A DNA stretch of 64,000 bases from Myxococcales bacterium. GTDB lineage: Bacteria; Myxococcota; Myxococcia; Myxococcales; JAKAPL01. The stretch covers positions 1-64,000 of the forward strand of contig JAJXUD010000008.1 of NCBI GenBank assembly GCA_021783235.1, given 5' to 3'. The translations under genes were made by a program, and so were the position numbers. The notes beneath the pieces were generated by a model that was not told the origin of the DNA, searched no databases, and worked only from the letters and a program-made list of their open reading frames with translations. This document shows, one piece after another, positions 1 to 64,000 of the stretch; within the stretch, counting starts at the first letter, position 1, and each line of letters begins with the position of its first letter.

Positions 1-1985
1 AGGGGCAGGAAGCCGGCGCCGAGCGCCACCGCCGAGGCGTCGCTCTGGGTCGGCCCATCGCCGGGCGCCCGCCGGGCCGCCTCGCCGGCCTCGGCGGCCG
101 CCGCGCCCAAGAGGCGGCGGCCGAGCAGGAAGTGGGCGAGCAGGAGCCGGCCCGCCGCGCTGTCGGGGACCGCCCGCTCGAGCTCGGGGACGGTGGGCCG
201 CAAGGGCCCGAGCGCCGCGAGCGCCCGGTCGTTCCCCGGGTCGGCCTCGGCGAACAGCCGCGCCTCGAGGAGCGCCTGCTCCCGCCGGCCCAGGTCGACG
301 AGGGCGCCCTCCGCGATCAGGTGGGCCTCCGGGAGGGCGGGGTCGAAGAAGAGGGCGCGGTCCAGCCAGTCGAGGGCGTGGGCGGGCTTGCGCTCGGCGA
401 GGTAGCGGCCGGCCAGGGCAAAGGGGACGACGAAGCTCGCGGGGTGGCGCGCGAGCAGCGGGACGGCCGCCCGCTCGGCGTCGGCTGCCTTCAGGGAGGC
501 GGTCTTTCGCGCGAACTCGTCGGTCTCCGCCCGCCAGTCGTGCCGGCCGTAGAGCGCGGCCGGAATGGAGACGGCGAGCGCGGCGAGCGCGAGCGCGCGG
601 GCGGAGCGGGCGGTGAGGCGGCGCCTCGGGCGGGCGTCGGGGTCGACCGCGAGGAGGGCGAGCGCGCAGGCGGCGGGGAGCGCGACCCCCGGCAGCTCGA
701 GCGAGAAGTCGGCGAGGCCCTGGAGCCCGAGCGAGAAGAGCCCGGCGGCGAGCGCGCAGTCGGTCGGCGAGAGCCGCGTGCGCCGCATCCCGGCCGCGAA
801 CGAGGCGGCGAGCGAGGCGAGCAGAAGGAGGGCCATGGGTAGGCCGAGATCCACCGCGAGCTCGATCGGGCCGTTCTCCACGTACTGGGCCGTCCCCGCG
901 GGCAGCCCCATGACCCGGGCGCCCGCGGTCGCGAAGGCGCCTCTCCCGACGCCGGTCCAGGGGAACTCCGGGACGAGCGAGAGGGCCCTCCAGAAGCCGT
1001 CGAGCTTCCCCTCGTGGACGACCTCGCCGGGCGCCAAGGTGGAGAGCTCCCCTTCGATGGGCTCGAGCGCCAGGTAGCCCGCGACCGCGACGGCGCCGAG
1101 GGCGAGCAGCGCCGCCGCGGCCGCCCGGGGCCTCGCCGGCGCCCGCCGGGGCTGCGGCGTCCGCGGGTCGCGCTGCGTCCAGAGCAGCAGGGCGAAGGCG
1201 ACGGCGCCGGCCGAGAAGGCCACCATCCCCCCGCGCGAGAGGGTGAGAAAGACGGCCGCGCCCTCGAGGAGAAAGGCGAGGCCCCAGAGGATCCGGCGCC
1301 GCGGCTCGCGGGCGCCGATGGAGAGGCCGAGCGCGAGCGGCGCGGTGAGGCAGAGGTAGCCCGCCGCGTTGTTCGGGTTGCCGAAGGTCGTGAGGAACGG
1401 CGGGGAGGCCTCCTTGAACACGGGGAGGCCGAAGAGCCGGTCGGCCGAGACGAGGTCGTGGCCGTAGCCGATGAGGGCGAGCAGCAGCCCCCCCGAGGCG
1501 AGGGCGAGGACCGCTCGCCGCCGCCCGCGATGCGAGCGGGCGATCGTCGCCGCGGCCGCGAAGGCGAGCGCGAGCGCGAGCGCCTTCGCGAGCTCCAGGG
1601 CGGTGGCGGGGGGATCGAGCGTCACGGGGTGGAGAGCGGGGGCGCCGGGCAGGCCGTGGAGCGCGACCCCGTAGCTCTCGGCGGCGCCGGGCGAGGCGAG
1701 CCGAAGGAGGAGCCGCGGCAGCGGGACGAGCTGGAGCCCGATGAAGAGCGCGGCGGCCCCGAGGCCCACGAGGGCCAGCGGGACGGGGACGGAGCCCTCC
1801 CCTTCGCCGCGCCGCCGCCCAGCGAGCCAGAAGAGCGAGCCCGCCGAGAGGGCGCAGAGCGCGAGGACGGCGCCTGGAAAGAAGCTGCCGAGGGCGAGCG
1901 GCGCGACGAAGAGCGCCGCCCAGAGAAGGGCCTCGCCGCCTGCCACCCCCCCGGGAAGGCTGCTCGGCAGTTTGAGGGAGCGCAT
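1..1985 (-). CDS. O-antigen ligase-like (Wzy_C) membrane protein with C-terminal helical repeats, partial
   Basis: An open frame runs leftward without a stop from an ATG at 1985 to the window edge, giving at least 661 residues; the C-terminus lies outside the window. About a dozen hydrophobic segments fill residues 15-430. They include a GNPNNAAGYL segment, an SRGGMVAF segment and an FPWTGVGRGAF segment, which resemble the core of the O-antigen ligase/polymerase superfamily. From about residue 480 the chain is Ala/Arg/Leu-rich and soluble, like TPR repeats. Family members join or polymerise surface glycans on the periplasmic face of the inner membrane. The fold call is mine from these motifs; the substrate is unknown. 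The gene stands divergent to the PilZ gene at 2185. Confidence 0.8.
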   Translation of the reverse strand, partial: MRSLKLPSSLPGGVAGGEALLWAALFVAPLALGSFFPGAVLALCALSAGSLFWLAGRRRGEGEGSVPVPLALVGLGAAALFIGLQLVPLPRLLLRLASPGAAESYGVALHGLPGAPALHPVTLDPPATALELAKALALALAFAAAATIARSHRGRRRAVLALASGGLLLALIGYGHDLVSADRLFGLPVFKEASPPFLTTFGNPNNAAGYLCLTAPLALGLSIGAREPRRRILWGLAFLLEGAAVFLTLSRGGMVAFSAGAVAFALLLWTQRDPRTPQPRRAPARPRAAAAALLALGAVAVAGYLALEPIEGELSTLAPGEVVHEGKLDGFWRALSLVPEFPWTGVGRGAFATAGARVMGLPAGTAQYVENGPIELAVDLGLPMALLLLASLAASFAAGMRRTRLSPTDCALAAGLFSLGLQGLADFSLELPGVALPAACALALLAVDPDARPRRRLTARSARALALAALAVSIPAALYGRHDWRAETDEFARKTASLKAADAERAAVPLLARHPASFVVPFALAGRYLAERKPAHALDWLDRALFFDPALPEAHLIAEGALVDLGRREQALLEARLFAEADPGNDRALAALGPLRPTVPELERAVPDSAAGRLLLAHFLLGRRLLGAAAAEAGEAARRAPGDGPTQSDASAVALGAGFLP

Positions 1986-2184
1986 GACCATCTCTCGGCT
2001 GGGTATGACGAGATTGGCATGGCTTCCGGCCGGCGGACAACTCCCCCCGGGCGAGGACGGCTGGCCGCTGGGCGGTTCAACCGGTTGGAATTTCGGCGGG
2101 GGGGAATTCGCCAAAGGGAGGAGTCGCCCCTCGACAGCCGGGGGCACGGGCCGTGCATCCAGTCGTCCGCCGGAGGTGTAAGCC
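1986..2184. other. Divergent intergenic region, O-antigen ligase-like / PilZ
   Basis: This 199-bp spacer separates the leftward O-antigen ligase-like gene from the rightward PilZ gene, so it should hold both promoters. I could not pick out a convincing -35/-10 pair or a sigma-54 site. The only clear signal is a GGAGGTG Shine-Dalgarno 6 bases before the PilZ start. Confidence 0.4.
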
Positions 2185-2535
2185 ATGTCGCTCTTCCAGA
2201 CGAACCAGGGGCAGCGCGAGTACTCGAGGGCCCCGCTCCCCGTCCCCGTTCGGTTCTACGACTGGGGGCGGCCTTTCGACGGGCAGGCCGCGGAGATCGG
2301 CGGCGGCGGGCTCTTCGTCCACACCGAGGCGCCGATCGCCGAGGGCGCGCTGCTCACCTTGCGCGTGACGCTCCCGGCGAGCCGCAGCTTCACGGTCCTC
2401 GGCCGCGTCGTGCGCACCGTCCGGGGCGGCTGGGCGCGGCTGCGGAGGGCGGGGCTCGCGATCCAGTTCGTCGATCTGGGGGCCACCGACCGGCGGGCCA
2501 TCCTCGATTACGTGGCGCGCCACCGCTTCGCCTGA
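2185..2535 (+). CDS. PilZ domain protein (myxobacterial type)
   Basis: A 116-residue single-domain protein. It opens with a charged stretch, REYSRAPLPVPVRF, that fits the Arg-rich loop of PilZ domains. A glycine-rich EIGGGGLFV segment sits where the second PilZ motif (D/NxSxxG) is expected, followed by beta-rich sequence ending in a C-terminal helix. PilZ domains bind cyclic di-GMP and pass the signal to a partner. The second motif is degenerate here, so nucleotide binding is not certain. A strong GGAGGTG ribosome-binding site precedes the ATG. The stop codon overlaps an in-frame upstream ATG of glmU (TGATG at 2533-2537). Confidence 0.8.
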   Translation: MSLFQTNQGQREYSRAPLPVPVRFYDWGRPFDGQAAEIGGGGLFVHTEAPIAEGALLTLRVTLPASRSFTVLGRVVRTVRGGWARLRRAGLAIQFVDLGATDRRAILDYVARHRFA

Positions 2536-2546
2536 TGCGCCGAACC

Positions 2547-2576
2547 TTGCCTCGCCGGGGGGAGGCTTTCTATAAA
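2547..2576 (+). promoter_or_regulatory. Putative glmU promoter, leaderless type
   Basis: TTGCCT (2547-2552) and TATAAA (2571-2576) are separated by 18 bp. The -10 ends only 6 bp before the ATG at 2583, so the transcript would begin at or next to the start codon. Confidence 0.5.
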
Positions 2577-2582
2577 GCCGCC

Positions 2583-3926
2583 ATGGAAAGGCCCCTCTCC
2601 GCCATCGTGCTCGCCGCGGGAAAAGGAACCCGCATGAAAGGGGAGCGGCCGAAGGTCCTGCATGAGCTCGCCGGACGGCCGCTCGTCGACTTCCCCGTTC
2701 GGCTCGCCCTGGGGGTCGCGGCGGATCCGCTGGTCGTCGTGGTGGGCCACGGGGCCGAGGCGGTCGAGTCGACGCTCCGCGGGCTCCATGGCGAGGGGCC
2801 GCTTCGCTTCGCCCGCCAGCTCGAGCAGCGCGGCACCGCCCACGCGGTGCTCGCGGCCAAGGAGCAGCTCGCCGGCTTCGAGGGGCAGATCCTCGTCCTG
2901 TATGGCGACGTCCCGCTGCTGCGCCGGGAGACGATCGATCGGCTGCTCGCCGCACCCGCGGGGCCGCTCGCGCTCCTGACGGCCCGGCCCGAGCGGCCGA
3001 CCGGCTACGGCCGGATCCTTCGCGACGCGGAGGGGCGCGTGGTCCGGATCGTCGAGGAGCGCGACTGCGGCCCGCGGGAGCGGGAGATCGGCGAGGTGAA
3101 CGCCGGGATCTACCGAGTCGAGGCGCGCTTCCTCTGGTCCGCGCTCGCCCGGGTCGGCTCGGAGAACGCCCAGGGAGAGCTCTACCTCACGGACGTGGTC
3201 GCCCTCGCGGCACGCGAGGGCGGCGCCTTTGCGGTGGCCGCCGAGGCCGACGAGGTGGCCGGCGTCAACGACCGCTACGAGCTCGCGCTCGCGGCGGCGC
3301 GGCTGCGGCGGGAGATCAACCGCGGCCACTGCCTGGCCGGCGTCACGGTCGTCGACCCCGAGAACACCTACGTGGACGTGGGGGTCGAGATCGGCCAGGG
3401 CGCCGTCGTCGAGCCCGGCTGCGTCCTCACCGGGGCGACCCGGATCGGCGAAGGGGCCCGGATCCGAGCCCACTCGGTCCTCGAGGATGCCGTCGTCGGG
3501 GAGGGAGCGATCGTCGGCCCCTTCGCCCGGCTGCGCCCCGGGACGCTTCTCGGCCGCGGGGTCCACGTCGGCAACTTCGTCGAGACCAAGAACGCGCGGC
3601 TCGGCGAGGGGACGAAGGCGAACCACCTGACCTACCTCGGCGACGCCGAGATCGGCGCGGGCGTGAACGTCGGGGCGGGCACCATCACCTGCAACTACGA
3701 CGGCGTCCAGAAGCACAAGACGGTCCTCGGCGACGGCGTCTTCGTCGGGAGCGATAGCCAGCTGGTCGCCCCGGTGACGGTGGGCAAGGGCGCCTACGTC
3801 GGGGCGGGAAGCACCATCACGAAAGACGTCCCGGAGGACGCGCTCGCCCTCAGCCGCGCGCCCCAGAAGCTGGTCCTGGGCTGGGCGGGGCGCCGCCGGC
3901 TTTCGCGCGGCCAGAAGAAGCCCTAG
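2583..3926 (+). CDS. glmU: Bifunctional GlmU: GlcNAc-1-phosphate uridylyltransferase / glucosamine-1-phosphate acetyltransferase
   Basis: A 447-residue protein, close to the usual ~455. It acetylates glucosamine-1-phosphate and then transfers UMP to give UDP-GlcNAc, the precursor of peptidoglycan and lipid A. The N-terminal nucleotidyltransferase domain carries LAAGKGTRMKGERPK. From about residue 245 there is a left-handed beta-helix of hexapeptide repeats, with NYDGVQKHKT and the VGSDSQLVAP region of the acetyltransferase site. I prefer ATG 2583 because it places the LAAGKGTRM motif near the N-terminus as in the family, and because a promoter-like sequence ends 6 bp before it. An in-frame ATG at 2535 would add 16 residues. 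glmS follows 33 bp downstream. Confidence 0.97.
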   Translation: MERPLSAIVLAAGKGTRMKGERPKVLHELAGRPLVDFPVRLALGVAADPLVVVVGHGAEAVESTLRGLHGEGPLRFARQLEQRGTAHAVLAAKEQLAGFEGQILVLYGDVPLLRRETIDRLLAAPAGPLALLTARPERPTGYGRILRDAEGRVVRIVEERDCGPREREIGEVNAGIYRVEARFLWSALARVGSENAQGELYLTDVVALAAREGGAFAVAAEADEVAGVNDRYELALAAARLRREINRGHCLAGVTVVDPENTYVDVGVEIGQGAVVEPGCVLTGATRIGEGARIRAHSVLEDAVVGEGAIVGPFARLRPGTLLGRGVHVGNFVETKNARLGEGTKANHLTYLGDAEIGAGVNVGAGTITCNYDGVQKHKTVLGDGVFVGSDSQLVAPVTVGKGAYVGAGSTITKDVPEDALALSRAPQKLVLGWAGRRRLSRGQKKP

Positions 3927-3959
3927 AGTTGTCCCACCCTTCGAAAGGACGAGCGAGCC

Positions 3960-5792
3960 ATGTGCGGCATCGTGGGATACGCGGGCGGGCGTGAGAGCGC
4001 GAACATCCTGGTGCGGGGGCTGCGCAAGCTCGAGTACCGGGGCTACGACAGCGCCGGGATCGCCGTGCAGACGGGCCAGAACCGCGTGCGGGTGGTGCGC
4101 TGCCGCGGGAAGCTCGACAACCTCGCGCAGAAGCTACAGAACGAGGCGATCGTCGGTCAGGTGGGCATCGGCCACACCCGCTGGGCCACGCACGGCCGCC
4201 CCTCCGACGAGAACGCCCACCCGCACTTCCACGGCGGGGTCGCCGTGGTCCACAACGGGATCATCGAGAACCACCTCAAGCTGCGAGAAGAGCTGCGGCA
4301 GAAGGGGAACCAGTTCTCCTCCGAGACGGACACCGAGATCTTCGCGCACCTCATCGCCGACGAGCAGGGCGCGGGGAAGGATCTGCTCGCGGCGGTCCGC
4401 GCCTCGCTCGCCCGGATCAAGGGGACCTACGCGCTCGCGGTGATCAGCGAACGCTCGCCCGGCCAGATCGTCGTCGCGAAGAACTCCTCGCCGCTCGTCC
4501 TCGGCTTGGGCCAGGGCGAGCAGTTCGTCGCGAGCGACGTGCCCGCGCTGCTCGAGCACACGCGCGACGTCGTCTTCCTCGAGGACGGCGAGCTCGCGCT
4601 CCTCGAGCGCGAGGGGACGCGGATCTACGACATCGCCGGCAAGGAGGTTCGGCGGGCGCCTCGCCGCGTCGACTGGACGCCGCTCATGGCCGAGAAGAAC
4701 GGCCACAAGCACTTCATGCACAAGGAGATTCACGAGCAGCCGCAGGCGATCGCGGACACGATCCGCGGGCGGGCGAGCGTGGAGGAGGGAGACGCTCACC
4801 TCGGCGGCGTCGGTCTGTCGGCGGAGGAGGCGCGAGGGCTCTCGAAGGCGCTCGTGCTCGCCTGCGGGACGAGCCACCACGCGGGGCTCGTCGGCAAGAT
4901 CTACCTCGAGGCGCTGGCTCGGCTGCCGGTCGAGACCGATCTCGCGAGCGAGTTTCGCTACCGCGACCCGCTCGTTCCGGCGGGCACGCTCGCCATCGCC
5001 ATCTCGCAGAGCGGCGAGACCGCCGACACCCTGGCGGCGCTCCGGGAGGCGCGGCGCCGCGGGGCGCGCGCCCTCTCCATCTGCAACGTGGTCGACGCGG
5101 CGATCCCGCGAGACAGCCAGGACGTGCTCTACACCCACGCCGGGCCGGAGATCGGGGTCGCCTCGACCAAGTGCTTCACGACCCAGCTCGCCGCGCTCTT
5201 CCTCTTGGCCGTCCGGTTGGGACGCCTCCGCGGCGTCCTCGAGGCGTCGGAGGCGCAGGCGCAGCTGACGGCGCTGCGGCAGGTGCCCAGCTGGATCGAG
5301 CGGATTCTCGCTGGGGAGGCGCACGTCGCCGCGGTGGCGCGGCGCATCGCCCAGGCGCGCGACGTGCTCTTCCTCGGGCGCGGGGCGCAGTTCCCCGTGG
5401 CGCTCGAGGGGGCGCTCAAGCTCAAGGAGATCTCCTACATCCACGCCGAGGGCTACGCGGCGGGCGAGATGAAGCACGGCCCGATCGCGCTCATCGATTC
5501 GTCCGTCCCGGTGGTCGTGCTCGCGACCCCCGGCCCCGGCTACGACAAGATCGTCGGGAACGTGGAGGAGGTCCGCGCGCGCGGCGGGCGGGTCATCGCC
5601 GTCTGCGGGGAGCGCGACGAGGAGATCCCGAAGCTCGCGGACGAGCTTTTGCGCGTGCCGGAGGCGCCGCCGCTCCTCATGCCGCTGCTCACGGCCGTGC
5701 CGTTGCAGCTGCTCGCCTACCACGTCGCCGACCAGCGCGGCACGGACGTCGACCAGCCGCGCAACCTCGCGAAGTCGGTCACGGTCGAGTAG
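3960..5792 (+). CDS. glmS: Glutamine-fructose-6-phosphate aminotransferase (isomerizing)
   Basis: A 610-residue cytoplasmic enzyme, the normal family length. It makes glucosamine-6-phosphate from fructose-6-phosphate and glutamine, the first committed step of the amino-sugar pathway that GlmU completes. The protein begins MCGIVGYAG, so Cys2 is the N-terminal nucleophile of the glutaminase domain. Two sugar isomerase (SIS) domains follow: one contains CGTSHHAG and SQSGETADT, the other the GRGAQFPVALEGALKLKEIS segment. The C-terminus, RNLAKSVTVE, is the typical end that closes over the active site. Adjacency to glmU fits a shared pathway. An AAGGACGAG Shine-Dalgarno lies upstream. No glmS-type riboswitch fits in the 33-bp gap. 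Confidence 0.98.
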   Translation: MCGIVGYAGGRESANILVRGLRKLEYRGYDSAGIAVQTGQNRVRVVRCRGKLDNLAQKLQNEAIVGQVGIGHTRWATHGRPSDENAHPHFHGGVAVVHNGIIENHLKLREELRQKGNQFSSETDTEIFAHLIADEQGAGKDLLAAVRASLARIKGTYALAVISERSPGQIVVAKNSSPLVLGLGQGEQFVASDVPALLEHTRDVVFLEDGELALLEREGTRIYDIAGKEVRRAPRRVDWTPLMAEKNGHKHFMHKEIHEQPQAIADTIRGRASVEEGDAHLGGVGLSAEEARGLSKALVLACGTSHHAGLVGKIYLEALARLPVETDLASEFRYRDPLVPAGTLAIAISQSGETADTLAALREARRRGARALSICNVVDAAIPRDSQDVLYTHAGPEIGVASTKCFTTQLAALFLLAVRLGRLRGVLEASEAQAQLTALRQVPSWIERILAGEAHVAAVARRIAQARDVLFLGRGAQFPVALEGALKLKEISYIHAEGYAAGEMKHGPIALIDSSVPVVVLATPGPGYDKIVGNVEEVRARGGRVIAVCGERDEEIPKLADELLRVPEAPPLLMPLLTAVPLQLLAYHVADQRGTDVDQPRNLAKSVTVE

Positions 5793-5811
5793 CCCCGCCC
5801 CCGGGAAACTG

Positions 5812-5841
5812 TTGACCATTCGGCCCGATGGCGGTCCTAAT
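5812..5841 (+). promoter_or_regulatory. Putative promoter of the ClC transporter gene, leaderless type
   Basis: TTGACC (5812-5817) and CCTAAT (5836-5841) are spaced by 18 bp, with the ATG at 5848 starting 6 bp later. If real, it rules out the in-frame TTG at 5812 as the start codon, because that TTG lies inside the -35 element. Confidence 0.45.
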
Positions 5842-5847
5842 CGCTCG

Positions 5848-7914
5848 ATGCCGACCGAGCGATGGTGGTCCCCGCGGGCGCTCTTCGCCCAGGCGCAGGG
5901 GCTCCCCTGGGAGCAGACCCTCGTCAACTTCGTCGCGTTGCTCGTGGGCGTCTACACCGGGCTTGCGACGGGCCTCTTCGCGAACTTCATCTCCCTCTTC
6001 CAGCTCCTCTTCTTCCGGACGCACGCCCTCGAGCGGGCCGTCCTGGGGTTGGACCCGCTCTGGACGTTGGCCTTCCGGACGCGACTCCAGACGGCGCCGT
6101 GGCACTTCGAGTACCTCGCCATCGCCGCCGTCTTCTTTGCCCTCGCCCGGATCGAGGGGCCGCTCGCCCGGCTCCTCCGGCGGCTGCCGATGCTCGAGCG
6201 GCGCCGGCTCGGCTTCATGGCCTGGTTCGTCGGCTTCGGGATCCTGTTCTACTACCCGCTGCTCGCGCTCGCGACCTTCACCCGCAGCTTCGGCGAGACG
6301 GAGGGCGGACTGCTCGCGATGCTCCATCGCGCCCCGGCGATCCTGCGGCTGATCGTCCCGCTCCTCGGCGGCCTCGGCGTGGGGCTGCTCATCCGATTCG
6401 TCGCTCCCGAATCGGGCGGGCATGGGGTGACCGAGGTGATGGAGGAGGTCGCGACGGGGCGAAACCGGATCCCGGGCCGCGTCGCGCTCTGGAAGGGGAT
6501 CGTCGCCGGGCTGACCATCGGCTCGGGCGGCTCGTGCGGCCGCGAAGGGCCGGTCGTCCACATCGGCGCCTCGGTCGGCAACTCGCTGGCCGGGCGGATG
6601 GGCCTCGGGCGCGAGAACGTCTCGCTGATCCTCGCGTGTGGCGCCGCCGCCGGCATCGCCGCCTCGTTCGACGCGCCGATCGCCGGCGCGATGTTCGCGC
6701 TCGAGATCATCCTCGGCGACTTCGGGGTCCGCTCCTTCAGCCCCATCGTGCTCGCGGCGGTCACCGCCACGGCGACCGCGCGGACGCTCCTCGGATCGGC
6801 GAGCGAGGTGGCCCGCATCGGCTACGCGATGAAGGCCCCCGGCGAGATCGCGGCCTACGTCGTGCTCGGCGGGATGTGCGGGCTCGGCGCGATCGCCTAC
6901 GCTCGGACGCTCCACTTCTTCGAGGCGCTCTTCGACGGCCACGCCTCCGGCTGGCTCTCCCGCCGGCTCGCCCAGCTGCCCTCTTGGGCGCTGCCGGGAG
7001 CCGGAGGGCTCATGACCGGCCTCGTCGGCCTCTTCGTTCCCCAGGTCCTCGGGAACGGCTACGAGACGATGAACGCGGCCCTCTTCGAGCAGCTCGGGTT
7101 CTGGCTCCTCCTCGCCGTCTTCGTCGCGAAGCTCGTCGCGACCGGGGCCACCCTTGGTTCGGGCTCGCCCGGGGGCAGCTTCTTTCCGGCGGTCTTCCTC
7201 GGCGCGATGCTCGGCGGGGCGTTCGGGACCGTGGTCCACGGGCTCCTCCCCGCCTGGACGGCCGGACCCGGCGCCTACGCCGCCGTCGGAATGGGATCCT
7301 TCGTCGCCGGGGCCACCCTGGCGCCCCTGACGGGTATCCTCATGATCTTCGAGCTCACGGGGAACTACCAGGCGGTGCTGCCCCTCATGGTCGCGTGCGG
7401 CATCGCCGCGACGACCGTGCACTGGGCGCTCGGAGGATCCATCTATACCCTCAAGCTGCGGGCGCGGGGAATCGAGGTTGGGCTGCGCGCCGGGCGGACG
7501 CTCAGGACCCTCCGGGTGCAGCAGGCGATGACCACCGATGTCGACACCATCCCGGCGAAGCTCTCGGCGGCCGACCTCGCCGCGCGGCTCGCGAGCGCCG
7601 CTCACACGGCCTACCCGGTCATCGGGGAATCGGGGAAGCTCGTCGGGCTCCTCTCCGTCGACGACGCCCGCCCGTTCTTGGCGGACCCCGATCTCGGCCG
7701 GCTCCTCGTCGCCGCCGATCTCTGCCGGCTGAGGGCGCCGACCATCGCCGAGGACGAGGATCTCGAGGCCGCGATCGAGCGGCTCCTCACGGCGACGAGC
7801 GAGCACCTCCCGGTCGTCTCGGGGGCGGACGCGGACCGGCTCGTCGGCATCCTCACGCGCTCGGACGTCTTGCGCGCCTACCAGCGCTCGGTCGGTGCCA
7901 AAGGGCAGACGTGA
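5848..7914 (+). CDS. ClC-family chloride channel/transporter with two CBS domains
   Basis: A 688-residue inner-membrane protein: a ClC membrane core of about 520 residues followed by a C-terminal pair of CBS domains (roughly residues 555-680). The conserved GREGP motif is present with the gating glutamate at E233, as are the GSGSPGGSFFPAVFLGAMLGG selectivity-filter region and a third helix-end motif near PLTGILMIFELTG. CBS pairs in ClC proteins bind nucleotides and modulate transport. Whether this is a channel or an H+/Cl- exchanger cannot be settled by reading alone. ATG 5848 is chosen over the in-frame TTG 5812, which falls in a promoter-like -35. The stop overlaps the thpR start (GTGA). 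Confidence 0.93.
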   Translation: MPTERWWSPRALFAQAQGLPWEQTLVNFVALLVGVYTGLATGLFANFISLFQLLFFRTHALERAVLGLDPLWTLAFRTRLQTAPWHFEYLAIAAVFFALARIEGPLARLLRRLPMLERRRLGFMAWFVGFGILFYYPLLALATFTRSFGETEGGLLAMLHRAPAILRLIVPLLGGLGVGLLIRFVAPESGGHGVTEVMEEVATGRNRIPGRVALWKGIVAGLTIGSGGSCGREGPVVHIGASVGNSLAGRMGLGRENVSLILACGAAAGIAASFDAPIAGAMFALEIILGDFGVRSFSPIVLAAVTATATARTLLGSASEVARIGYAMKAPGEIAAYVVLGGMCGLGAIAYARTLHFFEALFDGHASGWLSRRLAQLPSWALPGAGGLMTGLVGLFVPQVLGNGYETMNAALFEQLGFWLLLAVFVAKLVATGATLGSGSPGGSFFPAVFLGAMLGGAFGTVVHGLLPAWTAGPGAYAAVGMGSFVAGATLAPLTGILMIFELTGNYQAVLPLMVACGIAATTVHWALGGSIYTLKLRARGIEVGLRAGRTLRTLRVQQAMTTDVDTIPAKLSAADLAARLASAAHTAYPVIGESGKLVGLLSVDDARPFLADPDLGRLLVAADLCRLRAPTIAEDEDLEAAIERLLTATSEHLPVVSGADADRLVGILTRSDVLRAYQRSVGAKGQT

Positions 7915-8594
7915 TCCGGTTCGAGAGCAGCGAGGAGGGGTTCGGGGGCCTCGCACGGCGGGCGCTCGGAGCGAACCTCGGGCGCGAGGTCCGGGCCGAG
8001 CCGACCGTCCGGGCCTTCGTGGCGCTCCCGTTGCCTTCGGCGCTGCGCCGGAGCGTGGGGGAGATCGCCCGGCGGCTCTCCGAGCAGCCTGCCTCCCGGA
8101 GCTCGAACGCCCGCTTCATCGGGGATGACGCGCTCCACGTGACCCTGAAGTTTCTCGGCCGGGTCGAGTCGTCGAGGCTGCCCGCGATCCGGGAGGCGCT
8201 CTCGGTGGCGGCCCGGCTGCAACCGAGGCTCCGGCTCGAGCTCAAGGGCGCCGGCTGCTTTCCCGACGCGGCGCGTCCGCGAGTGCTCTGGCTCGGCCTC
8301 GAGGGTGACCTTCCGGCGCTGGCGAGCCTCGCCGCCGAGGTGGAGAAGCAGCTCCTCCCGCTCGGGTTTCCGCCCGAGGATCACGCCTTCAGCCCCCACC
8401 TGACGCTCTGCCGCTTGGCCTCGCCGACCGGGGCCAGCGACCTCGCGGCCGCGCTCTTCGCGCTCGCGGGCGAGATCCACGGCGAGCTGCCGGCCGAAGA
8501 GCTCGTGCTCTTTCGCAGCGACACCCTCCCGACCGGGGCGCGCCACAGTCCCATCTACCGGATTCCGTTCGGCGGCGGCCGGCTCCTCGCCTGA
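7911..8594 (+). CDS. thpR: RNA 2',3'-cyclic phosphodiesterase, 2H family
   Basis: A 227-residue protein with both 2H signatures, HVTLKFLG in the N-terminal half and HLTLCRLA in the C-terminal half. Family members open 2',3'-cyclic phosphates at RNA ends, historically described as 2'-5' RNA ligase. The core begins at RAFVALPLP. Starting from the GTG at 7911, which overlaps the previous stop codon, adds about 38 residues not seen in typical members. No ATG lies closer to the core, so the extension may be real or a rare start may be used. Translational coupling with the ClC gene is implied by the 4-bp overlap. Confidence 0.88.
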   Translation: MIRFESSEEGFGGLARRALGANLGREVRAEPTVRAFVALPLPSALRRSVGEIARRLSEQPASRSSNARFIGDDALHVTLKFLGRVESSRLPAIREALSVAARLQPRLRLELKGAGCFPDAARPRVLWLGLEGDLPALASLAAEVEKQLLPLGFPPEDHAFSPHLTLCRLASPTGASDLAAALFALAGEIHGELPAEELVLFRSDTLPTGARHSPIYRIPFGGGRLLA

Positions 8595-8599
8595 GGTCG

Positions 8600-8633
8600 G
8601 CCCCGGCGATTGACGCCGCCCGCCGCCCGGGGC
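8600..8633 (+). terminator. Weak hairpin after thpR
   Basis: GCCCCGG (8600-8606) pairs with CCGGGGC (8627-8633) across a 20-base loop. No T-tract follows. The hairpin overlaps the spacer of the putative next promoter, so its role as a terminator is uncertain. Confidence 0.25.
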
Positions 8634-8639
8634 TAGTGA
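8610..8639 (+). promoter_or_regulatory. Putative promoter of the zinc-ribbon gene, leaderless type
   Basis: TTGACG (8610-8615), an 18-bp spacer and TAGTGA (8634-8639) end 6 bp before the GTG at 8646. No Shine-Dalgarno fits in between. Confidence 0.4.
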
Positions 8640-8645
8640 CGATCC

Positions 8646-9071
8646 GTGCTCAAGATCTGCCCTCGCTGCCACCGGACGTTCTCCGGCGGCCGCCTCTGCC
8701 TCGATTGCGAGGGGGTCGCGCTCCTCGACGTCGCCGATCGGCGGAGCCAGCCGCACCTGCGGCAGGCGGAGCTGCAGCACACGATCAACACCTACTACGG
8801 CGCCCGAAGCGCGATGCTGCTGCTCTTTGCGAGCATCCTCCTCGGGGGAATCGGCTCGCTGCTCCTCGCCCGGCACGGCGTGGTGGAGCCGGGGAGAGAG
8901 GCCTGGTCGTGGTTTCTGGCCGCCGGCCTCGCCCTGGTCGGCACCCCGGTCGCCGGCCTTCTCGGCGGGGTCTGGCTCGTGCGTCGCCTCGGCGTCTGCC
9001 GCGGCTCCCCGCCCACCCTGGACGATCTCCGCGCCTCGCTGCGCGCGCGGAAGACGGACTCCCGGGCCTAA
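8646..9071 (+). CDS. Small zinc-ribbon membrane protein of unknown function
   Basis: A 141-residue protein from a GTG start. It opens with a zinc-ribbon-like knuckle, CPRCHRTFSGGRLCLDC, containing two CxxC pairs. Two hydrophobic helices follow (about residues 55-75 and 90-110), and the tail is short and basic. I do not recognise a named family. The layout, a cytoplasmic zinc ribbon plus two membrane helices, is common in small bacterial envelope or regulatory proteins. The gene converges on the Fe-S carrier gene and the two ends overlap by 4 bp. Confidence 0.7.
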   Translation: MLKICPRCHRTFSGGRLCLDCEGVALLDVADRRSQPHLRQAELQHTINTYYGARSAMLLLFASILLGGIGSLLLARHGVVEPGREAWSWFLAAGLALVGTPVAGLLGGVWLVRRLGVCRGSPPTLDDLRASLRARKTDSRA

Positions 9072-9373
9072 CGAAAGCTGGCGCCGCAGCGGCACGTTCG
9101 GCGCGCGTTCGGGTTCGAGAAGCGCAGCCCGTCTCGGTAGTCGAGGGTGGCGCCCTCGAGCAGCGGCCTCGCGCGCCGGTCCACGAAGAGCCGCAGCCCA
9201 GCGCTCTCGCCCTCGTCGTCCTCGGGGCCCGGGCCCGGCGCAGGCTGGAGGTCGTAGTAGAGCCCTTCGCAGCCGCCGCCCACGAGCTGCACCCGCAGTC
9301 CCCAGCCGAGGGCACCCTCCTCCTGGAACAGCGAGAGGAGCGCCTCCGCGGCCGCCTTCGTGAGCGAGATCAC
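9068..9373 (-). CDS. A-type iron-sulfur carrier protein (IscA/ErpA/HesB family)
   Basis: A 101-residue protein of the usual length. The three conserved cysteines are present: C35 in VGGGCEG, and C94 and C96 in TCRCGASF at the C-terminus. These ligate the iron or cluster that A-type carriers pass to apo-proteins. The GTG start at 9373 has an AGGAG Shine-Dalgarno 7 bases upstream. No other Fe-S assembly gene is adjacent, so the type (ErpA, IscA or SufA) cannot be assigned. The mature C-terminus ends right after the last motif, as expected. Confidence 0.9.
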   Translation of the reverse strand: MISLTKAAAEALLSLFQEEGALGWGLRVQLVGGGCEGLYYDLQPAPGPGPEDDEGESAGLRLFVDRRARPLLEGATLDYRDGLRFSNPNARRTCRCGASFR

Positions 9374-9390
9374 CTCGCTCTCCTACCACG

Positions 9391-9420
9391 CCCGCGCGGG
9401 CCACCCAAAGCCCGCGCGGG
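9391..9420 (-). terminator. Hairpin terminator candidate after the amidase gene
   Basis: Two copies of the self-complementary decamer CCCGCGCGGG (9391-9400 and 9411-9420) are separated by 10 bases and form a perfect 10-bp stem. It lies just after the stop codon (9435) of the leftward hydrolase gene, before the Fe-S carrier gene. No U-tract is present. Confidence 0.5.
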
Positions 9421-9434
9421 GCGCTACGACCTCG

Positions 9435-12400
9435 TCACTGGTTGTGCCAGTGCAGCGAGGAGAGCTGGGAGATCTGGGCCGAGTAGTTCGGCCAGCTCGT
9501 CCCCGGGAACTCCCAGAGCGAGCTGAAGGCGCCCGCCGCCGCGAAGAAGGCGTTCAGGTCCGCCGTGCTCGGGTAGCCCGTGTCGTTCGACTGGATGGGC
9601 CACTGCGGCGCGTGCAGGCCGGCCTGGGAGATCATCTGGTCCGCCTGCTGCAGCCCGTAGCTCCACGACACCCCGCGGTCCGCCCAGTAGATCTGCGGGA
9701 AGAAGCCGCTGCTGCAGTAACGGTCGAAGGTGGAGAACGGGAAGCCGCCGTGGTAGCCGACCCAGCCGAACGAGGTGTAGCCGACGAAGCTGCTGGGCGC
9801 GCCGGCCCGGACGCCCTGGCAGAGCTGCTGCGCCTGCGAGGCGTAGCTTCCCTGCTCGAACTCGATCTCCACGTCGAAGACGACGCCGGACGTCCCGGCG
9901 ACCTTCGCCGCGTCGATCGACGCCTGGATGGCGCCCGACGAGACTCCCTGCGGGGTCACGTACGGCCAGGCGAAGACCTTCATCCCGCGGCTCGTGAACT
10001 CGGAGACGATCGAGGCGTTGTAGCGCGAGCTCCAGAAGCTGCCGTCCTGCCCGCTCTTGATGAGCACGAAGCCGACGCCGTCCTGCTGCGCCGTCTGCGC
10101 GACCTCGGCGGGGGTCTTGCCCGTGTAGTCGAAGTACCAGATCCAGAGCCCCTTGCCCCCGGGGATGCCTCCGGTGCCGCCGCTCGAGCCCCCGCTGCTG
10201 CCGGAGCCGCCCGACGTCCCGCCGCTGCTGCCGCCGCTGGAACCGCCGGTTCCGGCGCACTGGTCGGGGACGCCCGTCGGCATCTTCTGGCAGCCGGCGC
10301 TGCACGTCTCGACCGCCGTCAGGCTGCCGCCGCGGCATTCGTAGAGCGTGTTCGGATTCCCGGAGATTCCGTCGCCGCCGCAGTAGAGGCCGTCGCCGTT
10401 CGGGCAGGTCGAGGTCGTCGGCCGGCAGCGATCGGGCATGTTCGCCGGCATCGACTCGCAGCCGCCCGCGCAGACCTGGTCGACCGTCAGCGTGCCGCCG
10501 TGGCAGTCGTAGAGCGTGTTCGTCGCTCCGCCGACGCCGTCGCCGCCGCAGTAGAGGCCGTTGCCGTCGGGGCAGGTCGCCCGGCAGCGGTCGGCCGAGC
10601 CCGCCGGCATCCGCTCGCAGCCCGACCCGCAGCTCTTCACCTCGCGGAGCGTGCCGCCCTTGCACTCGTAGAGGACGCTCGGGTTGCCGCCGACGCCGTC
10701 GCCGCCGCAGTAGAGGCCGTCGCCGTTCGGGCAGGGCTTCGGGGCGGGGGCGGGCCGGCAGCGATCGGGCACGCCGTTCGGCATCCGCTCGCAGCCGTCG
10801 CGGCAGGCTTCGACCTGGGTCAGCTCGCCGCCCGCGCACTTGTAGAGGCTGTTCGCGTTGCCCGAGACGCCGTTGCCGCCGCAGTAGAGGCCGTCGCCGC
10901 CCGGGCAGCTCGTGGGACGGCAGCGGTCGGGGAGGTTCGCCGGCATCCGCTCGCAGCCGTTCGCGCAGGCGCGCAGCTCGCGCAGGGTGCCGTTCGTGCA
11001 GAGGTAGAGGGTGTTCTGATCGCCGGCCACCCCGTTGCCGCCGCAGTAGGCGCCGTTGCCGTCAGGGCAGGCGCGGGGCGCGGGCGCGGGGCGGCAGCGA
11101 TCGGGGGAGCCGCTCGGCATCCGCTCGCAGCCGTTCCCACAGGACTGGACGAGGCTCAGCCGCCCGCCCGTGCAGCGGTAGAGGTCGTTCGTGTTGCCCG
11201 AGACGCCGTTGCCGCCGCAGTAGAGGCCGTCGCCGTTCGGGCACGACCCGCCGCCGCTGGAGCCACCACCCGAGTCGCCGCTGCCCCCTCGGATGTAGGC
11301 CATGTAGACGTCCCAGTTCCAGTTTGGACCCGGGTCCCAGTGGCGCTCGCCCGAGGGCACCCAGGCGCACTCCTTCACGCCGGTGTCGTCCGTGATGTCG
11401 TAAAGCTCGCTGTGGCCGATGATGTGGTTGCGGTCGACCGGGATGCCGTACTTGTGCACGAGGTAGCGGGCGAGGGCCGCCGAGGAGCGGTACATGACGT
11501 CCGTGTACCAGCCCTTTTGGCTCATGTAGCCCTCGTGCTCGATGCCGACCGAGTGCTGGTTCATCCACCAGCAGCCGGCGTGCCAGGCGATGTCCTTCTC
11601 CTGCACCATCTGCGTGATCTGGCCGTCCGAGGAGCGGATGTTGTAGTGGGCGGAGACCTGCGAGGCCGGGTTCGCGAACCAGGAGATCGCGCTCGAGTAG
11701 CTGCCCTCCATGTCGTGGACGATGATGTAGTGGATGTAGTCGCTGCCCGGTCGCCAGCTCACCGTGTAGTTCGAGGGGCTCGCCGAGACCCAGCGGGCGC
11801 CGCCGTAGTCCGGGGTCGCGTAGGCCTGATCCTCGGCCACGAGGTCGTTCGGGGGCAGGAGGATCGACTGGGCAGGGATCGAGAGGCCCGAGCCGTCCGG
11901 GTCGGTCGCGCCGCCCATCAGGATCTCGAAGACCCCTTGCGCGAAGCGGCGGCCCGCGGCGGCATCCTCGTCGCCGCCCCCGTAACGCGAGACCGCGTCG
12001 AACCAAGAGGCGAGCTGCTGGGAGCCCTGGTCGCCCGGGTGCGGGGTCCCGCTCGTCTCCTGGTAGAGCTGCTGGAGCACCGCCGCGCCGCCCTGGACGT
12101 TCGAGTCGGGGTCCTGCTTCAGCGTCGCCTCGTCGATGCCGGTGAGCAGCTGCGCGCGCTGCAGGGTCGGCATCGGCCCGCCGAGGTCGCGCAGATGCAT
12201 CAGGCCGTAGCCGTGGTCCAGCGACATGACCCCGGCCATCTGGTGCCAGTGGGTCTCCTGGTAGGAGATCGCCTTCAGGATCTCGGCCGGGACCTGGTAG
12301 CGCTGCGAGGCGTTCTCGAAGCTCTGCTCGAGCGGATCCTGGGACGAGAGGGTCGGGAGGCCGCCGGGCTGAGCGCCCTGGGAACAGGAGATCCCGAGGA

Positions 12401-12443
12401 GGGAGAGGCCGATGCCGGCGGCGGCGAGGGTGCGAGAGACCAT
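9435..12443 (-). CDS. Multidomain secreted peptidoglycan hydrolase: transglycosylase-like, amidase_2, six C6 repeats, GH-like C-terminal domain
   Basis: A 1002-residue exported protein. The signal sequence ends in LLGISC (Cys20, a slightly off lipobox). Residues 45-100 resemble a lytic transglycosylase core (ISYQETHWH with E63, then YGLMHL). Residues 230-385 form an N-acetylmuramoyl-L-alanine amidase_2 domain whose likely zinc ligands are H243 (VHDMEG), H344 (IIGHSEL) and D370 (HWDPG). Residues 401-729 hold six tandem Cys-rich repeats. A Ser/Gly linker leads to a C-terminal domain (about 760-1002) with a WIWYFDYTG start and VFDVEIE, which looks like a GH25-type TIM barrel. ATG 12443 is chosen because an AGAGGTG Shine-Dalgarno precedes it; an in-frame upstream ATG at 12485 has none. 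Likely roles are wall turnover or lysis of other bacteria. Confidence 0.85.
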   Translation of the reverse strand: MVSRTLAAAGIGLSLLGISCSQGAQPGGLPTLSSQDPLEQSFENASQRYQVPAEILKAISYQETHWHQMAGVMSLDHGYGLMHLRDLGGPMPTLQRAQLLTGIDEATLKQDPDSNVQGGAAVLQQLYQETSGTPHPGDQGSQQLASWFDAVSRYGGGDEDAAAGRRFAQGVFEILMGGATDPDGSGLSIPAQSILLPPNDLVAEDQAYATPDYGGARWVSASPSNYTVSWRPGSDYIHYIIVHDMEGSYSSAISWFANPASQVSAHYNIRSSDGQITQMVQEKDIAWHAGCWWMNQHSVGIEHEGYMSQKGWYTDVMYRSSAALARYLVHKYGIPVDRNHIIGHSELYDITDDTGVKECAWVPSGERHWDPGPNWNWDVYMAYIRGGSGDSGGGSSGGGSCPNGDGLYCGGNGVSGNTNDLYRCTGGRLSLVQSCGNGCERMPSGSPDRCRPAPAPRACPDGNGAYCGGNGVAGDQNTLYLCTNGTLRELRACANGCERMPANLPDRCRPTSCPGGDGLYCGGNGVSGNANSLYKCAGGELTQVEACRDGCERMPNGVPDRCRPAPAPKPCPNGDGLYCGGDGVGGNPSVLYECKGGTLREVKSCGSGCERMPAGSADRCRATCPDGNGLYCGGDGVGGATNTLYDCHGGTLTVDQVCAGGCESMPANMPDRCRPTTSTCPNGDGLYCGGDGISGNPNTLYECRGGSLTAVETCSAGCQKMPTGVPDQCAGTGGSSGGSSGGTSGGSGSSGGSSGGTGGIPGGKGLWIWYFDYTGKTPAEVAQTAQQDGVGFVLIKSGQDGSFWSSRYNASIVSEFTSRGMKVFAWPYVTPQGVSSGAIQASIDAAKVAGTSGVVFDVEIEFEQGSYASQAQQLCQGVRAGAPSSFVGYTSFGWVGYHGGFPFSTFDRYCSSGFFPQIYWADRGVSWSYGLQQADQMISQAGLHAPQWPIQSNDTGYPSTADLNAFFAAAGAFSSLWEFPGTSWPNYSAQISQLSSLHWHNQ
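10257..11243 (-). repeat. Six tandem Cys-rich repeats, about 55 residues each, within the amidase gene
   Basis: Each unit has six cysteines with spacing C-x7-C-x14-C-x10-C-x3-C-x10-C. Consensus pieces are CPNGDGLYCGG, LYxCxGGxL and GCERMPxxxPDRC. The spacing is near-constant across all six, which suggests a small disulfide-bonded module, perhaps for binding cell-wall or surface glycan. Confidence 0.9.
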
Positions 12444-12545
12444 TGAGACACCTCTTCTTTGGAAGTCCGGGCTGGAAGAATGCACGACCGATGCCAGGCA
12501 GGCGAGCGCTCGACTTCAATGCTACCAGGGACTTGCGCAAAGGAA

Positions 12546-12586
12546 AGGCCCCCGGGGAGCGCACGGACGCTCCACTTCGGGGGCCT
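12546..12586 (-). terminator. Extended hairpin downstream of hppA
   Basis: AGGCCCCCG (12546-12554) pairs with CGGGGGCCT (12578-12586), and an inner GGAGCG/CGCTCC stem continues the helix. It lies between hppA and the amidase gene, both leftward. No T-tract follows. Confidence 0.5.
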
Positions 12587-12592
12587 CGATCT

Positions 12593-12621
12593 GCCGACTG
12601 TAAGCTCTGCTGACAGTCGGC
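12593..12621 (-). terminator. First hairpin downstream of hppA
   Basis: GCCGACTGT (12593-12601) pairs perfectly with ACAGTCGGC (12613-12621) over an 11-base loop, 18 bases past the hppA stop codon. It forms a tandem with the next hairpin. Confidence 0.5.
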
Positions 12622-12638
12622 GAGCTGGGCGGCTCTCC

Positions 12639-14825
12639 TTACGAGACGGCGCTCACGAAGAGCGGCGCGAGCACGAGCGTCACCGTCGCGAGCAGCTTGA
12701 TGAGCACGTGGAGCGAGGGGCCCGCCGTGTCCTTGAACGGGTCGCCCACCGTGTCGCCCACCACCGCCGCCTTGTGCGGATCGCTCCGCTTGCCGCCGTA
12801 GACGCCGGTCTCGATGTACTTCTTCGCGTTGTCCCAGGCGCCGCCCGCGTTGTTGAGGAACGTCGCCATCAGGATGCCGACGATCGTGCCGACCATCAGG
12901 AAGGCGGCGACCACCTCCGCCCCCATGTGGAAGGTCCAGCGGAAGATGATGCCGGTCGCGATGGGCATCCCGACGGCAACCACCCCGGGGAGGACCATCA
13001 TCTTGAGCGAGCCGATGGTCACGATGTCGACGCAGCGGCCGTAGTCGGGCTTCGAGGTCCCCGCGAGGATGCCGGGGTTCTCCTTGAACTGTCGCCGCAC
13101 CTCGTTGATGACGTAGTAGGCCGCCTTGCCCACCGCGCGGATGGCGAGCGACGAGAAGAGGAAGACCAGCATGCCGCCGAGCAGCGCGCCCACGAAGACC
13201 GACGGCTTCGCGAGGTCGACCGAGTGGAGCGGGAAGCCGTAGTTGCGGACCTCGTCCAGGTAGGCCGAGAAGAGGAGGAACGCCGCGAGCGCCGCCGAGC
13301 CGATGGCGTAGCCCTTGGTCAGCGCCTTCGTCGTGTTGCCCACCGCGTCGAGCCGGTCCGTCTTCTTGCGGATCTCCTCGGGCTGCTGGCTCATCTCGAC
13401 GATGCCGCCGGCGTTGTCCGTGATCGGCCCGAAGGTGTCCATCGCGAGGATGTAGGCCGCCGTGCCGAGCATGCCCATGGTCGCGACGGCGATGCCGAAG
13501 AGGCCGGGGTTGGCCTCGGACGGAAGCCCCGTCGCCTCCCCGAGCCCGAAGGCGACGAGGATCGAGAGGCCGATGACGAGGACCGGGAGCACCGTGCTCT
13601 CGAGCCCCACCGAGACGCCCGTGATGACGTTGGTCGCCGGGCCGGTCTGCGAGGCCTCCGCGATCTCGCGCACCGGCCGGTACTTGTACTCGGTGTAGTA
13701 CTGCGTGATGTAGACGAACGCGATGCTCGCGATGACGCCGACGATCCCGCAGGCGAAGTAGTTCCACCAGGCGTTCGGGTAGGCGGGGTTCGAGAGCAAG
13801 AGCTTCGAGGCGACGCCGAAGCCCACCGTCGCGAGCAGGGCGCTCACGTAGTAGCCGCGGTTCAGGGCCGCCATCGGGTCCGCGTCCTCGCGGGTCTTCA
13901 CGACGAAGACCCCGACGATCGAGGCGAGCAGGCCGAAGGCGCGCGCCACGAGCGGGAAGAGGATGACGAGCGGCGAGTAGTGGCCGTAGGTGACGAGCGC
14001 GACGCCGAGGATCATGGCGCCGATGTTCTCGCCGGCGGTCGACTCGAAGAGATCGGCGCCGCGGCCCGCGCAGTCGCCGACGTTGTCGCCCACGAGGTCC
14101 GCGATCACCGCCGGGTTGCGCGGGTCGTCCTCGGGGATGCCCGCCTCGACCTTGCCGACGAGATCCGCGCCGACGTCGGCCGCCTTCGTGTAGATGCCGC
14201 CGCCGAGCTGCGCGAAGAGCGCGACGAACGAGGCGCCGAAGCCGTAGCCCACGATCATGAACGGGATCTGCGTCTCGCTCACGTTGAAGAAGTAGAGGAG
14301 GACCGCGTAGAGGCCGCCGACCCCGAGCAGGCTCATCGCCACGACGAAGATGCCGGAGACCGCGCCGCCGCGCAGCGCGATCCGCAGGGCGTCGTTCAGC
14401 GAGCTGCGCGCCGCGGATGCCGTCCGGATGTTCGTCCGGATGGAGACCCACATGCCGATGTAGCCCGCGATGCCCGAGCAGAGCGCGCCGAGCAGGAAGG
14501 CGACCACCGTGGCGATGGCGAGCCCCATCTGCGTGAGCCGCTGGTGCTGCTCCTCGAGGTTCAGCTGCCGCACGAAGGCGTAGAGCGCGAAGATGACGCC
14601 GCCGAAGACGAGCGACAGCCAGCCGATCGTCTTGTACTGGCGGCTCATGAAGGCCTCGGCGCCCTCGCGGATGGCGTCGGAGATGGCGCGCATCGCCTCC
14701 GTCCCCGTGTCCTTCGCCAGCACCATCTTTGCGATCACTCCCGCGACGACGAGCGAAAGGAGACTCGTACCGAGGACGATCGCCATCCAGACGCCTGCGC
14801 TCAACGCTTGCTGTGACTCGGGCAC
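12639..14825 (-). CDS. hppA: Membrane-bound proton-translocating pyrophosphatase, K+-independent type
   Basis: A 728-residue inner-membrane protein with about 16 hydrophobic helices. It couples pyrophosphate hydrolysis to H+ export. The catalytic loop is clear: GGGIYTKAADVGADLVGKVE followed by DNVGDCAGRGADLFES. In the diagnostic segment DAVGNTTKALTKGYAIGSA the position after GNTT is Lys, which in this family marks enzymes that do not need K+ (Ala marks the K+-dependent ones). The GTG start at 14825 has an AGGAGGAGG Shine-Dalgarno. A promoter-like pair lies about 90 bp upstream and two hairpins follow the stop, so the gene looks monocistronic. Confidence 0.96.
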   Translation of the reverse strand: MPESQQALSAGVWMAIVLGTSLLSLVVAGVIAKMVLAKDTGTEAMRAISDAIREGAEAFMSRQYKTIGWLSLVFGGVIFALYAFVRQLNLEEQHQRLTQMGLAIATVVAFLLGALCSGIAGYIGMWVSIRTNIRTASAARSSLNDALRIALRGGAVSGIFVVAMSLLGVGGLYAVLLYFFNVSETQIPFMIVGYGFGASFVALFAQLGGGIYTKAADVGADLVGKVEAGIPEDDPRNPAVIADLVGDNVGDCAGRGADLFESTAGENIGAMILGVALVTYGHYSPLVILFPLVARAFGLLASIVGVFVVKTREDADPMAALNRGYYVSALLATVGFGVASKLLLSNPAYPNAWWNYFACGIVGVIASIAFVYITQYYTEYKYRPVREIAEASQTGPATNVITGVSVGLESTVLPVLVIGLSILVAFGLGEATGLPSEANPGLFGIAVATMGMLGTAAYILAMDTFGPITDNAGGIVEMSQQPEEIRKKTDRLDAVGNTTKALTKGYAIGSAALAAFLLFSAYLDEVRNYGFPLHSVDLAKPSVFVGALLGGMLVFLFSSLAIRAVGKAAYYVINEVRRQFKENPGILAGTSKPDYGRCVDIVTIGSLKMMVLPGVVAVGMPIATGIIFRWTFHMGAEVVAAFLMVGTIVGILMATFLNNAGGAWDNAKKYIETGVYGGKRSDPHKAAVVGDTVGDPFKDTAGPSLHVLIKLLATVTLVLAPLFVSAVS

Positions 14826-14914
14826 GTGGGCCTCCTCCTGTCCTGCGACGCACTGGGGCGCGGAATTGGGAACCCCGGGTCGCCAGGAAGGCGACCGGCC
14901 GTCGAGGGCGCGCG

Positions 14915-14944
14915 TAGATACCCTTGTGCCGCGCGCGGGGTCAA
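14915..14944 (-). promoter_or_regulatory. Putative hppA promoter
   Basis: On the minus strand TTGACC (14939-14944), an 18-bp spacer and TATCTA (14915-14920). This leaves a leader of about 85 bases before the GTG start, unlike the leaderless pattern seen at many other genes here. Confidence 0.55.
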
Positions 14945-14981
14945 GGCGAAAATCGAAGCATTATCAACAGCGGGCGGCCCG

Positions 14982-15011
14982 TTGACAGCCAGAGAAAGGG
15001 CATGGTAGCGT
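14982..15011 (+). promoter_or_regulatory. Putative promoter of the exbB-exbD-exbD operon
   Basis: TTGACA (14982-14987), a perfect -35, is followed after 18 bp by TAGCGT (15006-15011). The leader to the exbB ATG is about 80 bases. It lies back to back with the hppA promoter. Confidence 0.5.
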
Positions 15012-15098
15012 CGGCCGCCTTTTTGGGCCTGGGCGCTCCGCGAGGGCCCCCTGGTGGCCGGGACCTCTCCCGGCGACGAGATACTTCAGGAGACTGAC

Positions 15099-15785
15099 AT
15101 GGGTGAAGAGCTCGGAGTGCTCGGTTCCTTGGCGAAGTCCTTCCAGGACGGCGGCGTGGGCATGTATCCCATCGCCGTGATGTCGATCTTCGCGCTCGCA
15201 GTGCTCGCGGATCGCTTCTTCACGCTCTACTACAAGTGCAGCATCGACAAGAGCGGCTTCATGCGCGGTCTCAAGAAGCACATCTACGCGGGCGACCTCG
15301 ACAAGGCGATCTCCTTCGTCGCGAGCCAGAAGCGCACGCCGCTCACCCAGGTCATCAAAGCCGGCCTCATCAACGTCCCGAAGGGCGAGGCCGAGGTCCA
15401 GGCGGCGATGGATGAGGCGAGCCTCCGCGAGAACCCGCGGATCGAGGTCCGCACGGGCTACCTCGCCATGATCGGCAACGTCTCGACCCTCTTCGGCCTC
15501 CTCGGCACGATTCTCGGCCTCATCAAGTGCTTCGGCGCCGTGGCCCAGGTCGACCCGGCCACGAAGGCCACCGTGCTCTCGCTCGGTATCTCCGAAGCCA
15601 TGAACTGCACGGCGTTCGGCCTCACCGTCGCGATCCCCTCGCTGCTCGCCTACTCGGTTCTCCAGGGCCGCACGCAGCACATGATCGACGACATCAACGA
15701 GAGCACGGTCGGCCTCCTGAACCTCATCATCGCGAACAAGGACAAGATGAAGATCCCGGCGAACCTGCCGGCCGAGGAGGAGTGA
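15099..15785 (+). CDS. MotA/TolQ/ExbB proton channel protein
   Basis: A 228-residue inner-membrane protein. One helix lies near the N-terminus (about 21-43) and two near the C-terminal half (about 122-145 and 160-182), with a cytoplasmic loop between, as in TolQ/ExbB. The GNVSTLFGLLGTILGLI stretch and the later EAMNCTAFGLTVAIPSLLAY stretch are the conserved channel helices. ATG 15099 is chosen over the upstream in-frame ATG (15054) because an AGGAG site sits just before it. It forms an operon with two ExbD-type genes and should power an envelope machine with proton motive force. Confidence 0.92.
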   Translation: MGEELGVLGSLAKSFQDGGVGMYPIAVMSIFALAVLADRFFTLYYKCSIDKSGFMRGLKKHIYAGDLDKAISFVASQKRTPLTQVIKAGLINVPKGEAEVQAAMDEASLRENPRIEVRTGYLAMIGNVSTLFGLLGTILGLIKCFGAVAQVDPATKATVLSLGISEAMNCTAFGLTVAIPSLLAYSVLQGRTQHMIDDINESTVGLLNLIIANKDKMKIPANLPAEEE

Positions 15786-15830
15786 GCGACCGCTCACTCC
15801 TTCTTCTTCTCTCTCGACGCGAGGTGAGCG

Positions 15831-16301
15831 ATGGCCGGCGCCGCGGTACCCGAACCGAGTGGTAAAGGCAAAAAGAAGGCACTGGACGCGGTCATCAACG
15901 TCGTCCCGTTCATCGACCTTCTCTCCTGCTGCCTCTCGTTCCTTCTCATCACGGCCGTCTGGACGCAGGTCGCGAAGCTGCAGGTCAGCCAGTCGGGCGG
16001 TCCGAACGACTCGCCGCCGCCGAGCGACAAGACGCTCCAGCTCACCCTGACCATCACCGACCACGGCTTCTCGCTCGCGGCGGGCCAGGGCGGCGCGGTG
16101 GTCGACATCCCGAAGAAGGCGACCGACTACGATCTGCAGGCGCTCGAGGACAAGCTCAAGGAGATCAAGGGCCAGTTCCCCGATCAGCGCACCATCACGG
16201 TGGCCGCCGAGGACAGCGTCCAGTACAACGATCTCGTCCTCACCATCGATGCCTGTATGAAGATGGGGCTCGACTCCGTCTCCGTCCAAGCCGTGACCTG
16301 A
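15831..16301 (+). CDS. ExbD/TolR-family protein, first copy
   Basis: A 156-residue protein with a short cytoplasmic N-terminus, one membrane helix (about residues 22-43) and a periplasmic domain. The helix starts NVVPFIDLLSCCLSFLL and carries the conserved Asp (D28) that lines the proton path in ExbD/TolR proteins. The periplasmic part ends with an ALEDKLKEIKG helix and an ITVAAEDSVQYNDLV segment typical of the family. AGGTGAGCG precedes the ATG. It lies 45 bp after exbB and 18 bp before the second copy. The two Cys residues inside the membrane helix are unusual. Confidence 0.9.
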   Translation: MAGAAVPEPSGKGKKKALDAVINVVPFIDLLSCCLSFLLITAVWTQVAKLQVSQSGGPNDSPPPSDKTLQLTLTITDHGFSLAAGQGGAVVDIPKKATDYDLQALEDKLKEIKGQFPDQRTITVAAEDSVQYNDLVLTIDACMKMGLDSVSVQAVT

Positions 16302-16319
16302 GAAGGGCGAAAGCACACC

Positions 16320-16910
16320 ATGGCCATCAAGACCCCCGGGAAGCGTCCCGCGCCGCGATTCCAGAAGTCGAAGGTGATGGGCGGTAAGTTCGGCAAGGGG
16401 CGCAAGGGCGGAAACGCCGACCTGCAGCTCACCTCCATGGTCGACATGTTCACGCTCCTCGTCATCTTCCTGCTCGCCAACTTCTCGGCGACGGGCGAGG
16501 TGCTCTTCATGTCGAAGGACATCCAGCTGCCGCAGGCGAGCCACGGCAGCGAGATCGAGCGGGCGCCGGTGGTGGCGATCACCGACAACTTCATCGGCCT
16601 CGAGGGGCAGAAGGTGGTCGACGTCGACCAGATCGCCCACGACGAGATCCTGAACATCCAGCAGCTCGAGGACAGCCTCCGCGACCTGAAGAAGCGCGAG
16701 GAGTTCGTCCACCAGCTCGACAAAGAGCATCAGTTCGACGGCAAGATCAACATCCAGGCCGACAAGCGGACCCACTTCAAGATCATCAAGCGGGTGATGT
16801 ACTCCTGCGCCATGGCCGGCTTCGGCAACATCAACTTCGCCGTGCTTCAGGGCAAGCAGGACAAGGGCGCGGCCGCCGCCGGCGGCGCCGCCCCGGCGAA
16901 GCCGAACTAG
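16320..16910 (+). CDS. ExbD/TolR-family protein, second copy
   Basis: A 196-residue protein with a long basic N-terminus (about 35 residues, Lys/Arg-rich), one helix starting TSMVDMFTLLVIFLL with the conserved Asp (D42), and a periplasmic domain ending IKRVMYSCAMAGFGNINFAV, the usual ExbD C-terminal motif. It differs clearly from the first copy, so the two probably form a heteromeric pair rather than duplicates. A low-complexity Ala/Gly tail ends the protein. It is the last gene of the operon; an alternative-fold hairpin region follows the stop. Confidence 0.9.
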   Translation: MAIKTPGKRPAPRFQKSKVMGGKFGKGRKGGNADLQLTSMVDMFTLLVIFLLANFSATGEVLFMSKDIQLPQASHGSEIERAPVVAITDNFIGLEGQKVVDVDQIAHDEILNIQQLEDSLRDLKKREEFVHQLDKEHQFDGKINIQADKRTHFKIIKRVMYSCAMAGFGNINFAVLQGKQDKGAAAAGGAAPAKPN

Positions 16911-16944
16911 CCCGAAGCTTCCGGCCTCGCCTCGGCCGTTCGTT

Positions 16945-16989
16945 CGAAAGACTCGGGCGAGTCTTCGATGCACTCGGCCGAGTCTTTCG
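16945..16989 (+). terminator. Terminator or alternative-fold RNA element after the motor operon
   Basis: A perfect 12-bp outer inverted repeat, CGAAAGACTCGG (16945-16956) with CCGAGTCTTTCG (16978-16989), encloses a 5-bp inner stem CGAGT/ACTCG. The same bases can instead form two smaller hairpins: AAGACTC-GGGC-GAGTCTT (16948-16965) and the palindrome ACTCGGCCGAGT (16972-16983). It lies 34 bp past the second exbD stop and 95 bp before the GH25 start. Confidence 0.55.
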
Positions 16990-17084
16990 TGCAACCCACC
17001 GACTCTGCGAGCCAAATCGGCGCGTCGTCCGCGCGTCCGGTCGGCGGATGGACGGCTGGCAGCCGGGCGAGCAGGATCGCCCCC

Positions 17085-19085
17085 ATGCGCCGGAACCACG
17101 TCCTCGTCCTCTTCGCCCTCGCCGCCGCCTGCGGGCCGACGAACCCCGAGCATCCGGGGATCGGCCTCTACCAGAGCGACAGCCAGGCCGCGACCGTCTG
17201 CGCGGGTGCCTCCACCGTTCAGGGAATCGACGTCTCGTACTGGCAGGGGAGCGTCAACTGGGCGCAGGTCGCCGCTTCGGGCCGCCAGTTCGGCTACGCC
17301 AAAGCCACCCAGGGGAACTACTACGCGGACACGACCTTCCCGGGGAACTGGTCCGGCATGAAGGCCGCGGGGCTCCTCCGAGGGGCCTACCACTGGCTCG
17401 ACGGCAGCGTGAACGGCACCGTCCAAGCCGACTACTACCTCGCCCACGTCGGAGCTTTGGGCTCGGGGGATCTGCCGCCGATGCTCGATTGGGAGTGCAA
17501 CGACACCTCCTGCGGCAACGCCGCCGCCGTCTCTGCCGCGCAGGACATCCAGGCGGGCGCCGACTTCGTCGCCGAGATCAAGGCGAAGACCGGCCTGCCG
17601 ACCTTCGTCTACACCGACCCGGGCTTCTGGTCGTCCATCGGCAACCCGTCGGGCTTCGGCGGCGATCCGCTCTGGATCGCGAATTACGGCGTCTCCTGCC
17701 CCGACGTGCCGCCCCCATGGAGCGGCTTCGTCATCTGGCAGTACACCTCGACGGGCGGCGTCCCCGGCGTGTCGGGCGCCAACGTCGACCACGACGAGTT
17801 CAATGGCACGCTCTCCCAGCTCCAACAGCTCGGGAACGGCGGCGCCGCCGCCTGCAACTATCCCCTCGGCCACCCGATCGGCGACGGCACGCTCGTGAAC
17901 GGCCCCTGCGGCTCGGGCACGCCCGCGCTCCCCCCGAAGCCGCCCGCCTGCGGCTCCATCCCCGTCGGCGACGGCCTCGGGCCCGGCGACCAGGTGACCT
18001 CCTGCGACGGCCGCTTCGTCCTCGTCATGCAGACGGACGGCAACGTGGTCCTGTACGCGCATGGCGAGGCGCTCTGGAACAGCGGCACCGCGACCAAGGG
18101 CGGCTACCTCTTCACGATGCAGGGCGACGGCAACCTGGTGCTCTACTCGAAGGCTGGCTGCGCGCTCTGGGCCTCGAACAGCGGCGGCAACCCGGGCGCG
18201 AGCCTCGCCGTGCAGAGCGACGGGAACCTCGTCGTCTACTCGGCCTCGGGCAAGCCGCTCTGGTCCTCGGGCACGGGGCCCATCCCCAAGCCGAGCCCGG
18301 GCTGCGGCAAGCTCTCGCCGGGCGCCGGCCTCGGCCCCGGCGACCAGGTCGTCTCCTGCGAGGCCTGCTTCAGCCTCGTCATGCAGACCGACGGGAACCT
18401 GGTGCTCTACCGGCAGGGGCACGGCGCGATCTGGTCCAGCGCGACGAACGGCAAGGACGGCATCACCGCGGTGATGCAGACCGACGGCAACTTCGTCCTT
18501 TACTCGGGCGGCGGCTGCCCGCTCTGGGGCAGCGGCACGAGCGGCCACTCGGGCGCCTTCCTCGCCGTGCAGGACGACGGCAACCTCGTCGTCTACGATT
18601 CGGCCAACCAGCCGCTCTGGGCCTCGAACAGCGTCGCCTGCTCGGGCGGCTGCTCCTGCCTGCCGCCGCCGCCCCCGCCCCCGGCGGACGCCGGGACGCC
18701 CCCGCCCGCCGACGCCGGTACTCCTCCGCCTGCCGACGCCGGCACGCCCCCGCCCGCCGACGCCGGCACGCCCCCGCCTGCCGACGACGCGGGCATCCCC
18801 CTGCCGTCCCGCGACGCCGGCAGCCCCGCTCCCGCCGATGCGGGCAGCCCGCCCGTGGACGGGGGCGAGGCCGCCGACGCCGGCGGCTCGGGCGGCCTCG
18901 ACGGGGGACCGATCCGGCTCCCCGACGGCGGGGCGAGCGCGGACGCGGGCCGCGACGGCCTCGGCGCGAGCGTCATCTCGGGGCAGGGCTGCGGCTGCGA
19001 GACGACCCGGGGCCGTTTCGACGCCTCGGCGCTCCTCTTCATCGGGCTCGGCCTCGTCCTGCGCCGCCGCTCCCTCGGCCGCTAG
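17085..19085 (+). CDS. GH25 lysozyme lipoprotein with two bulb-type lectin domains and a MYXO-CTERM-like tail
   Basis: A 666-residue exported protein. The signal MRRNHVLVLFALAAAC points to lipidation at Cys16. Residues 46-265 are a GH25 muramidase: GIDVSYWQG with D49 and the catalytic LDWE (D135, E137). Two B-lectin domains follow (about 295-405 and 410-535), each with three QxDGNxVxY mannose-binding motifs. A Pro/Ala/Asp/Gly/Thr linker with a 24-bp tandem repeat leads to the C-terminal tail GCGCETTRG, hydrophobic helix, RRRSLGR, which resembles the MYXO-CTERM sorting signal. ATG 17085 is used because it gives the signal peptide; an upstream in-frame ATG (16968) lies in the hairpin region. 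Having both a lipobox and a C-terminal tail is unusual. Confidence 0.88.
   Translation: MRRNHVLVLFALAAACGPTNPEHPGIGLYQSDSQAATVCAGASTVQGIDVSYWQGSVNWAQVAASGRQFGYAKATQGNYYADTTFPGNWSGMKAAGLLRGAYHWLDGSVNGTVQADYYLAHVGALGSGDLPPMLDWECNDTSCGNAAAVSAAQDIQAGADFVAEIKAKTGLPTFVYTDPGFWSSIGNPSGFGGDPLWIANYGVSCPDVPPPWSGFVIWQYTSTGGVPGVSGANVDHDEFNGTLSQLQQLGNGGAAACNYPLGHPIGDGTLVNGPCGSGTPALPPKPPACGSIPVGDGLGPGDQVTSCDGRFVLVMQTDGNVVLYAHGEALWNSGTATKGGYLFTMQGDGNLVLYSKAGCALWASNSGGNPGASLAVQSDGNLVVYSASGKPLWSSGTGPIPKPSPGCGKLSPGAGLGPGDQVVSCEACFSLVMQTDGNLVLYRQGHGAIWSSATNGKDGITAVMQTDGNFVLYSGGGCPLWGSGTSGHSGAFLAVQDDGNLVVYDSANQPLWASNSVACSGGCSCLPPPPPPPADAGTPPPADAGTPPPADAGTPPPADAGTPPPADDAGIPLPSRDAGSPAPADAGSPPVDGGEAADAGGSGGLDGGPIRLPDGGASADAGRDGLGASVISGQGCGCETTRGRFDASALLFIGLGLVLRRRSLGR
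18684..18779 (+). repeat. Four tandem 24-bp repeats (linker of the GH25 lysozyme)
   Basis: Four in-frame 24-bp units encode ADAGTPPP. Copies 3 and 4 are nearly identical, so copy number may vary between strains. Confidence 0.85.
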
Positions 19086-19120
19086 CGCCGATTCGCACGA
19101 CCAGGGCGGATCCTTTGCAG

Positions 19121-19149
19121 TTGCGCACCCCCGGGGGTCGGCCTATCAA
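19121..19149 (+). promoter_or_regulatory. Putative promoter of the transglutaminase-like gene, near-leaderless
   Basis: TTGCGC (19121-19126), a 17-bp spacer and TATCAA (19144-19149). The ATG at 19161 follows 11 bp later and no Shine-Dalgarno is visible. Confidence 0.35.
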
Positions 19150-19160
19150 CGTCCCTCGAG

Positions 19161-20612
19161 ATGCGGCGCACCGCCCAGACTGGCACGGCCCTGGCGGCCC
19201 TCATGGCCATCGGCCTCTCGGTCGCCCCGGCGCTCGCGCAGGGGCGCCTGCTCCTCTACCCGCACCCCGCGGAGGGGGAGTGGATGGGCATCTACCTGCT
19301 CGGCCACAAGGCGGGCTACTCGTTCACGAAGGTCACCGAGGGGCGGGAGCACGGCGCGCCGGTGGTGGTCGCGGTCGAGGACACGACGCTGCACGCGAAG
19401 CTCGGCGGCGCAAGCGTGAGCCGGCGCGTCCTCGAGGAGCGGAGCTACGAGGCGCGGCCGCGCGGGCGGCTCGTCCGCTTCCACTCCGTCCACCAGGGCG
19501 ACGGCGGCGACGAGACGCTCGACGCCGTCTGCGACGCCAAGGGCGTCCACGCGATCCGCCGGCGGCCCGGCCAGCCGGACGAGAAGCTCGAGCTGCCGCC
19601 CACCGAGGATCGGGTCGAGAACGCCGACCTCGAGGCGCGCGTCGCCTTCGGCAAGAAGACCGTGGCGGCGAAGCTCTTCGACAGCAGCGAGCTGCGCGAC
19701 AAGGACGAGGAGGTCGAGTTCGCGGGCGAGGGGGAGCTCGTCGCGGGCGGGGTCGCGACGAAGGTGTTGCGCGTCCGGGTGCGCGAGGAGCAGGGCAAGC
19801 TCGCGGCCGAGGCGGCGCTCGATCCCGCGAGCGGACGGGTCCTGCGGCTCGAGTTCGGCGGCGCCCTGCGGGCGGTGCCCGAGCCCGAGGCGGTGGCGAA
19901 GAAGCTCGACACCGTCGACCTCTTCGCCCTGACCCGGGTCGCCGTCGATCGGCCGCTGCCGCTCGGGAAGGTCCCCGAGACCGTCCGCTACCGGGTGACG
20001 GGGCTCCCCGAGGCGCTGCGGCTCGCCCCCGAGCGGCAGAGCTACCGCGCGCTCCCCGGTGGCGCGGTCGAGCTGACGGTCCGCGCGCTCCTGCCGAGCC
20101 ACGCGGCGAAACGACCCGAGCGGGCGCCCGCGAAGTACCTCGAATCGACCGCGAGCATCGAGAGCGGCGCTCCCGCCATCGCGGCGCTCTCGCGGCGGAT
20201 CGTCGGCGAGGATCGCGACGCCCTGAGCGCGGCGCAGCGGATCTCGGCCTGGGTCTTCGGGCACGTCCACTCGGCCTACGGCGTCTCGAGCGACCGGGCG
20301 ACGGACGTCCTGCGGCGGCGCGAGGGCGACTGCACCGAGCACTCCCTCCTCTTCGTCGCCCTGGCGCGCGCCGCGGGCATCCCCGCGCGGCTCGTGCACG
20401 GGCTCGTCTACGCGCAGGGGAGCGACGGCGCCCTGGGGCTCTACTGGCACGAGTGGGCCGAGGCCTGGACCGGCGAGTGGGTGGCGCTGGACCCGACCTT
20501 CGGGCAGCCCATCGCGGACGCGACCCACCTCGAGCTCGGGGAGGGCAACGAGACCGACGCGGTGGCGCTGATGGGGCAGCTGAAGATCTCCGTGCTCGGA
20601 GAGGAACCATGA
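19161..20612 (+). CDS. Exported transglutaminase-like cysteine peptidase-fold protein
   Basis: A 483-residue protein with an N-terminal signal peptide (cleavage likely after APALA). The C-terminal third is a transglutaminase-like domain with the complete catalytic triad: C391 in REGDCTEHS, H430 in YWHEWAE and D444 in LDPTFGQ. The middle part is beta-rich, with no recognised domain. Bacterial relatives act as proteases or amidases in the periplasm. It overlaps the epimerase gene by 4 bp (ATGA), so the two are translationally coupled, although no functional link is obvious. Confidence 0.85.
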   Translation: MRRTAQTGTALAALMAIGLSVAPALAQGRLLLYPHPAEGEWMGIYLLGHKAGYSFTKVTEGREHGAPVVVAVEDTTLHAKLGGASVSRRVLEERSYEARPRGRLVRFHSVHQGDGGDETLDAVCDAKGVHAIRRRPGQPDEKLELPPTEDRVENADLEARVAFGKKTVAAKLFDSSELRDKDEEVEFAGEGELVAGGVATKVLRVRVREEQGKLAAEAALDPASGRVLRLEFGGALRAVPEPEAVAKKLDTVDLFALTRVAVDRPLPLGKVPETVRYRVTGLPEALRLAPERQSYRALPGGAVELTVRALLPSHAAKRPERAPAKYLESTASIESGAPAIAALSRRIVGEDRDALSAAQRISAWVFGHVHSAYGVSSDRATDVLRRREGDCTEHSLLFVALARAAGIPARLVHGLVYAQGSDGALGLYWHEWAEAWTGEWVALDPTFGQPIADATHLELGEGNETDAVALMGQLKISVLGEEP

Positions 20613-21013
20613 AAAAGCTCGGCCTGAACCACGTGGCGATCGCGGTGAAAGACCTGCCGTCGGCGCTCGCCTTCTACGAGGGGCAGCTCGGGCTTCGGTG
20701 CGACCACCGCGAACGCGTCGAGGATCAGGCGGTCGACGCAGCCATCTTCGGCACCGGCCAGGGGCGCATCGAGCTCATCTGCCCCTTCACCCCCGACTCG
20801 GGCGTCGCGAAGTTCCTCGAGAAGCGGGGCGAGGGGCTGCACCACATCTGCATCGACGTCCCCGATCTCGAGCAGGCGCTCGCCGAGCTGAAGGCCGGTG
20901 GGCTGCCGCTCATCGACGAGAAGCCGCGGGTCGGCGCCGGGGGATCGCGGATCGCCTTCGTCCACCCGAAGGGCGGCCACGGCGTCCTCATCGAGCTCCG
21001 CCAGGCGGACTAG
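20609..21013 (+). CDS. mce: Methylmalonyl-CoA epimerase (VOC family)
   Basis: A 134-residue protein of the normal size. It interconverts (2R)- and (2S)-methylmalonyl-CoA in propionate and odd-chain or branched-chain breakdown. Two beta-alpha-beta-beta-beta modules of the VOC fold are visible. The metal ligands match the family: His in LNHVAIAV, His in GLHHICIDV and Glu in GVLIELRQ. The ATG overlaps the preceding stop by 4 bp. No mutase gene is in the window. The assignment rests on the strong family motifs and length. Confidence 0.92.
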   Translation: MKKLGLNHVAIAVKDLPSALAFYEGQLGLRCDHRERVEDQAVDAAIFGTGQGRIELICPFTPDSGVAKFLEKRGEGLHHICIDVPDLEQALAELKAGGLPLIDEKPRVGAGGSRIAFVHPKGGHGVLIELRQAD

Positions 21014-21251
21014 CGATTCCCTGGCCGTCGATAAGGGCGCAGCTGCTTCGTTGTCGGGCTGGCTGCGGTGCTCATGACCCCACCACGGTCACCCCGCTCC
21101 TCGCCAGCCCTCCGCCTCGCATCCGCACCCTTCTCGACGGCCAGGGCACTGGCACGCAAGGCATTCGCTCGTTACGGCATCTTTACTCGATTCCGGCGCT
21201 CGGGTAGAAGGCGGGCGGGCCGTCGCTCGCCCCTCTTCCCCCGAGGTTCCC

Positions 21252-22955
21252 GTGCCGGGTCTCCGCCTTCGTCGTGCCCTCGCGCTCGCACTGCTCGCGC
21301 TCGCGCTCCCCGCCTGCCCGGGACCCAAGTGCAACCCGGGCGAGAAGTGCGCCGCCGACGCCGGCCCCGCCTTCTGCGTCCAGCAGAACGGCTCGTGCGC
21401 GACCGGCGCCTCGGCCTGCTGCGGCAACCTGACCTGCGCGCAGGGCGTCTGCGTCGAGGCAAAGGCCCCGGCCTGCGCCGCCTTCGGGGCGCCGTGCGGC
21501 GCGAGCCTGCCGTGCTGCGCGCCGCCCGCCCCGGACGGCGGCTGGCCCGCGGGATCGGTGCCGCCGGTCCCGGGCTGCTTCGTCCTCGACGGCGGCTTTG
21601 GCGTCTGCTTCGAGGGCCAGCAGGTCGGCGACCCCTGCGGCGCCGGAAAGTGGGGCTGCGCCAACGGCCTCGTCTGCTCGAACGGCGCCTGCGGCCTTCC
21701 GCCTGCAACGGGGGTCGCCTGTCCCAGGGCGGACGGCGGCTGCGAGGTGGGCGACGACTGCTCGTCGTTTGCGGCGAACTTCTTCAGCAACTGCAGCGGA
21801 TCGCAGAACTCGGACCCCTGCACCGCCTCGGGGCTCGACTGCGAGCAGACGGCACAGGCGACGGGCTGTAGCGCGACGGGCTTCAGCTGCCAGCAGCCGA
21901 GCGTGGTCGCGCCGCCCGAGTTCCCGCTGGTCCAGGCGCCGCAGGCCTTCTCCCTCTGCGGACCGGGGAGCGTCTGCTCGCCCCTGCCCGGCGACACCGC
22001 CGCGCCGGTCTGCGGCACCTTCTTCTATCCGGGGGTCGCGAGCCTCGAGGTCTGCGTGGAGGCCTGCCAGAAGGGGGACGACTGCGGCAGCCTCGCCTGG
22101 GATTGCCTGGGCGGCTCCTGCGTCCCGAACTACTGCTACGCCGAGCCCGACCAGGTCGGCACCGACGTCGCCGCCGAGATCTCGGCGCTTCAGGGCACGC
22201 CGGTCAGCAAGGACCCGAAGGTCCTCTTCCAGCCCTGCCAGCACGGCGGGCCGAACACGGTCTGCCTGCCGCAGAACGACAACGCCTGGAACAGCACCAC
22301 CGGCATCTGCTACCGGGTGGGCGATTCCTCGGCGGGCGGGGCGGGGGCCGCCTGCGACCCCTCTGGCGCTCGCTCCGATCTCGGCGGCCTCTGCCAGAGC
22401 GGGACCCTCTGCTACAAGGGCAGCTGCCTCCCCTGGTGCGACACCGGCAATAAGACGATCGCGGCCTGCCCGAGCGGCGAGATCTGCGAGGCCGTCGGCG
22501 GCGCGCTCGTCTCCTCCACGGCGAACGACAACGGCACCGGGGTCTGCACGGCGGCCTGCAACCCGTACCTCGACGCCGCGCACAACAGCTGCCCGCAGGG
22601 GCAAAGCGGCACGCCGCCGATGCTCTGCAAGGTCGCGGGAACGGACAACGACCTCTTCCCGACGCCGGGAGTCTGCGTGGGCGGCCGCGTGAAGCCGCTC
22701 GCGCTCGGCGCGCCCTGCGAGCCCTTTGGCTGGGAGGACCCCTGCGGCTCGGGCGCCCTCTGCGTCCCGGCGGCGAGCGGGAAGGGCTATCTCTGCGCCC
22801 AGGTCTGCGACCCCGCGCCCTCGCCGGGCGTCGCGCCGCCCGCCGCGGGCTGCGGCAGCGGCAAGAGCTGCCAGGGCATCGGGCCGCCCGGCTGCTTCCA
22901 GCCGACGAACGCGGACGGCGGCTTCGCCTGCTACCACGTCGGCGCCTGCCTCTAG
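21252..22955 (+). CDS. Cys-rich lipoprotein of unknown function
   Basis: A 567-residue exported protein from a GTG start with GAGG just upstream. The signal peptide ends LALPAC, a good lipobox. More than 50 cysteines are spread along the chain in short units such as CGNLTCAQGVC, CLGGSCVPNYC and CGSGALCVP, separated by Gly/Pro/Asp-rich turns. Such proteins are frequent in Myxococcota and probably lie on the cell surface with many disulfides; no enzymatic motif is visible. It precedes the barrel-like gene by 9 bp, so the two likely form an operon. Confidence 0.75.
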   Translation: MPGLRLRRALALALLALALPACPGPKCNPGEKCAADAGPAFCVQQNGSCATGASACCGNLTCAQGVCVEAKAPACAAFGAPCGASLPCCAPPAPDGGWPAGSVPPVPGCFVLDGGFGVCFEGQQVGDPCGAGKWGCANGLVCSNGACGLPPATGVACPRADGGCEVGDDCSSFAANFFSNCSGSQNSDPCTASGLDCEQTAQATGCSATGFSCQQPSVVAPPEFPLVQAPQAFSLCGPGSVCSPLPGDTAAPVCGTFFYPGVASLEVCVEACQKGDDCGSLAWDCLGGSCVPNYCYAEPDQVGTDVAAEISALQGTPVSKDPKVLFQPCQHGGPNTVCLPQNDNAWNSTTGICYRVGDSSAGGAGAACDPSGARSDLGGLCQSGTLCYKGSCLPWCDTGNKTIAACPSGEICEAVGGALVSSTANDNGTGVCTAACNPYLDAAHNSCPQGQSGTPPMLCKVAGTDNDLFPTPGVCVGGRVKPLALGAPCEPFGWEDPCGSGALCVPAASGKGYLCAQVCDPAPSPGVAPPAAGCGSGKSCQGIGPPGCFQPTNADGGFACYHVGACL

Positions 22956-22964
22956 CCGCCGCCG

Positions 22965-24203
22965 ATGGCAGTCCGACGGTGGATCGTCCTGGCGCTCCTC
23001 GCCGCCGCGCCGGCGGCGGCCGAGCCGCTCGCCGTCCTCCCCTTGGCCGACGTCGCGGGCAGGGGATCGGGGCGGCAGCTCACTCGAACGCTGCTGGAGG
23101 GCTTGAGGGCGCAGGGGATCGAGGTCGTCCCCGAGGCCGAGGCCGCGCGGGCGGCGCTCGAGCGGGGGCTCGGTTGGGGCCCGAGTCTCTCCGACGAGAG
23201 CGCCGTGACGCTCGACGGGTCGCAGGGCTGGGCGGCGGTCTTGCGCTTTCGCCGGGAGGGGCGCCACGCTCTGAGGCCGGTCGCGATCGCGGCCGACGGC
23301 TCACGCGAGTCGCTGCCGGTCGTCCCACTGGGGCGCCGGCTCTCGGCGGCGGCCCTCGCGAAGCTGGCCCGCGAGCTGAGGTCACTCGTCCGGCAGAGGC
23401 CCATCGCCGCGAAGGCCGGCCGCGAGCCGGTCGTCCCCGCCGAGACCTCGCCCGCTGCGCCAGGTGAGCCGGCCGGGGAGCCGACCGGGGAGGCGGCCGC
23501 GAGCCACGCCGCCGCGCCGGCCAGCCCCGCGGCCCTGGAGCCGTTGCCTCGCTACCGGATCGCCGCCGGCTGGTTCCTCGGCACGCGAACGCTCAGCGTG
23601 CCAGCGGTCTTCAGCTACACCACCGGGACCCCGTACGGCGGCGCCGTGCTCGAGGGCGAGGCCTTCCCGCTCGAGGGGCTGCTCGAGGGGCTCGGCATCG
23701 CCGGAATCTTCAGCTACGGCTTCGTCCAGGCGCAGCTTCAGGGGCAGCCCGGCAGCTTCGCGGCGAACGATCTGGGGCTCGAGCTGGCCCTCGCCTACCG
23801 CTTCCGCCCCATCGTCGCGGCGCAGGGGCCCGCGCTCGAGTTGCTCGCGGGCTTCGGGCTGCGAAACTTCGACGCGCCGGCGGCGAGCGGCCTCTTCGAC
23901 GACGACCGGACCTTTCCGCTCGTCGGGCTCGGGATCGTGCAGCCGCTCGTGCCGCGCTGGCTCTCGGTCGAGGGGAGGCTCCTCTGGCTCCCCGTCGCGA
24001 CGCAGGGCGCGGCGGCCCAGGCGAGCCTCGGCCCCTCGCAAGGCATGGGCTTCGAATGGCTGCTCGGGTTGCAGGGCGGGATCGCCCAGGGCTTCGGCTG
24101 GGCCTTCGAGGTCGACGGGCAGGAGTTCACCGACTTCCACGCCCAGATCGACGGCTCCGAGAGCTACCGGCAGTACCGACTCCTGCTCAGCTACGGCGGC
24201 TGA
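22965..24203 (+). CDS. Exported protein with a C-terminal beta-barrel-like region, function unknown
   Basis: A 412-residue protein with a signal peptide (MAVRRWIVLALLAAAPAAA). Residues 20-140 alternate strands and helices around VLPLADVAG and a VVPEAEAARAAL segment, resembling the small N-terminal domain of periplasmic proteins that assemble with outer-membrane partners. An Ala/Pro/Glu linker (about 150-190) separates this from a C-terminal half of alternating aromatic and small residues that ends YRQYRLLLSYGG, as outer-membrane barrels often do. I do not recognise a family. The 3' end overlaps the convergent M50 gene by 13 bp. Confidence 0.6.
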   Translation: MAVRRWIVLALLAAAPAAAEPLAVLPLADVAGRGSGRQLTRTLLEGLRAQGIEVVPEAEAARAALERGLGWGPSLSDESAVTLDGSQGWAAVLRFRREGRHALRPVAIAADGSRESLPVVPLGRRLSAAALAKLARELRSLVRQRPIAAKAGREPVVPAETSPAAPGEPAGEPTGEAAASHAAAPASPAALEPLPRYRIAAGWFLGTRTLSVPAVFSYTTGTPYGGAVLEGEAFPLEGLLEGLGIAGIFSYGFVQAQLQGQPGSFAANDLGLELALAYRFRPIVAAQGPALELLAGFGLRNFDAPAASGLFDDDRTFPLVGLGIVQPLVPRWLSVEGRLLWLPVATQGAAAQASLGPSQGMGFEWLLGLQGGIAQGFGWAFEVDGQEFTDFHAQIDGSESYRQYRLLLSYGG

Positions 24204-25381
24204 GGGCCATTCGGAGGCGGGAGCGGCTCGTCCGCGGCCGCGGCGGTCGTCCGGCGGGCGCGCCGTGCCATCGCCTCCAGGCCCTGGCGGGCGATGGCGT
24301 TGCCGCGCCCCGAGGCCTGGTCGAGCGCCGCGAGCAGCGCCGGGGTCGCGCCGGCGGCCTCGCCCACGTCCCAGGCGAGCTGCGCGGCGGAGGGATCCCG
24401 TGGGAGCCCTGCCAGCGCCGCGCAGGCATGGGGGATCGCCTCGGCTGCGCGCCCTTCGGCGAGCCGCAGCCGAGCGAGCGACAGCTCGCTGGTCGATCGG
24501 AGCAGCGGGTCGAGCCCGCCGTCTTCGAGCGCGGCCGTCAGCTCCCGGGCCGCGCCGACCGGATCGTCGACCTCGATCGCCTGGCCGAGCATGGCCCGCG
24601 CCGCCGGGAGCCCCGGGCGCAGCTCCAGCGCCCGTGCGAGCGGCTGCCTGGCCTCGTCCGAAAGGCCGGTCGCGAGGTAGGCCCAGGCGATCCGGAGCTG
24701 TGGGCAGACGGCGGTCGGCTGTTCGGTGGCCTCCCTCCGCGCCGCGCGCAGCTCGTCCCAGAGCGGGCTGCAGAGCAGGGCGAGCCGCCGGCCGAGCCGG
24801 CCCTTGAGCGCGCGCCAGAGGAGCACGACCGTGGTGAGGTGGAGCGCGAGGAGCGGTGCGGAGACCGGCGCCGTCTCCAGGCGGTAGATGGCGACGAAGT
24901 CGCCCCCGAAGCCGACGAGGCACATGAGCGGATAGAAGACGAGCGCCATCGAAAGGTGAATGTCCGCCACCCGTCGCCAGAAGAAGTTCCAGGCGGCGTT
25001 CCTCGGAGACCTGAGCAGGTGGCGCAGGGCGAGCGCGCCGATGGCGACGGTGACGAGGTTCCCGGCGAGGGCCACGGCGAGATCCCCGTAGGGGCCGAAG
25101 CTCCGGTCGGGGACGACGTAGCCCCAGTAGAAGAGAAAGTGCCAATCGACGACTCGCCCGCCGAAGAGCCAGATGACGACGGCGTGGCCGAGCTCGTGCA
25201 GCACGACCCCGAGCGGGGCCACGAGATAAAACGCCGTGGCGCCGACCAGCCGATGGTCGGCCGCGGTGAACTCGTCGTCGAAGGCGGACCGAGCGCCCCG
25301 GAAGAGGCGCAAGGTCGTGAGCCCCGCGATCGCGAGGTACGCGAAGGAGATCAGATTGAAGGCCGCGCCCCACGAGCCCAT
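24191..25381 (-). CDS. M50-like membrane metalloprotease with C-terminal TPR-like region
   Basis: A 396-residue protein with about five membrane helices in residues 5-240. The second helix carries the zinc-protease motif HELGH (H62, E63, H66) followed by AVVIWLFGG, as in site-2-protease relatives. I could not find the usual downstream Asp-Gly zinc motif or a PDZ domain; an LAGNL segment may replace it. Residues 245-396 look like tetratricopeptide-type helices. The start at 25381 is chosen because a -10-like TATAAG lies 9 bp upstream; an in-frame upstream start (25645) would run through the neighbouring promoter. Intramembrane proteolysis is inferred, not shown. Confidence 0.7.
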   Translation of the reverse strand: MGSWGAAFNLISFAYLAIAGLTTLRLFRGARSAFDDEFTAADHRLVGATAFYLVAPLGVVLHELGHAVVIWLFGGRVVDWHFLFYWGYVVPDRSFGPYGDLAVALAGNLVTVAIGALALRHLLRSPRNAAWNFFWRRVADIHLSMALVFYPLMCLVGFGGDFVAIYRLETAPVSAPLLALHLTTVVLLWRALKGRLGRRLALLCSPLWDELRAARREATEQPTAVCPQLRIAWAYLATGLSDEARQPLARALELRPGLPAARAMLGQAIEVDDPVGAARELTAALEDGGLDPLLRSTSELSLARLRLAEGRAAEAIPHACAALAGLPRDPSAAQLAWDVGEAAGATPALLAALDQASGRGNAIARQGLEAMARRARRTTAAAADEPLPPPNGPQPP

Positions 25382-25390
25382 GCGGCCCTT

Positions 25391-25396
25391 CTTATA
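25391..25396 (-). promoter_or_regulatory. Putative -10 element of the M50 gene, leaderless type
   Basis: TATAAG on the minus strand ends 9 bp before the ATG at 25381. No good -35 was found 16-18 bp upstream. Confidence 0.35.
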
Positions 25397-25449
25397 ACAG
25401 CCCCGCCAGGAAGCGCCTCGCCAAACGCCAGCGTCGCGCCGTCGGCTTC

Positions 25450-25477
25450 TTGCCGCCGCGGGCTCGTCTGCTATCCT
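25450..25477 (+). promoter_or_regulatory. Putative promoter of the Ser/Gly lipoprotein gene
   Basis: TTGCCG (25450-25455), a 16-bp spacer and TATCCT (25472-25477). The leader to the ATG at 25530 is about 45 bases and contains AGGTGAGGG. Confidence 0.4.
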
Positions 25478-25529
25478 GCCCAGCGACCGGGCGAAACTGC
25501 GCCCAATTGCCACCCAGGTGAGGGTTTCG

Positions 25530-26591
25530 ATGCGCCGGATCTTCCTTTCGCTCGCCGTGACCGCTGCCTTCGCCGCCTGCGGCAGCCCGACCCAGAGCGT
25601 CGCCGACGGAGGCGCGGGCGCCACGAGCGGCGGGAGCAGCGGCACGACGACGGGCGGCGGTCAGTCCACCAGCGGCGGGAGCAGCGGCGGCGGCGGCAGC
25701 AGCGGTGGCACGACCGGAGCCTCGACCAGTGGGGGGTCGAGCGGATCGACCAGCGGCGGGACGACGGCGGGCGGCACGACGAGCGGCGGCGGCAGCGGCG
25801 GCTCGACGGGCGGATCGATTCCATGCCCGAACCCGGGCGACGACGGGGGGGTGACCATCGCGGTTCAGGTCGGGCTGCACCCAGCCGCGGAGAGCTTCTA
25901 CTCGACCTACGGCCTCACCGCGCCGTCCATGGCCGGGGAGGCGCTCGTACTCGCGAGCCTGGACGCCGATGGCGGCTACGGGATTCTCGCCTCGACCACC
26001 CTCTCTGGCCCGGGAACCTACACCTTCCCGAACGTTCCGATGAACCAGGTGGGAATCGGCATCCTCGCGATCCTGAGCGACACCTCGGACGGCGGGGTCC
26101 CGATGCCGGCTTGCCCGAGCGCGCCCGGCTCCGGGCTGGTCGGCGCCACGGATTGGTACGTCTACGCGGCTTCGGCCATCTCGGTGGGCGCGCCGTCGCA
26201 GGACCTCTGCAATGCCTTCGTCGAGGCGATTCCAGCCAGCTTCGTCTCGGCGCTCGACTGCGCCTCGGGCATCGAACCCTCGACGGCGAACGACCTCTAC
26301 GCGCAGGGCTTCGAACTCGCCTACGCCTCGAGCGCTCCCGACGGCGGCGGCGTTCCGGTGAGCGGGATCAGCTTCTCCTCCTCGACTTTCGGCGTGAACT
26401 TTTCCTACCCGACCGCCGGCTTCTCGAGTGCCGGCTCCGCCACGAGCGCGCTCGGCATCGGCGTCGCCTCGACTGATCCGCCCCTGGCGTTCGTCTCCGC
26501 GTACCAGGGGAGCGGCCGCCAATTTGGCCAGACGCAGGAGTCCGGCACGGAGCCCCATGCGGGCTTCGAGATCTTCTTCTCGGGCCCCTGA
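25530..26591 (+). CDS. Lipoprotein with Ser/Gly/Thr linker, function unknown
   Basis: A 353-residue exported protein. The signal peptide ends AAFAAC, a normal lipobox. Residues 25-100 are almost pure Gly/Ser/Thr, a flexible tether. The remainder (about 110-353) is a mixed alpha/beta domain beginning VTIAVQVGLHPAAESFYSTY, with few cysteines and no motif I recognise. AGGTGAGGG gives a strong Shine-Dalgarno before the ATG at 25530; a GTG at 25518 lies in frame but is inside this signal. It is divergent to the M50 gene and ends 11 bp from the convergent coiled-coil gene. Confidence 0.75.
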   Translation: MRRIFLSLAVTAAFAACGSPTQSVADGGAGATSGGSSGTTTGGGQSTSGGSSGGGGSSGGTTGASTSGGSSGSTSGGTTAGGTTSGGGSGGSTGGSIPCPNPGDDGGVTIAVQVGLHPAAESFYSTYGLTAPSMAGEALVLASLDADGGYGILASTTLSGPGTYTFPNVPMNQVGIGILAILSDTSDGGVPMPACPSAPGSGLVGATDWYVYAASAISVGAPSQDLCNAFVEAIPASFVSALDCASGIEPSTANDLYAQGFELAYASSAPDGGGVPVSGISFSSSTFGVNFSYPTAGFSSAGSATSALGIGVASTDPPLAFVSAYQGSGRQFGQTQESGTEPHAGFEIFFSGP

Positions 26592-26602
26592 CGGACCCGA
26601 GG

Positions 26603-27391
26603 CTACTCCTTGGTGACGGCGCGCAGGGTCGCCTTGCCGTCCTTGATGACCACCTTGAAGTCCACGCCTTTGGCGTTGGTCTTCGCGAGCAGCTCGGGGA
26701 TCTGTGAGCGCAGCTTCCCCGCGACCTGCTCGAACGAGAGGCCGGCGGTCGGCTCCTTGCATTGGCGCTTGGCCGAGACGTAGGCCTGGTAGACCGCGCG
26801 GAGCCGTTCGTCCGAGACGCCACCGCCCTGGACCGGGTTCGGGCGCGCCGAGGCGAACGCGTCCCGGGTCGGTGAGGGGGCCGGATGCGCGGGAGGCGGC
26901 GGGGGCGCATCGGGCTCCTCGGTGACCTCGAAGTCGTCGTCGCCCGCCGAGAGCTGCTGCTCCGGTTCGGTCGTCTCCGAAATTCCACCGGCATGAGGGG
27001 CGCGGCTCTGCGCGTGGAGCCGGGCCTTGAAGACGTCCCTGTGGTAGCGCCCCTCCTCGATCTCCTTCTCCGTCCGGAGCCACATCCGCTCGTACGAGAG
27101 GTACTTGTTCCAGAGCGCGTTCACCCGGAACTTGAGCGAGGTGTTCCGGCCGACGTCCTGCTTCGCGTGGTCGATCTCCTGCTTGAGCGCCTCGCGCTCC
27201 AGGTTCGGCGGACGGCGCTCGAGCCCGATGAAGAACTGCTCCTGGGAGTTGCGCAGCTGAGCGAGCCGCGCCTCGAGCCGCTCGATCAGCTTCGCGATCT
27301 CGTCGGGCTTGAGGATCTTGCCTTCGGCTCGGGCGCGGAGCCGGTCGTGGGCTCCAACCGGGCCGGGCGGGCTCTTCTTTGGGTTGGGCAT
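26603..27391 (-). CDS. Cytoplasmic coiled-coil protein, probably Myxococcota-specific
   Basis: A 262-residue protein without signal or membrane helices. Residues 28-130 are long charged helices (KLIERLEARLAQLRNSQ, then REALKQEIDHAKQDV) likely to form a coiled coil. An acidic and proline-rich linker follows (about 145-185), then a conserved-looking C-terminal domain of about 65 residues with ERLRAVYQAYVSAKRQ and GVDFKVVIKDGKATL. I recall a similar C-terminal domain in Myxococcus proteins of unknown function but cannot confirm this here. It is the last gene of the ileS-lgt run, 24 bp after lgt. Confidence 0.7.
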   Translation of the reverse strand: MPNPKKSPPGPVGAHDRLRARAEGKILKPDEIAKLIERLEARLAQLRNSQEQFFIGLERRPPNLEREALKQEIDHAKQDVGRNTSLKFRVNALWNKYLSYERMWLRTEKEIEEGRYHRDVFKARLHAQSRAPHAGGISETTEPEQQLSAGDDDFEVTEEPDAPPPPPAHPAPSPTRDAFASARPNPVQGGGVSDERLRAVYQAYVSAKRQCKEPTAGLSFEQVAGKLRSQIPELLAKTNAKGVDFKVVIKDGKATLRAVTKE

Positions 27392-27399
27392 TTGCCCAA
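27384..27399 (-). promoter_or_regulatory. Inverted repeat over the start codon of the coiled-coil gene
   Basis: TTGGGCA (27384-27390) and TGCCCAA (27393-27399) form a perfect 7-bp inverted repeat separated by 2 bases, and the ATG (27389-27391) lies inside it. A -10-like TAAGAT on the minus strand (27399-27404) abuts it. It could be an operator or a translation-masking hairpin. Confidence 0.35.
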
Positions 27400-27415
27400 T
27401 CTTACCACCACGAGG

Positions 27416-28543
27416 TCAGGCCGCTATCTGGGCGGACGGCGAGCGCGCCTCGGCGCGGCGTCTCAAGACGAAGAAGAGGATGATGGCTCCGAATGCAATG
27501 ACGACCGAGGTCAGCTGACCGATCGAGACGTGCAGCGAGGTGTAGACGCCGCGCTCGGTGTCGCCGCGGAAGAGTTCGTCGGTGAAGCGGAGCAGGGGGT
27601 AGAGGAACAACCAGGCGAGCATGACCTGGCCGTCGTAGCGCTTGCGCGGCCTCACCACCACGAAGAGCAAGAAGAAGATGGCGAGCTCGCCGAGGGAGTC
27701 GAAGAGCTGCGTCGGGTAGAGCGCCGGGGTCGTGAGCGCGCTCGCCGAGAGCACGTGCCGCTCGTTGACGAGCGTGTCGTAGGCGAGGCTCCCCGGCGGG
27801 AAGCGAAGCCCGAAGGGGAAGCTCGGAGGCGAGGCTCGCCCGAAGCAGCAGCCGGCCGAGAGACAGCCCAGTCGGCCGAAGAAGTGGCCGATCGAGATGG
27901 CGGGCATCCCGATGTCCGCGAGCCGGAGGAAGTTGATGCCGTGCTTGCGCGCGTACCAGATCGAGACCCCGACCGAGCCGAGGAAGCCGCCGTAGAAGAC
28001 GAGCCCCCCCTTCCAGAACTCGAGGATGTTCTCGGGGTGGGCCCCGTAGCCGTCTGGTCCGCCCCAGTTGACGAAGATGAACATGATTCGGGAGCCCACG
28101 ATGGCCGCGATGAGGACGTAGAAGGCCAGGTCCATGATCGCGTTGCCCGCGCGCTCGCGCGACGCCTCGGTGAGCGGCGGCGACTGGCCGTCGATGATGC
28201 CCGAGCGGCGCGCCTCGTTCGCCGACAGCGAGATCGCCACGATGAAGCCGACGGCGATGGCGAGGCCGTAGGTGTGAAGCGGCAGGTCGACGAACCCACC
28301 GGTCCTCGCCGCCTCCGGGAGGAGCCACCTCGGGACGAGGAAGAGCGAGGTCGCCGCGAGGCCGCCGGCCGCCCAGAGAAGCGCCGTCCAGATCGCGCGC
28401 CCTCGGGCCTCGACGGTCTTCCCCTCTCGGAAGTACGCCGTGACGCCCGAGTAGACGCCGAGGACGACCGAGCCGACGTAGAGCAGCACCTTCCAGACTG
28501 GAACGGTGAACTCGAGGAGGTGGGGGATGAGCTCTGGCCTCAT
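27416..28543 (-). CDS. lgt: Prolipoprotein diacylglyceryl transferase
   Basis: A 375-residue inner-membrane enzyme that adds diacylglycerol to the lipobox Cys of prolipoproteins, the first step of lipoprotein maturation. The essential regions are visible: HTYGLAIAVGF in the first core helix, the WKGGLVFYGGFLG segment, and FFGRLGCLSAGCCFG, the Arg-containing signature in a Cys-rich form. Extra hydrophobic sequence at the N-terminus makes it about 80 residues longer than the E. coli enzyme. Many predicted lipoproteins in this window would be substrates. It begins 30 bp after the ileS stop, with GAGG before the ATG, so it is co-transcribed with ileS. Confidence 0.93.
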   Translation of the reverse strand: MRPELIPHLLEFTVPVWKVLLYVGSVVLGVYSGVTAYFREGKTVEARGRAIWTALLWAAGGLAATSLFLVPRWLLPEAARTGGFVDLPLHTYGLAIAVGFIVAISLSANEARRSGIIDGQSPPLTEASRERAGNAIMDLAFYVLIAAIVGSRIMFIFVNWGGPDGYGAHPENILEFWKGGLVFYGGFLGSVGVSIWYARKHGINFLRLADIGMPAISIGHFFGRLGCLSAGCCFGRASPPSFPFGLRFPPGSLAYDTLVNERHVLSASALTTPALYPTQLFDSLGELAIFFLLFVVVRPRKRYDGQVMLAWLFLYPLLRFTDELFRGDTERGVYTSLHVSIGQLTSVVIAFGAIILFFVLRRRAEARSPSAQIAA

Positions 28544-28573
28544 GTGACCTCGTCAAACCGCCGAAAGTGGCGT

Positions 28574-31447
28574 CTATTCCGTCCGTCCATCCGCCTCGAG
28601 GGCCGCCCGGCAACGGGCGCAAAGGGGCACGCCGCCCTCGCCCACCGCGGGCCGGTGGTTCCAGCAGCGCGCGCAGCGCGCTCCCGAGGCGGTCTCGACC
28701 CGGATGAAGGCGCCGGTCGTCTCCCCGGCCTTCGCGTTCGCCGGCGGGGCGCCCCCCTGCAGGGAGACCTCCGAGACGATGAAGAGCTCGGCGAGCTCCG
28801 TGGCCCCGGCCGAGGCGGCGGAGGTCTGGAGCGCTCCCTCGGGGAGCCAGAGGGAGACGCGCGCCTCCTGGGAGCTGCCGATCGCCTTGTCGCGGCGGAG
28901 TCCCTCGAGCTCGCGCCGGACGTCCGTTCGCAGGCCGAGGAGCGCGTCGAAGCTCGCCTCGAGCGCTGGGTCGAAGGCCCGCTCGTCCGCCGAGGGAATC
29001 CCCGCGACGAAGACGCTCTCAAGCCGGCCGGGAAGGTGCCCGTAAGCCTCCTCGCAGGTGAAGCTCAGGATGGGCGCGAGGAGCCGGCAGAGCGTCTCCA
29101 CGATCTCGTGCACGACGGTCTGGGCGGCGCGGCGCTCCCTCGAGTCGCGGGCCGAGCAGTAGAGCCGGTCCTTGATGACGTCGAAGTAGAGCGACGAGAG
29201 CTCGACCGCGCAGAAGTCGACGGCCCCCCGGTAGACGCGGTGGATCTCGTAGGCGTCGTAGGCCGCGCCGGCCTCCCGGACGAAGCGGTGGAGGCGGGAG
29301 CGCAAATAGCGATCGAAGCGAAGCAGCCCATCGGGCTCCACGCGCTGGCGGGCGGGGTCGAAATCGTAGAGGTTCGAGAGGCCGTAGCGGAGGGTGTTGC
29401 GCAGCTTCCGGTAGCTGTCGGCGAGCCGCGCCACGATCTCGTCGGAGAGGCGGATGTCGTCCCGGTAGTCCTCCGCCGCCGCCCAGAGCCTCACGATCTC
29501 GGCCCCCTGCTGCGCGAGGAGCTTCTCGGGCTCGAGGTAGTTGCCGAGCGACTTGGAGAGCTTCCTGCCCTCGCCGTCGACCACGAAGCCGTGGGTGAGG
29601 CACTCGCGAAACGGCTTCTGCGGGTCGCCGGCGGCGAGCGCGCACAGCAGCGTCGACTGGAACCAACCCCGGTGCTGGTCCGAGCCCTCGAGGTAGAGAT
29701 CGGCGGGCCGAGGGAGGTCATCGGCGCGCCCGAGCACCACCGCCTGAGAGACGCCGCTGTCGAACCAGACGTCGAGGATGTCCTCCTCCTTGCGGAAGGC
29801 CGCGCCGCCGCACCTCGGGCAGCGGTGGCCGGGGGGGAGAAGCTCCTCGACCGGGTGGACGAACCAGGCGTCGGCCCCCTCGCGCTCAAAGCGGTCGGCC
29901 ACCCGGTCGAGGATGACGGGGTCGAGCAGCGCCTCCCCGCAGCCCTCGCAGTAGACGGCTGGGATCGGCACGCCCCAGGCCCGCTGCCGGCTGATGCACC
30001 AGTCGGGGCGACGCTCGAGCATCGCCGTGATTCGGTCCTCGCCCCAGGCCGGGATCCAGCGGACCTCCTTCACTGCCTCGAGCGCCCGTGCCCGCAGCCC
30101 CGTCTGCTCCATCGAGACGAACCACTGGTCGGTGGCCCGGAAGATGACCGGTCGCTTGCAGCGCCAGCAGTGGGGATAACTGTGGCGAAGGGTCTCGCCG
30201 GGCCGGTTGAGGAGCGCCCCGGCCGCCTCGAGCGCGGCGGTCACCTCGGGGTTCGCCTCGAAGATCTGCTTCCCGGCGAAGGGCCCGGCCTCCGCGGTGA
30301 AGCGCCCGGCCGCGTCCACCGGGGCGAAGGGAGCGAGGCCATAGCGGCGGCCGACGTCGTAATCCTCCTGGCCGTGGCCCGGAGCGGTGTGGACGAGCCC
30401 GGTTCCCGCCTCGAGCGTCACGTGCTCGCCGACGATGACCGGCGAGACCCGGTCGAAGAGCGGATGCCGGTAGCGAAGCCCCTCGAGCTTCGCGCCCTCC
30501 ATGTAGCCGAGGATTCTCTCCGGGTGCGCGAGGGCGGCCGTGTCGAACGCCGCCCCCGAGAGCTGGACGCTCGCCTGCGTGAGCTCCGCTGGTGCCACCG
30601 CGGCGAGGAAGCGAAGCAAGAGCTCCTTGGCGACGAGTGTCGGCTTGCCGCCGAGGTCGTAGAGAACGTACTCGAAGGAGGGGTGGACCGCGACGGCGAG
30701 GTTCGCCGGCAGGGTCCACGGCGTCGTCGTCCAGACGGCGAGCCGGATCTCGCGGTCGAGCGGGGCCCCCGAGACCTTCGCGCGGTCCTCAGGAACGAGC
30801 GAGAAGGCCACGTAGATCGATGGCGACTCGTGGTCCTCGTACTCGACCTCCGCCTCGGCGAGCGCGGTCCGGTCAGTGACGCACCAGTAGACCGGCTTCT
30901 TACCGCGGTAGATCTCGCCGGCGCGAACGACGCGGGCGAGCTGCCGGACGATCTCGGCCTCGTACCCGTACGACATGGTCGTGTAGGGGTGGTCCCAGTC
31001 CATGAAGACGCCGAGCCGTTCGAACTCGCGCCTCTGGATCTCGATGAACTTCTCGGCGTGCCTGCGGCATTCGCGCCGGATCGCGACCTTGTCCATCTCC
31101 CGCTTCTTCGGTCCGAGCGCCTTGTCGACGGCGAGTTCGATCGGCAACCCGTGGCAGTCCCAGCCGGGCACGATCCGAGCGGGGCGGCCGGTCATCGTCC
31201 GGTGCTTGCCGACGACGTCCTTCAGGACCTTGTTCAACATGTGTCCCTGGTGGATGTGGCCGTTCGCGTAGGGCGGGCCGTCGTGCAGGACGAAGGGCTG
31301 GCCCCGGGCCGTCGCGAGCATGCGGGCATACGTCCCGGCCTCGCGCCAGCGCGCCACCTGGGCGGGCTCCCGCTGCGGCAGGTTCGCCTTCATGGCGAAC
31401 TCCGTCCGCGGGAGGTGAGTCGTCGACTTGTAGTCAGAGGCGTCCAT
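28574..31447 (-). CDS. ileS: Isoleucyl-tRNA synthetase
   Basis: A 957-residue class I synthetase of the bacterial type. The HIGH motif appears as GHIHQGH (about residues 63-69) and the KMSKS motif as GRKLSKSLGN. The editing domain contains WTTTPWTLPANLA, and the C-terminus carries the zinc-binding CARCWNH...CARC motif. The WDCHGLPIE and DVWFDSGVS segments are also typical. ATG 31447 is chosen because a -10-like TATCTT lies 9 bp upstream. An in-frame ATG 13 codons upstream would overlap that element. It is followed by lgt rather than by the more familiar lspA. Confidence 0.97.
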   Translation of the reverse strand: MDASDYKSTTHLPRTEFAMKANLPQREPAQVARWREAGTYARMLATARGQPFVLHDGPPYANGHIHQGHMLNKVLKDVVGKHRTMTGRPARIVPGWDCHGLPIELAVDKALGPKKREMDKVAIRRECRRHAEKFIEIQRREFERLGVFMDWDHPYTTMSYGYEAEIVRQLARVVRAGEIYRGKKPVYWCVTDRTALAEAEVEYEDHESPSIYVAFSLVPEDRAKVSGAPLDREIRLAVWTTTPWTLPANLAVAVHPSFEYVLYDLGGKPTLVAKELLLRFLAAVAPAELTQASVQLSGAAFDTAALAHPERILGYMEGAKLEGLRYRHPLFDRVSPVIVGEHVTLEAGTGLVHTAPGHGQEDYDVGRRYGLAPFAPVDAAGRFTAEAGPFAGKQIFEANPEVTAALEAAGALLNRPGETLRHSYPHCWRCKRPVIFRATDQWFVSMEQTGLRARALEAVKEVRWIPAWGEDRITAMLERRPDWCISRQRAWGVPIPAVYCEGCGEALLDPVILDRVADRFEREGADAWFVHPVEELLPPGHRCPRCGGAAFRKEEDILDVWFDSGVSQAVVLGRADDLPRPADLYLEGSDQHRGWFQSTLLCALAAGDPQKPFRECLTHGFVVDGEGRKLSKSLGNYLEPEKLLAQQGAEIVRLWAAAEDYRDDIRLSDEIVARLADSYRKLRNTLRYGLSNLYDFDPARQRVEPDGLLRFDRYLRSRLHRFVREAGAAYDAYEIHRVYRGAVDFCAVELSSLYFDVIKDRLYCSARDSRERRAAQTVVHEIVETLCRLLAPILSFTCEEAYGHLPGRLESVFVAGIPSADERAFDPALEASFDALLGLRTDVRRELEGLRRDKAIGSSQEARVSLWLPEGALQTSAASAGATELAELFIVSEVSLQGGAPPANAKAGETTGAFIRVETASGARCARCWNHRPAVGEGGVPLCARCRAALEADGRTE

Positions 31448-31456
31448 GGGCGCGTC

Positions 31457-31462
31457 AAGATA
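31457..31462 (-). promoter_or_regulatory. Putative -10 element of ileS, leaderless type
   Basis: TATCTT on the minus strand ends 9 bp before the ileS ATG. A weak -35 (TGGATC) lies 17 bp upstream. No Shine-Dalgarno is visible. Confidence 0.35.
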
Positions 31463-31508
31463 GCCCGCGGAGCGCCGCCGATCCACGAGATCGACGACGG
31501 GGTGTCCC

Positions 31509-33008
31509 TTAGCGGCTCTTCATGGAGCGTGCGTCGAGGCCGTACTTCTTGACGAGCCGCTCGATCGACTTGCGGTGCAGCCCGCTCTCCCGAGCGGCGC
31601 GGCTGATGTTCCCCTCGCAGCGCCGGAGAACGCTCGCGAGGTACTCGCGTTCGAAGGCGTCGAGGATCTGCTCCTTCGCATCCTTGAAGGCGAGGTGCTC
31701 GTTGAATGGCATGGCCGCGGTTCCCTGGTCGCCCGAAAACCGAGGTGGCAGGTGGACGGGGTCGATCTCCGGGCCGTCCGAGAAGGTCAGCACGTGCGAG
31801 ATCACGTTGATGAGCTCACGCACGTTCCCGGGCCAGCCGTAGGCCATGAGCAGAGCCATCGCCCGCGCGTTCAGGTGCTTGGGCCCGTGGCGCGCGACGT
31901 TCGCGGGGTCGTCGAGGACGTGCTTGATGATGTTCGGGATGTCGTCGCGGCGCATTCTCAGCGGCGGGAGCTGGAGGTTGATCACGGAGAGGCGGAAGTA
32001 GAGGTCCTCGCGGAAGCGTCCCTCTTGAACCTCCTTCGCGAGGTCCCGGTTCGTCGCGGCGAGGACTCGCACGTCGACGCCGATGGTCTCGTTGCCTCCG
32101 ACGCGCCGCAGCTCGCGGTTCTCGAGGACCCGAAGCAGCTTCGGCTGCAGATCGAGCTGTAGCTCGCCGAGCTCGTCCAGGAAGATCGTCCCCCCGTTCG
32201 CTCGCTCGAAAGCGCCGGGCCGCGAGGCGGTCGCCCCAGTGAACGAGCCCTTCTCGTGGCCGAACAGCTCGCTCTCGATCAGGTTCGGCGGGATGGCGCC
32301 GCAGTCGAGCACGACGAGCGGCCCCTTCGCCCTCGGCGACAGGTCGTGGACAGCTCGCGCCGCGAGCTCCTTTCCGGTCCCGGTCTCGCCCTGGATCACC
32401 ACCGACACGTCCATGGGGGCGATCTTCTTGATGAGGCCGAAGAGCTGTCGCATCTTGAGGCTGCGGCCGACCATGCCACCCAGAAAGCCTTCGCCGTCGA
32501 GCTCGACGTCGATGGCCTCGTCGATCGGCGAGAAGACCACCGGCGTCGTCCCGACGGTGATGGTCGCGCCTGGCGTCAGGAAGACTCGCTCCGCGCGCTG
32601 GCCATCCACGTAAGTCCCGTTCGTCGAATCGAGATCCACGAGCAGGTAGCCGCGATCGGTGTACTGGATCTCGCAATGTTGCCGCGAGGCGGTCCGGTCC
32701 TCGAGCACGAGATCGTTCGAGGGGTGCGTCCCGATGCGCAGCCGCTCCTTCTCGGAGACGACGCTCTTGCCCGCCTGGGGGCCCGACCCGATCGACAGCC
32801 TGCATCGCCGGACCTTGAGCCGGGTCCGCACCTCGACCTGGAGGGTCCGGCTGTGCGTCACCTCGAGCGGGAGGTCCACCTCGAGCCCATCGCCGGCAGC
32901 GGCCTCTGCCTTCGGATCAGCGGAGGCGGTCCGCTCGTCATCGTCATCGTCTACGGCGATCCGCGCGATCGGAACGGTCGTGCGGGGCGCGTCGGCCTTG
33001 AACGCCAT
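31509..33008 (-). CDS. FHA-domain sigma-54-dependent transcriptional activator
   Basis: A 499-residue regulator. An FHA domain (about residues 88-160: LRIGTHPSNDLVLED, ASRQHCEI, DSTNGTYVDG) replaces the usual receiver domain and should read phospho-threonine on a kinase substrate. The central AAA+ domain (about 175-415) has Walker A GETGTGKE, the sigma-54 contact loop GSFTGA (a variant of GAFTGA) and Walker B GGTIFLDELGE. A Fis-type helix-turn-helix closes the protein (NISRAARESGLHRKSIERLV). Such FHA activators are abundant in myxobacteria and link Ser/Thr kinases to sigma-54 promoters. I found no clear -24/-12 site nearby, so the target genes are unknown. Confidence 0.93.
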   Translation of the reverse strand: MAFKADAPRTTVPIARIAVDDDDDERTASADPKAEAAAGDGLEVDLPLEVTHSRTLQVEVRTRLKVRRCRLSIGSGPQAGKSVVSEKERLRIGTHPSNDLVLEDRTASRQHCEIQYTDRGYLLVDLDSTNGTYVDGQRAERVFLTPGATITVGTTPVVFSPIDEAIDVELDGEGFLGGMVGRSLKMRQLFGLIKKIAPMDVSVVIQGETGTGKELAARAVHDLSPRAKGPLVVLDCGAIPPNLIESELFGHEKGSFTGATASRPGAFERANGGTIFLDELGELQLDLQPKLLRVLENRELRRVGGNETIGVDVRVLAATNRDLAKEVQEGRFREDLYFRLSVINLQLPPLRMRRDDIPNIIKHVLDDPANVARHGPKHLNARAMALLMAYGWPGNVRELINVISHVLTFSDGPEIDPVHLPPRFSGDQGTAAMPFNEHLAFKDAKEQILDAFEREYLASVLRRCEGNISRAARESGLHRKSIERLVKKYGLDARSMKSR

Positions 33009-33016
33009 GCGGCGCG

Positions 33017-33022
33017 ACTATA
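33017..33022 (-). promoter_or_regulatory. Putative -10 element of the FHA activator gene, leaderless type
   Basis: TATAGT on the minus strand ends 8 bp before the ATG at 33008. The -35 is weak and no Shine-Dalgarno fits in the gap. Confidence 0.4.
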
Positions 33023-33073
33023 GCGGAGCCGGCCCCCGTCGAGGAAGGGCTCGGCCCGGTCGAAGCCTCGCGG

Positions 33074-33496
33074 TCAGGCGTGCGTCTCGCGGCTCGAGAT
33101 CTCCCGGAGCGCCTCGATCGCACCGTCGCCCCGAAGCCGCTCGGCCATGTCGGACAGACTGATGACGCCGACCAGCCGTCCGCCATCGATGCAGAGGATG
33201 CGCGACTTGTGATTCCTCGACATCGACTGGAGGGCCTTCTGAACGTCGTCGCGAGGCGCGCAGGCGACGACGTCGCGAGTCATGAACTCCTCGACCTCGG
33301 TGTCGGCGGGCCGCCCCTCGGCGACCAGCCGGACGGCGATGTCGCGGTCGGTCACGACCCCCAGTACTTTCCGCGACTGGTCGCAGACGGGGAGAAACCC
33401 GATGTTCTCGTCGCGCATGCGGCGGGCCGCCTCCTCGGCGTCATCGCTGGGCGAGAGGCACTCGACGTCGCGCTTCATCAGCTCTTCGCAGGTCAT
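33074..33496 (-). CDS. Two-CBS-domain protein
   Basis: A 140-residue cytoplasmic protein made almost only of two CBS domains (about residues 5-60 and 70-125). Each ends with the usual GVVTDRDIAVRL or GVISLSDMAERL signature. Stand-alone CBS pairs bind adenine nucleotides and act as energy sensors on partner proteins. ATG 33496 is the first start inside the domain; an upstream in-frame ATG at 33535 adds a Pro-rich stretch without motif. It lies between nagZ and the FHA activator, both leftward, with gaps of about 105 and 65 bp. Confidence 0.85.
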   Translation of the reverse strand: MTCEELMKRDVECLSPSDDAEEAARRMRDENIGFLPVCDQSRKVLGVVTDRDIAVRLVAEGRPADTEVEEFMTRDVVACAPRDDVQKALQSMSRNHKSRILCIDGGRLVGVISLSDMAERLRGDGAIEALREISSRETHA

Positions 33497-33601
33497 GGGC
33501 GGCTCCGGTTGCGGGTGGACCCGGAAGCTGTGCACGACGGGGTGCAGGACAAGATCCCGGATGAGGAACGCGCGCTGGTCGAGCGGGCGCCGAGGGGGCC
33601 G

Positions 33602-34687
33602 TCAGGCCCGCTCGGTCGGGTCGCGCACGACCTCTGCGGCGGCGGCCAGCCTCTCGAGGAGCGCCACGCTCTCGGGGCGTCGCAGGCGGGACGGTTCGAA
33701 GGGCGTGGGAGCGGCCGCCCAGCGGCGCCGCAGCTTTTCGACGCGGTTCGCTGCCTCGAATAGCCGGTCCTTGATTCGATCGTCCTGCTCGGCGGCGCGC
33801 CGCAGGGCGTCGATCGCCTCCACCTGGCGATCGGCCCGGTGGCAGACGAGGAGGAGGTCGCAGCCGGCGAGCACCGCCTGCACGGCGGCCTCCCCCACTG
33901 GCCAGCGCTCGGCGATGGCTCCCATTTCGAGGTCGTCGGAGACGAGCACGCCCTGGAAGCCGATCTCCTCTCGGAGGAGCCCGAGCGCCTTGGACGAGAG
34001 CGTCGCGGGGAGGGCTGGGTCGAGCGCCTCGAAGACGACGTGGGCCGTCATCATGCTCGCCACCCCGGCGCGCGCCAGCGCCTGGAACGGCGGCAGCTCG
34101 ACCTCTCGCAGCCGCGCGAGGTCGTGCGGCAATCGCGGCAGCGTCTCGTGCGAGTCCTGCGTCGTGTCGCCGTGCCCGGGAAAGTGTTTGGCGCAGGCGG
34201 CGACCCCAGCCGACTGGATGCCGCGCGCCATCGCGGCGCCGAGCTTTCCGCAGAGCGCGGCTCGCCGGCCGAAGCTGCGGTCGCCGATGACCGGGTTCAG
34301 TGGGTTCGAGTCGACATCGACGACCGGCGCGAAGTCGAGGTCGAAGCCGACGGCCCTGCACTCCTCGCCGAGAATCCGCCCGATCGCCTCGGCCAGGGCC
34401 GCGTCGCCCCCGGCGCCGACCTGCCGCATGGGTGGCACGCGCGTGAAGCCCTCGCGCAGCCGCGCCACGCGGCCTCCCTCCTGATCCAGGCAGAGGAGAA
34501 ACGGCCGCGCCGCCCGAGTCTTGAGCTCCGCGGTGAGAGAGGCGATCTCGGCGGGCTCCCCGATGTTCGATTTGAAGAAGATGGCCCCGGAGATGCCGCG
34601 GTCGACGAGCGCCCCCGTCTCCGCGGGAACCTCCTGTCCGGGAAAGCCGACGACCAAGAGCGAGGCTGCCAGGCGATCGAGATCCAT
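33602..34687 (-). CDS. nagZ: Beta-N-acetylhexosaminidase, GH3 (NagZ type)
   Basis: A 361-residue enzyme with no signal peptide, so probably cytoplasmic. It removes GlcNAc from GlcNAc-anhydromuramyl peptides during peptidoglycan recycling. The NagZ catalytic loop is intact: KHFPGHGDTTQDSHETLP (H168 to H180), and the nucleophile Asp lies in SDDLEMGAI (251-252). The C-terminus ends soon after the barrel, as in single-domain NagZ. It follows the VWA gene by 9 bp and is likely the last gene of the MoxR-DUF58-VWA unit, tying that unit to wall metabolism. Confidence 0.92.
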   Translation of the reverse strand: MDLDRLAASLLVVGFPGQEVPAETGALVDRGISGAIFFKSNIGEPAEIASLTAELKTRAARPFLLCLDQEGGRVARLREGFTRVPPMRQVGAGGDAALAEAIGRILGEECRAVGFDLDFAPVVDVDSNPLNPVIGDRSFGRRAALCGKLGAAMARGIQSAGVAACAKHFPGHGDTTQDSHETLPRLPHDLARLREVELPPFQALARAGVASMMTAHVVFEALDPALPATLSSKALGLLREEIGFQGVLVSDDLEMGAIAERWPVGEAAVQAVLAGCDLLLVCHRADRQVEAIDALRRAAEQDDRIKDRLFEAANRVEKLRRRWAAAPTPFEPSRLRRPESVALLERLAAAAEVVRDPTERA

Positions 34688-34696
34688 GGGGTCCCT

Positions 34697-36826
34697 TCAG
34701 CGCAGGAGGATGCCTTCGAGGAGGAAAGCAACAGCGACCACTTCGAGCAAGCTCGTCCAGAGTGGTACGTCGCGGTGCCCCGGGTCCCCCTCGACGATCC
34801 CAGGGGGCGGCGAGATGCCGAGGCGCGCCTCGATCTCGCCGGGCGCGAGCCGGCGGGTATCGCTCTCGCGCGGATCGAAGGCGGCGGCGAAAGCGAGCGG
34901 CGGGGCGTCCTCGACCTTCCCGTCGGCCTTGGCGCGGATTCGCCAGACGCCCGCCTCGGGCACGGCGGAGAGCCCGATGCCCCCGGAGGGGAGCCGGACC
35001 AACGGCTGCTCCTTGCCCGACGGACTCGTGGCGGAGACGGGAGTCATGCCCGGTGGTGAGCTCAGCTCGTGGGACCGACCCACGAGCGTGACGCCCTCGA
35101 TGCGCCCCTCGCCCGATCGCGAGAGCTCACGGGCGATCTCCTGCATCATCGGCACGAAGCTCGTTCGGATGGGCCAGTCGCTCCACTCCCGGGCAACGCT
35201 CGAGGTGAAGAGAAAGACGCGCCCCTTCCCCTCCTCCGCCTCGACGAGGGCGGGGGCGCCGTCCTCGTAGGAGGCCAGCACGCGAGCCGGCCGCCCCGAC
35301 GGCTCGACGAGCACGTAGCGGTAGATCCGGACGTCCGTGAGCCCAGCCCCGGCGGTTCCGGAAAAGGGTGCGAAGAGGGGCGATGCCGCGTCCACGCGTG
35401 AGAAATGGGCAGGCGTCTCATCGGTGAGGCCGTTCTCCTCGCCGCTCGCCTCCCCGCGTGACAGGTGGGGCGGAGGGGCCGCCGTCTTGATCACCCGGGG
35501 AGTCATCGGGAGGAGCTCCCCCAGGCTCTGGCCGAGAGCCTCGGGATCGATTCGATCGCCCATGGAAACGAAGAGCCCGCCGCCGCCCCGGACGAATCGG
35601 CTCAAGGCCGCCGCGACCTCGGGTCGAAGCGCGCGGACGTTCAGGATGAAGACCGCGTCGGCCAGGTCGAAGTCCGAAGGGGTCAAGGCGTCGGGATCGA
35701 TCGTGCGCGTGCCAATGCCGCTTCCGCCGGCCTCGAGCGCGGTCGCGAGGAAGTAGGCCTCGTCGTCAAACCGCAGCGGCGACGGCGCGCCGTCGACGAG
35801 CAAGGCGTGGCTCCTACGGGGCACGTCGAGCACGAAGGCGCGCGCATCGTCGTCCGAGAGGTCATCCGGGGAGAGGGCTACCTCTCCGACGGAGATCTGG
35901 CCTGGCGGAAAGCTCGCGGCGAGCGATTTGCGGATGGCGCCCTCGGCTGGAAGGTCACAGAAGCCGCGGGCGAGGACCTGCCCTGCCGACCGGAGCGAGA
36001 CGTCGACGTTCCGAGCGGGGGCGTCCGAGAAGCTCCGGACGGTGAAGTCGAACCGGTACGCGTGGTCGCCCACCTCGGGGGCCCGGCGAATCGACAGATC
36101 GGTGATCGCCCGGTTCGGCAGCTTCGCGCGCGCGGCGTCGACGACCTCGATCTCTGGGCGCAGGGCGCCGTGGGCCGTCTGGACGGTCGGGGGCGGGCGG
36201 GAGAGGTCCCAGTCCGCCCCGGTGCCGTCCGTGAAGACGACGATTCGCCGGCGCGGGAGCTGTGAGCCGGCGAGCGCGCCGGCGGCCTGGGCCGCGCAGG
36301 AGGAGAGGTCGCCCGGCTCTTCCGATGGCCGCAGCCGGTCGAGCAGCTCGCGGGCCCCGGAGTGGTCGAAGCTCGGGACTGGAGGCGCGGGCTCGCGCGG
36401 CGCGCAGAGCGACACCGAGACGGAGTCCTCGGCCGAGAGGTCGGCGAGCCTCGCCCGGGCCAGCCGTCGCGCCCGCTCGAAGAGCGACGATCCCGACAGC
36501 CGGTAGCGCATCGACCCGGATCCATCGATCACCAGCACCGTCGCGGCGGGCCCCCTCGTCGCCAGGGCGCCGGGGCCGCTTCCGGCGCGCGCGAAATGTG
36601 GGCGAGCGAGCGCCAGCGGCAGCGCGACGAGTGCGATCATCCGGAGGGCGAGCAAGAGCAATCGCTTGAGTCGCAGCCGCCGCGCGTTCGAGCGTCTGGA
36701 GCGCAGCAGAAAGTCGAGCGCCGCGAACGGCTGCGATCGTGCCCGCCGCCGGTCGATGAGATGGACGACGATCGGAAGCGCGCCGGCCAATGCTCCGAGC
36801 GCGAGGAGTGGGTGAGCGAAGCTCAC
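34697..36826 (-). CDS. BatA-like membrane protein with a von Willebrand factor A domain
   Basis: A 709-residue protein. The N-terminus (MSFAHPLLALGALAGALPIVVHLID, then a second helix at 56-74) is the BatA-type membrane module. A VWA domain follows with the metal site DGSGS at residues 101-105. The middle region, with a glutamine-amidotransferase-like ADAVFILNVRAL segment and a GGGLFVSMGD turn, resembles the extra domain of long Bat proteins. One more helix ends the protein. Related proteins work with MoxR ATPases in envelope stress and complex maturation. The start overlaps the DUF58 stop by 4 bp. Confidence 0.85.
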   Translation of the reverse strand: MSFAHPLLALGALAGALPIVVHLIDRRRARSQPFAALDFLLRSRRSNARRLRLKRLLLLALRMIALVALPLALARPHFARAGSGPGALATRGPAATVLVIDGSGSMRYRLSGSSLFERARRLARARLADLSAEDSVSVSLCAPREPAPPVPSFDHSGARELLDRLRPSEEPGDLSSCAAQAAGALAGSQLPRRRIVVFTDGTGADWDLSRPPPTVQTAHGALRPEIEVVDAARAKLPNRAITDLSIRRAPEVGDHAYRFDFTVRSFSDAPARNVDVSLRSAGQVLARGFCDLPAEGAIRKSLAASFPPGQISVGEVALSPDDLSDDDARAFVLDVPRRSHALLVDGAPSPLRFDDEAYFLATALEAGGSGIGTRTIDPDALTPSDFDLADAVFILNVRALRPEVAAALSRFVRGGGGLFVSMGDRIDPEALGQSLGELLPMTPRVIKTAAPPPHLSRGEASGEENGLTDETPAHFSRVDAASPLFAPFSGTAGAGLTDVRIYRYVLVEPSGRPARVLASYEDGAPALVEAEEGKGRVFLFTSSVAREWSDWPIRTSFVPMMQEIARELSRSGEGRIEGVTLVGRSHELSSPPGMTPVSATSPSGKEQPLVRLPSGGIGLSAVPEAGVWRIRAKADGKVEDAPPLAFAAAFDPRESDTRRLAPGEIEARLGISPPPGIVEGDPGHRDVPLWTSLLEVVAVAFLLEGILLR

Positions 36827-37785
36827 GGCAGCCCCGCGCCCCGCCTGCCGCGCCGGGCGAGAAAGCGCACGAGGCCCCGATCGAGCGGCTCGTCGGTGCG
36901 GAGCAACTCGTGGTCGCAGTCGCGCTCGCGGCAGAGCGTGCGGGTGTGTGCGAGGAAGGTGCTCATCTCCGCGAGGTAGCCGTCGCGCAGCTCGAGAGGG
37001 TTCGCCTCGAGCCGTCGGTCGTCCTCCATGCCGAGAAAGAGAGTGGGGTCCTCGAAGGGGAAGTCGAGCTCGTGGGCGTCGAGGATCTGGAACACGGAGA
37101 GCTGGATCGAGAGCGCCCGAAGCTGGAGCAGCTCTCTCAGGCCGGGCTGCTCCCCGGGCTCCGGAGATGACTCGAAGAGGTCCGAGAAGAGGAGGACGAG
37201 CGCCCGTCGCCCCGCCTTCTCGGCCAGCAGCCGGGCGGCGGCGCCGAGGTTCGTCGGGCCGTCCGGCCTCGCCGCGGAGAGCCGCTCGACGATGGCCTTG
37301 GCATGGGCCGGGGAGGAGTGGGGCGGCAGGAGCTCGACGCGGCCGCCTTGCAGGAGGCAGAGGCCGACCTGGTCCTGCTGGCGGACGAGGAGCAGCGCGA
37401 GGGCGGCCGCGGCCGTCGTCGCCACCTCGAGCTTGCTCATCGGACCGCTGCCGTACCCCATGGATGCCGAGGCGTCGACCACGAGGTAGGCCCGCAGGTT
37501 GGTCTCGTGCTCGAAGCGTTTGATGTAGTAGCGATCGAACTTCCCGTAAGCCTTCCAGTCGATGTGCCGGATCTCGTCGCCCGGGGTGTACTCCTTGTGC
37601 TCGGCGAACTCGACCGACTGGCCCTGGTGGGGCGATTTGTGAAGGCCGGAGAGCAGCCCCTCGACGACTGCCCGCGCCCGAAGGTGGAGGCCGGCAATCC
37701 GGGCGAGCAGCTCAGGGTCGAGTGCCGAACGGGCGCCACCGGAGGAAGGGGCCCCGGGGCCGACCGCTGCCGATTCGTCGGCCAC
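36823..37785 (-). CDS. DUF58 domain protein
   Basis: A 320-residue soluble protein. It holds the DUF58 core motif EYTPGDEIRHIDWKAYGK (residues 65-82), followed by a VWA-like fold with the metal motif DASAS (104-108). DUF58 proteins are the regular partners of MoxR ATPases. It sits directly between moxR (3 bp gap) and the VWA gene (4-bp overlap), so the three are translated from one message. No signal peptide or membrane helix is present, unlike many DUF58 proteins. Confidence 0.92.
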   Translation of the reverse strand: MADESAAVGPGAPSSGGARSALDPELLARIAGLHLRARAVVEGLLSGLHKSPHQGQSVEFAEHKEYTPGDEIRHIDWKAYGKFDRYYIKRFEHETNLRAYLVVDASASMGYGSGPMSKLEVATTAAAALALLLVRQQDQVGLCLLQGGRVELLPPHSSPAHAKAIVERLSAARPDGPTNLGAAARLLAEKAGRRALVLLFSDLFESSPEPGEQPGLRELLQLRALSIQLSVFQILDAHELDFPFEDPTLFLGMEDDRRLEANPLELRDGYLAEMSTFLAHTRTLCRERDCDHELLRTDEPLDRGLVRFLARRGRRGAGLP

Positions 37786-37788
37786 CCG

Positions 37789-38835
37789 TCAGCTCCGCAC
37801 GACCTCGAGCAGCCTGTCGACGATGGCGGCCCCGTCGAGCCCCTCGGCCTCGGCGTGAAAGTTCGGGATGAGGCGGTGGCGAAGGACCGGCCGCGCCAGG
37901 GCTCGAACGTCCTCGATCTCGGCGGCGAAGCGGCCGTCCAGGATCGCGCGCGCCTTGGCCGCGAGGACGAGGTACTGCGACGCCCGGGGGCCCGCACCCC
38001 AGGACAGATAGCGGTCGACGAAGTCGGGAGCCCCGGGGCTCTTCGGGCGGGAGCGGCGGACGAGCTCGACGGCGTGGCGGACGACGTGGTCCGCCACGGG
38101 CACCCGCAGGACGAGCGCCTGGAGCCGGAGAATCTCGGCCGGTGTCAGCACCGGGGCGACGTCGCGCGCCGCTCCGCCGGTGGTGGTCCGGACGATCTGA
38201 AGCTCCTCGTCGGCGGATGGGTAGCCCACGTCGACGAGGAACATGAAGCGATCGAGCTGGGCTTCCGGGAGCGGGTAGGTCCCCTCCTGCTCGATCGGGT
38301 TCTGCGTCGCGAACACGAGGAACGGCTGCTCGAGGGGATAGGTCCGCCCCCCCGCGGTGACGCGCCCCTCGGCCATCGCCTGCAGCAGGGCCGCCTGGGT
38401 CTTCGGCGGCGTGCGGTTGATCTCGTCGGCGAGGATCAGGTTCGCGAAGAGCGGGCCGGGAACGAAGCGAAACGTTCGCTTGCCGGTGGAGCGATCCTCT
38501 TCGAGAACATCGGTCCCGGTGATGTCCGACGGCATCAGGTCGGGGGTGAACTGGACGCGGTTGAAGCGCAGGTCGAGGACGTCGGCGAGCGTCGAGATGA
38601 GGAGAGTCTTCGCGAGCCCCGGAACGCCGACGAAGAGGCAGTGGCCCCGCGAGAAGAGGCCCACGAGAAGGTGCTGGATGACCTCTCGCTGGCCCACCAC
38701 GCGCTTGCCGATCTCCGCCTCGAGCCTCGCGCGCGCCTCGGCGAGCCCGCGGACCTGGGTGATGTCGTCCTCGGCGCTCGCTGGCCCGGAAGGGACGAGG
38801 GTCGCGCCGGCGCTGTTTCGGTCGAGCTCGGACAT
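37789..38835 (-). CDS. MoxR-family AAA+ ATPase
   Basis: A 348-residue ATPase. Walker A is GVPGLAKT, Walker B lies in LILADEINRTPPKTQAALLQAMAE, and a sensor-1 FATQNPIEQEGTYPLPEAQ segment follows, all typical of MoxR. Family members act as chaperones for metal or cofactor insertion and complex assembly together with VWA proteins. ATG 38835 is chosen: a -10-like TACAAT lies 9 bp upstream, and the next in-frame start (38916) lies upstream of it. First gene of the MoxR-DUF58-VWA-NagZ unit. Confidence 0.95.
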   Translation of the reverse strand: MSELDRNSAGATLVPSGPASAEDDITQVRGLAEARARLEAEIGKRVVGQREVIQHLLVGLFSRGHCLFVGVPGLAKTLLISTLADVLDLRFNRVQFTPDLMPSDITGTDVLEEDRSTGKRTFRFVPGPLFANLILADEINRTPPKTQAALLQAMAEGRVTAGGRTYPLEQPFLVFATQNPIEQEGTYPLPEAQLDRFMFLVDVGYPSADEELQIVRTTTGGAARDVAPVLTPAEILRLQALVLRVPVADHVVRHAVELVRRSRPKSPGAPDFVDRYLSWGAGPRASQYLVLAAKARAILDGRFAAEIEDVRALARPVLRHRLIPNFHAEAEGLDGAAIVDRLLEVVRS

Positions 38836-38844
38836 GGATGCTGG

Positions 38845-38873
38845 ATTGTAGCGATTGCGGCGCGGCCCGTCAG
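38845..38873 (-). promoter_or_regulatory. Putative moxR operon promoter, leaderless type
   Basis: On the minus strand CTGACG (38868-38873), a 17-bp spacer and TACAAT (38845-38850), which ends 9 bp before the moxR ATG. No Shine-Dalgarno precedes the ATG. Confidence 0.45.
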
Positions 38874-39013
38874 CCGCCATCGTGACTCCCGGGCGCTCCC
38901 TGGCTCGCTCGCCCATCGGCTGGGCTCACGGTGGGATGCGCTCCCTGAACGGGCTGCCTCGAGAACGGGGCCCCTGGCTTCTCCGTGCTCAAAACCCGGC
39001 TGTCGCGGCCGCG

Positions 39014-40573
39014 CTAGTTCGCCTCGAGCACCGCCAGGATCTTCTGCTCCGCTCGCTCTCCCGCGACGTCTCCGCGACCTCGGTCCGCTGCCGCCAGGGC
39101 CGCATGAATGGTCGGATCGAACGGATCGACCTCGTTCGCCTCGAGCAGCTCCGAGCGCGCCTCGCGCCAGCGCTTTTGCGCCAGCAGGATCTCGCCGAGG
39201 TGCAAGTGGGTCTGGGCGATTTGGGGAAAGGGGACGAGCGACTGGCGCAAAATGCGCTCGGCGTCCGCGGCCTTCCCCGCCGCGACCAGCGCCAATGCGT
39301 AGACGTTCGAGAGGGGCGGCGAGCGGGCGCCCACGCGGGCCTCGGCCTTTCCGTACTCGACTATCGCCGCTGCCGTTCGCTTGCGCGCGTGAAGCAGCTC
39401 TCCGAGATGGGCGAAGCGGCGCGCGTCCGGGTCGTCGAGCTCGTCGAACTCGCCGTAGTCCGGCTCACCGGTCTTTCGGACGGCCTTCTCCTTCGCGCCG
39501 TCATCCGCCGAGGACCGGAAGCGGAGCTTCTCCGTCGTGAGCGGCAGCACGCCCTCCGGCAGGGGCAGGGTCGCGAGGTAATTCTTCCAGCCGCGCTGGA
39601 AGTCCGCGAACGGCTCGCTCGTGACGTCGGCCACCGCCGCCTGGTCGCTCTCTCCCCCGCGCAGATCGTCGAGCAGCTTCTGCAGCCCCCGCCTCCCGCC
39701 GTGCCGGCGATAGAGGAACTCCACCGCGGTGAAGACCTCGGCGAAGGCGAGCGTCGCGTCCTCCTGGGTGGGCAGCAGCGCCATCGAGGGATGCATCTGC
39801 GCGAAGGTGATGAGGTCGTTCTTCTTGAGCCTCCGCGCGAGGAGCGCCGCGGCTGCCGGCGAGAGCGCGAGCCCCGCGTCGCCGCGCCAGCGGCTCTCCT
39901 CGAACTTGGCGATCCCCTCGTGGAGCCAGATGGGCACCGTGTCGTCGCTGCGACGGGTCACGAGGTAGTGGGTGAACTCGTGAGCCAGCGTGTCCTGCCA
40001 CGCGTAGCCGGTCACGAGGGCGCGTGGGCTCGTCACCATGAGCTTGTCGAACTTGCAGAGCGCAATCGTGCCGCTTGCCTCGATCTCCTTCTCGGTCAAC
40101 GGCGAGAGGCGCGACAGCGCCGCCGGGTCGCGCAAGATCTCGACCCGGACCTTCTCCTTGGGGAAGAAGCCGATGTCCTGACCGATTCGCTCGTAGGCGA
40201 GCTCGAGCGTGTCCAGCGCGTACCCGGCGAGGATCTCGTCCTTCCCCTTGGGGAACCGAAGGACGAAGTGGGCGCTCTGGCGCTCGTCGTAGCTCCCGAC
40301 CTCCTCGAGCGTCGCTCGGGCGAGCTTTCCGAACTGCGAGCGCTCATCCAGCAGGGCCACGGCACCGGCGTAGTCCCCCTCGTAGAAGCGGACGCGGCCG
40401 AGCAGTTCGTCGGTGGCCTCGTTCTTTCCGAAGCCGGCAATCAGCTCTTCCGCCAGCTTCCGGGCAGCGGAAACGTTCCAGCGCTCCAGCGCCGATTGGG
40501 CCCTCTCGAACTCGGCCTTCGGGTCGGAAGTCCCGGAACCGGCGAGCGCCACGAGAAGGAGCGAGGCGATCAC
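39014..40573 (-). CDS. Peptidase-MA-like zinc metallopeptidase with TPR repeats
   Basis: A 519-residue protein with a short hydrophobic N-terminus (MIASLLLVALAGSG) that may be a signal. TPR-like helices lie at about 20-95. A gluzincin catalytic core follows with HEFTH (H198, E199, H202) and the third ligand region LHEGIAKFEE (E219). Further TPR-like repeats occupy about 385-515. The architecture matches peptidase-MA-like proteins, often exported. The start overlaps the stop of the upstream DUF4175 gene by 4 bp, so the two are coupled. Confidence 0.82.
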   Translation of the reverse strand: MIASLLLVALAGSGTSDPKAEFERAQSALERWNVSAARKLAEELIAGFGKNEATDELLGRVRFYEGDYAGAVALLDERSQFGKLARATLEEVGSYDERQSAHFVLRFPKGKDEILAGYALDTLELAYERIGQDIGFFPKEKVRVEILRDPAALSRLSPLTEKEIEASGTIALCKFDKLMVTSPRALVTGYAWQDTLAHEFTHYLVTRRSDDTVPIWLHEGIAKFEESRWRGDAGLALSPAAAALLARRLKKNDLITFAQMHPSMALLPTQEDATLAFAEVFTAVEFLYRRHGGRRGLQKLLDDLRGGESDQAAVADVTSEPFADFQRGWKNYLATLPLPEGVLPLTTEKLRFRSSADDGAKEKAVRKTGEPDYGEFDELDDPDARRFAHLGELLHARKRTAAAIVEYGKAEARVGARSPPLSNVYALALVAAGKAADAERILRQSLVPFPQIAQTHLHLGEILLAQKRWREARSELLEANEVDPFDPTIHAALAAADRGRGDVAGERAEQKILAVLEAN

Positions 40574-43500
40574 CGGACAATCTCCTGGTAGTACTTCTTC
40601 ACCTGGTCCTCGTACTGCGGCGGCGCCTTCTGCTTCATCGCGTCGAGGACGTCTTGCCGGAACTCGGGCGGCACCCGGTATTGGTCAGCGCCGGGAATGA
40701 CCACCTTCTCGCGATCCTCCGCCCCCTCCCCGCCCTCGCCATCGGGGCTCTCTTCCCCTGGTCCGGAGCTCGCGAAGGGCATGGGGAAGCCGCCGCCGCC
40801 GCTCGCTCCCTTCTGCCCCTGATCGAGCGAACGGCGCAGCGAATCGAGCTGCCGCAGCGCCCCCTGCTCCGACTCGCTCGCCTTGCCTGGCTGCCGGGCG
40901 GCGAGGCTTCGCTGCGCCTGCCCCATCTGAGAGCCCGCCTCCTCGAGCTGCTGTCGGGCGGACGGATCGAAGATCGGGGCCTGGTCCTGGAGCTTCCTGA
41001 TCTCCTGCCGGACTTGCCCGAGTTGGCCCTGTAGCGTCTGCTGCCGCTTGGAAAGCTCCTCGAGCTTCCGCTGGTCTGACGGCGACAGGAGCTGGTCGTC
41101 CTTCGGGAAGAGCTTCTCGATCTGATCGCGCACCCCCTCCAGCAGCGCCCGGGCCTCGCCCAGCCGGTGGCCGGCCAGGTCGAGCGCGGGGGGAGAGGAA
41201 CCGCCGGGACTTGCGCCGAGCGCGCCGTCGGCGGCGAGCTGCTGTTCGCGCGAGATCTGTGCTTCGGCGCCCCGGGACGACTGGGCCGCCTGCCGCGCGC
41301 TGCGGAGCGCCTGGTCGAGGTCGTGGGAGCCGAGGGCCCGGTCGAGGTCCTGGGTCTTCTCCTTCGCGGTCCCGAGAGGGTCCTCCCCGAACAGGCCGGG
41401 GGGTAGGATGGCCTCTGGTACGGCGCCGAGCGCGGCCTTCGCCTTCGCCACGTCCCCACGCAGCCTCTCGATCCGCTTCGCGGAGGCCGGTGCTTGCGCC
41501 TCGGCGGCTTTCCGGTAGCGGCTTCGGATCGCCTCGGTCTTCGAGGCGACCTGCTTCTCGTCGTCCGCCAGGTGGCCGAGATCGCGCTGCAAGTCGCGGA
41601 CCTGCCGCGCCAGCTCCGGGTAGCGCTCTCCGGGCCGCCCGACGCCCCGGCTGAGTTGACGCTCCATCTGATCCAGGGCGCTGCCGAGTTCGTCGAGCTG
41701 CTTCTGCGCGGAATCGACGTCCCCTCGGGCGAGGGCCTTCTCGACGCCCTTCAGCCCCGTCGCGACGTCCTGGTTCTTCTGGAGGCGCGCCAACGCCTCC
41801 TGGTTCAGGTGCTCGTCGGAGAGTCCCTTCGCGAGCTCCGACATCCGGCTCATCAGCTCCGCGACGCGCTCCTCGAGCCTTGCGAGCTCGGCCTGGACGC
41901 GGGCCCTCAACTCTGCGGTCGGGGCCCGGCGGTAACGCTCCATCAGCTCCGAGAGCTCCCGCCGGCGCGACTGAAGCTCCTTGCTCAGCGAGACGAGGTC
42001 GAGCATCGTCTGCCGGTCGAGCAGCGCCTCCAAGTAGAGAACGTCCCGCTCGAGTCCGGCAATCTCGTCGTCGAGGGCCGCTTCGAAGGGGCGCGCCGCG
42101 CGAGCCCCGAATCGGCGAAACGAATGTAGGCCGAAGCCGCGGGCGTCCGAGGTCGCCGAGGCGCGCGCCCGCTCGGAGCGCGAGACGTTGGAGATCGCCC
42201 GGGCAATCGCCAACGGCGCCGCTCGGTCCTTGCGCAGGAGCCGGGCGCCCCTCTCCATGTCGTCGCAGAGCGCGAGGGCCCGGGCGTCGCTGGCGTCTCC
42301 CCCGGAAGTCTCGAGCTGCCCCGACCCGTCTCGGGCGCTCTGTTCATCGATGCGATCGGCGAGCACGAGGATGAGCCGGTTCCAGAGGGCCCGTGCCTGG
42401 GCGAGCGCCTCCCGGTGATGTTCGGCTTCCGAGAAGATCGAGAGCGTCTGGGCTCGGGCGCGACCCGACTTTGGGCCCGACACCGCGTCGTTGTCCACGG
42501 CCTCGATTGAATAGGTGACCCGGTCTCCAGGCGAGAGGTGCAGCCTGCCGAGGTCGAGGAGCGCGTCGCCCGCGATGCGCCGGGGCGCGTCGTCGGGCCG
42601 GCGCAGCGACACCCGTTCCTCCTTCGGATCTCCCGGGGCATGGAAGAGGAGTGCGATCTCCGAGAGGCCATAGTCGTCGCTGGCGTCGTAGTGGATGGTC
42701 ACCACCTCGTGGGCATCCACCTCGATCCGATCCTTGGGGGCCGAGATCGTCACCTGGGGCGGCGCGTCGACGTCGATCGAGATTGGTACCGCGGGGCCTT
42801 CGGCCACCGTCCGGCCCCGAGCGTCGAGGAAGCGGAAGAAGTAGCCGCCCGCCCGGCTCACGAGGAACGCTCCGGATAGCTCGCGCGTTCCCGAGAGAGT
42901 CAGCGGGACCGTCGTTCCGTTGACCACGACGACGGCGCTGCGTACGTCTCGGTCGGCGCGCGTCCGCAGCCGGACCTCGGTCCCGGCGGGGGCCGACACC
43001 TCGCCGTTCGTGCCGGCGATTGCGCGGGGGGGGAGGTGGGTGTGGGCGGGATAGAGCAGCGTCAGCTCGACGTCCCCCGTGATCGGCTCGCGGCTCGCCG
43101 AAACCCTCGCCGCCGTCGGCGGCCGCGCCAGCGCGGCGAAGCCGTCTCGCAGCCGGGCCGGGCCTGCCACGGCGAGAACCAGATCGAGCAGCGCGACGGC
43201 GATGCCCAGGAGGGCGAGAAGCGCCGCCCCGCGACCTGGGAGGAGCCGCCCGAGATTCAGCGAGCCGGCCCGCTCGGCGGCCCAGCTGGCGTGCGCCTCG
43301 ACCAGCGAGGGAGAGAACCCATCGCCTCCTGCGCCGCGCAGTTCGATTGCCGAGCGGAGGACCGAGCGCGTCGTCGGATCCTCGACCCGCAGCGCCGCCG
43401 CGAGCTCCAGGGCCGCCTCGCGGCGCTTCAGCGCGACGAACGCCGCTGCGGCGAGCGCGATGCCACCGGCCCCAGAGAGCGCCACGGCGCGTCGGAGAGA

Positions 43501-43701
43501 GTTGGGAGAGCCGAAGGCGCCGGTGGCGAACGCGAGCAGCCAGAGCGCCGAGAGCCCCGTCGCCACGCCGAAGGCAGCCTGGGCGCGGAGCCGGCGTCGG
43601 CGACGCAGGCCCCGGTCGACGAGCCGCTCCAAAACGATCGATTGCGACGAAAAACCGGCGGTCGAGGCTGGAACCGAGCTGGGCATCGGGGGCACCACCA
43701 T
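40570..43701 (-). CDS. Large DUF4175-like membrane protein with coiled-coil C-terminus
   Basis: A 1043-residue protein. Three membrane helices lie near the N-terminus (about 45-65, 75-92 and 150-172). A periplasmic region of immunoglobulin-like beta segments follows (ITGDVELTLLYPAHT, VTIHYDASDDYGLSEIALLF). The C-terminal half is dominated by long Gln/Arg/Leu-rich coiled coils (RIERLRGDVAKAKAAL, SDQRKLEELSKRQQTLQGQ). This arrangement matches DUF4175 proteins, which commonly neighbour MoxR/Bat genes; here the MoxR unit lies 1.7 kb downstream on the same strand. ATG 43701 is used; ATG 43686 is an alternative. Function unknown. Confidence 0.8.
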   Translation of the reverse strand: MVVPPMPSSVPASTAGFSSQSIVLERLVDRGLRRRRRLRAQAAFGVATGLSALWLLAFATGAFGSPNSLRRAVALSGAGGIALAAAAFVALKRREAALELAAALRVEDPTTRSVLRSAIELRGAGGDGFSPSLVEAHASWAAERAGSLNLGRLLPGRGAALLALLGIAVALLDLVLAVAGPARLRDGFAALARPPTAARVSASREPITGDVELTLLYPAHTHLPPRAIAGTNGEVSAPAGTEVRLRTRADRDVRSAVVVVNGTTVPLTLSGTRELSGAFLVSRAGGYFFRFLDARGRTVAEGPAVPISIDVDAPPQVTISAPKDRIEVDAHEVVTIHYDASDDYGLSEIALLFHAPGDPKEERVSLRRPDDAPRRIAGDALLDLGRLHLSPGDRVTYSIEAVDNDAVSGPKSGRARAQTLSIFSEAEHHREALAQARALWNRLILVLADRIDEQSARDGSGQLETSGGDASDARALALCDDMERGARLLRKDRAAPLAIARAISNVSRSERARASATSDARGFGLHSFRRFGARAARPFEAALDDEIAGLERDVLYLEALLDRQTMLDLVSLSKELQSRRRELSELMERYRRAPTAELRARVQAELARLEERVAELMSRMSELAKGLSDEHLNQEALARLQKNQDVATGLKGVEKALARGDVDSAQKQLDELGSALDQMERQLSRGVGRPGERYPELARQVRDLQRDLGHLADDEKQVASKTEAIRSRYRKAAEAQAPASAKRIERLRGDVAKAKAALGAVPEAILPPGLFGEDPLGTAKEKTQDLDRALGSHDLDQALRSARQAAQSSRGAEAQISREQQLAADGALGASPGGSSPPALDLAGHRLGEARALLEGVRDQIEKLFPKDDQLLSPSDQRKLEELSKRQQTLQGQLGQVRQEIRKLQDQAPIFDPSARQQLEEAGSQMGQAQRSLAARQPGKASESEQGALRQLDSLRRSLDQGQKGASGGGGFPMPFASSGPGEESPDGEGGEGAEDREKVVIPGADQYRVPPEFRQDVLDAMKQKAPPQYEDQVKKYYQEIVR

Positions 43702-43753
43702 AGCATCGTGTCTTTCTCCACCCGATCAAGGCTGCAATCGCGGAGCTGAACGC

Positions 43754-43782
43754 TTGCGCGGTCGGGTTCGGGTCGTTAGCCT
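43754..43782 (+). promoter_or_regulatory. Putative promoter of the DUF1571-like gene, leaderless type
   Basis: TTGCGC (43754-43759), a 17-bp spacer and TAGCCT (43777-43782), ending 8 bp before the ATG at 43791. No Shine-Dalgarno is seen. Confidence 0.4.
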
Positions 43783-43790
43783 CCTGGGCG

Positions 43791-44588
43791 ATGACGATTC
43801 TCGGCCTCGCCGTGCTCTGGGGGGCCCTGACCGCCCAGCCGGGTCTCCCTCCGCCACTCGATGCTCGGCTCGAAGGCTTCGTGGCCCTCGAGCCCTCGAA
43901 GCGGCGGGAACTCTTGAAGGATCTCCCGCGCGAAGAGATCGCCCGCGCGCTCGCCGACACCCCGGCAGACCGTCTCCTGCGGCTCGGACGCGAGGGGCTC
44001 TCGAGGCTTGGCATCTATCGAATTCGGCTCGTGAAGGAGGAGCGAGTCGGAGGAGATCTGTTGGGGCCTCAGACGATCGACGTGACCGTGCGCGAGACCC
44101 CATTCGCGGTCCGCGGGGAGGTCATTGCGGGTCCGTCGCGAGGCCGGCGCTTCCTCTATGACGCTCGGAGCCGGCCGGACCAGATCCGAGCGCGCGAGGC
44201 GGGCCTGCTCGGCGTCGTGGCCGTTTGGGTCGGGATCGACTCGTCCCTGACCCGACGCGACACGAATCACCGCATCACCGATCTGGGTCTCGGTGGAATG
44301 TTGGCCCACCTCGAGCGGGACGATGCGGCGGCCAAGCCGTTCGGAGGGGAGCGGCGGAAGGACGAGGGATTTGGGGCCGCCGGCGCCTATTGCCTCACCT
44401 TCGAGGCTCCGCCTGGGGCCACCGGGCTCTACGCTCGGAGGGCCCGCCTCTGCATCGATCCCGCGGACGGCATCCTCCGAAGCATCGATGTCTGGGACGC
44501 CAAGGGTCTACTCGAGCGCTATCGGTTCGAGCTCGTGGGAGCGCGGCTCTCGCCTCCCCCCGACTTCTTCTCGGCGGATTCTTTCTGA
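43791..44588 (+). CDS. DUF1571-like exported protein
   Basis: A 265-residue protein with a short hydrophobic N-terminus that may act as a signal. The chain contains GIYRIRLVKEERVGG, then the ETPFAVRGEVIAGPSRGRRFLYD region, and later RRARLCIDPADGILRSIDVWD, a pattern I associate with DUF1571, a family of exported proteins of unknown function. It is a single-gene unit between two divergent or convergent neighbours and ends just before a long nested palindrome. Confidence 0.65.
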   Translation: MTILGLAVLWGALTAQPGLPPPLDARLEGFVALEPSKRRELLKDLPREEIARALADTPADRLLRLGREGLSRLGIYRIRLVKEERVGGDLLGPQTIDVTVRETPFAVRGEVIAGPSRGRRFLYDARSRPDQIRAREAGLLGVVAVWVGIDSSLTRRDTNHRITDLGLGGMLAHLERDDAAAKPFGGERRKDEGFGAAGAYCLTFEAPPGATGLYARRARLCIDPADGILRSIDVWDAKGLLERYRFELVGARLSPPPDFFSADSF

Positions 44589-44596
44589 GCAACTGT

Positions 44597-44664
44597 GGTG
44601 GGACCGGCCACGCCGGTCCCGTTCGTCGACGAACGAGGCCGGCGCGAGGCCGGCCCCACCACCA
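44597..44664. terminator. Long nested palindrome between convergent genes
   Basis: GTGGTGGGACCGGCC (44597-44611) pairs with GGCCGGCCCCACCAC (44650-44664), one G-U pair. CGCCGG (44613-44618) pairs with CCGGCG (44641-44646). At the centre CGTTCGTCGACGAACG (44622-44637) is a perfect 16-bp palindrome. The 68-bp element fills the gap between the DUF1571 stop and the sedolisin stop and would terminate both strands. Confidence 0.65.
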
Positions 44665-44670
44665 ACTCTC

Positions 44671-46833
44671 TCAGGCCTTGCGGCGCCTGCTCGCCAGTGC
44701 GAGAAGGCCAAGCAGCCAGGCGAAACCGGCTGCGCCCCCGGGGCCGGTCGAACAGCCCTGGCCCTGTGCCGTGCCAGGAATCGGCGTGGGCGTCGCGTCG
44801 CTGATCGGCGCGGAGTCACTGCCGCCGGAGCTACTCCCCGATGCGACGGGCTGACCGCCAGAGCTACCGCTCGAGGTCGACGAGCCGCTGCCTCCGAAGC
44901 CTCCGAGACCTCCGCTCGAAGTGGAGCTCGAGCTGCTTCCGGAGCTCGAAGATCCGCCTCCCGAGCCGCCGAAACCCGATCCAGAAGTGGAGCCGGATCC
45001 GGGGCCAGCGGAGCTTCCGGAGCCGCTCGATCCGCCGGCGCCCGTGCTGCTGCCCCCTGAACTCGAGCTCACGCCGGTGTTGCCCGAGCTGCCGCTCGTT
45101 CCAACCGAACCCGACGATCCGCTGCTCGTGGTGGGGGTTCCAGACGACCCACTGGAGGAGCCTCCCGAACTGCTCGAGCTGCTCGAGCCGCCGCTCGTCG
45201 AGCCCGAACCGGACGGCCAGGCGGTCACCAGCGCGGCGACGTCGAGCGTGCCCCAGCCGGTGACCAGGTCATAGCCCGGGCCGGCCGACTCGCCCTGGAC
45301 GCCGTTGAAGCTGTTGTTGCCCGTTGTGATGTCGTGAAAGGGCCCCGTTCCGGACTGCTGCTGGGCCTGGCCGAGCTTGTAGATGATCGAGTGGATGTCG
45401 CCGAGCCGGGAGCCGATCCGCTCGGAGAGCGCAGCGAAGAAGCCGGCGGCAAGCGGGGAGGCGACGCTCGTGCCGCCCACCGGGTCGAGCTGCCCGGGGC
45501 TGCTCGAATCAACCCCGACACCCGGGCTCTCGGCCGCCATCAGCGCGAGGTCCGGAACGTCCCGCATCTGGTCGCTCGGGGTCGAGCCGGTCTGCCAGGA
45601 AGGCTTGGTGAACAGGGTGCTCACGCCACCACCGCCGGCGCCGCCGCCTGCCGAACTCTCGTTCCAGGCTGCCTCCGCCTGGTACTGACCAATCGCGCCG
45701 TTCTGGTCGAAGTTCGGGCTGCCCTGCATCATGGAGCCGCCCATCGCGACGATCTCGGGAAACGCCGCCGGGAGGTCGACCGAGGCCCCCTGGCCGCCCT
45801 GACAGTCGTCGGCGCCGCTGTCGCCCGAAGCGGCGAACCAGGTCTGCCCCTCCGAGAGGCCCTGCTGGACGTACTGCTCGGTCGCCTGCGTGCTTCCCTG
45901 GAAGTTCGACTCACAGATGCCGAGGGAGATGCTGACGACGACCGCGTTCGAGAGCGTGCTCGCCGCGTAGTTGAGCCCGGTGGTGAAGACCTCGCTCGCC
46001 GGGGAGAGCACGAGGTTGATCGCGGAGGCGTTCGGAGCCCCGACGCTGTGCATCTGGACGTCCAGCTCGTACTCCATGTTGGCGCCCTGCTGGTCGTAGT
46101 CGCCGTTCGGGTTTGGCAGGGAGTCGGGCGTGTACTTCGCCGTCGCGTTCGAGACGTTCTGGTAGTAGTAGGCGACGTCCTGGGCGTTCGGCGGACCGCT
46201 CTGCTCCTGGGTGCCGATCACGGCGGTGACGAGCCCATTCGCTCCGTGTCCGGAGGAGAGCAGCGAGGACGAATCGTAGAAGTTGCGAAGGTCGTCCGCG
46301 CCGAGCGTGGGGCCGTTCGAGCCCTGGATGTAGTGCCGGAGGTGAATCCGCGTGTCGAGCCCGGCGATCTCGAGGATCCAAGGTGCGAGAGCCTCGGGCA
46401 ACCGGGGGCTGCCCGAGAAGCTGCGGAATTGCCGCCCCTCCTCGATGGCTTCCCGTGGCTCGATCCCGAGCAGCCGCCGGACGTCACCCACCGTCCCGGT
46501 CGCGCCGAGGTAGATCTGGTTCGGCCAGCGCTCGACCTCGAACCCCGCGGTCGACAGCCACGCAGCCGCCCGGTCGTAAACATCGAGAGGGGCACCGAAG
46601 CGGGCGCCGAACTCCTCCGGGGTGAGCCACTGGTGGAACTCGGGCGATTCCGGATCCTGCAGGGCGGAGAGGAGCTGCCGCAGGCCCACCTCGTTCTGCA
46701 CGCGGAGCGAGATGGCGAGGTGCGCGGGGAGATCGGCTGGAAGGACCGCGCCGAGCTCGGCCGGGGGGGCACCGTGGATCCAGCCGGGCGAGGCGGCGAG
46801 CGTCAGGAGAGAGAGGGCGAGGGTTGCCGGCAT
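44671..46833 (-). CDS. Sedolisin (S53) family serine-carboxyl protease with MYXO-CTERM-like tail
   Basis: A 720-residue exported protease. The signal peptide is followed by a pro-kumamolisin activation domain (about 25-165: HQWLTPEEFGARFG). The catalytic domain (about 175-520) has the E-x3-D pair at E254 and D258 (MEYELDVQ), the oxyanion Asp D338 (ASGDSGAD) and the Ser nucleophile S456 in GGTSVASP. A Ser/Gly linker of about 150 residues leads to GQGCSTGPGG, a hydrophobic helix and SRRRKA, which resembles MYXO-CTERM. AGGA lies before the ATG. Sedolisins are active at low pH; here the enzyme probably degrades external protein. Confidence 0.92.
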   Translation of the reverse strand: MPATLALSLLTLAASPGWIHGAPPAELGAVLPADLPAHLAISLRVQNEVGLRQLLSALQDPESPEFHQWLTPEEFGARFGAPLDVYDRAAAWLSTAGFEVERWPNQIYLGATGTVGDVRRLLGIEPREAIEEGRQFRSFSGSPRLPEALAPWILEIAGLDTRIHLRHYIQGSNGPTLGADDLRNFYDSSSLLSSGHGANGLVTAVIGTQEQSGPPNAQDVAYYYQNVSNATAKYTPDSLPNPNGDYDQQGANMEYELDVQMHSVGAPNASAINLVLSPASEVFTTGLNYAASTLSNAVVVSISLGICESNFQGSTQATEQYVQQGLSEGQTWFAASGDSGADDCQGGQGASVDLPAAFPEIVAMGGSMMQGSPNFDQNGAIGQYQAEAAWNESSAGGGAGGGGVSTLFTKPSWQTGSTPSDQMRDVPDLALMAAESPGVGVDSSSPGQLDPVGGTSVASPLAAGFFAALSERIGSRLGDIHSIIYKLGQAQQQSGTGPFHDITTGNNSFNGVQGESAGPGYDLVTGWGTLDVAALVTAWPSGSGSTSGGSSSSSSSGGSSSGSSGTPTTSSGSSGSVGTSGSSGNTGVSSSSGGSSTGAGGSSGSGSSAGPGSGSTSGSGFGGSGGGSSSSGSSSSSTSSGGLGGFGGSGSSTSSGSSGGQPVASGSSSGGSDSAPISDATPTPIPGTAQGQGCSTGPGGAAGFAWLLGLLALASRRRKA

Positions 46834-47215
46834 AGGCTGTCCTTTTTTTGGTCAGGCTGCGCCCGAACCGCGCCCATCGACAAGCAGAAATCAGGCCAAC
46901 TACTTCCTGCTCGGAGGTGCGATGCCTTCTCGAGACATGCAACCAGTTGTTAATGCAGCCCATTGTGCCGCCGCCTGCGCCGGGAGCGCTCGGTGTACCA
47001 GAAGGCTCCGCGTTCAGTGGCTGTTGGCTACCCGAGCCGCGCCCGGTGCTCTTTTGCGAATGATCCACAATGAGTCCAGCTGGTTGACTTCTGTCTGAAT
47101 CGTGGGCAGTCGTTAGGCCAGCCTCTAGACAGCTCCGCTGGCGGATTGGGCGATCGGGCTCGGATCCGGCCTCGCGGCGCTTGATCTGCCGGCCCATTGA
47201 TGGTGGTGTTCCGCT
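46834..47215. other. Gene-free region of lower GC
   Basis: This 382-bp stretch lies between the divergent sedolisin and DUF2079 genes. It reads visibly richer in A/T than its surroundings. No coding frame with family motifs was seen on either strand. It should contain promoters for both neighbours, but I found no convincing pair; a TTGACT at 47084-47089 lacks a well-spaced -10. Confidence 0.4.
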
Positions 47216-48862
47216 GTGCTCAGCCCTGGCGCGCTGACGGGGTCGCCGGCCCGCCGATCCATCGTCTACTGGGCCCTCTCCGCCGGGCTGGTGGCCTCTC
47301 TCGCCCCGCTCCTCGCCGGCCCGGGACGACTCGTCGCGCTGGTGGAGAACGACCGCGGCCTCCCCTTCGCGCTCGCCGCGCTTCTCGCCGCGCTCGCGAT
47401 CGGTGCCGGGGGGCTCCCGCTCGAGGAGATTCCCGTTGCGCGGGGGCTTCGCCTTCTCTGGCGCCGAGCCGAGGAGCATCCAGTGGCTTCGCTCGGGGTC
47501 GGGGTCGCGGCCGCTGCGACGCTCCTCGCGTTCGGGGCCCTGCGTCGCCATGATGCGCTCCGGAGCTCGGCCTTCGACCTCGGAATCTTCGACCAGGTGG
47601 TCTGGGAGGTTTCGCACGGCCACGGCCTCCATTCGTCCCTCAAGGGTGGATCGATCCTCGGGGATCACTTCGAGCCAGTTCTCTGGTTTCTCGGCCCCCT
47701 GGCGAGACTCTCGGCCGGCCCTTCGCCCCTGCTCTGGCTTCAAGCCGCCGCCCTCGCCTCCGCCGTCGTGCCGCTCCATCTGCTGGCCCACCGACGCTTC
47801 GGCGCTGGTCCGCTGCCGTGGGTCCTCTCGCTCGCGCTACTCCTCTATCTCCCGCTGCGCTCGATGGCGCTCCTCGACTTCCACCCGGAAGCCCTCGCGG
47901 TCCCGGCGCTCTTCTGGGCGTGCTTCGCCCTCGACGCTGGCGTCCCATGGCTGTTTTGGGCGGGGCTCGTGCTCGCGGCCCTCTGCAAGGAGAGCGGCTT
48001 CCTCGGGGCCTTCGGAGTCGGCGCCGCGGCCTGCTTCTCGGGCCATCGGCGCCAGGGGGCGCTCGCGATGGGGCTCTCCGGGGCAGGCTTTCTCCTCGTC
48101 GTCGGTTGGGTGATTCCCCATTTTCGGGGCGGCGCCAACGCCTACGTCGGCGAGCGATACGGCTACCTATCGGGGGGCAGCCTCGCGGGCCTCGTCGCTG
48201 CGCCGTTCGTCCACCCCTGGCTCTGCCTGCGTGGCCTCGTCTGGCCGCCCCGCAAGCTCGAGTACCTGGCGCGCCTCTTCGGCCCGCTCGCGCTGGCGCC
48301 CCTCTTTCGCCCGCGCTGGATCCTCGCCATGGCGCCGCTCCTCGCCATGAACCTCCTCGCCGACTATCCGCTGAGCCAGTCGATCCACACGCAGTACAAC
48401 GCGGAGCTCATCGCGCTCATCTTCGCCGCGTCCATCGACGGCCTCGCCTGGGGGCTCCCGCGGCTGCGGCTCTCCCCCGAGCACGCGAGTCTCGGGCTGC
48501 TCTGCCTCTCGCTCGCGCTCTATGGCAGCGGCGAGCCGTTCGAGCAGATCGGTACGCCCATTTCGCAGCGGGCCATCCGTATCGTCCGCTCGCTCGAATC
48601 GATCCCCGCGGACGCGGCGGTCGCCGCCCAGCTCGACCTCCTGCCTCACGTCGCGCACCGCGACCAGCTGACGCTACTCCCCGCGCTCGGGAGCGCCGAG
48701 TACGCGGCCTTCGATCTCGCACAGCCGCTACCCCGCTGGAACGGCACGGCCGAGGAGAACCAAGCGCTATTGGCGCGGCTGCTCGCGTCGGGCTGGAAGC
48801 GGATCGACGGCGGCGCCGGCGACGGCTACCTACTCCTTCGGCGCCCCCCCGCTCCTCCGTGA
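47216..48862 (+). CDS. DUF2079 multi-pass membrane protein
   Basis: A 548-residue protein from a GTG start with about twelve membrane helices. The SSAFDLGIFDQVVWEVSHG segment near residue 120 followed by GDHFEPVLWFLGPL is the DUF2079 signature. The family is related to polyprenol-dependent glycosyltransferases. The acidic AFDLGIFDQ loop would lie at the outer face, as in that superfamily. Substrate unknown. The stop overlaps the thiL GTG start by 4 bp (GTGA), coupling the two genes, though no functional link is apparent. The start is uncertain since no Shine-Dalgarno or promoter is clear. Confidence 0.85.
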   Translation: MLSPGALTGSPARRSIVYWALSAGLVASLAPLLAGPGRLVALVENDRGLPFALAALLAALAIGAGGLPLEEIPVARGLRLLWRRAEEHPVASLGVGVAAAATLLAFGALRRHDALRSSAFDLGIFDQVVWEVSHGHGLHSSLKGGSILGDHFEPVLWFLGPLARLSAGPSPLLWLQAAALASAVVPLHLLAHRRFGAGPLPWVLSLALLLYLPLRSMALLDFHPEALAVPALFWACFALDAGVPWLFWAGLVLAALCKESGFLGAFGVGAAACFSGHRRQGALAMGLSGAGFLLVVGWVIPHFRGGANAYVGERYGYLSGGSLAGLVAAPFVHPWLCLRGLVWPPRKLEYLARLFGPLALAPLFRPRWILAMAPLLAMNLLADYPLSQSIHTQYNAELIALIFAASIDGLAWGLPRLRLSPEHASLGLLCLSLALYGSGEPFEQIGTPISQRAIRIVRSLESIPADAAVAAQLDLLPHVAHRDQLTLLPALGSAEYAAFDLAQPLPRWNGTAEENQALLARLLASGWKRIDGGAGDGYLLLRRPPAPP

Positions 48863-49800
48863 CCAGCGAGTTCGAGCTCATCGACGCGTTCGTCGGCGCG
48901 CTACCCCACGAGGGGGCAGGGATGCCGCTCGGTCCGGGCGACGACGCCGCGCTCCTGCGGGCGTCCCGGGGCCACGACCTGTGCGCGACCGTCGACGAGG
49001 TGCGGGAGGGGGTCCACTTCACCCGTCGCTTCTCGCTCGAGGACATCGGTCACAAGGCGCTCGCGGTCAACCTCTCGGATCTCGCTGCCATGGGCGCCCG
49101 GCCGCGCTGGTTTCTCTGCGCGCTCGAGCTCCCGCATGGGAGCGATCGACGGTCGATCGTCCGGATCGCGGCGGGAATGATGAGCCTCGCGGGCGAGCAC
49201 GGCTGCCTGCTCGCTGGCGGCAACCTCTGCCGCGGCCCCGGGATCGCGATCACCGTGACCGCGCTCGGCGAGGTGCCGCGCGGGCGCGCGCTGCGGCGAG
49301 ACGGCCTGCGGCCGGGCGATCTCTTGGCCGTGACGGGCGCGCTCGGTGGGGCCGCGCTCGGGCTGCAGCGGCTCTCGCGCGGGGGCGGCCGAGCCGGGGC
49401 GCTTCGGCAGCTCCGTCCCGCGCCCCGCGTCCGGGCCGGGCTTTCCGCCCGAGGCCTCGCGAGCGCTGCCATCGACGTCTCGGATGGCCTGCTCCAGGAT
49501 CTGGGCCACCTGTGCGAGCGGTCCGGTTGCGGCGCCGAGGTCGATCCCTCGCGCCTGCCGCTCGATCCCGCACTGCGCGGCCGTCCGGACGGTCTCGCGC
49601 TCGCCCTCGGCGGGGGCGAGGACTACGAGCTCATCCTCGGCGTCCCCCCGCGCCGGTTTCCGCTCTTGCGGCGGCGGATCGAGCGCGCTGGCGTGCCGCT
49701 GACCGTCATCGGCGAGGCCACGCGCCGGCCCGGGCTCCGGCTGCTCGGGGCCGGGGGGGCGCCCGCTCTCCCGGCCGTCCGTGGCTTCCGCCACTTCTGA
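48859..49800 (+). CDS. thiL: Thiamine-monophosphate kinase
   Basis: A 313-residue enzyme that phosphorylates thiamine monophosphate to the active diphosphate cofactor. Family segments are present in order: N-terminal SEFELIDAF, GPGDDAALL (ATP/metal Asp pair), TVDEVREGVHF, HKALAVNLSDLAAMGARP, AAGMMSLAGEHGCLLAGGNL, IDVSDGLLQDLGHL and GGGEDYELILGV. The GTG start overlaps the preceding stop by 4 bp. Length is close to the usual 325. Other thiamine genes are not in the window. Confidence 0.95.
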   Translation: MTSEFELIDAFVGALPHEGAGMPLGPGDDAALLRASRGHDLCATVDEVREGVHFTRRFSLEDIGHKALAVNLSDLAAMGARPRWFLCALELPHGSDRRSIVRIAAGMMSLAGEHGCLLAGGNLCRGPGIAITVTALGEVPRGRALRRDGLRPGDLLAVTGALGGAALGLQRLSRGGGRAGALRQLRPAPRVRAGLSARGLASAAIDVSDGLLQDLGHLCERSGCGAEVDPSRLPLDPALRGRPDGLALALGGGEDYELILGVPPRRFPLLRRRIERAGVPLTVIGEATRRPGLRLLGAGGAPALPAVRGFRHF

Positions 49801-49806
49801 TATTCT
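49801..49806 (+). promoter_or_regulatory. Putative -10 element of the PBP4-type gene, leaderless type
   Basis: TATTCT ends 9 bp before the ATG at 49816, with no Shine-Dalgarno in the gap and no good -35. It begins directly after the thiL stop codon. Confidence 0.3.
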
Positions 49807-49815
49807 CCCGCTCCC

Positions 49816-51948
49816 ATGCCGCCCGCCCTCGCCCTCGCCGTCCTCGCCCTCGCCGCCACGCCGAGTCTCCCCGCCGAGCTCGGCGAACTCGTCCGCGACG
49901 GCCCTCTCGGCCATAGCCACAGCGGCATCGAGGTCTATTCGCTCGACGACCACCGACCCGTCTTCGCCTCCCACGAGCACGACCTTCTGAACCCGGCCTC
50001 CAACACCAAGATCTTCACGAGCGCCTCGGCGCTCTTCCGGCTGGGGCCCGACTACCGCTGGGTCACCGAGATCTACCTCGACGCTCCGCTTCGCCGCGGT
50101 GCGGAGCGCGGCAACCTGACGATCCGCGGCAAGGGCGATCCCACCCTCGTCACCGAGCGGCTCTGGGAGATCGCGGGCGAGCTCGCGCACCAGGGGCTGC
50201 GCGAGGTCCACGGAGATCTCGTCCTCGACGACTCCTACTTCGACGGCGTCACCGATGGCCCAGGCTGGGATCAAGAGCGGACCGACCGCGCTTACCTCGC
50301 CCCGATCAGCGCGCTCGCCGCGAACTGGGGCAGCTTCGCGATCTACGTCTCGCCGGGCGAGGGGAGCGGCGCGAAGGCCCGCGTCGAGCTCGATCCGATG
50401 AGCCCGTTCTTCAAGCTCGAGTCCGAGGTGACGACCGGCGGCCGCTCGCGCCACCTCGTCACCAGCGGCTATGCGGCCCGCGATGGCTACCACGTTCGGG
50501 TGCGGGGTCGCATTCCAGCCGGGGCCGCCACCGCCGCGCTCTGGCGTCGCGTTGGCGACCCGACGCTCTACACGGGCGAGACGTTCAAGGCCCTCCTCGC
50601 GCAGCGGGGGATCCGCGTGACCGGCCGGGTGCGGCGGGGCCGGCTGCGCGATTCGGCGCGGCTCTTCTACGCGGCCGAGAGCGACTCGCTCGACATCGTA
50701 CTCAAGCGGCTCAACAAGCAGAGCTCGAACTTCGTCGCCGAGATGCTTCTCAAGACTCTCGCCGCCGAGGTCAAGGGCGTCCCCGGGACCTGGCCCAACG
50801 GCGTCGAGGTCGTCGCCGACTTTCTCGAACGGGAGATCGGCATCCCGCGGGGAAGCTACGTCATGAAGAACGGCAGCGGCCTCAACGACGTGAACCGCTT
50901 CTCGGCCGATCAGGTCGTCCGGGTGCTCTCCTACGTCTACGATCGCATGTCGCTCGCGCCCGAGCTCGTCTCGTCCTTGCCCATCGCCGGCAAGGACGGG
51001 ACCGTCCGTTTCCGAATGGAGGACACCCCCGCTGCCGGCCGGGTGCGCGTCAAGACCGGAACGCTCGAGGACGTCACCGCGCTCTCCGGCTACGCCGTGA
51101 GCCTCGGCGGGGAGCACTTCGCCTTCTCCGTGCTCGTCAACGACTTCCCCTCCTCGCTGCGCCGCGCCATCGCCGCCGAGGACGCCTTCGCCGTCGAGCT
51201 CGCCTCGGCGGGGGCCAGCGACGCGAGCGCTCTCGGGAAGGCCGAGTTGCCCGGCGATCCGGGCGCGGCGCGTGCCCGAGCCCAGACCTACCTCGCTCTC
51301 TCTCGCGCGCAGGATCCATCGGCGGCCCCGCGCCTGCGGGCGGCCGTTCGAACCGAGCGGCTCCCGGCGCTGCGCGCGCTCGCGGCCGCGGCGCTCTATG
51401 AGTCGTCGCCCGACGACCCCGAGGCGGTCGAGGCGCTCGTGGACACGCTGCCCTCGACCTCCGTCGATCTCGGCGGCTTGCTCTCGCTCTCTCAGCAAGC
51501 CGGCGAGCCTGCCCCGCTCGTCGCCGCGCTCGTCGACCTCGCGAGCGACGGCGACCCGCAGGGACTCGCGGGGTTGCTCGGCCTCGCGAGTCTCGAGCCA
51601 CCGGCCGGGGCCGGGAGCGCCTACGCGGATTCCTTGAGCCACGGCCTCGCCGACGTCGCCTTCCAGGCGCCGCAAGAGCTGCTCGAGGCGCTCGCCGGCG
51701 CGCCGAGCGCCGAGGCGGAGCATTTGGTCGGACAGCTCGCGAAGGGGCTCGTCCAGAATCCCCAGGCCGACGTGCGCTTCGGCGAAGCGCTCGTCGAGGC
51801 CTCTCAGGCTCCGACCGAGGTGGGCAACGTCGCGAAGCGGGTCCAGGCGGCGCTTGCCCAGGCCCGCAGCGCCGCCACCCTGCGCAACGTCGAGAACTCC
51901 GCCGTCCCCCGCGTCGACAAGCCGAGCGCCCCCCGCGCGGGGGGCTGA
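49816..51948 (+). CDS. dacB: D-alanyl-D-alanine carboxypeptidase/endopeptidase, PBP4 (S13) type, with C-terminal extension
   Basis: A 710-residue periplasmic protein with a signal peptide. The three penicillin-binding motifs are present: SNTK (S62, K65), SSN (303-305, in KQSSNFVAE) and KTG (413-415). It trims or cuts D-Ala cross-links in peptidoglycan. S13 proteins normally end near residue 460-480. Here about 240 more residues follow, rich in Ala, Leu and Asp, in short helical units ([19 protein letters not shown]) that look like HEAT- or TPR-type repeats. A GC-rich palindrome overlaps the 3' end. Confidence 0.92.
51928..51945 (+). terminator. Perfect palindrome at the end of the PBP4-type gene
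   Basis: GCCCCCCGCGCGGGGGGC is an 18-bp perfect palindrome that ends right at the dacB stop codon. It may end the transcript before ssb; no T-tract follows. Confidence 0.35.
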
Positions 51949-52021
51949 CGGCGGGGCGGGCTGTTGGGCGTCAGTCGAGTTTGCTAAGGTCCCCGTCGCA
52001 ATCTTCGTAAGGAGCAGAACC

Positions 52022-52489
52022 ATGGCCGGCAGCGGTGTGAACAAGGTGATCCTCATCGGCAACCTCGGGGCCAACCCCGAGCTGCGCTACACGCCCGGCG
52101 GCCAGGCCGTGGCCAACTTTCGCATCGCCACGAACGAAAAGTGGACCGACAAGTCGGGCCAGTCGCAGGAGCGGACCGAGTGGCACCGCATCGTCGTCTG
52201 GGGGAAGCTCGCCGAGCTCTGCAATCAGTATCTGCAGAAGGGGCGGCAGGTGTACGTCGAGGGGCGGCTCCAGACTCGCGAGTGGACCGACAAGGAGAAC
52301 CACAAGAACTACACGACCGAGGTGGTCGCCCAGCAGGTCACCTTCCTCGGCGGCCGCGACGGCGCCGGCGCCGGCGCCGGCGGCCCGCGGGGTCGCGGCG
52401 AGGCCTCTCCGGACGACGGTTTCGGCCCGCCTCCGCCCGAGATGGGCGGAGAAGGCCCCGGTCCTTCCTCGGACGACGTCCCCTTCTGA
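52022..52489 (+). CDS. ssb: Single-stranded DNA-binding protein
   Basis: A 155-residue protein with an OB fold ([19 protein letters not shown], then the [29 protein letters not shown] and [13 protein letters not shown] segments). A Gly/Pro-rich tail follows and the acidic tip DDVPF, which recruits replication and repair partners. ATG 52022 is chosen because of the AAGGAGCAG site just upstream; an earlier in-frame start would extend into the spacer. A hairpin separates it from the chemosensory genes downstream. Confidence 0.97.
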
Positions 52490-52500
52490 GCCCCGGGTCG

Positions 52501-52524
52501 CTGAAGCGGCGACGACTGCTTCAG
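52501..52524 (+). terminator. Hairpin between ssb and the chemosensory operon
   Basis: CTGAAGC (52501-52507) pairs perfectly with GCTTCAG (52518-52524) around a 10-base loop, 11 bases after the ssb stop. No T-tract follows, so readthrough is possible. Confidence 0.4.
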
Positions 52525-52537
52525 AGAACCTGCTAGG

Positions 52538-53914
52538 ATGGGGGAGATGCGCGCCGCCCGCGAAGACTCCGAACTCGTCGCCCTCCGCGGCCGGCATGAT
52601 TCGGGTCCCCAGCTCAAGCTGGCCCAGAGCGCGGGCGAGCGGCAGGTGATCGTTCGGATCTCTCTCTTCACCAAGATCCTGACGGGCTACATTCTCCTCA
52701 GCGTGGTCTTCCTCGGGCTTCCGCCCACCGTGCGGGCCATGGGAATCCCGGCGCCGGTCGACGCCTGGGTCTGCCTTGGGCTCGAGGTCGCCTTCGCCCT
52801 GCTCTTCGCTTTCCTGACCAGCCGAATCCTGTCTGGAATCCGGGCGCTCAACCGCTCGGCGCTCGAGATCAGCCGCGGCGACCTCTCGAAGCCGGTCGTG
52901 CAGCAGCGGCTGCTGCGGCTCGGCGCGGACGAGATCGACGAACTCGCCCAGTCGATCGCCAACATGCAGGAGAATTTGCGCGACCTGGTCTCGCACATCC
53001 AGCGGACCTCCCACAGCGTCGCCGACTCCGCCTCGGACATGCTCCACTGGTCCGAGAACGTGAACGGTTCGACCGAGGAGGTCGCCCGCTCCGCCACGCG
53101 GATCGCCGCCGGCGCGACCGATCAGCGACGCTCGGTCGATGAGACCTCCTCGTTCATCACTGCGATGGCGAGCTCCACCCAGCAGTCGGCCCAGAGCGCC
53201 CTCGCGGCCCTCCAGGCGGCGAACGCCACGGCCTCCACCGCCGAGGACTCGGGGGCCGCCGTCCGCGCCGCCGCGGAGAAGGTCAAGACCGTCTTCGACC
53301 GGATCGAGGCGGCGAGCGGCCAGCTCTTCGCCTTCGGCGAGAAGACGCACGAGATCTCGAAGATCGTCGACGCCATCACGGCCGTGGCCCAGCAGACGAA
53401 CCTCCTCGCCCTGAATGCCACCATCGAGGCCGCGAGGGCGGGCGACGCCGGGCGCGGCTTCGCGGTCGTCGCCGAGGAGGTTCGCAAGCTCGCCGAGCGG
53501 GCCGGCGGATCGGCCGAGCAGATCTCGCGTCTCGCGAGTGAGATCGCCGGCCGCTCGAGCGGCGTCGTCGGCGCCATGCGCGAAGGCATCGACGACCTCG
53601 CCAAGGGTCGCGAGCAGCTCAACTCCATCCTCCTCGGCCTCGAGGGAATCTCGGCCACCGCTCGCACCGGCGCCCGCAAGGTCGAACTCATCACCTCCTC
53701 GGCGAAGGAGCAGCAGAGTCGCTCCGAAGAGATGGTCCGGGCGATCGAGCACATCTCCCAGGTCGCGAATGCGAATGCCGTCGCCACGGAGGAGGTCTCG
53801 TCGGCCATCCGCGAGCAGACGAGCAGCATCGCCCAGATGACCTCCTCCGCCCAGGAGCTGACGAACCTCTCCCTCGAGCTCCAGACCGTCGTCTCGAGGT
53901 TCCGCCTCCAATGA
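52538..53914 (+). CDS. Methyl-accepting chemotaxis protein without a periplasmic sensor domain
   Basis: A 458-residue transducer. After about 45 cytoplasmic residues two membrane helices (about 46-70 and 76-98) are joined by a very short loop, so no external ligand domain exists. A HAMP-like helix follows, then a long signalling coiled coil. Its tip contains [20 protein letters not shown] and [19 protein letters not shown], the kinase-control hairpin. The protein ends FRLQ without a receptor tail for CheR docking. It probably senses membrane state or an intracellular cue. The stop overlaps cheW by 4 bp. Confidence 0.93.
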
Positions 53915-54375
53915 CGGGCTCCGAGGCCATCGTGCCCGTCGCTTCGGGCCCCGTCGCCGGCGAGCCCGAGCCGCGGATCCACGTCCGGGTGGGCAACGCC
54001 TTCTTCGGCCTGCCGCTCGCGGCGATCCGCGAGGTCGCCCTCCTCGGCCCGCTCACGCGGCTCCCTGGGCGCGCCCCCGGCGCGCTCCTCGGCGTCATGA
54101 ACCTGCGGGGCCGCGTCGTCCTCGTCGCCGACCTCGGTCTCGTGCTCGGCGGAGAGCCGGCCCACCGCGGCGCGGCCTCCGAGCGCGTACTCGTCGTCGA
54201 CGAGGGACGGCGGGACGTGGCGCTCCTCGTCTCCGAGGTGCTCGAGATCGCCCACCTCGCCGCCGAGGCCGAGCAAGACGGCCTGCCCCCCCGCTCGGTC
54301 GAGCCGCTCGCGACCGGCGAGCTTCTGCAGCGCATCGCCGGCTTCGTCGAAGCCCGCGTCAACGATTTCGCATAG
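53911..54375 (+). CDS. cheW: CheW-like adaptor protein
   Basis: A 154-residue adaptor that joins receptors to the CheA kinase. The CheW fold is visible: [19 protein letters not shown], then [28 protein letters not shown], and a final domain with [21 protein letters not shown]. It begins in the mcp stop (ATGA overlap) and precedes cheY by 21 bp. The N-terminal 20 residues (Ala/Pro/Gly-rich) are extra compared with minimal CheW proteins. Confidence 0.92.
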
Positions 54376-54396
54376 CTCTCTGGAGGTGTCTGCCGA

Positions 54397-54771
54397 ATGG
54401 TCAAGCGGGTTCTAGTCGTCGATGACGCCATCTTCATGCGCAACATGATCAAGGACATCTTCGCGAGCGGCGGCTTCGAGGTCGTCGGCGAGGCCTCGAA
54501 CGGGCTCGAGGCCATCGAGCGGTACAAGGAGCTGAAGCCCGACCTCACGACGATGGACATCGTCATGCCCTTCAAGAGCGGCATCGAGGCCACGCGCGAG
54601 ATCGTCAAGGCCGATCCCCGCGCGCTCATCCTCATGTGCAGCGCCCTCGGGCAGGAGTCGCTCGTCATGGAGGCAATCGAGGCCGGTGCCATGGACTTCG
54701 TCGTCAAGCCGTTTCGTTCGGACGATGTCCTGGCGGTGGCGAGAAAGGTGCTCGGCGACGGCCCGAAGTGA
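54397..54771 (+). CDS. cheY: CheY-like single-domain response regulator
   Basis: A 124-residue receiver with all key residues: the acidic pair D9-D10, the phosphorylated D54 (TMDIVMP), S82 in the LMCSALGQ switch and K104 in VVKPF. It has no output domain, so it acts by binding a motor or other partner, with CheA as the likely kinase. A GGAGGTG Shine-Dalgarno precedes the ATG. It sits between cheW and cheA. The absence of CheB and CheR suggests output without methylation feedback. Confidence 0.95.
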   Translation: MVKRVLVVDDAIFMRNMIKDIFASGGFEVVGEASNGLEAIERYKELKPDLTTMDIVMPFKSGIEATREIVKADPRALILMCSALGQESLVMEAIEAGAMDFVVKPFRSDDVLAVARKVLGDGPK

Positions 54772-54799
54772 GCCCTCGTCGTGGCGGGGAGCGGCGCGC

Positions 54800-56386
54800 G
54801 TGGATCTGTCCAAATACCTCGGGCTCTTCGTCTCGGAGGGAGGGGAGCACGCCGAGCAGATGGCTCGGGAGCTTCTTCAGCTCGAGGGCGCCGCCGTCGC
54901 CCCCGAGGCGATCGACTCCATCTTCCGCCATGCCCATTCCATCAAGGGGATGGCCGCCTCGATGGAGTTCTCGGAGATCACCGAGCTCGCCCACGCCGCG
55001 GAGAGCCTCGTCGGCGCCCTGCGGCCGCCCCGCGCTGGCAGCGTTCCCCGGGCCACCGTGGACGCGCTCATGGCCGCCGCCGAGCGGATCGCCGTCCTGA
55101 TCCGAGAGCGCGGCCGGGGCCAGCAGGGCGAGGGCAAGGATCTCACCTTGCTGCTCCGCGGCCGTGCCGCCGATCCGTGGTCCGAGCCCGTTGCCGAGGC
55201 GATTCCCCTCAAGGTCGAGCCCGCCGTCTCGCTGCGCGATCGGCTCCGGACCGTCCGCGTGCGCGGCGAGACGCTGGACGAGTTGCTCGACGTCGCGGGC
55301 GAGCTCCTCCTCGAGACCTCCCGGCTGCGCGAGCTCGCGCGCCAGGCGCGCGAGCCGCTGCGCGCCGCGCTCGACGAGAGCGTGGACCGGATGCACTCCC
55401 GGCTGCGCACGCTGCACCAGCGCGTCGTGGCGGCTCGGCTGACGCCGCTCTCCGTCCTGACCGACCAGCTCCCACGTCACCTGCGCGACATCGCCCACCA
55501 GCTCGGCCGCGAGGTGGAGCTCTCCGTCGCTGGCGCCGAGGTGGAGGTCGATCGGGCCATCGTCGACGAGATCGCCGACGCGCTCCTCCATCTCCTGCGC
55601 AATTGCATCGATCACGGCATCGAGCCGCCGGCGGAGCGCGAGGCGGCCGGTAAGCCGCGCGCGGGCCGGCTTCGCGTGGAGGCCCGGCGCGAGCGCGAGC
55701 GACTCATCCTCGAGGTCGCTGACGACGGCCGCGGCTTCGACACGAAGAAGCTGCGCGCGGGCGCCGTTCGGCGCGGGCTGCTCTCAATCGCCGCGGCAGA
55801 GGAGCTCTCCGATCAGGAGTCCCTGATGCTCGCCTGCCTGCCCGGCCTGTCGACCTCCGATCGGGTCACCGAGATCTCGGGCCGAGGCGTCGGAATGGAC
55901 GCGGTCAAGAACGCCATCGAGGGGCTCGGCGGGACCCTCGCCATCGAGTCGACCCCACTCGAGGGCACGCGCTTCGTCCTGCGTCTCCCCCTCAACGTGG
56001 CGCTCATTCAGGTCCTCCTCGCCGAGGTGGAGCGCGAGGTCATCGCGCTCCCGATCTCCAAGGTACTCGCTGCCATCGAGATCCCGAGCGGGCACGGGCG
56101 CACCTTCGAGTTTCAGGGCGACGAAGCCCCCGTCTACTCGCTCGGCTCCTTGCTGGAGTGGAAGGAGATCGCCGCCGGCTCCGCCGCCGGCCGGCCCGTT
56201 CTGGTCGTCGACGGGGGGGGCAAGCCCGTGGGGCTCGCCGTCGATCGGCTCGTGGGGCAGCACGAGGCCCTGCTCCAGCCGCTGGCGGGTCCGCTCGGCC
56301 AGTTCCCCGGACTCTCCGCGGTCACCCTTCTCGGCTCGGGCCGGCCCGTCTTCGTCCTGGACGTGCCGCGGCTCCTCGAGGCTTGA
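54800..56386 (+). CDS. cheA: CheA histidine kinase
   Basis: A 528-residue kinase from a GTG start with GGGGAG 9 bases upstream. An Hpt domain comes first with the phospho-His H46 in HAHSIKGMA. After a short linker there is a dimerisation region, then the ATPase with N-box LRNCIDHGIEPP, G1 DDGRGFD and G2 GRGVGMDAV. A CheW-like domain ends the protein (VALIQVLLAEVEREVIALPI and later PVGLAVDRLVG). No separate P2 domain for CheY binding is clear, so the protein is shorter than enteric CheA. It abuts cheC (0 bp gap). Confidence 0.95.
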   Translation: MDLSKYLGLFVSEGGEHAEQMARELLQLEGAAVAPEAIDSIFRHAHSIKGMAASMEFSEITELAHAAESLVGALRPPRAGSVPRATVDALMAAAERIAVLIRERGRGQQGEGKDLTLLLRGRAADPWSEPVAEAIPLKVEPAVSLRDRLRTVRVRGETLDELLDVAGELLLETSRLRELARQAREPLRAALDESVDRMHSRLRTLHQRVVAARLTPLSVLTDQLPRHLRDIAHQLGREVELSVAGAEVEVDRAIVDEIADALLHLLRNCIDHGIEPPAEREAAGKPRAGRLRVEARRERERLILEVADDGRGFDTKKLRAGAVRRGLLSIAAAEELSDQESLMLACLPGLSTSDRVTEISGRGVGMDAVKNAIEGLGGTLAIESTPLEGTRFVLRLPLNVALIQVLLAEVEREVIALPISKVLAAIEIPSGHGRTFEFQGDEAPVYSLGSLLEWKEIAAGSAAGRPVLVVDGGGKPVGLAVDRLVGQHEALLQPLAGPLGQFPGLSAVTLLGSGRPVFVLDVPRLLEA

Positions 56387-56998
56387 ATGAGCGGCTCCGC
56401 CGACGAATCGAGCCGCTGGAGTTCGCTGCAGCTCGATGCCCTGCGCGAGGTGGGCAACGTGGGCTGTGGCTGCGCCGCCGGCGCGCTCGCCCGGCTTCTC
56501 TCGGGACGGCGGATCGAGAGCGAACTCCCCGCCTCCGCCGAGCTCGGCCCCGATGCCTTCGGCCGCCTCCTCGGGACCGGAGCGGAGGCGCTCTGGGTGG
56601 CCGAGCTCGACCTGAGAGAGGGGTTGAGCGGTAGGCTCTTCTGCGCCGTTCCGCCGCGCGCCGCCGACGAGCTGCTCGAGCGGCTCCTCCCCGAGGGCGG
56701 GGCAGCGGGCACGGCCCTCTCGGCGCTGAGCGAGGCCGCGAACATCCTCGCCTCCGCGTACCTCGACGGCGTCGCGGCCCTCACCGGCCGCCCCGTCGTC
56801 CCCTCTCCTCCGCGCGTCGAGCGGCGTCGCGCCGCCGATCTCGATCGCGCCTTCATGGAGTCACCCTCCAGCGGCTCGGTCGCGGTGGCCACCTGGTTTC
56901 ATGCGACCGGCGATCACCCGTTTCGCGCCTGCCTCGTCTTCGTGCCCACCAGCGCCTCGCTCGGCGATCTCTTCTCTTGGCTGCGGCTGTCCGCATGA
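56387..56998 (+). CDS. cheC: CheC-family CheY-P phosphatase
   Basis: A 203-residue protein with the two-fold repeated CheC fold. Both active-site pairs are intact: E21/N24 in LREVGNVGCGCA and E116/N119 in ALSEAANILASAY, so two phosphatase centres are expected. It removes phosphate from CheY. No CheD partner gene is present. Its ATG follows the cheA stop directly and its own stop overlaps the larB ATG (ATGA), so all these genes are translated together. Confidence 0.88.
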   Translation: MSGSADESSRWSSLQLDALREVGNVGCGCAAGALARLLSGRRIESELPASAELGPDAFGRLLGTGAEALWVAELDLREGLSGRLFCAVPPRAADELLERLLPEGGAAGTALSALSEAANILASAYLDGVAALTGRPVVPSPPRVERRRAADLDRAFMESPSSGSVAVATWFHATGDHPFRACLVFVPTSASLGDLFSWLRLSA

Positions 56999-57744
56999 GC
57001 CCGCAGCGGCTGCGGGCGCTCTTGCGCCGGGTCCGTTCCGGCCGGCTCCCGGTCGCGCAGGCGCTCGAGGAGCTCGCCGCGCTGCCGTTTCGCGATCTCG
57101 GCTTTGCGAAGGTCGATCGGCACCGGGCGCTCCGACAGGGCTTTCCGGAGGTGGTCTTCGCCCAGGGCAAATCGCCCGAGCAGGTCGCGAGCATCGCTCG
57201 GGCGATCTCCGAGGACGGAGGGCCCGTCCTCGTCACGCGCCTCTCCGAGGTGCAGCTCGGTCCGCTGCGGGCCGCCGTCCCGGGCGGCCGCCACCACGCG
57301 CCCGCGAGGCTCTTTCTCAAGGGGAGGGCGCGGCCGGTCCGCGGGGCCCGGGTCGCGATCCTGAGCGCCGGTACGAGCGACGAGCCGGTCGCCGAGGAGG
57401 CCGCCTGGACGGCCTGGGCGGCGGGCTGCCAGGTCGACCGCCACTACGACGTCGGCGTCGCCGGCCTCCACCGGCTGCTCGCGAGGCGGAGCGCCATCGA
57501 GCGGGCGCGGGCGCTCGTCGTCGTCGCCGGGATGGAGGGGGCGCTCGCGAGCGTCGTCGGCGGGCTCTCGCGCCGGCCGGTCATCGCAGTCCCGACGAGC
57601 GTCGGTTACGGCACGAGCCTCGGCGGCGTCACCGCGCTGCTCGGCATGCTCAACAGCTGCGCCTCCAACGTCGTCGCGGTCAACGTCGACAACGGCTTCG
57701 GGGCCGGCTACTTCGCCTCCCTCGTCGCGCGGCGGTCCTCGTGA
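56995..57744 (+). CDS. larB: LarB, pyridinium-3,5-biscarboxylate mononucleotide synthase
   Basis: A 249-residue enzyme of nickel-pincer nucleotide cofactor synthesis: it carboxylates and hydrolyses nicotinate adenine dinucleotide. The C-terminal part is PurE-like, with ILSAGTSDEPVAEEA, the YDVGVAGLHRLL segment, VVVAGMEGALASVVGGL, and VAVPTSVGYGTSLGGVTALL (a glycine-rich phosphate loop), then NVDNGFGAGYFAS. ATG 56995 overlaps the cheC stop by 4 bp. The product would go to LarE (not in the window) and LarC. Confidence 0.95.
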   Translation: MSPQRLRALLRRVRSGRLPVAQALEELAALPFRDLGFAKVDRHRALRQGFPEVVFAQGKSPEQVASIARAISEDGGPVLVTRLSEVQLGPLRAAVPGGRHHAPARLFLKGRARPVRGARVAILSAGTSDEPVAEEAAWTAWAAGCQVDRHYDVGVAGLHRLLARRSAIERARALVVVAGMEGALASVVGGLSRRPVIAVPTSVGYGTSLGGVTALLGMLNSCASNVVAVNVDNGFGAGYFASLVARRSS

Positions 57745-58937
57745 GGCATCTTCTCCTCGAGCCGATCGGAGGCATCAGCGGCGACATGTTCCTCGCCGCC
57801 GCCTGCGACCTCGGCCTCGAGCTCGGGGAGCTCGAGGAGCTCCTGCATCGCGGCGGAATCGGGGGCTTTCACATCGAGCGGTCGCGGGCCGAAAAGGGTG
57901 CCCTCGGCGGTACCCAGCTTCGGGTTCATGTCGAACACGGGCACGGGGAGACGCCCGGCCACGCCCACGGCCATCGCGGTTGGCGCGAGATCCGCGAGAT
58001 CCTCGGGCGTCCCGCCTTCGCTGGGCCGGTGGGTGAGCGCGCCGCCGCCGCCTTCGAACGGCTCGCCGTCGCCGAGGGCAAGGTCCACGGCGTACCGCCC
58101 GAGGCGGTCGAGTTCCACGAGGTCGGCGCGCTCGACTCGATCGTCGACCTCGTGGGTGGCGCCTGGGCGCTCGAGCGGCTCGGCGCGCCCGTCGTCCATG
58201 CGCGCCCCCCGCCGCTGGGCTCGGGGATCGTTCAGAGCGAGCACGGCCCGTTGCCCGTCCCGGCGCCGGCCACGCTGGCGCTGCTCGAGGGCCGCCCCGT
58301 CCTCTGGGAGGGGCAGGGCGAGACCACCACCCCCACCGGTGCCGCCATCCTCGTCGCCTGGGCCACCTTCGAGCCGCCCCCGGCCGTCACGATCGAGCGG
58401 ACTGGCCACGGGATTGGCCACGCCGACTGGAGCGATCGGCCCAACGTCCTGCGGCTCTCCCTCGCCCGCTCGGACGAGGGGAGCGATCCCGCCTCGGTCG
58501 GTCTGCTCGAGGCGCACCTCGACGACGCCTCGCCCCAGCTCCTCGGCCACCTCATGGATCTCCTGCTCGAGCACGGGGCACTCGACGTGGGCTACGGACC
58601 GCTCTTCATGAAGAAGGGGCGCCCCGGCCAGCGGCTCACCGTGGTCTGCCGCGCCGCGCAGCGCGCCGACCTCTCTGCCCTCGTCTTGCGAGAGGCCACG
58701 AGCCTTGGGGTCCGCTGGTCGCCGGTCGAGCGCGAGGAGCTCGATCGGCGCCACGTCACCGTCGAGACGGGGCACGGTCCGGTGCGGGTGAAGCTCGGGC
58801 TGCGCGGCGCCGAGATCTGGAACATGGCCCCGGAGTACGACGACTGCGTCGCGGTTGCCCGGGGCCGCGGCGTGCCGCTCAAGGACGTGATGGCCGCCGC
58901 GCTCGCCGCGGCTCAGCGCGGCTCGAGCCGGAAGTGA
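57741..58937 (+). CDS. larC: LarC, nickel-inserting cyclometallase for the nickel-pincer nucleotide
   Basis: A 398-residue protein from a GTG start overlapping the larB stop (GTGA). LarC inserts nickel into the dithio-pincer nucleotide. The N-terminal EPIGGISGDMFLAAACDLGL motif and the C-terminal DDASPQLLGHLMDLLLEHGA and KKGRPGQRLTVVCR segments are typical. A His-rich loop (HVEHGHGETPGHAHGHRG, about residues 63-80) is a likely nickel store or entry site. Unlike the split frameshifted form known in Lactobacillus, it is one uninterrupted frame. The 3' end overlaps the convergent aldehyde dehydrogenase gene by 25 bp. Confidence 0.95.
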   Translation: MRHLLLEPIGGISGDMFLAAACDLGLELGELEELLHRGGIGGFHIERSRAEKGALGGTQLRVHVEHGHGETPGHAHGHRGWREIREILGRPAFAGPVGERAAAAFERLAVAEGKVHGVPPEAVEFHEVGALDSIVDLVGGAWALERLGAPVVHARPPPLGSGIVQSEHGPLPVPAPATLALLEGRPVLWEGQGETTTPTGAAILVAWATFEPPPAVTIERTGHGIGHADWSDRPNVLRLSLARSDEGSDPASVGLLEAHLDDASPQLLGHLMDLLLEHGALDVGYGPLFMKKGRPGQRLTVVCRAAQRADLSALVLREATSLGVRWSPVEREELDRRHVTVETGHGPVRVKLGLRGAEIWNMAPEYDDCVAVARGRGVPLKDVMAAALAAAQRGSSRK

Positions 58938-60304
58938 TAGCTCTTCGGCCGGGTGAGCTCCTCGATCCCCCAGCGTGAGAGCGAGAGCCCGCGCCCCGAC
59001 TCCTTGACCCCGACCCAGGGAAGCATCGGGTCCAGGTAGTCGCACCGGTTCAAGAAGACCGTGCCGACGTCGAGCCGCCTCCCGAGCCGCCGCGCGCGGT
59101 CGGGGTCGGCGCTCCAGATCGCGGCCGTCAGCCCAAAGCGGCTCGCGTTGATCGCCTCCACCGCCTCTTCGTCGGAGCGGACGCGGCCCACTGCGACGAG
59201 CGGGCCGAAGCTCTCCTCGGCGAGGAGGTCGCTGCCGGCCGGCGCGTTCGCCACCACGGTCGGCTCGAGGAAACGGCCTCGGCCCTCCACGCTCGTTGGG
59301 CGGCCGCCCGCGACGAGCCGTGCTCCGGCCGCGACCGCGCGGGCGGCCTGGCCCGCGAGCGCCTCGGGCGCACCCGGGGTCGCGAGCGGCCCCATCGTCG
59401 TCCCCGGCGCCCGGGGGTCGCCCAGGCGGTAGGCCCGCGCCGCAGCCGCGATGCCCTCGACGAAGCGGTCGAAGTGGCGCTCGTGGACGAAGATTCGCTT
59501 GATGCCGCAGCAGCTCTGGCCGGCGTTGTAGAAGGCGCCGTCCGCGAGGTTCTCGATCGCGTGGCCGAGATCCGCGTCCTCCGCCACGTAGGCTCCGTCC
59601 TTGCCGCCGAGCTCGAGGCCGATCCCGAGAAACCTCCCGGCCGCCGCGAGCTCGATCTGCCGGCCGCCTTCCACCGAGCCCGTGAACGCGACGTAGCCCA
59701 CCTCGGGGCGGCCGATGAGCTCCCGCAGCACGTCGTGAGGCGCGAAGAGGCTGCGCACCAGATGCTCCGGCGCGCCGGCGGCGCGAAAGGCGCGCTCGAA
59801 CTGCGGCCCGCAGAGCGGCGTGCGGCTCGACGGTTTCAGGATGACTCCGTTGCCCGCGAGGACCGCCGCCGCCACCGCGTTCACCGCGGTCAGCAGCGGG
59901 TAGTTCCAGGGGGCGACGTCGAGCACGACGCCGACCGGCTCGCGCACGACCGCGCGAAAGAAGCCGGCCTTGGGGGGCAGCGGCGTCTCGGCGAGCGCCT
60001 CGGGCGCGAGCGCGGCGAGCGCGCGGGCGCGGTCGGCGAGGGTGCTCACCTCGGCCGTCGCCTGCGCGAGCGGCTTGCCCATCATGCGCGTGATCTCGAG
60101 CGCCACCCGAGGGGCGTCGGCGACGAAGGCGTCCGCGAAGCGGCGCACGAGCTCGGCCCGCTCGCTCACTGCGCTCTCGCCCCACTCGCGCTGGGCGGCG
60201 GCCACCTGGCCGAGTAGCCGCTCGGCCTCCGCGCTCGTGGCGAGCGGCGCCTCGCAGGCGACCTCTCCCGTGAATGGGTCGTCGACCCGGATCGTCGAAG
60301 GCAT
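58913..60304 (-). CDS. Aldehyde dehydrogenase family protein
   Basis: A 463-residue NAD(P)-dependent enzyme that oxidises aldehydes to acids. The active-site Cys is C265 in GQSCCGIKR and the general-base Glu lies in ELGGKDG. The cofactor region has PWNYPLLTAVNAVAAAVLAGN and KPSSRTP, and FTGSVEGG marks the Rossmann turn. The ending PWVGVKESGRGLSLS is typical of the family. It resembles the succinate-semialdehyde or betaine-aldehyde groups, but the substrate cannot be named. ATG 60304 has a GAGGTCAC site just upstream. Confidence 0.93.
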   Translation of the reverse strand: MPSTIRVDDPFTGEVACEAPLATSAEAERLLGQVAAAQREWGESAVSERAELVRRFADAFVADAPRVALEITRMMGKPLAQATAEVSTLADRARALAALAPEALAETPLPPKAGFFRAVVREPVGVVLDVAPWNYPLLTAVNAVAAAVLAGNGVILKPSSRTPLCGPQFERAFRAAGAPEHLVRSLFAPHDVLRELIGRPEVGYVAFTGSVEGGRQIELAAAGRFLGIGLELGGKDGAYVAEDADLGHAIENLADGAFYNAGQSCCGIKRIFVHERHFDRFVEGIAAAARAYRLGDPRAPGTTMGPLATPGAPEALAGQAARAVAAGARLVAGGRPTSVEGRGRFLEPTVVANAPAGSDLLAEESFGPLVAVGRVRSDEEAVEAINASRFGLTAAIWSADPDRARRLGRRLDVGTVFLNRCDYLDPMLPWVGVKESGRGLSLSRWGIEELTRPKSYHFRLEPR

Positions 60305-60383
60305 CAGTGACCTCGATTCGAACCGAAAGAGTGGGTTCGGTGAGAGGATTTTGCCAGGCCACCCGCTCTGCCGCGCCGCCGCG

Positions 60384-61313
60384 TCATTGGTCCACGCCGC
60401 TTCGTTCATCGGATTCTTCGGGTTCCACGTGAACGAGGACGTCCACCACGCCGGGGAACGCCGTCTCGACCCGGTGCTTGACCGCGTGGCCGAGGCCGTG
60501 CGCCAGCCGGATCGGCATCTGCGGGTCGACCTGGATGTGCAGGTCGACGTAGACGGCGCCCGGCGCGCCCCGGGAGCGGATCTTGTGGCAGCCGAGCACC
60601 CCCGCGACCGCGCGCGCCTCCCGCTCGATCGCGCCGGGATCGAGCTGGGCCGCGTCGGCGAGGGCAACCAGGCTCGTCGAGACGATCCCGTAGGCGCCGT
60701 AGCCGACGACCAAGAGGACGAGGAGCGCCGCCACCGCGTCGGCGCGACCGAAGCCGAGCCGCGAGAGGCCGAGACCGAAAGAGACGATCAGCGTCCCCAC
60801 GACGTCGAGCCGCTGGTGCCGGACGTCCGCCTCCACGAGGAGGCTCTGGCTCTGGCTCTGGTGCAGCACCCGGGCCTCCCAGCTCGAGACGCCGAAGGTC
60901 AGCGCCGCCGAGCCCAGCACCGCGACGATGCCGAGGTCGGCCGGGTGGGGGGGCCTGCGCCCCGCGAAGAGGCTCTCGAACCCCGAGACGCCGATCTGCA
61001 GCGCGCCCGTGGCGATGAAGAGGCCGACGGCCAGCGTGCCGAGGAGCTCGATGCGCCGGTGGCCGTAAGGGTGGCCGCTGTCGGGAGGCTGCGCTGCCCA
61101 GCCAGCGGCGAAGAGCGCCACGGCGGAGCCGAGGGCGTCGACCAGGTTGTGAAAGCCGTCCGCCTCGAGGCCGATGCTCGCGACCAGTCTCCCGTAAGCG
61201 ATCTTGCCCGCCGCGAGGAGCAGGTTCATGAGGAGCGCGACCCCGATCGCCTGGGTCGCGCGGAGCCGTCGCGGGCGGCTCGGTGCGAGCGAAGCTGGAG
61301 CGGTCTCTGCCAT
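60384..61313 (-). CDS. Cation diffusion facilitator (CDF) metal transporter
   Basis: A 309-residue inner-membrane exporter of divalent metal ions, such as Zn or Co, driven by H+. Six helices occupy about residues 15-210. The metal-binding helices keep the HxxxD motif: GFHNLVDALG in helix 2 and VRHQRLDVVG in helix 5. The C-terminal cytoplasmic domain ends with VYVDLHIQVDPQMPIRLAHGL and a VLVHVEPEE tail, as in CDF regulators. It is 79 bp from the start of the aldehyde dehydrogenase gene; both run leftward. ATG 61313 is chosen over upstream in-frame ATGs because the conserved helix starts soon after it. Confidence 0.92.
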   Translation of the reverse strand: MAETAPASLAPSRPRRLRATQAIGVALLMNLLLAAGKIAYGRLVASIGLEADGFHNLVDALGSAVALFAAGWAAQPPDSGHPYGHRRIELLGTLAVGLFIATGALQIGVSGFESLFAGRRPPHPADLGIVAVLGSAALTFGVSSWEARVLHQSQSQSLLVEADVRHQRLDVVGTLIVSFGLGLSRLGFGRADAVAALLVLLVVGYGAYGIVSTSLVALADAAQLDPGAIEREARAVAGVLGCHKIRSRGAPGAVYVDLHIQVDPQMPIRLAHGLGHAVKHRVETAFPGVVDVLVHVEPEESDERSGVDQ

Positions 61314-61476
61314 GGGTCTCGGACCGGAGAGTAGCGCGGCCCCACTTGGGTTGGAACGGTGCGCGGGGCGCGATTCGTTCCCATGAATTCCGTGGGCGGC
61401 CCGGCCGTCCATTGGGCAGGTAGGCGGCTCGACGAACCACGGCCTGCCCACCGGTACCGAAAACTGGAGGCGTGTC

Positions 61477-62772
61477 ATGCGCGCAGTGCTCGTGTCTCTT
61501 GCGGCAGGCCTGTTTCTCATGAGCGGCGGCTGCATCCTGATCGCCGACGACGGTGGTGCTTCCCCCTTCGGCGGGATGAGTTGTAGCTCCGCGCTCGATT
61601 GCGGCCCGAGCTCGTGCTGCTATCAGGGAGGCTGTCAGAGCTCGACGACGGCGGCTCCCGGCCCCTGCAACGTCGATTCCGACTGCCCGTTCCCCGCCGT
61701 CTGCGACCAGGGTCACTGCGGCGGCCTTTGCACGAGCGACGCCGAATGCGCACCCGGCCAGCTCTGCGATCCCCAGCGCGGCGCCTGCGTCGTGACAGGC
61801 GGATCGAGCGGCGCAGCCAGCGGCTCGAGCTCGGGCGGCAGCAGCGGTGCGGGCGCAGGCGGCAACGTCTACTGCTTCCAGAACAGCGAGTGCCCGACGG
61901 GCTGGTACTGCAACACCGAGATCGGCATCTGCGCGGTCGGTGGGCCGACCGGCACGAGCTCCGGCGGCTCGAGCGGCGGAGTCTCGGGCGGGTCCAGCTC
62001 CGGTGGCTCGAGCAGCTCGAGCGGCGGTGCCTCGGGCGGGTCCAGCTCCGGTGGCTCGAGCGGCTCGAGCGGCGGTGCCTCGGTCGGATCCAGCTCCGGT
62101 GGCTCGAGCAGCTCGAGCGGCGGAGTCTCGGGCGGATCCAGCTCCGGTGGCTCGACCTCCGGCGGCAGCTGCGGCTGCGGCACGAGCGGGGGCCGCGACC
62201 TGAGCCACGTCCCGGTCGGCGCTCCTTGCCAGAGCGACGCCGACTGCGGTCAGAACGGCCTCTGCCAGCCACCCATCGACCTGTCGAATGGGCTCAGCCC
62301 GACGGTCTTCTCGGGCGGCTACTGCACGGCCGTCAACTGCGACGCGAACAGTCCCTGCCCGCAGGGCTCCGAGTGCTTCTCCTACCCGGAGGGCTCGACC
62401 CCGGCTCTCTACAGCCTCTGCCTCGCCTCGTGCGGGACGAGCGCCTGCAGCCGGCCCGGCTACACCTGCAGCGCCGTCGGCGACCCGATCTTCGCCTGCC
62501 TGCCGGAGTGCCAGCAGGACATCGACTGCGGGCCGAACCTCGTCTGCGACAGCGGAGCCTGCGCTCCGCCCTGCCAGCAGAACTCCGACTGCGCCGCCGG
62601 CCTCGTCTGCGCGAGCCAGCACTGTCAGGCCGGCCCCCCCCAGAGCTGCAGCACGTGCGCTGCGTGCCCCTCCGGCCAGAGCTGCCAGAGCGGCGAGTGC
62701 GTGACGACCTGCAAGGTCGATGCGGACTGCCCGCTCGGCGAGCGCTGCGGCTGCACGGGCATCTGCGGCTGA
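61477..62772 (+). CDS. Cys-rich lipoprotein with 16-residue Ser/Gly repeats
   Basis: A 431-residue exported protein. The signal ends LMSGGC, a good lipobox, with GGAGG before the ATG. Residues 30-150 and 240-431 carry about nine small Cys modules with a CxxDxDCxxGxxCxxGxC pattern (CNVDSDCPFPAVCDQGHC, CQQDIDCGPNLVC). Between them lies a Ser/Gly region with four 48-bp tandem repeats. It looks like a surface protein stiffened by disulfides; no enzyme motif is visible. It is similar in style to the lipoprotein at 21252. Confidence 0.78.
   Translation: MRAVLVSLAAGLFLMSGGCILIADDGGASPFGGMSCSSALDCGPSSCCYQGGCQSSTTAAPGPCNVDSDCPFPAVCDQGHCGGLCTSDAECAPGQLCDPQRGACVVTGGSSGAASGSSSGGSSGAGAGGNVYCFQNSECPTGWYCNTEIGICAVGGPTGTSSGGSSGGVSGGSSSGGSSSSSGGASGGSSSGGSSGSSGGASVGSSSGGSSSSSGGVSGGSSSGGSTSGGSCGCGTSGGRDLSHVPVGAPCQSDADCGQNGLCQPPIDLSNGLSPTVFSGGYCTAVNCDANSPCPQGSECFSYPEGSTPALYSLCLASCGTSACSRPGYTCSAVGDPIFACLPECQQDIDCGPNLVCDSGACAPPCQQNSDCAAGLVCASQHCQAGPPQSCSTCAACPSGQSCQSGECVTTCKVDADCPLGERCGCTGICG
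61981..62154 (+). repeat. Tandem 48-bp repeats in the Cys-rich lipoprotein
   Basis: Units begin at 61981, 62029, 62077 and 62125, each encoding about VSGGSSSGGSSSSSGG. The last copy is incomplete. Copies differ by a few bases, so copy number may vary. Confidence 0.85.
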
Positions 62773-62804
62773 GCAGATTCGAGAGCCGTTGCAGGAAAGG
62801 ATGG

Positions 62805-62832
62805 GCCCTCCCCCGCCGGTTCGGGGGAGGGC
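62805..62832 (+). terminator. Strong GC-rich hairpin after the lipoprotein gene
   Basis: GCCCTCCCCC (62805-62814) pairs perfectly with GGGGGAGGGC (62823-62832) over an 8-base loop, followed by TTCGT. It lies 33 bp after the stop codon, between convergent genes. Confidence 0.65.
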
Positions 62833-62873
62833 TTCGTCCGTCTCGGGAGCCGGCTCCCGTCGCCGCGTCGCGT

Positions 62874-63320
62874 TCAGGGGGCGGTGGCCGGCACGCCGCT
62901 CTCGTGGGGCCCGGGCTGCCCACCCGGCGCGCGGGCGTTGTTCGCCCCGTTCCCCTCCCGGTTTCCGGGCGGGAAGCTCCCGGCGCGGGTCACATCCACG
63001 ACGAGGGCGACGTTCTGGCCGAGCCGCGGCCGGTAAGCCGCGCGAATCGGGACGCCCTCCTTGATGTCGCCGACCGCCGCCGGTCGGCCCTCGGCGCTGA
63101 CGACGGTCTCGCGGCTCAGCCGAAGCTGCATGCGCCGCCCGCCCGCCTCGTCTACGAGGACGATGTTCCGGTACTTGTCCACGGCGGCCACTCGGCCGGT
63201 GACGATCCGGTGCTGCTCGGTCTCCTCGCGAAGCGCGGCCCCGGTCTCGTCCCTGCGCGCCCCCGTGCTGGCGCAACCCACGGTCGCGGCCATCGCGGCC
63301 AAGAGGATCCACTTGCCCAT
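62874..63320 (-). CDS. Small lipoprotein, function unknown
   Basis: A 148-residue exported protein. The signal peptide ends ATVGC (Cys16). The mature part has a compact beta-rich core (HRIVTGRVAAVDKYRNIVLVDEAGG, then MQLRLSRETVV, and IKEGVPIRAAYRP), a pattern like a small OB or SH3-type barrel. A disordered tail rich in Gly, Pro and Asn ends it. A GGAGAGGGAGGGG stretch before the ATG offers several Shine-Dalgarno registers. I do not recognise the family. It lies downstream of the ClC gene on the same strand. Confidence 0.7.
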   Translation of the reverse strand: MGKWILLAAMAATVGCASTGARRDETGAALREETEQHRIVTGRVAAVDKYRNIVLVDEAGGRRMQLRLSRETVVSAEGRPAAVGDIKEGVPIRAAYRPRLGQNVALVVDVTRAGSFPPGNREGNGANNARAPGGQPGPHESGVPATAP

Positions 63321-63351
63321 GGTTCGCCCCTCCCTCTCCCGAAAGGGTAGG

Positions 63352-63383
63352 GACGGCGGCGCCGGCGCGACAACGGCGCCGTC
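63352..63383 (-). terminator. Hairpin after the second ClC gene
   Basis: CGGCGCCGTC (63374-63383) pairs with GACGGC plus GCCG on the other side (63352-63364) with a 3-base bulge. It directly follows the stop codon of the leftward ClC gene. Confidence 0.3.
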
Positions 63384-64000
63384 AGGCCGACGAGGCCGCG
63401 GCGGCGCTCGGGTGAGCGCCCGCCGCCAGAGGGGTCGAGGGCTCCCTCGACATCCGTGGCCGCTGTGTCTCGATGATGCCGATCCGCATCGTGGCGAGGA
63501 AGGCGACGAGCGAAGCGAAGAGGATCGGCGTCGCGAGGTCGAGTCCAGAGAGCGAGGTGAGTAGAATGGTCGTGCCGATCGGGGTCTTCGTGACGCCCAC
63601 GTTCACGGCGGCCATGCCGGCGAGCATGGCGACCTGGGGGTCGAGGCCCGGGACGGTCGCCGCCACGGCGCGCCCGAGGCAGGCGCCGATGAAGAAGAGC
63701 GGGAAGAAGAAGCCGCCGCGGAAGCCGGCGCCGAGCGTCACGCCGATCGCGACCGCCTTGACGAGCGCGAGGAGCAGCCAGCCCGACGCGGCATGGTGGG
63801 CGGAGAGCAAAAGCGAGATCTGCTGCTCGGAGAAGAAGAGCGTCTCCGGGTGGTGCCAGGCGAGCAGGCCGAGGCAGAGGCCGCCGAGCGTCCCACGGAC
63901 CACGGGGTGGAGCGGCATCTGCTCGAAGCCGTGGAAGACGAGCCTGAAGAGGCCCACGAAGGCCACCGCCGCGGCAGCGCCGACGAGCCCCAGGCCCACG
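63382..64000 (-). CDS. ClC-family chloride transporter, C-terminal part
   Basis: At least 206 residues of a membrane protein whose N-terminal half lies beyond the right edge. The segment GVTLGAGFRGGFFFPLFFIGACLG is the ClC selectivity-filter region and KTPIGTTILLTSLSG matches the later conserved helix. The protein ends after a short tail without CBS domains, unlike the ClC at 5848, so it belongs to a different subgroup. The gating glutamate lies outside the window. No start codon can be assigned. Confidence 0.88.
   Translation of the reverse strand, partial: VGLGLVGAAAAVAFVGLFRLVFHGFEQMPLHPVVRGTLGGLCLGLLAWHHPETLFFSEQQISLLLSAHHAASGWLLLALVKAVAIGVTLGAGFRGGFFFPLFFIGACLGRAVAATVPGLDPQVAMLAGMAAVNVGVTKTPIGTTILLTSLSGLDLATPILFASLVAFLATMRIGIIETQRPRMSREPSTPLAAGAHPSAAAASSA

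Follow-up and report, generated by a model that had tools for sequence, protein, structure and literature searches.

What would a bacterium do with a single exported protein in which an SLT/lysozyme-like domain, a zinc amidase and a predicted TIM barrel are gathered around six regularly spaced cysteine modules, and what would these modules be for? Such a protein is encoded on the minus strand at 9435..12443 of the window, by which we mean the whole stretch of 64,000 nucleotides analysed here, from a Myxococcales genome of 4.58 Mb in 133 contigs. The open reading frame runs uninterrupted from an ATG at 12443, with a ribosome-binding-like AGAGG stretch 7 nt 5' of it, to the stop at 9435, giving 1002 amino acids plus stop. 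Along the protein the order is SLT domain (residues 42-159), Amidase_2 (236-373), Cys modules (401-729), linker (730-758) and barrel (759-1002). At the N-terminus a predicted lipoprotein signal peptide (12384..12443, minus strand) ends in the lipobox LLGIS-C20, whose Cys follows a charged and a hydrophobic stretch, MVSRTLAAAGIGLSLLGISC; the same-family relative has LAAC. As judged from these letters, the protein is exported and probably lipid-anchored.

The gene appears to stand alone. On the same strand and 5' of it lies a frame (12639-14825) which, by motif, we take to be a proton-pumping pyrophosphatase, and downstream there is a small frame (9068-9373), presumably IscA/HesB-like by the same kind of reading. 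Between the pyrophosphatase frame and the hydrolase gene, a terminator-like hairpin (12548..12560, minus strand; one found against 0.7 expected by chance) would weakly suggest a separate transcript for the latter. Neither an immunity gene nor a secretion gene is seen beside it at the locus. The whole arrangement recurs in a single further genome of the family, where all flanking domains and the six-module array are kept at 69% overall identity (modules 66%, amidase 80%, barrel 74%); the array is therefore neither an assembly artefact nor a recent expansion. Recent tandem expansion of the modules was rejected in particular since five of the six match the relative's modules best in register. The full combination of SLT domain, amidase, six modules and barrel is new and has been seen only in the source genome and this relative.

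The enzymatic core is of a known kind. The SLT domain (11967..12320, minus strand; PF01464, 28.2 bits against a curated cut-off of 21.3, E 1.5e-6) carries SYQETHW and YGLMHL motifs, and the catalytic-Glu motif E-S/T-x-W/F is present as E63-T64-H65-W66. Of the 27 aligned sequences, 17 have E at position 63 and the other 10 have Q, D, A or L, and because of these replacements the domain may play a structural role in some family members; apparently it has decayed repeatedly in relatives, while the source protein has kept the Glu. The amidase domain (11325..11738, minus strand; PF01510, 112.2 bits against a curated cut-off of 26, E 3e-32) is the best-supported working part. Its H243, H344 and D370 align with the zinc ligands of AmpD and its E302 with the catalytic Glu, all four being invariant wherever the relatives' sequences cover them (28-29 sequences), and it is predicted to be a zinc N-acetylmuramoyl-L-alanine amidase hydrolysing the MurNAc-L-Ala bond. 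A search with the Pfam model finds Amidase_2 at this single place in the whole source genome. Of the catalytic residues named in a preliminary description, H243, H344 and D370 are thus present, fall on the AmpD ligands and do not vary; E63 is likewise found in the SLT motif, but as a family trait it holds only for the 17 sequences mentioned.

The SLT-amidase pair itself is an old, known architecture. Among the Myxococcaceae relatives that were examined it is common, with other C-termini; it is also present, at 33-41% identity, in Streptomyces and Nonomuraea records, those that are annotated being named simply N-acetylmuramoyl-L-alanine amidase. The Myxococcales and Streptomyces proteins with SLT-like and Amidase_2 domains (e.g. 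WP_331737813.1) have the same two domains in the same order, with 33-41% identity over the whole core and YQE(S/T)xW and GYG(L/V)MHL motifs in common with the source protein. They differ in their C-terminal regions: among SLT-amidase proteins, only the source protein and its same-family relative have the six Cys modules and the barrel.

What sets the protein apart begins with the modules. Six matches to C-x7-C-x14-C-x10-C-x3-C-x10-C were found, at residues 401-450 (11094..11243), 459-508 (10920..11069), 513-562 (10758..10907), 571-620 (10584..10733), 624-673 (10425..10574) and 680-729 (10257..10406), all on the minus strand and borne out by the module alignment, with short, Pro-rich linkers between them. 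When the segment is shuffled, the mean is 0.0003 spacing matches and at most one appears in any of 20,000 shuffles; therefore composition alone does not explain the six-fold spacing. No model in Pfam or NCBIfam covers the module, and a literature search for it found nothing.

Searching with the module alignment located the module in 21 of 195 Myxococcota genomes, in some other bacterial MAGs, and in 2 of the 240 genomes from the group to which a WS6 (Patescibacteria) genome belongs, with only a weak match in one of the two; none was found in viral contigs, phages or plasmids. Matches of the modules to T4_gp9_10_N and to the phrog_2005 tail family were rejected as composition artefacts, as no stretch passes alone. 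In the small genomes of WS6 (L058) and another Patescibacteria member (L059), seven and two modules, respectively, are joined to M23 peptidases. Since nearly all others of the group are without the module, horizontal gain in Patescibacteria is suggested.

We grouped the carriers by hand into 28 distinct module-bearing proteins, with 1 to 15 modules each, many of which start with a lipoprotein-like signal. Enzyme domains recognised by Pfam at E<=0.01 occur on half of them (14/28), namely Amidase_2 on 6, M23 on 3, CHAP on 3 and GH25 on 2; some further carriers look like CHAP, M23 or lysozyme proteins to the eye alone and were left out of this count, so that 14 stand without a recognised enzyme domain. 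Among the 28, Pfam showed no enzyme domain that lacks a link to the wall. It is mainly the module's repeated occurrence alongside four unrelated folds of wall enzymes which argues that the modules are probably wall-binding. The source genome has ten module matches in three genes; another of these carriers has a C-terminus resembling that of the 15-module protein and CHAP-like by eye (L101, L054).

Several other features were observed around module-bearing loci. Beside the module-bearing CHAP-like gene on contig 72 of the source genome, L101 3457-4593 (+) encodes about 20 near-identical AESISVVAESIS heptad-like repeats. An exported protein with two modules, found on contig 111 of this genome (L047 1573-3549, plus strand) and again in L041, combines a conserved N-terminal domain (WIGYNP..RACE..T..FFNC..G.TDFN) with a C-terminal tail that looks like a sorting signal. 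In L044, L082, L083 and L128 a conserved exported domain (ENLGGGY..YPF..GVTxGCSxGCYCRINSLHRTxWC) is in each case preceded by one module. There is also another type of Cys module that looks related to the first (C-x-C ... TYCGFRVCGG.N..YEC...W......C), at the Myxococcaceae loci L077 277-394, L079, L080, L081 and L045, which adjoins lysozyme-like and M23 enzymes, has no Pfam match, and compares with the source module at a profile probability of 78.

Regarding the fold of the module, module 6 was modelled from a 47-row alignment, and the model (pLDDT 92) shows strands 6-9, 20-25 and 28-34 and, in addition, a short pair at 40/49. A Foldseek search against 350,542 PDB chains placed the antifungal protein PAFC, the CBM14 of human chitotriosidase, bubble protein and Der p 23, an allergen which we take to be CBM14-like, at the top in this order, matches below rank four being noise. 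E-values are weak, at 0.3-1.2, which is no surprise with only 50 residues; the probability is 0.92 for PAFC (E 0.3) and 0.75 for bubble protein (E 0.9). PAFC has strands at 26-28, 34-39, 42-48, 55-57 and 60-63 and disulfides 3-30, 18-38, 28-54 and 49-64 (PMC7865535). With module C9 set on PAFC C28 and C24 on C38, the second and third strands of the module coincide exactly with those of PAFC, its strands 6-9, 20-25 and 28-34 lying on 26-28, 34-39 and 42-48. All six module cysteines map to the PAFC disulfides 18-38, 28-54 and 49-64, and the only PAFC cysteines left unmatched, C3 and C30, are bonded to each other. On this model the module pairing would be C1-C24, C9-C39 and C35-C50.

Profile comparison between the module and PAFC/bubble protein gave a probability of 76 and a score of 24.0, against 9.0 +/- 2.1 for Cys-fixed shuffles, none of which (0/250) reached 24.0, a test somewhat overstated because the Bubble/PAFC family had been chosen as best match beforehand. 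Among Pfam families, Bubble also matches single modules best (E 0.003-0.006), which is not significant alone with 47 modules tried; the model PF09227 reaches 17.3 bits where its cut-off is 23, and matches only 2 of the 47 at all. A whole-genome search with the Bubble HMM retrieved no module in the source genome and returned weak scattered noise, as it did in control genomes, and neither PAFC nor bubble protein was retrieved from the PDB sequences by the module profile. In its predicted strands the module would resemble the bubble protein/PAFC family (PF09227; PDB 1uoy, 6trm), but it is bacterial, tandem and embedded in enzymes, and has six cysteines rather than the eight cysteines and four disulfides of Bubble, both partners of 3-30 being absent. 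CBM14/peritrophin-A (PDB 6so0, 4zce) is likewise a small disulfide-bonded beta module, at Foldseek ranks 2 and 4, but with a probability of only 0.33-0.35, and its HMM matches none of the 47 modules at E<=1. A bubble-protein-like fold is therefore probable for the module, which would make it a new, uncatalogued family with that fold.

Beyond the modules, a Gly/Ser linker (10170..10256, minus strand) leads to the C-terminal domain (9438..10169, minus strand), which is modelled as a TIM barrel (pLDDT 86, pTM 0.86). All of six homologues, of 24 to 74% identity to it, keep its residues D857, E859, Q917 and Y919, and it is rare, occurring in 5 of 195 Myxococcota genomes. A relative of 27% identity is joined to PG_binding_1 and CHAP in a plasmid protein of the cyanobacterium Calothrix. 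Viral contigs, phages and PHROGs gave no usable match to the barrel, although the closest fold (TM 0.82, 28% identity) is that of one unnamed phage protein. Among solved structures, the nearest are diverse glycosidases including hevamine-type GH18, with TM about 0.6 and none >0.65. Like GH25 lysozymes, the barrel has a DxE where strand 4 ends (D857 and E859 in the fourth predicted strand), and the GH25 HMM matches it weakly between domain residues 25 and 137. However, it falls below every cut-off, GH25 (PF01183) scoring 15 bits against 27, and profile comparison, at a probability of 29%, did not confirm the GH25 lead. A candidate strand-1 Asp, D772, is present in the source protein and is not shared by all six homologues. 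The GH18 motif DxxDxDxE is not present either, SGVVFDVE lacking the first two Asp. On sequence and model the barrel fits no named glycosidase family, and it is probably an unnamed wall glycosidase family, a second glycosidase with a DxE motif in the protein.

The preliminary description had listed a transglycosylase-like domain, an amidase, six repeats and a glycosidase-like barrel, and this list holds, as does the exact repeat spacing; of the barrel claim, the TIM fold and the DxE motif stand, while assignment to a glycosidase family does not. It was also right to leave the module unnamed, and its guess of wall or glycan binding is still the best one, given the partners Amidase_2, M23, CHAP and GH25. 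Its idea of a lytic weapon against other bacteria may or may not hold, the lipoprotein signal and the lack of an adjacent immunity or secretion gene being compatible with house-keeping as well.

Taken together, we consider it fairly probable that the protein is a peptidoglycan hydrolase which is exported, probably held by a lipid anchor, and directed by glycan-binding modules in tandem. The zinc amidase would cut the MurNAc-L-Ala bond and free the stem peptide; the SLT domain, with its catalytic Glu kept, would probably cut the glycan strand, and so perhaps would the barrel. Each module, of about 50 residues with three disulfides and a bubble-protein-like beta fold, would contribute to a tandem wall-binding array, in which multivalent sugar binding holds the enzyme on its substrate. 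Wall binding by the modules, activity of the barrel and predatory use are what we infer here. Cutting strand and stem together would suit complete wall dissolution, as in predation, but the substrate may also be the cell's own wall. The same domains may indeed be read, at distinctly lower probability, as an ordinary envelope-maintenance amidase working on the cell's own wall, to which the sole Amidase_2 place in the genome, the commonness of the core in the Myxococcaceae relatives examined and in Streptomyces, and the lack of any immunity gene seen nearby would be congenial, as would the lipoprotein signal, which suits a house-keeping role as well. However, so heavy a binding array and a second barrel suggest an insoluble foreign wall as the substrate, and Myxococcus xanthus, which needs peptidoglycan-lysing enzymes against Gram-positive prey, raises two N-acetylmuramoyl-L-alanine amidases with some prey (PMC10849154).

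The modules might also do something other than grip a wall. Up to 15 copies follow one another at regular intervals, with short Pro-rich linkers and lipoprotein signals, and this would agree with rigid protease-resistant spacers or protein-protein contacts which keep the enzymes off the membrane anchor. Nevertheless, single modules on M23, GH25, CHAP and amidase proteins would be odd for a spacer, the position of the module differs between proteins, from N-terminal in L058 to C-terminal in L056, and the fold neighbours include the chitin-binding CBM14, so that we hold this unlikely. That the best fold matches are the antifungal PAFC and bubble protein raises the further thought that the modules are themselves antimicrobial, e.g. 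antifungal, mini-proteins, with the wall enzymes as partners in killing. The fungal proteins, however, work on their own, as chains of 64 residues with four disulfides (PMC7865535), whereas the modules form part of wall enzymes and, in Patescibacteria, accompany M23 peptidases, which leaves such a function very improbable.

On the preferred reading, wall targeting by the modules, the likeness to fungal antifungal proteins offers a concrete, testable idea of what those proteins might bind. A bolder version, which we think rather unlikely as it stands, is that the module represents a new bacterial family of mobile domains, binding peptidoglycan or GlcNAc and sharing common ancestry with the fungal bubble-protein/PAFC antifungals; if this is true, the latter would also act by gripping wall glycan. 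The module, if wall-binding, would add a new targeting domain to those known for lytic enzymes. Such a module, found on several unrelated kinds of wall-cutting enzyme and yet without a Pfam or NCBIfam model, would make many unannotated exported proteins of the Myxococcota recognisable as wall enzymes.
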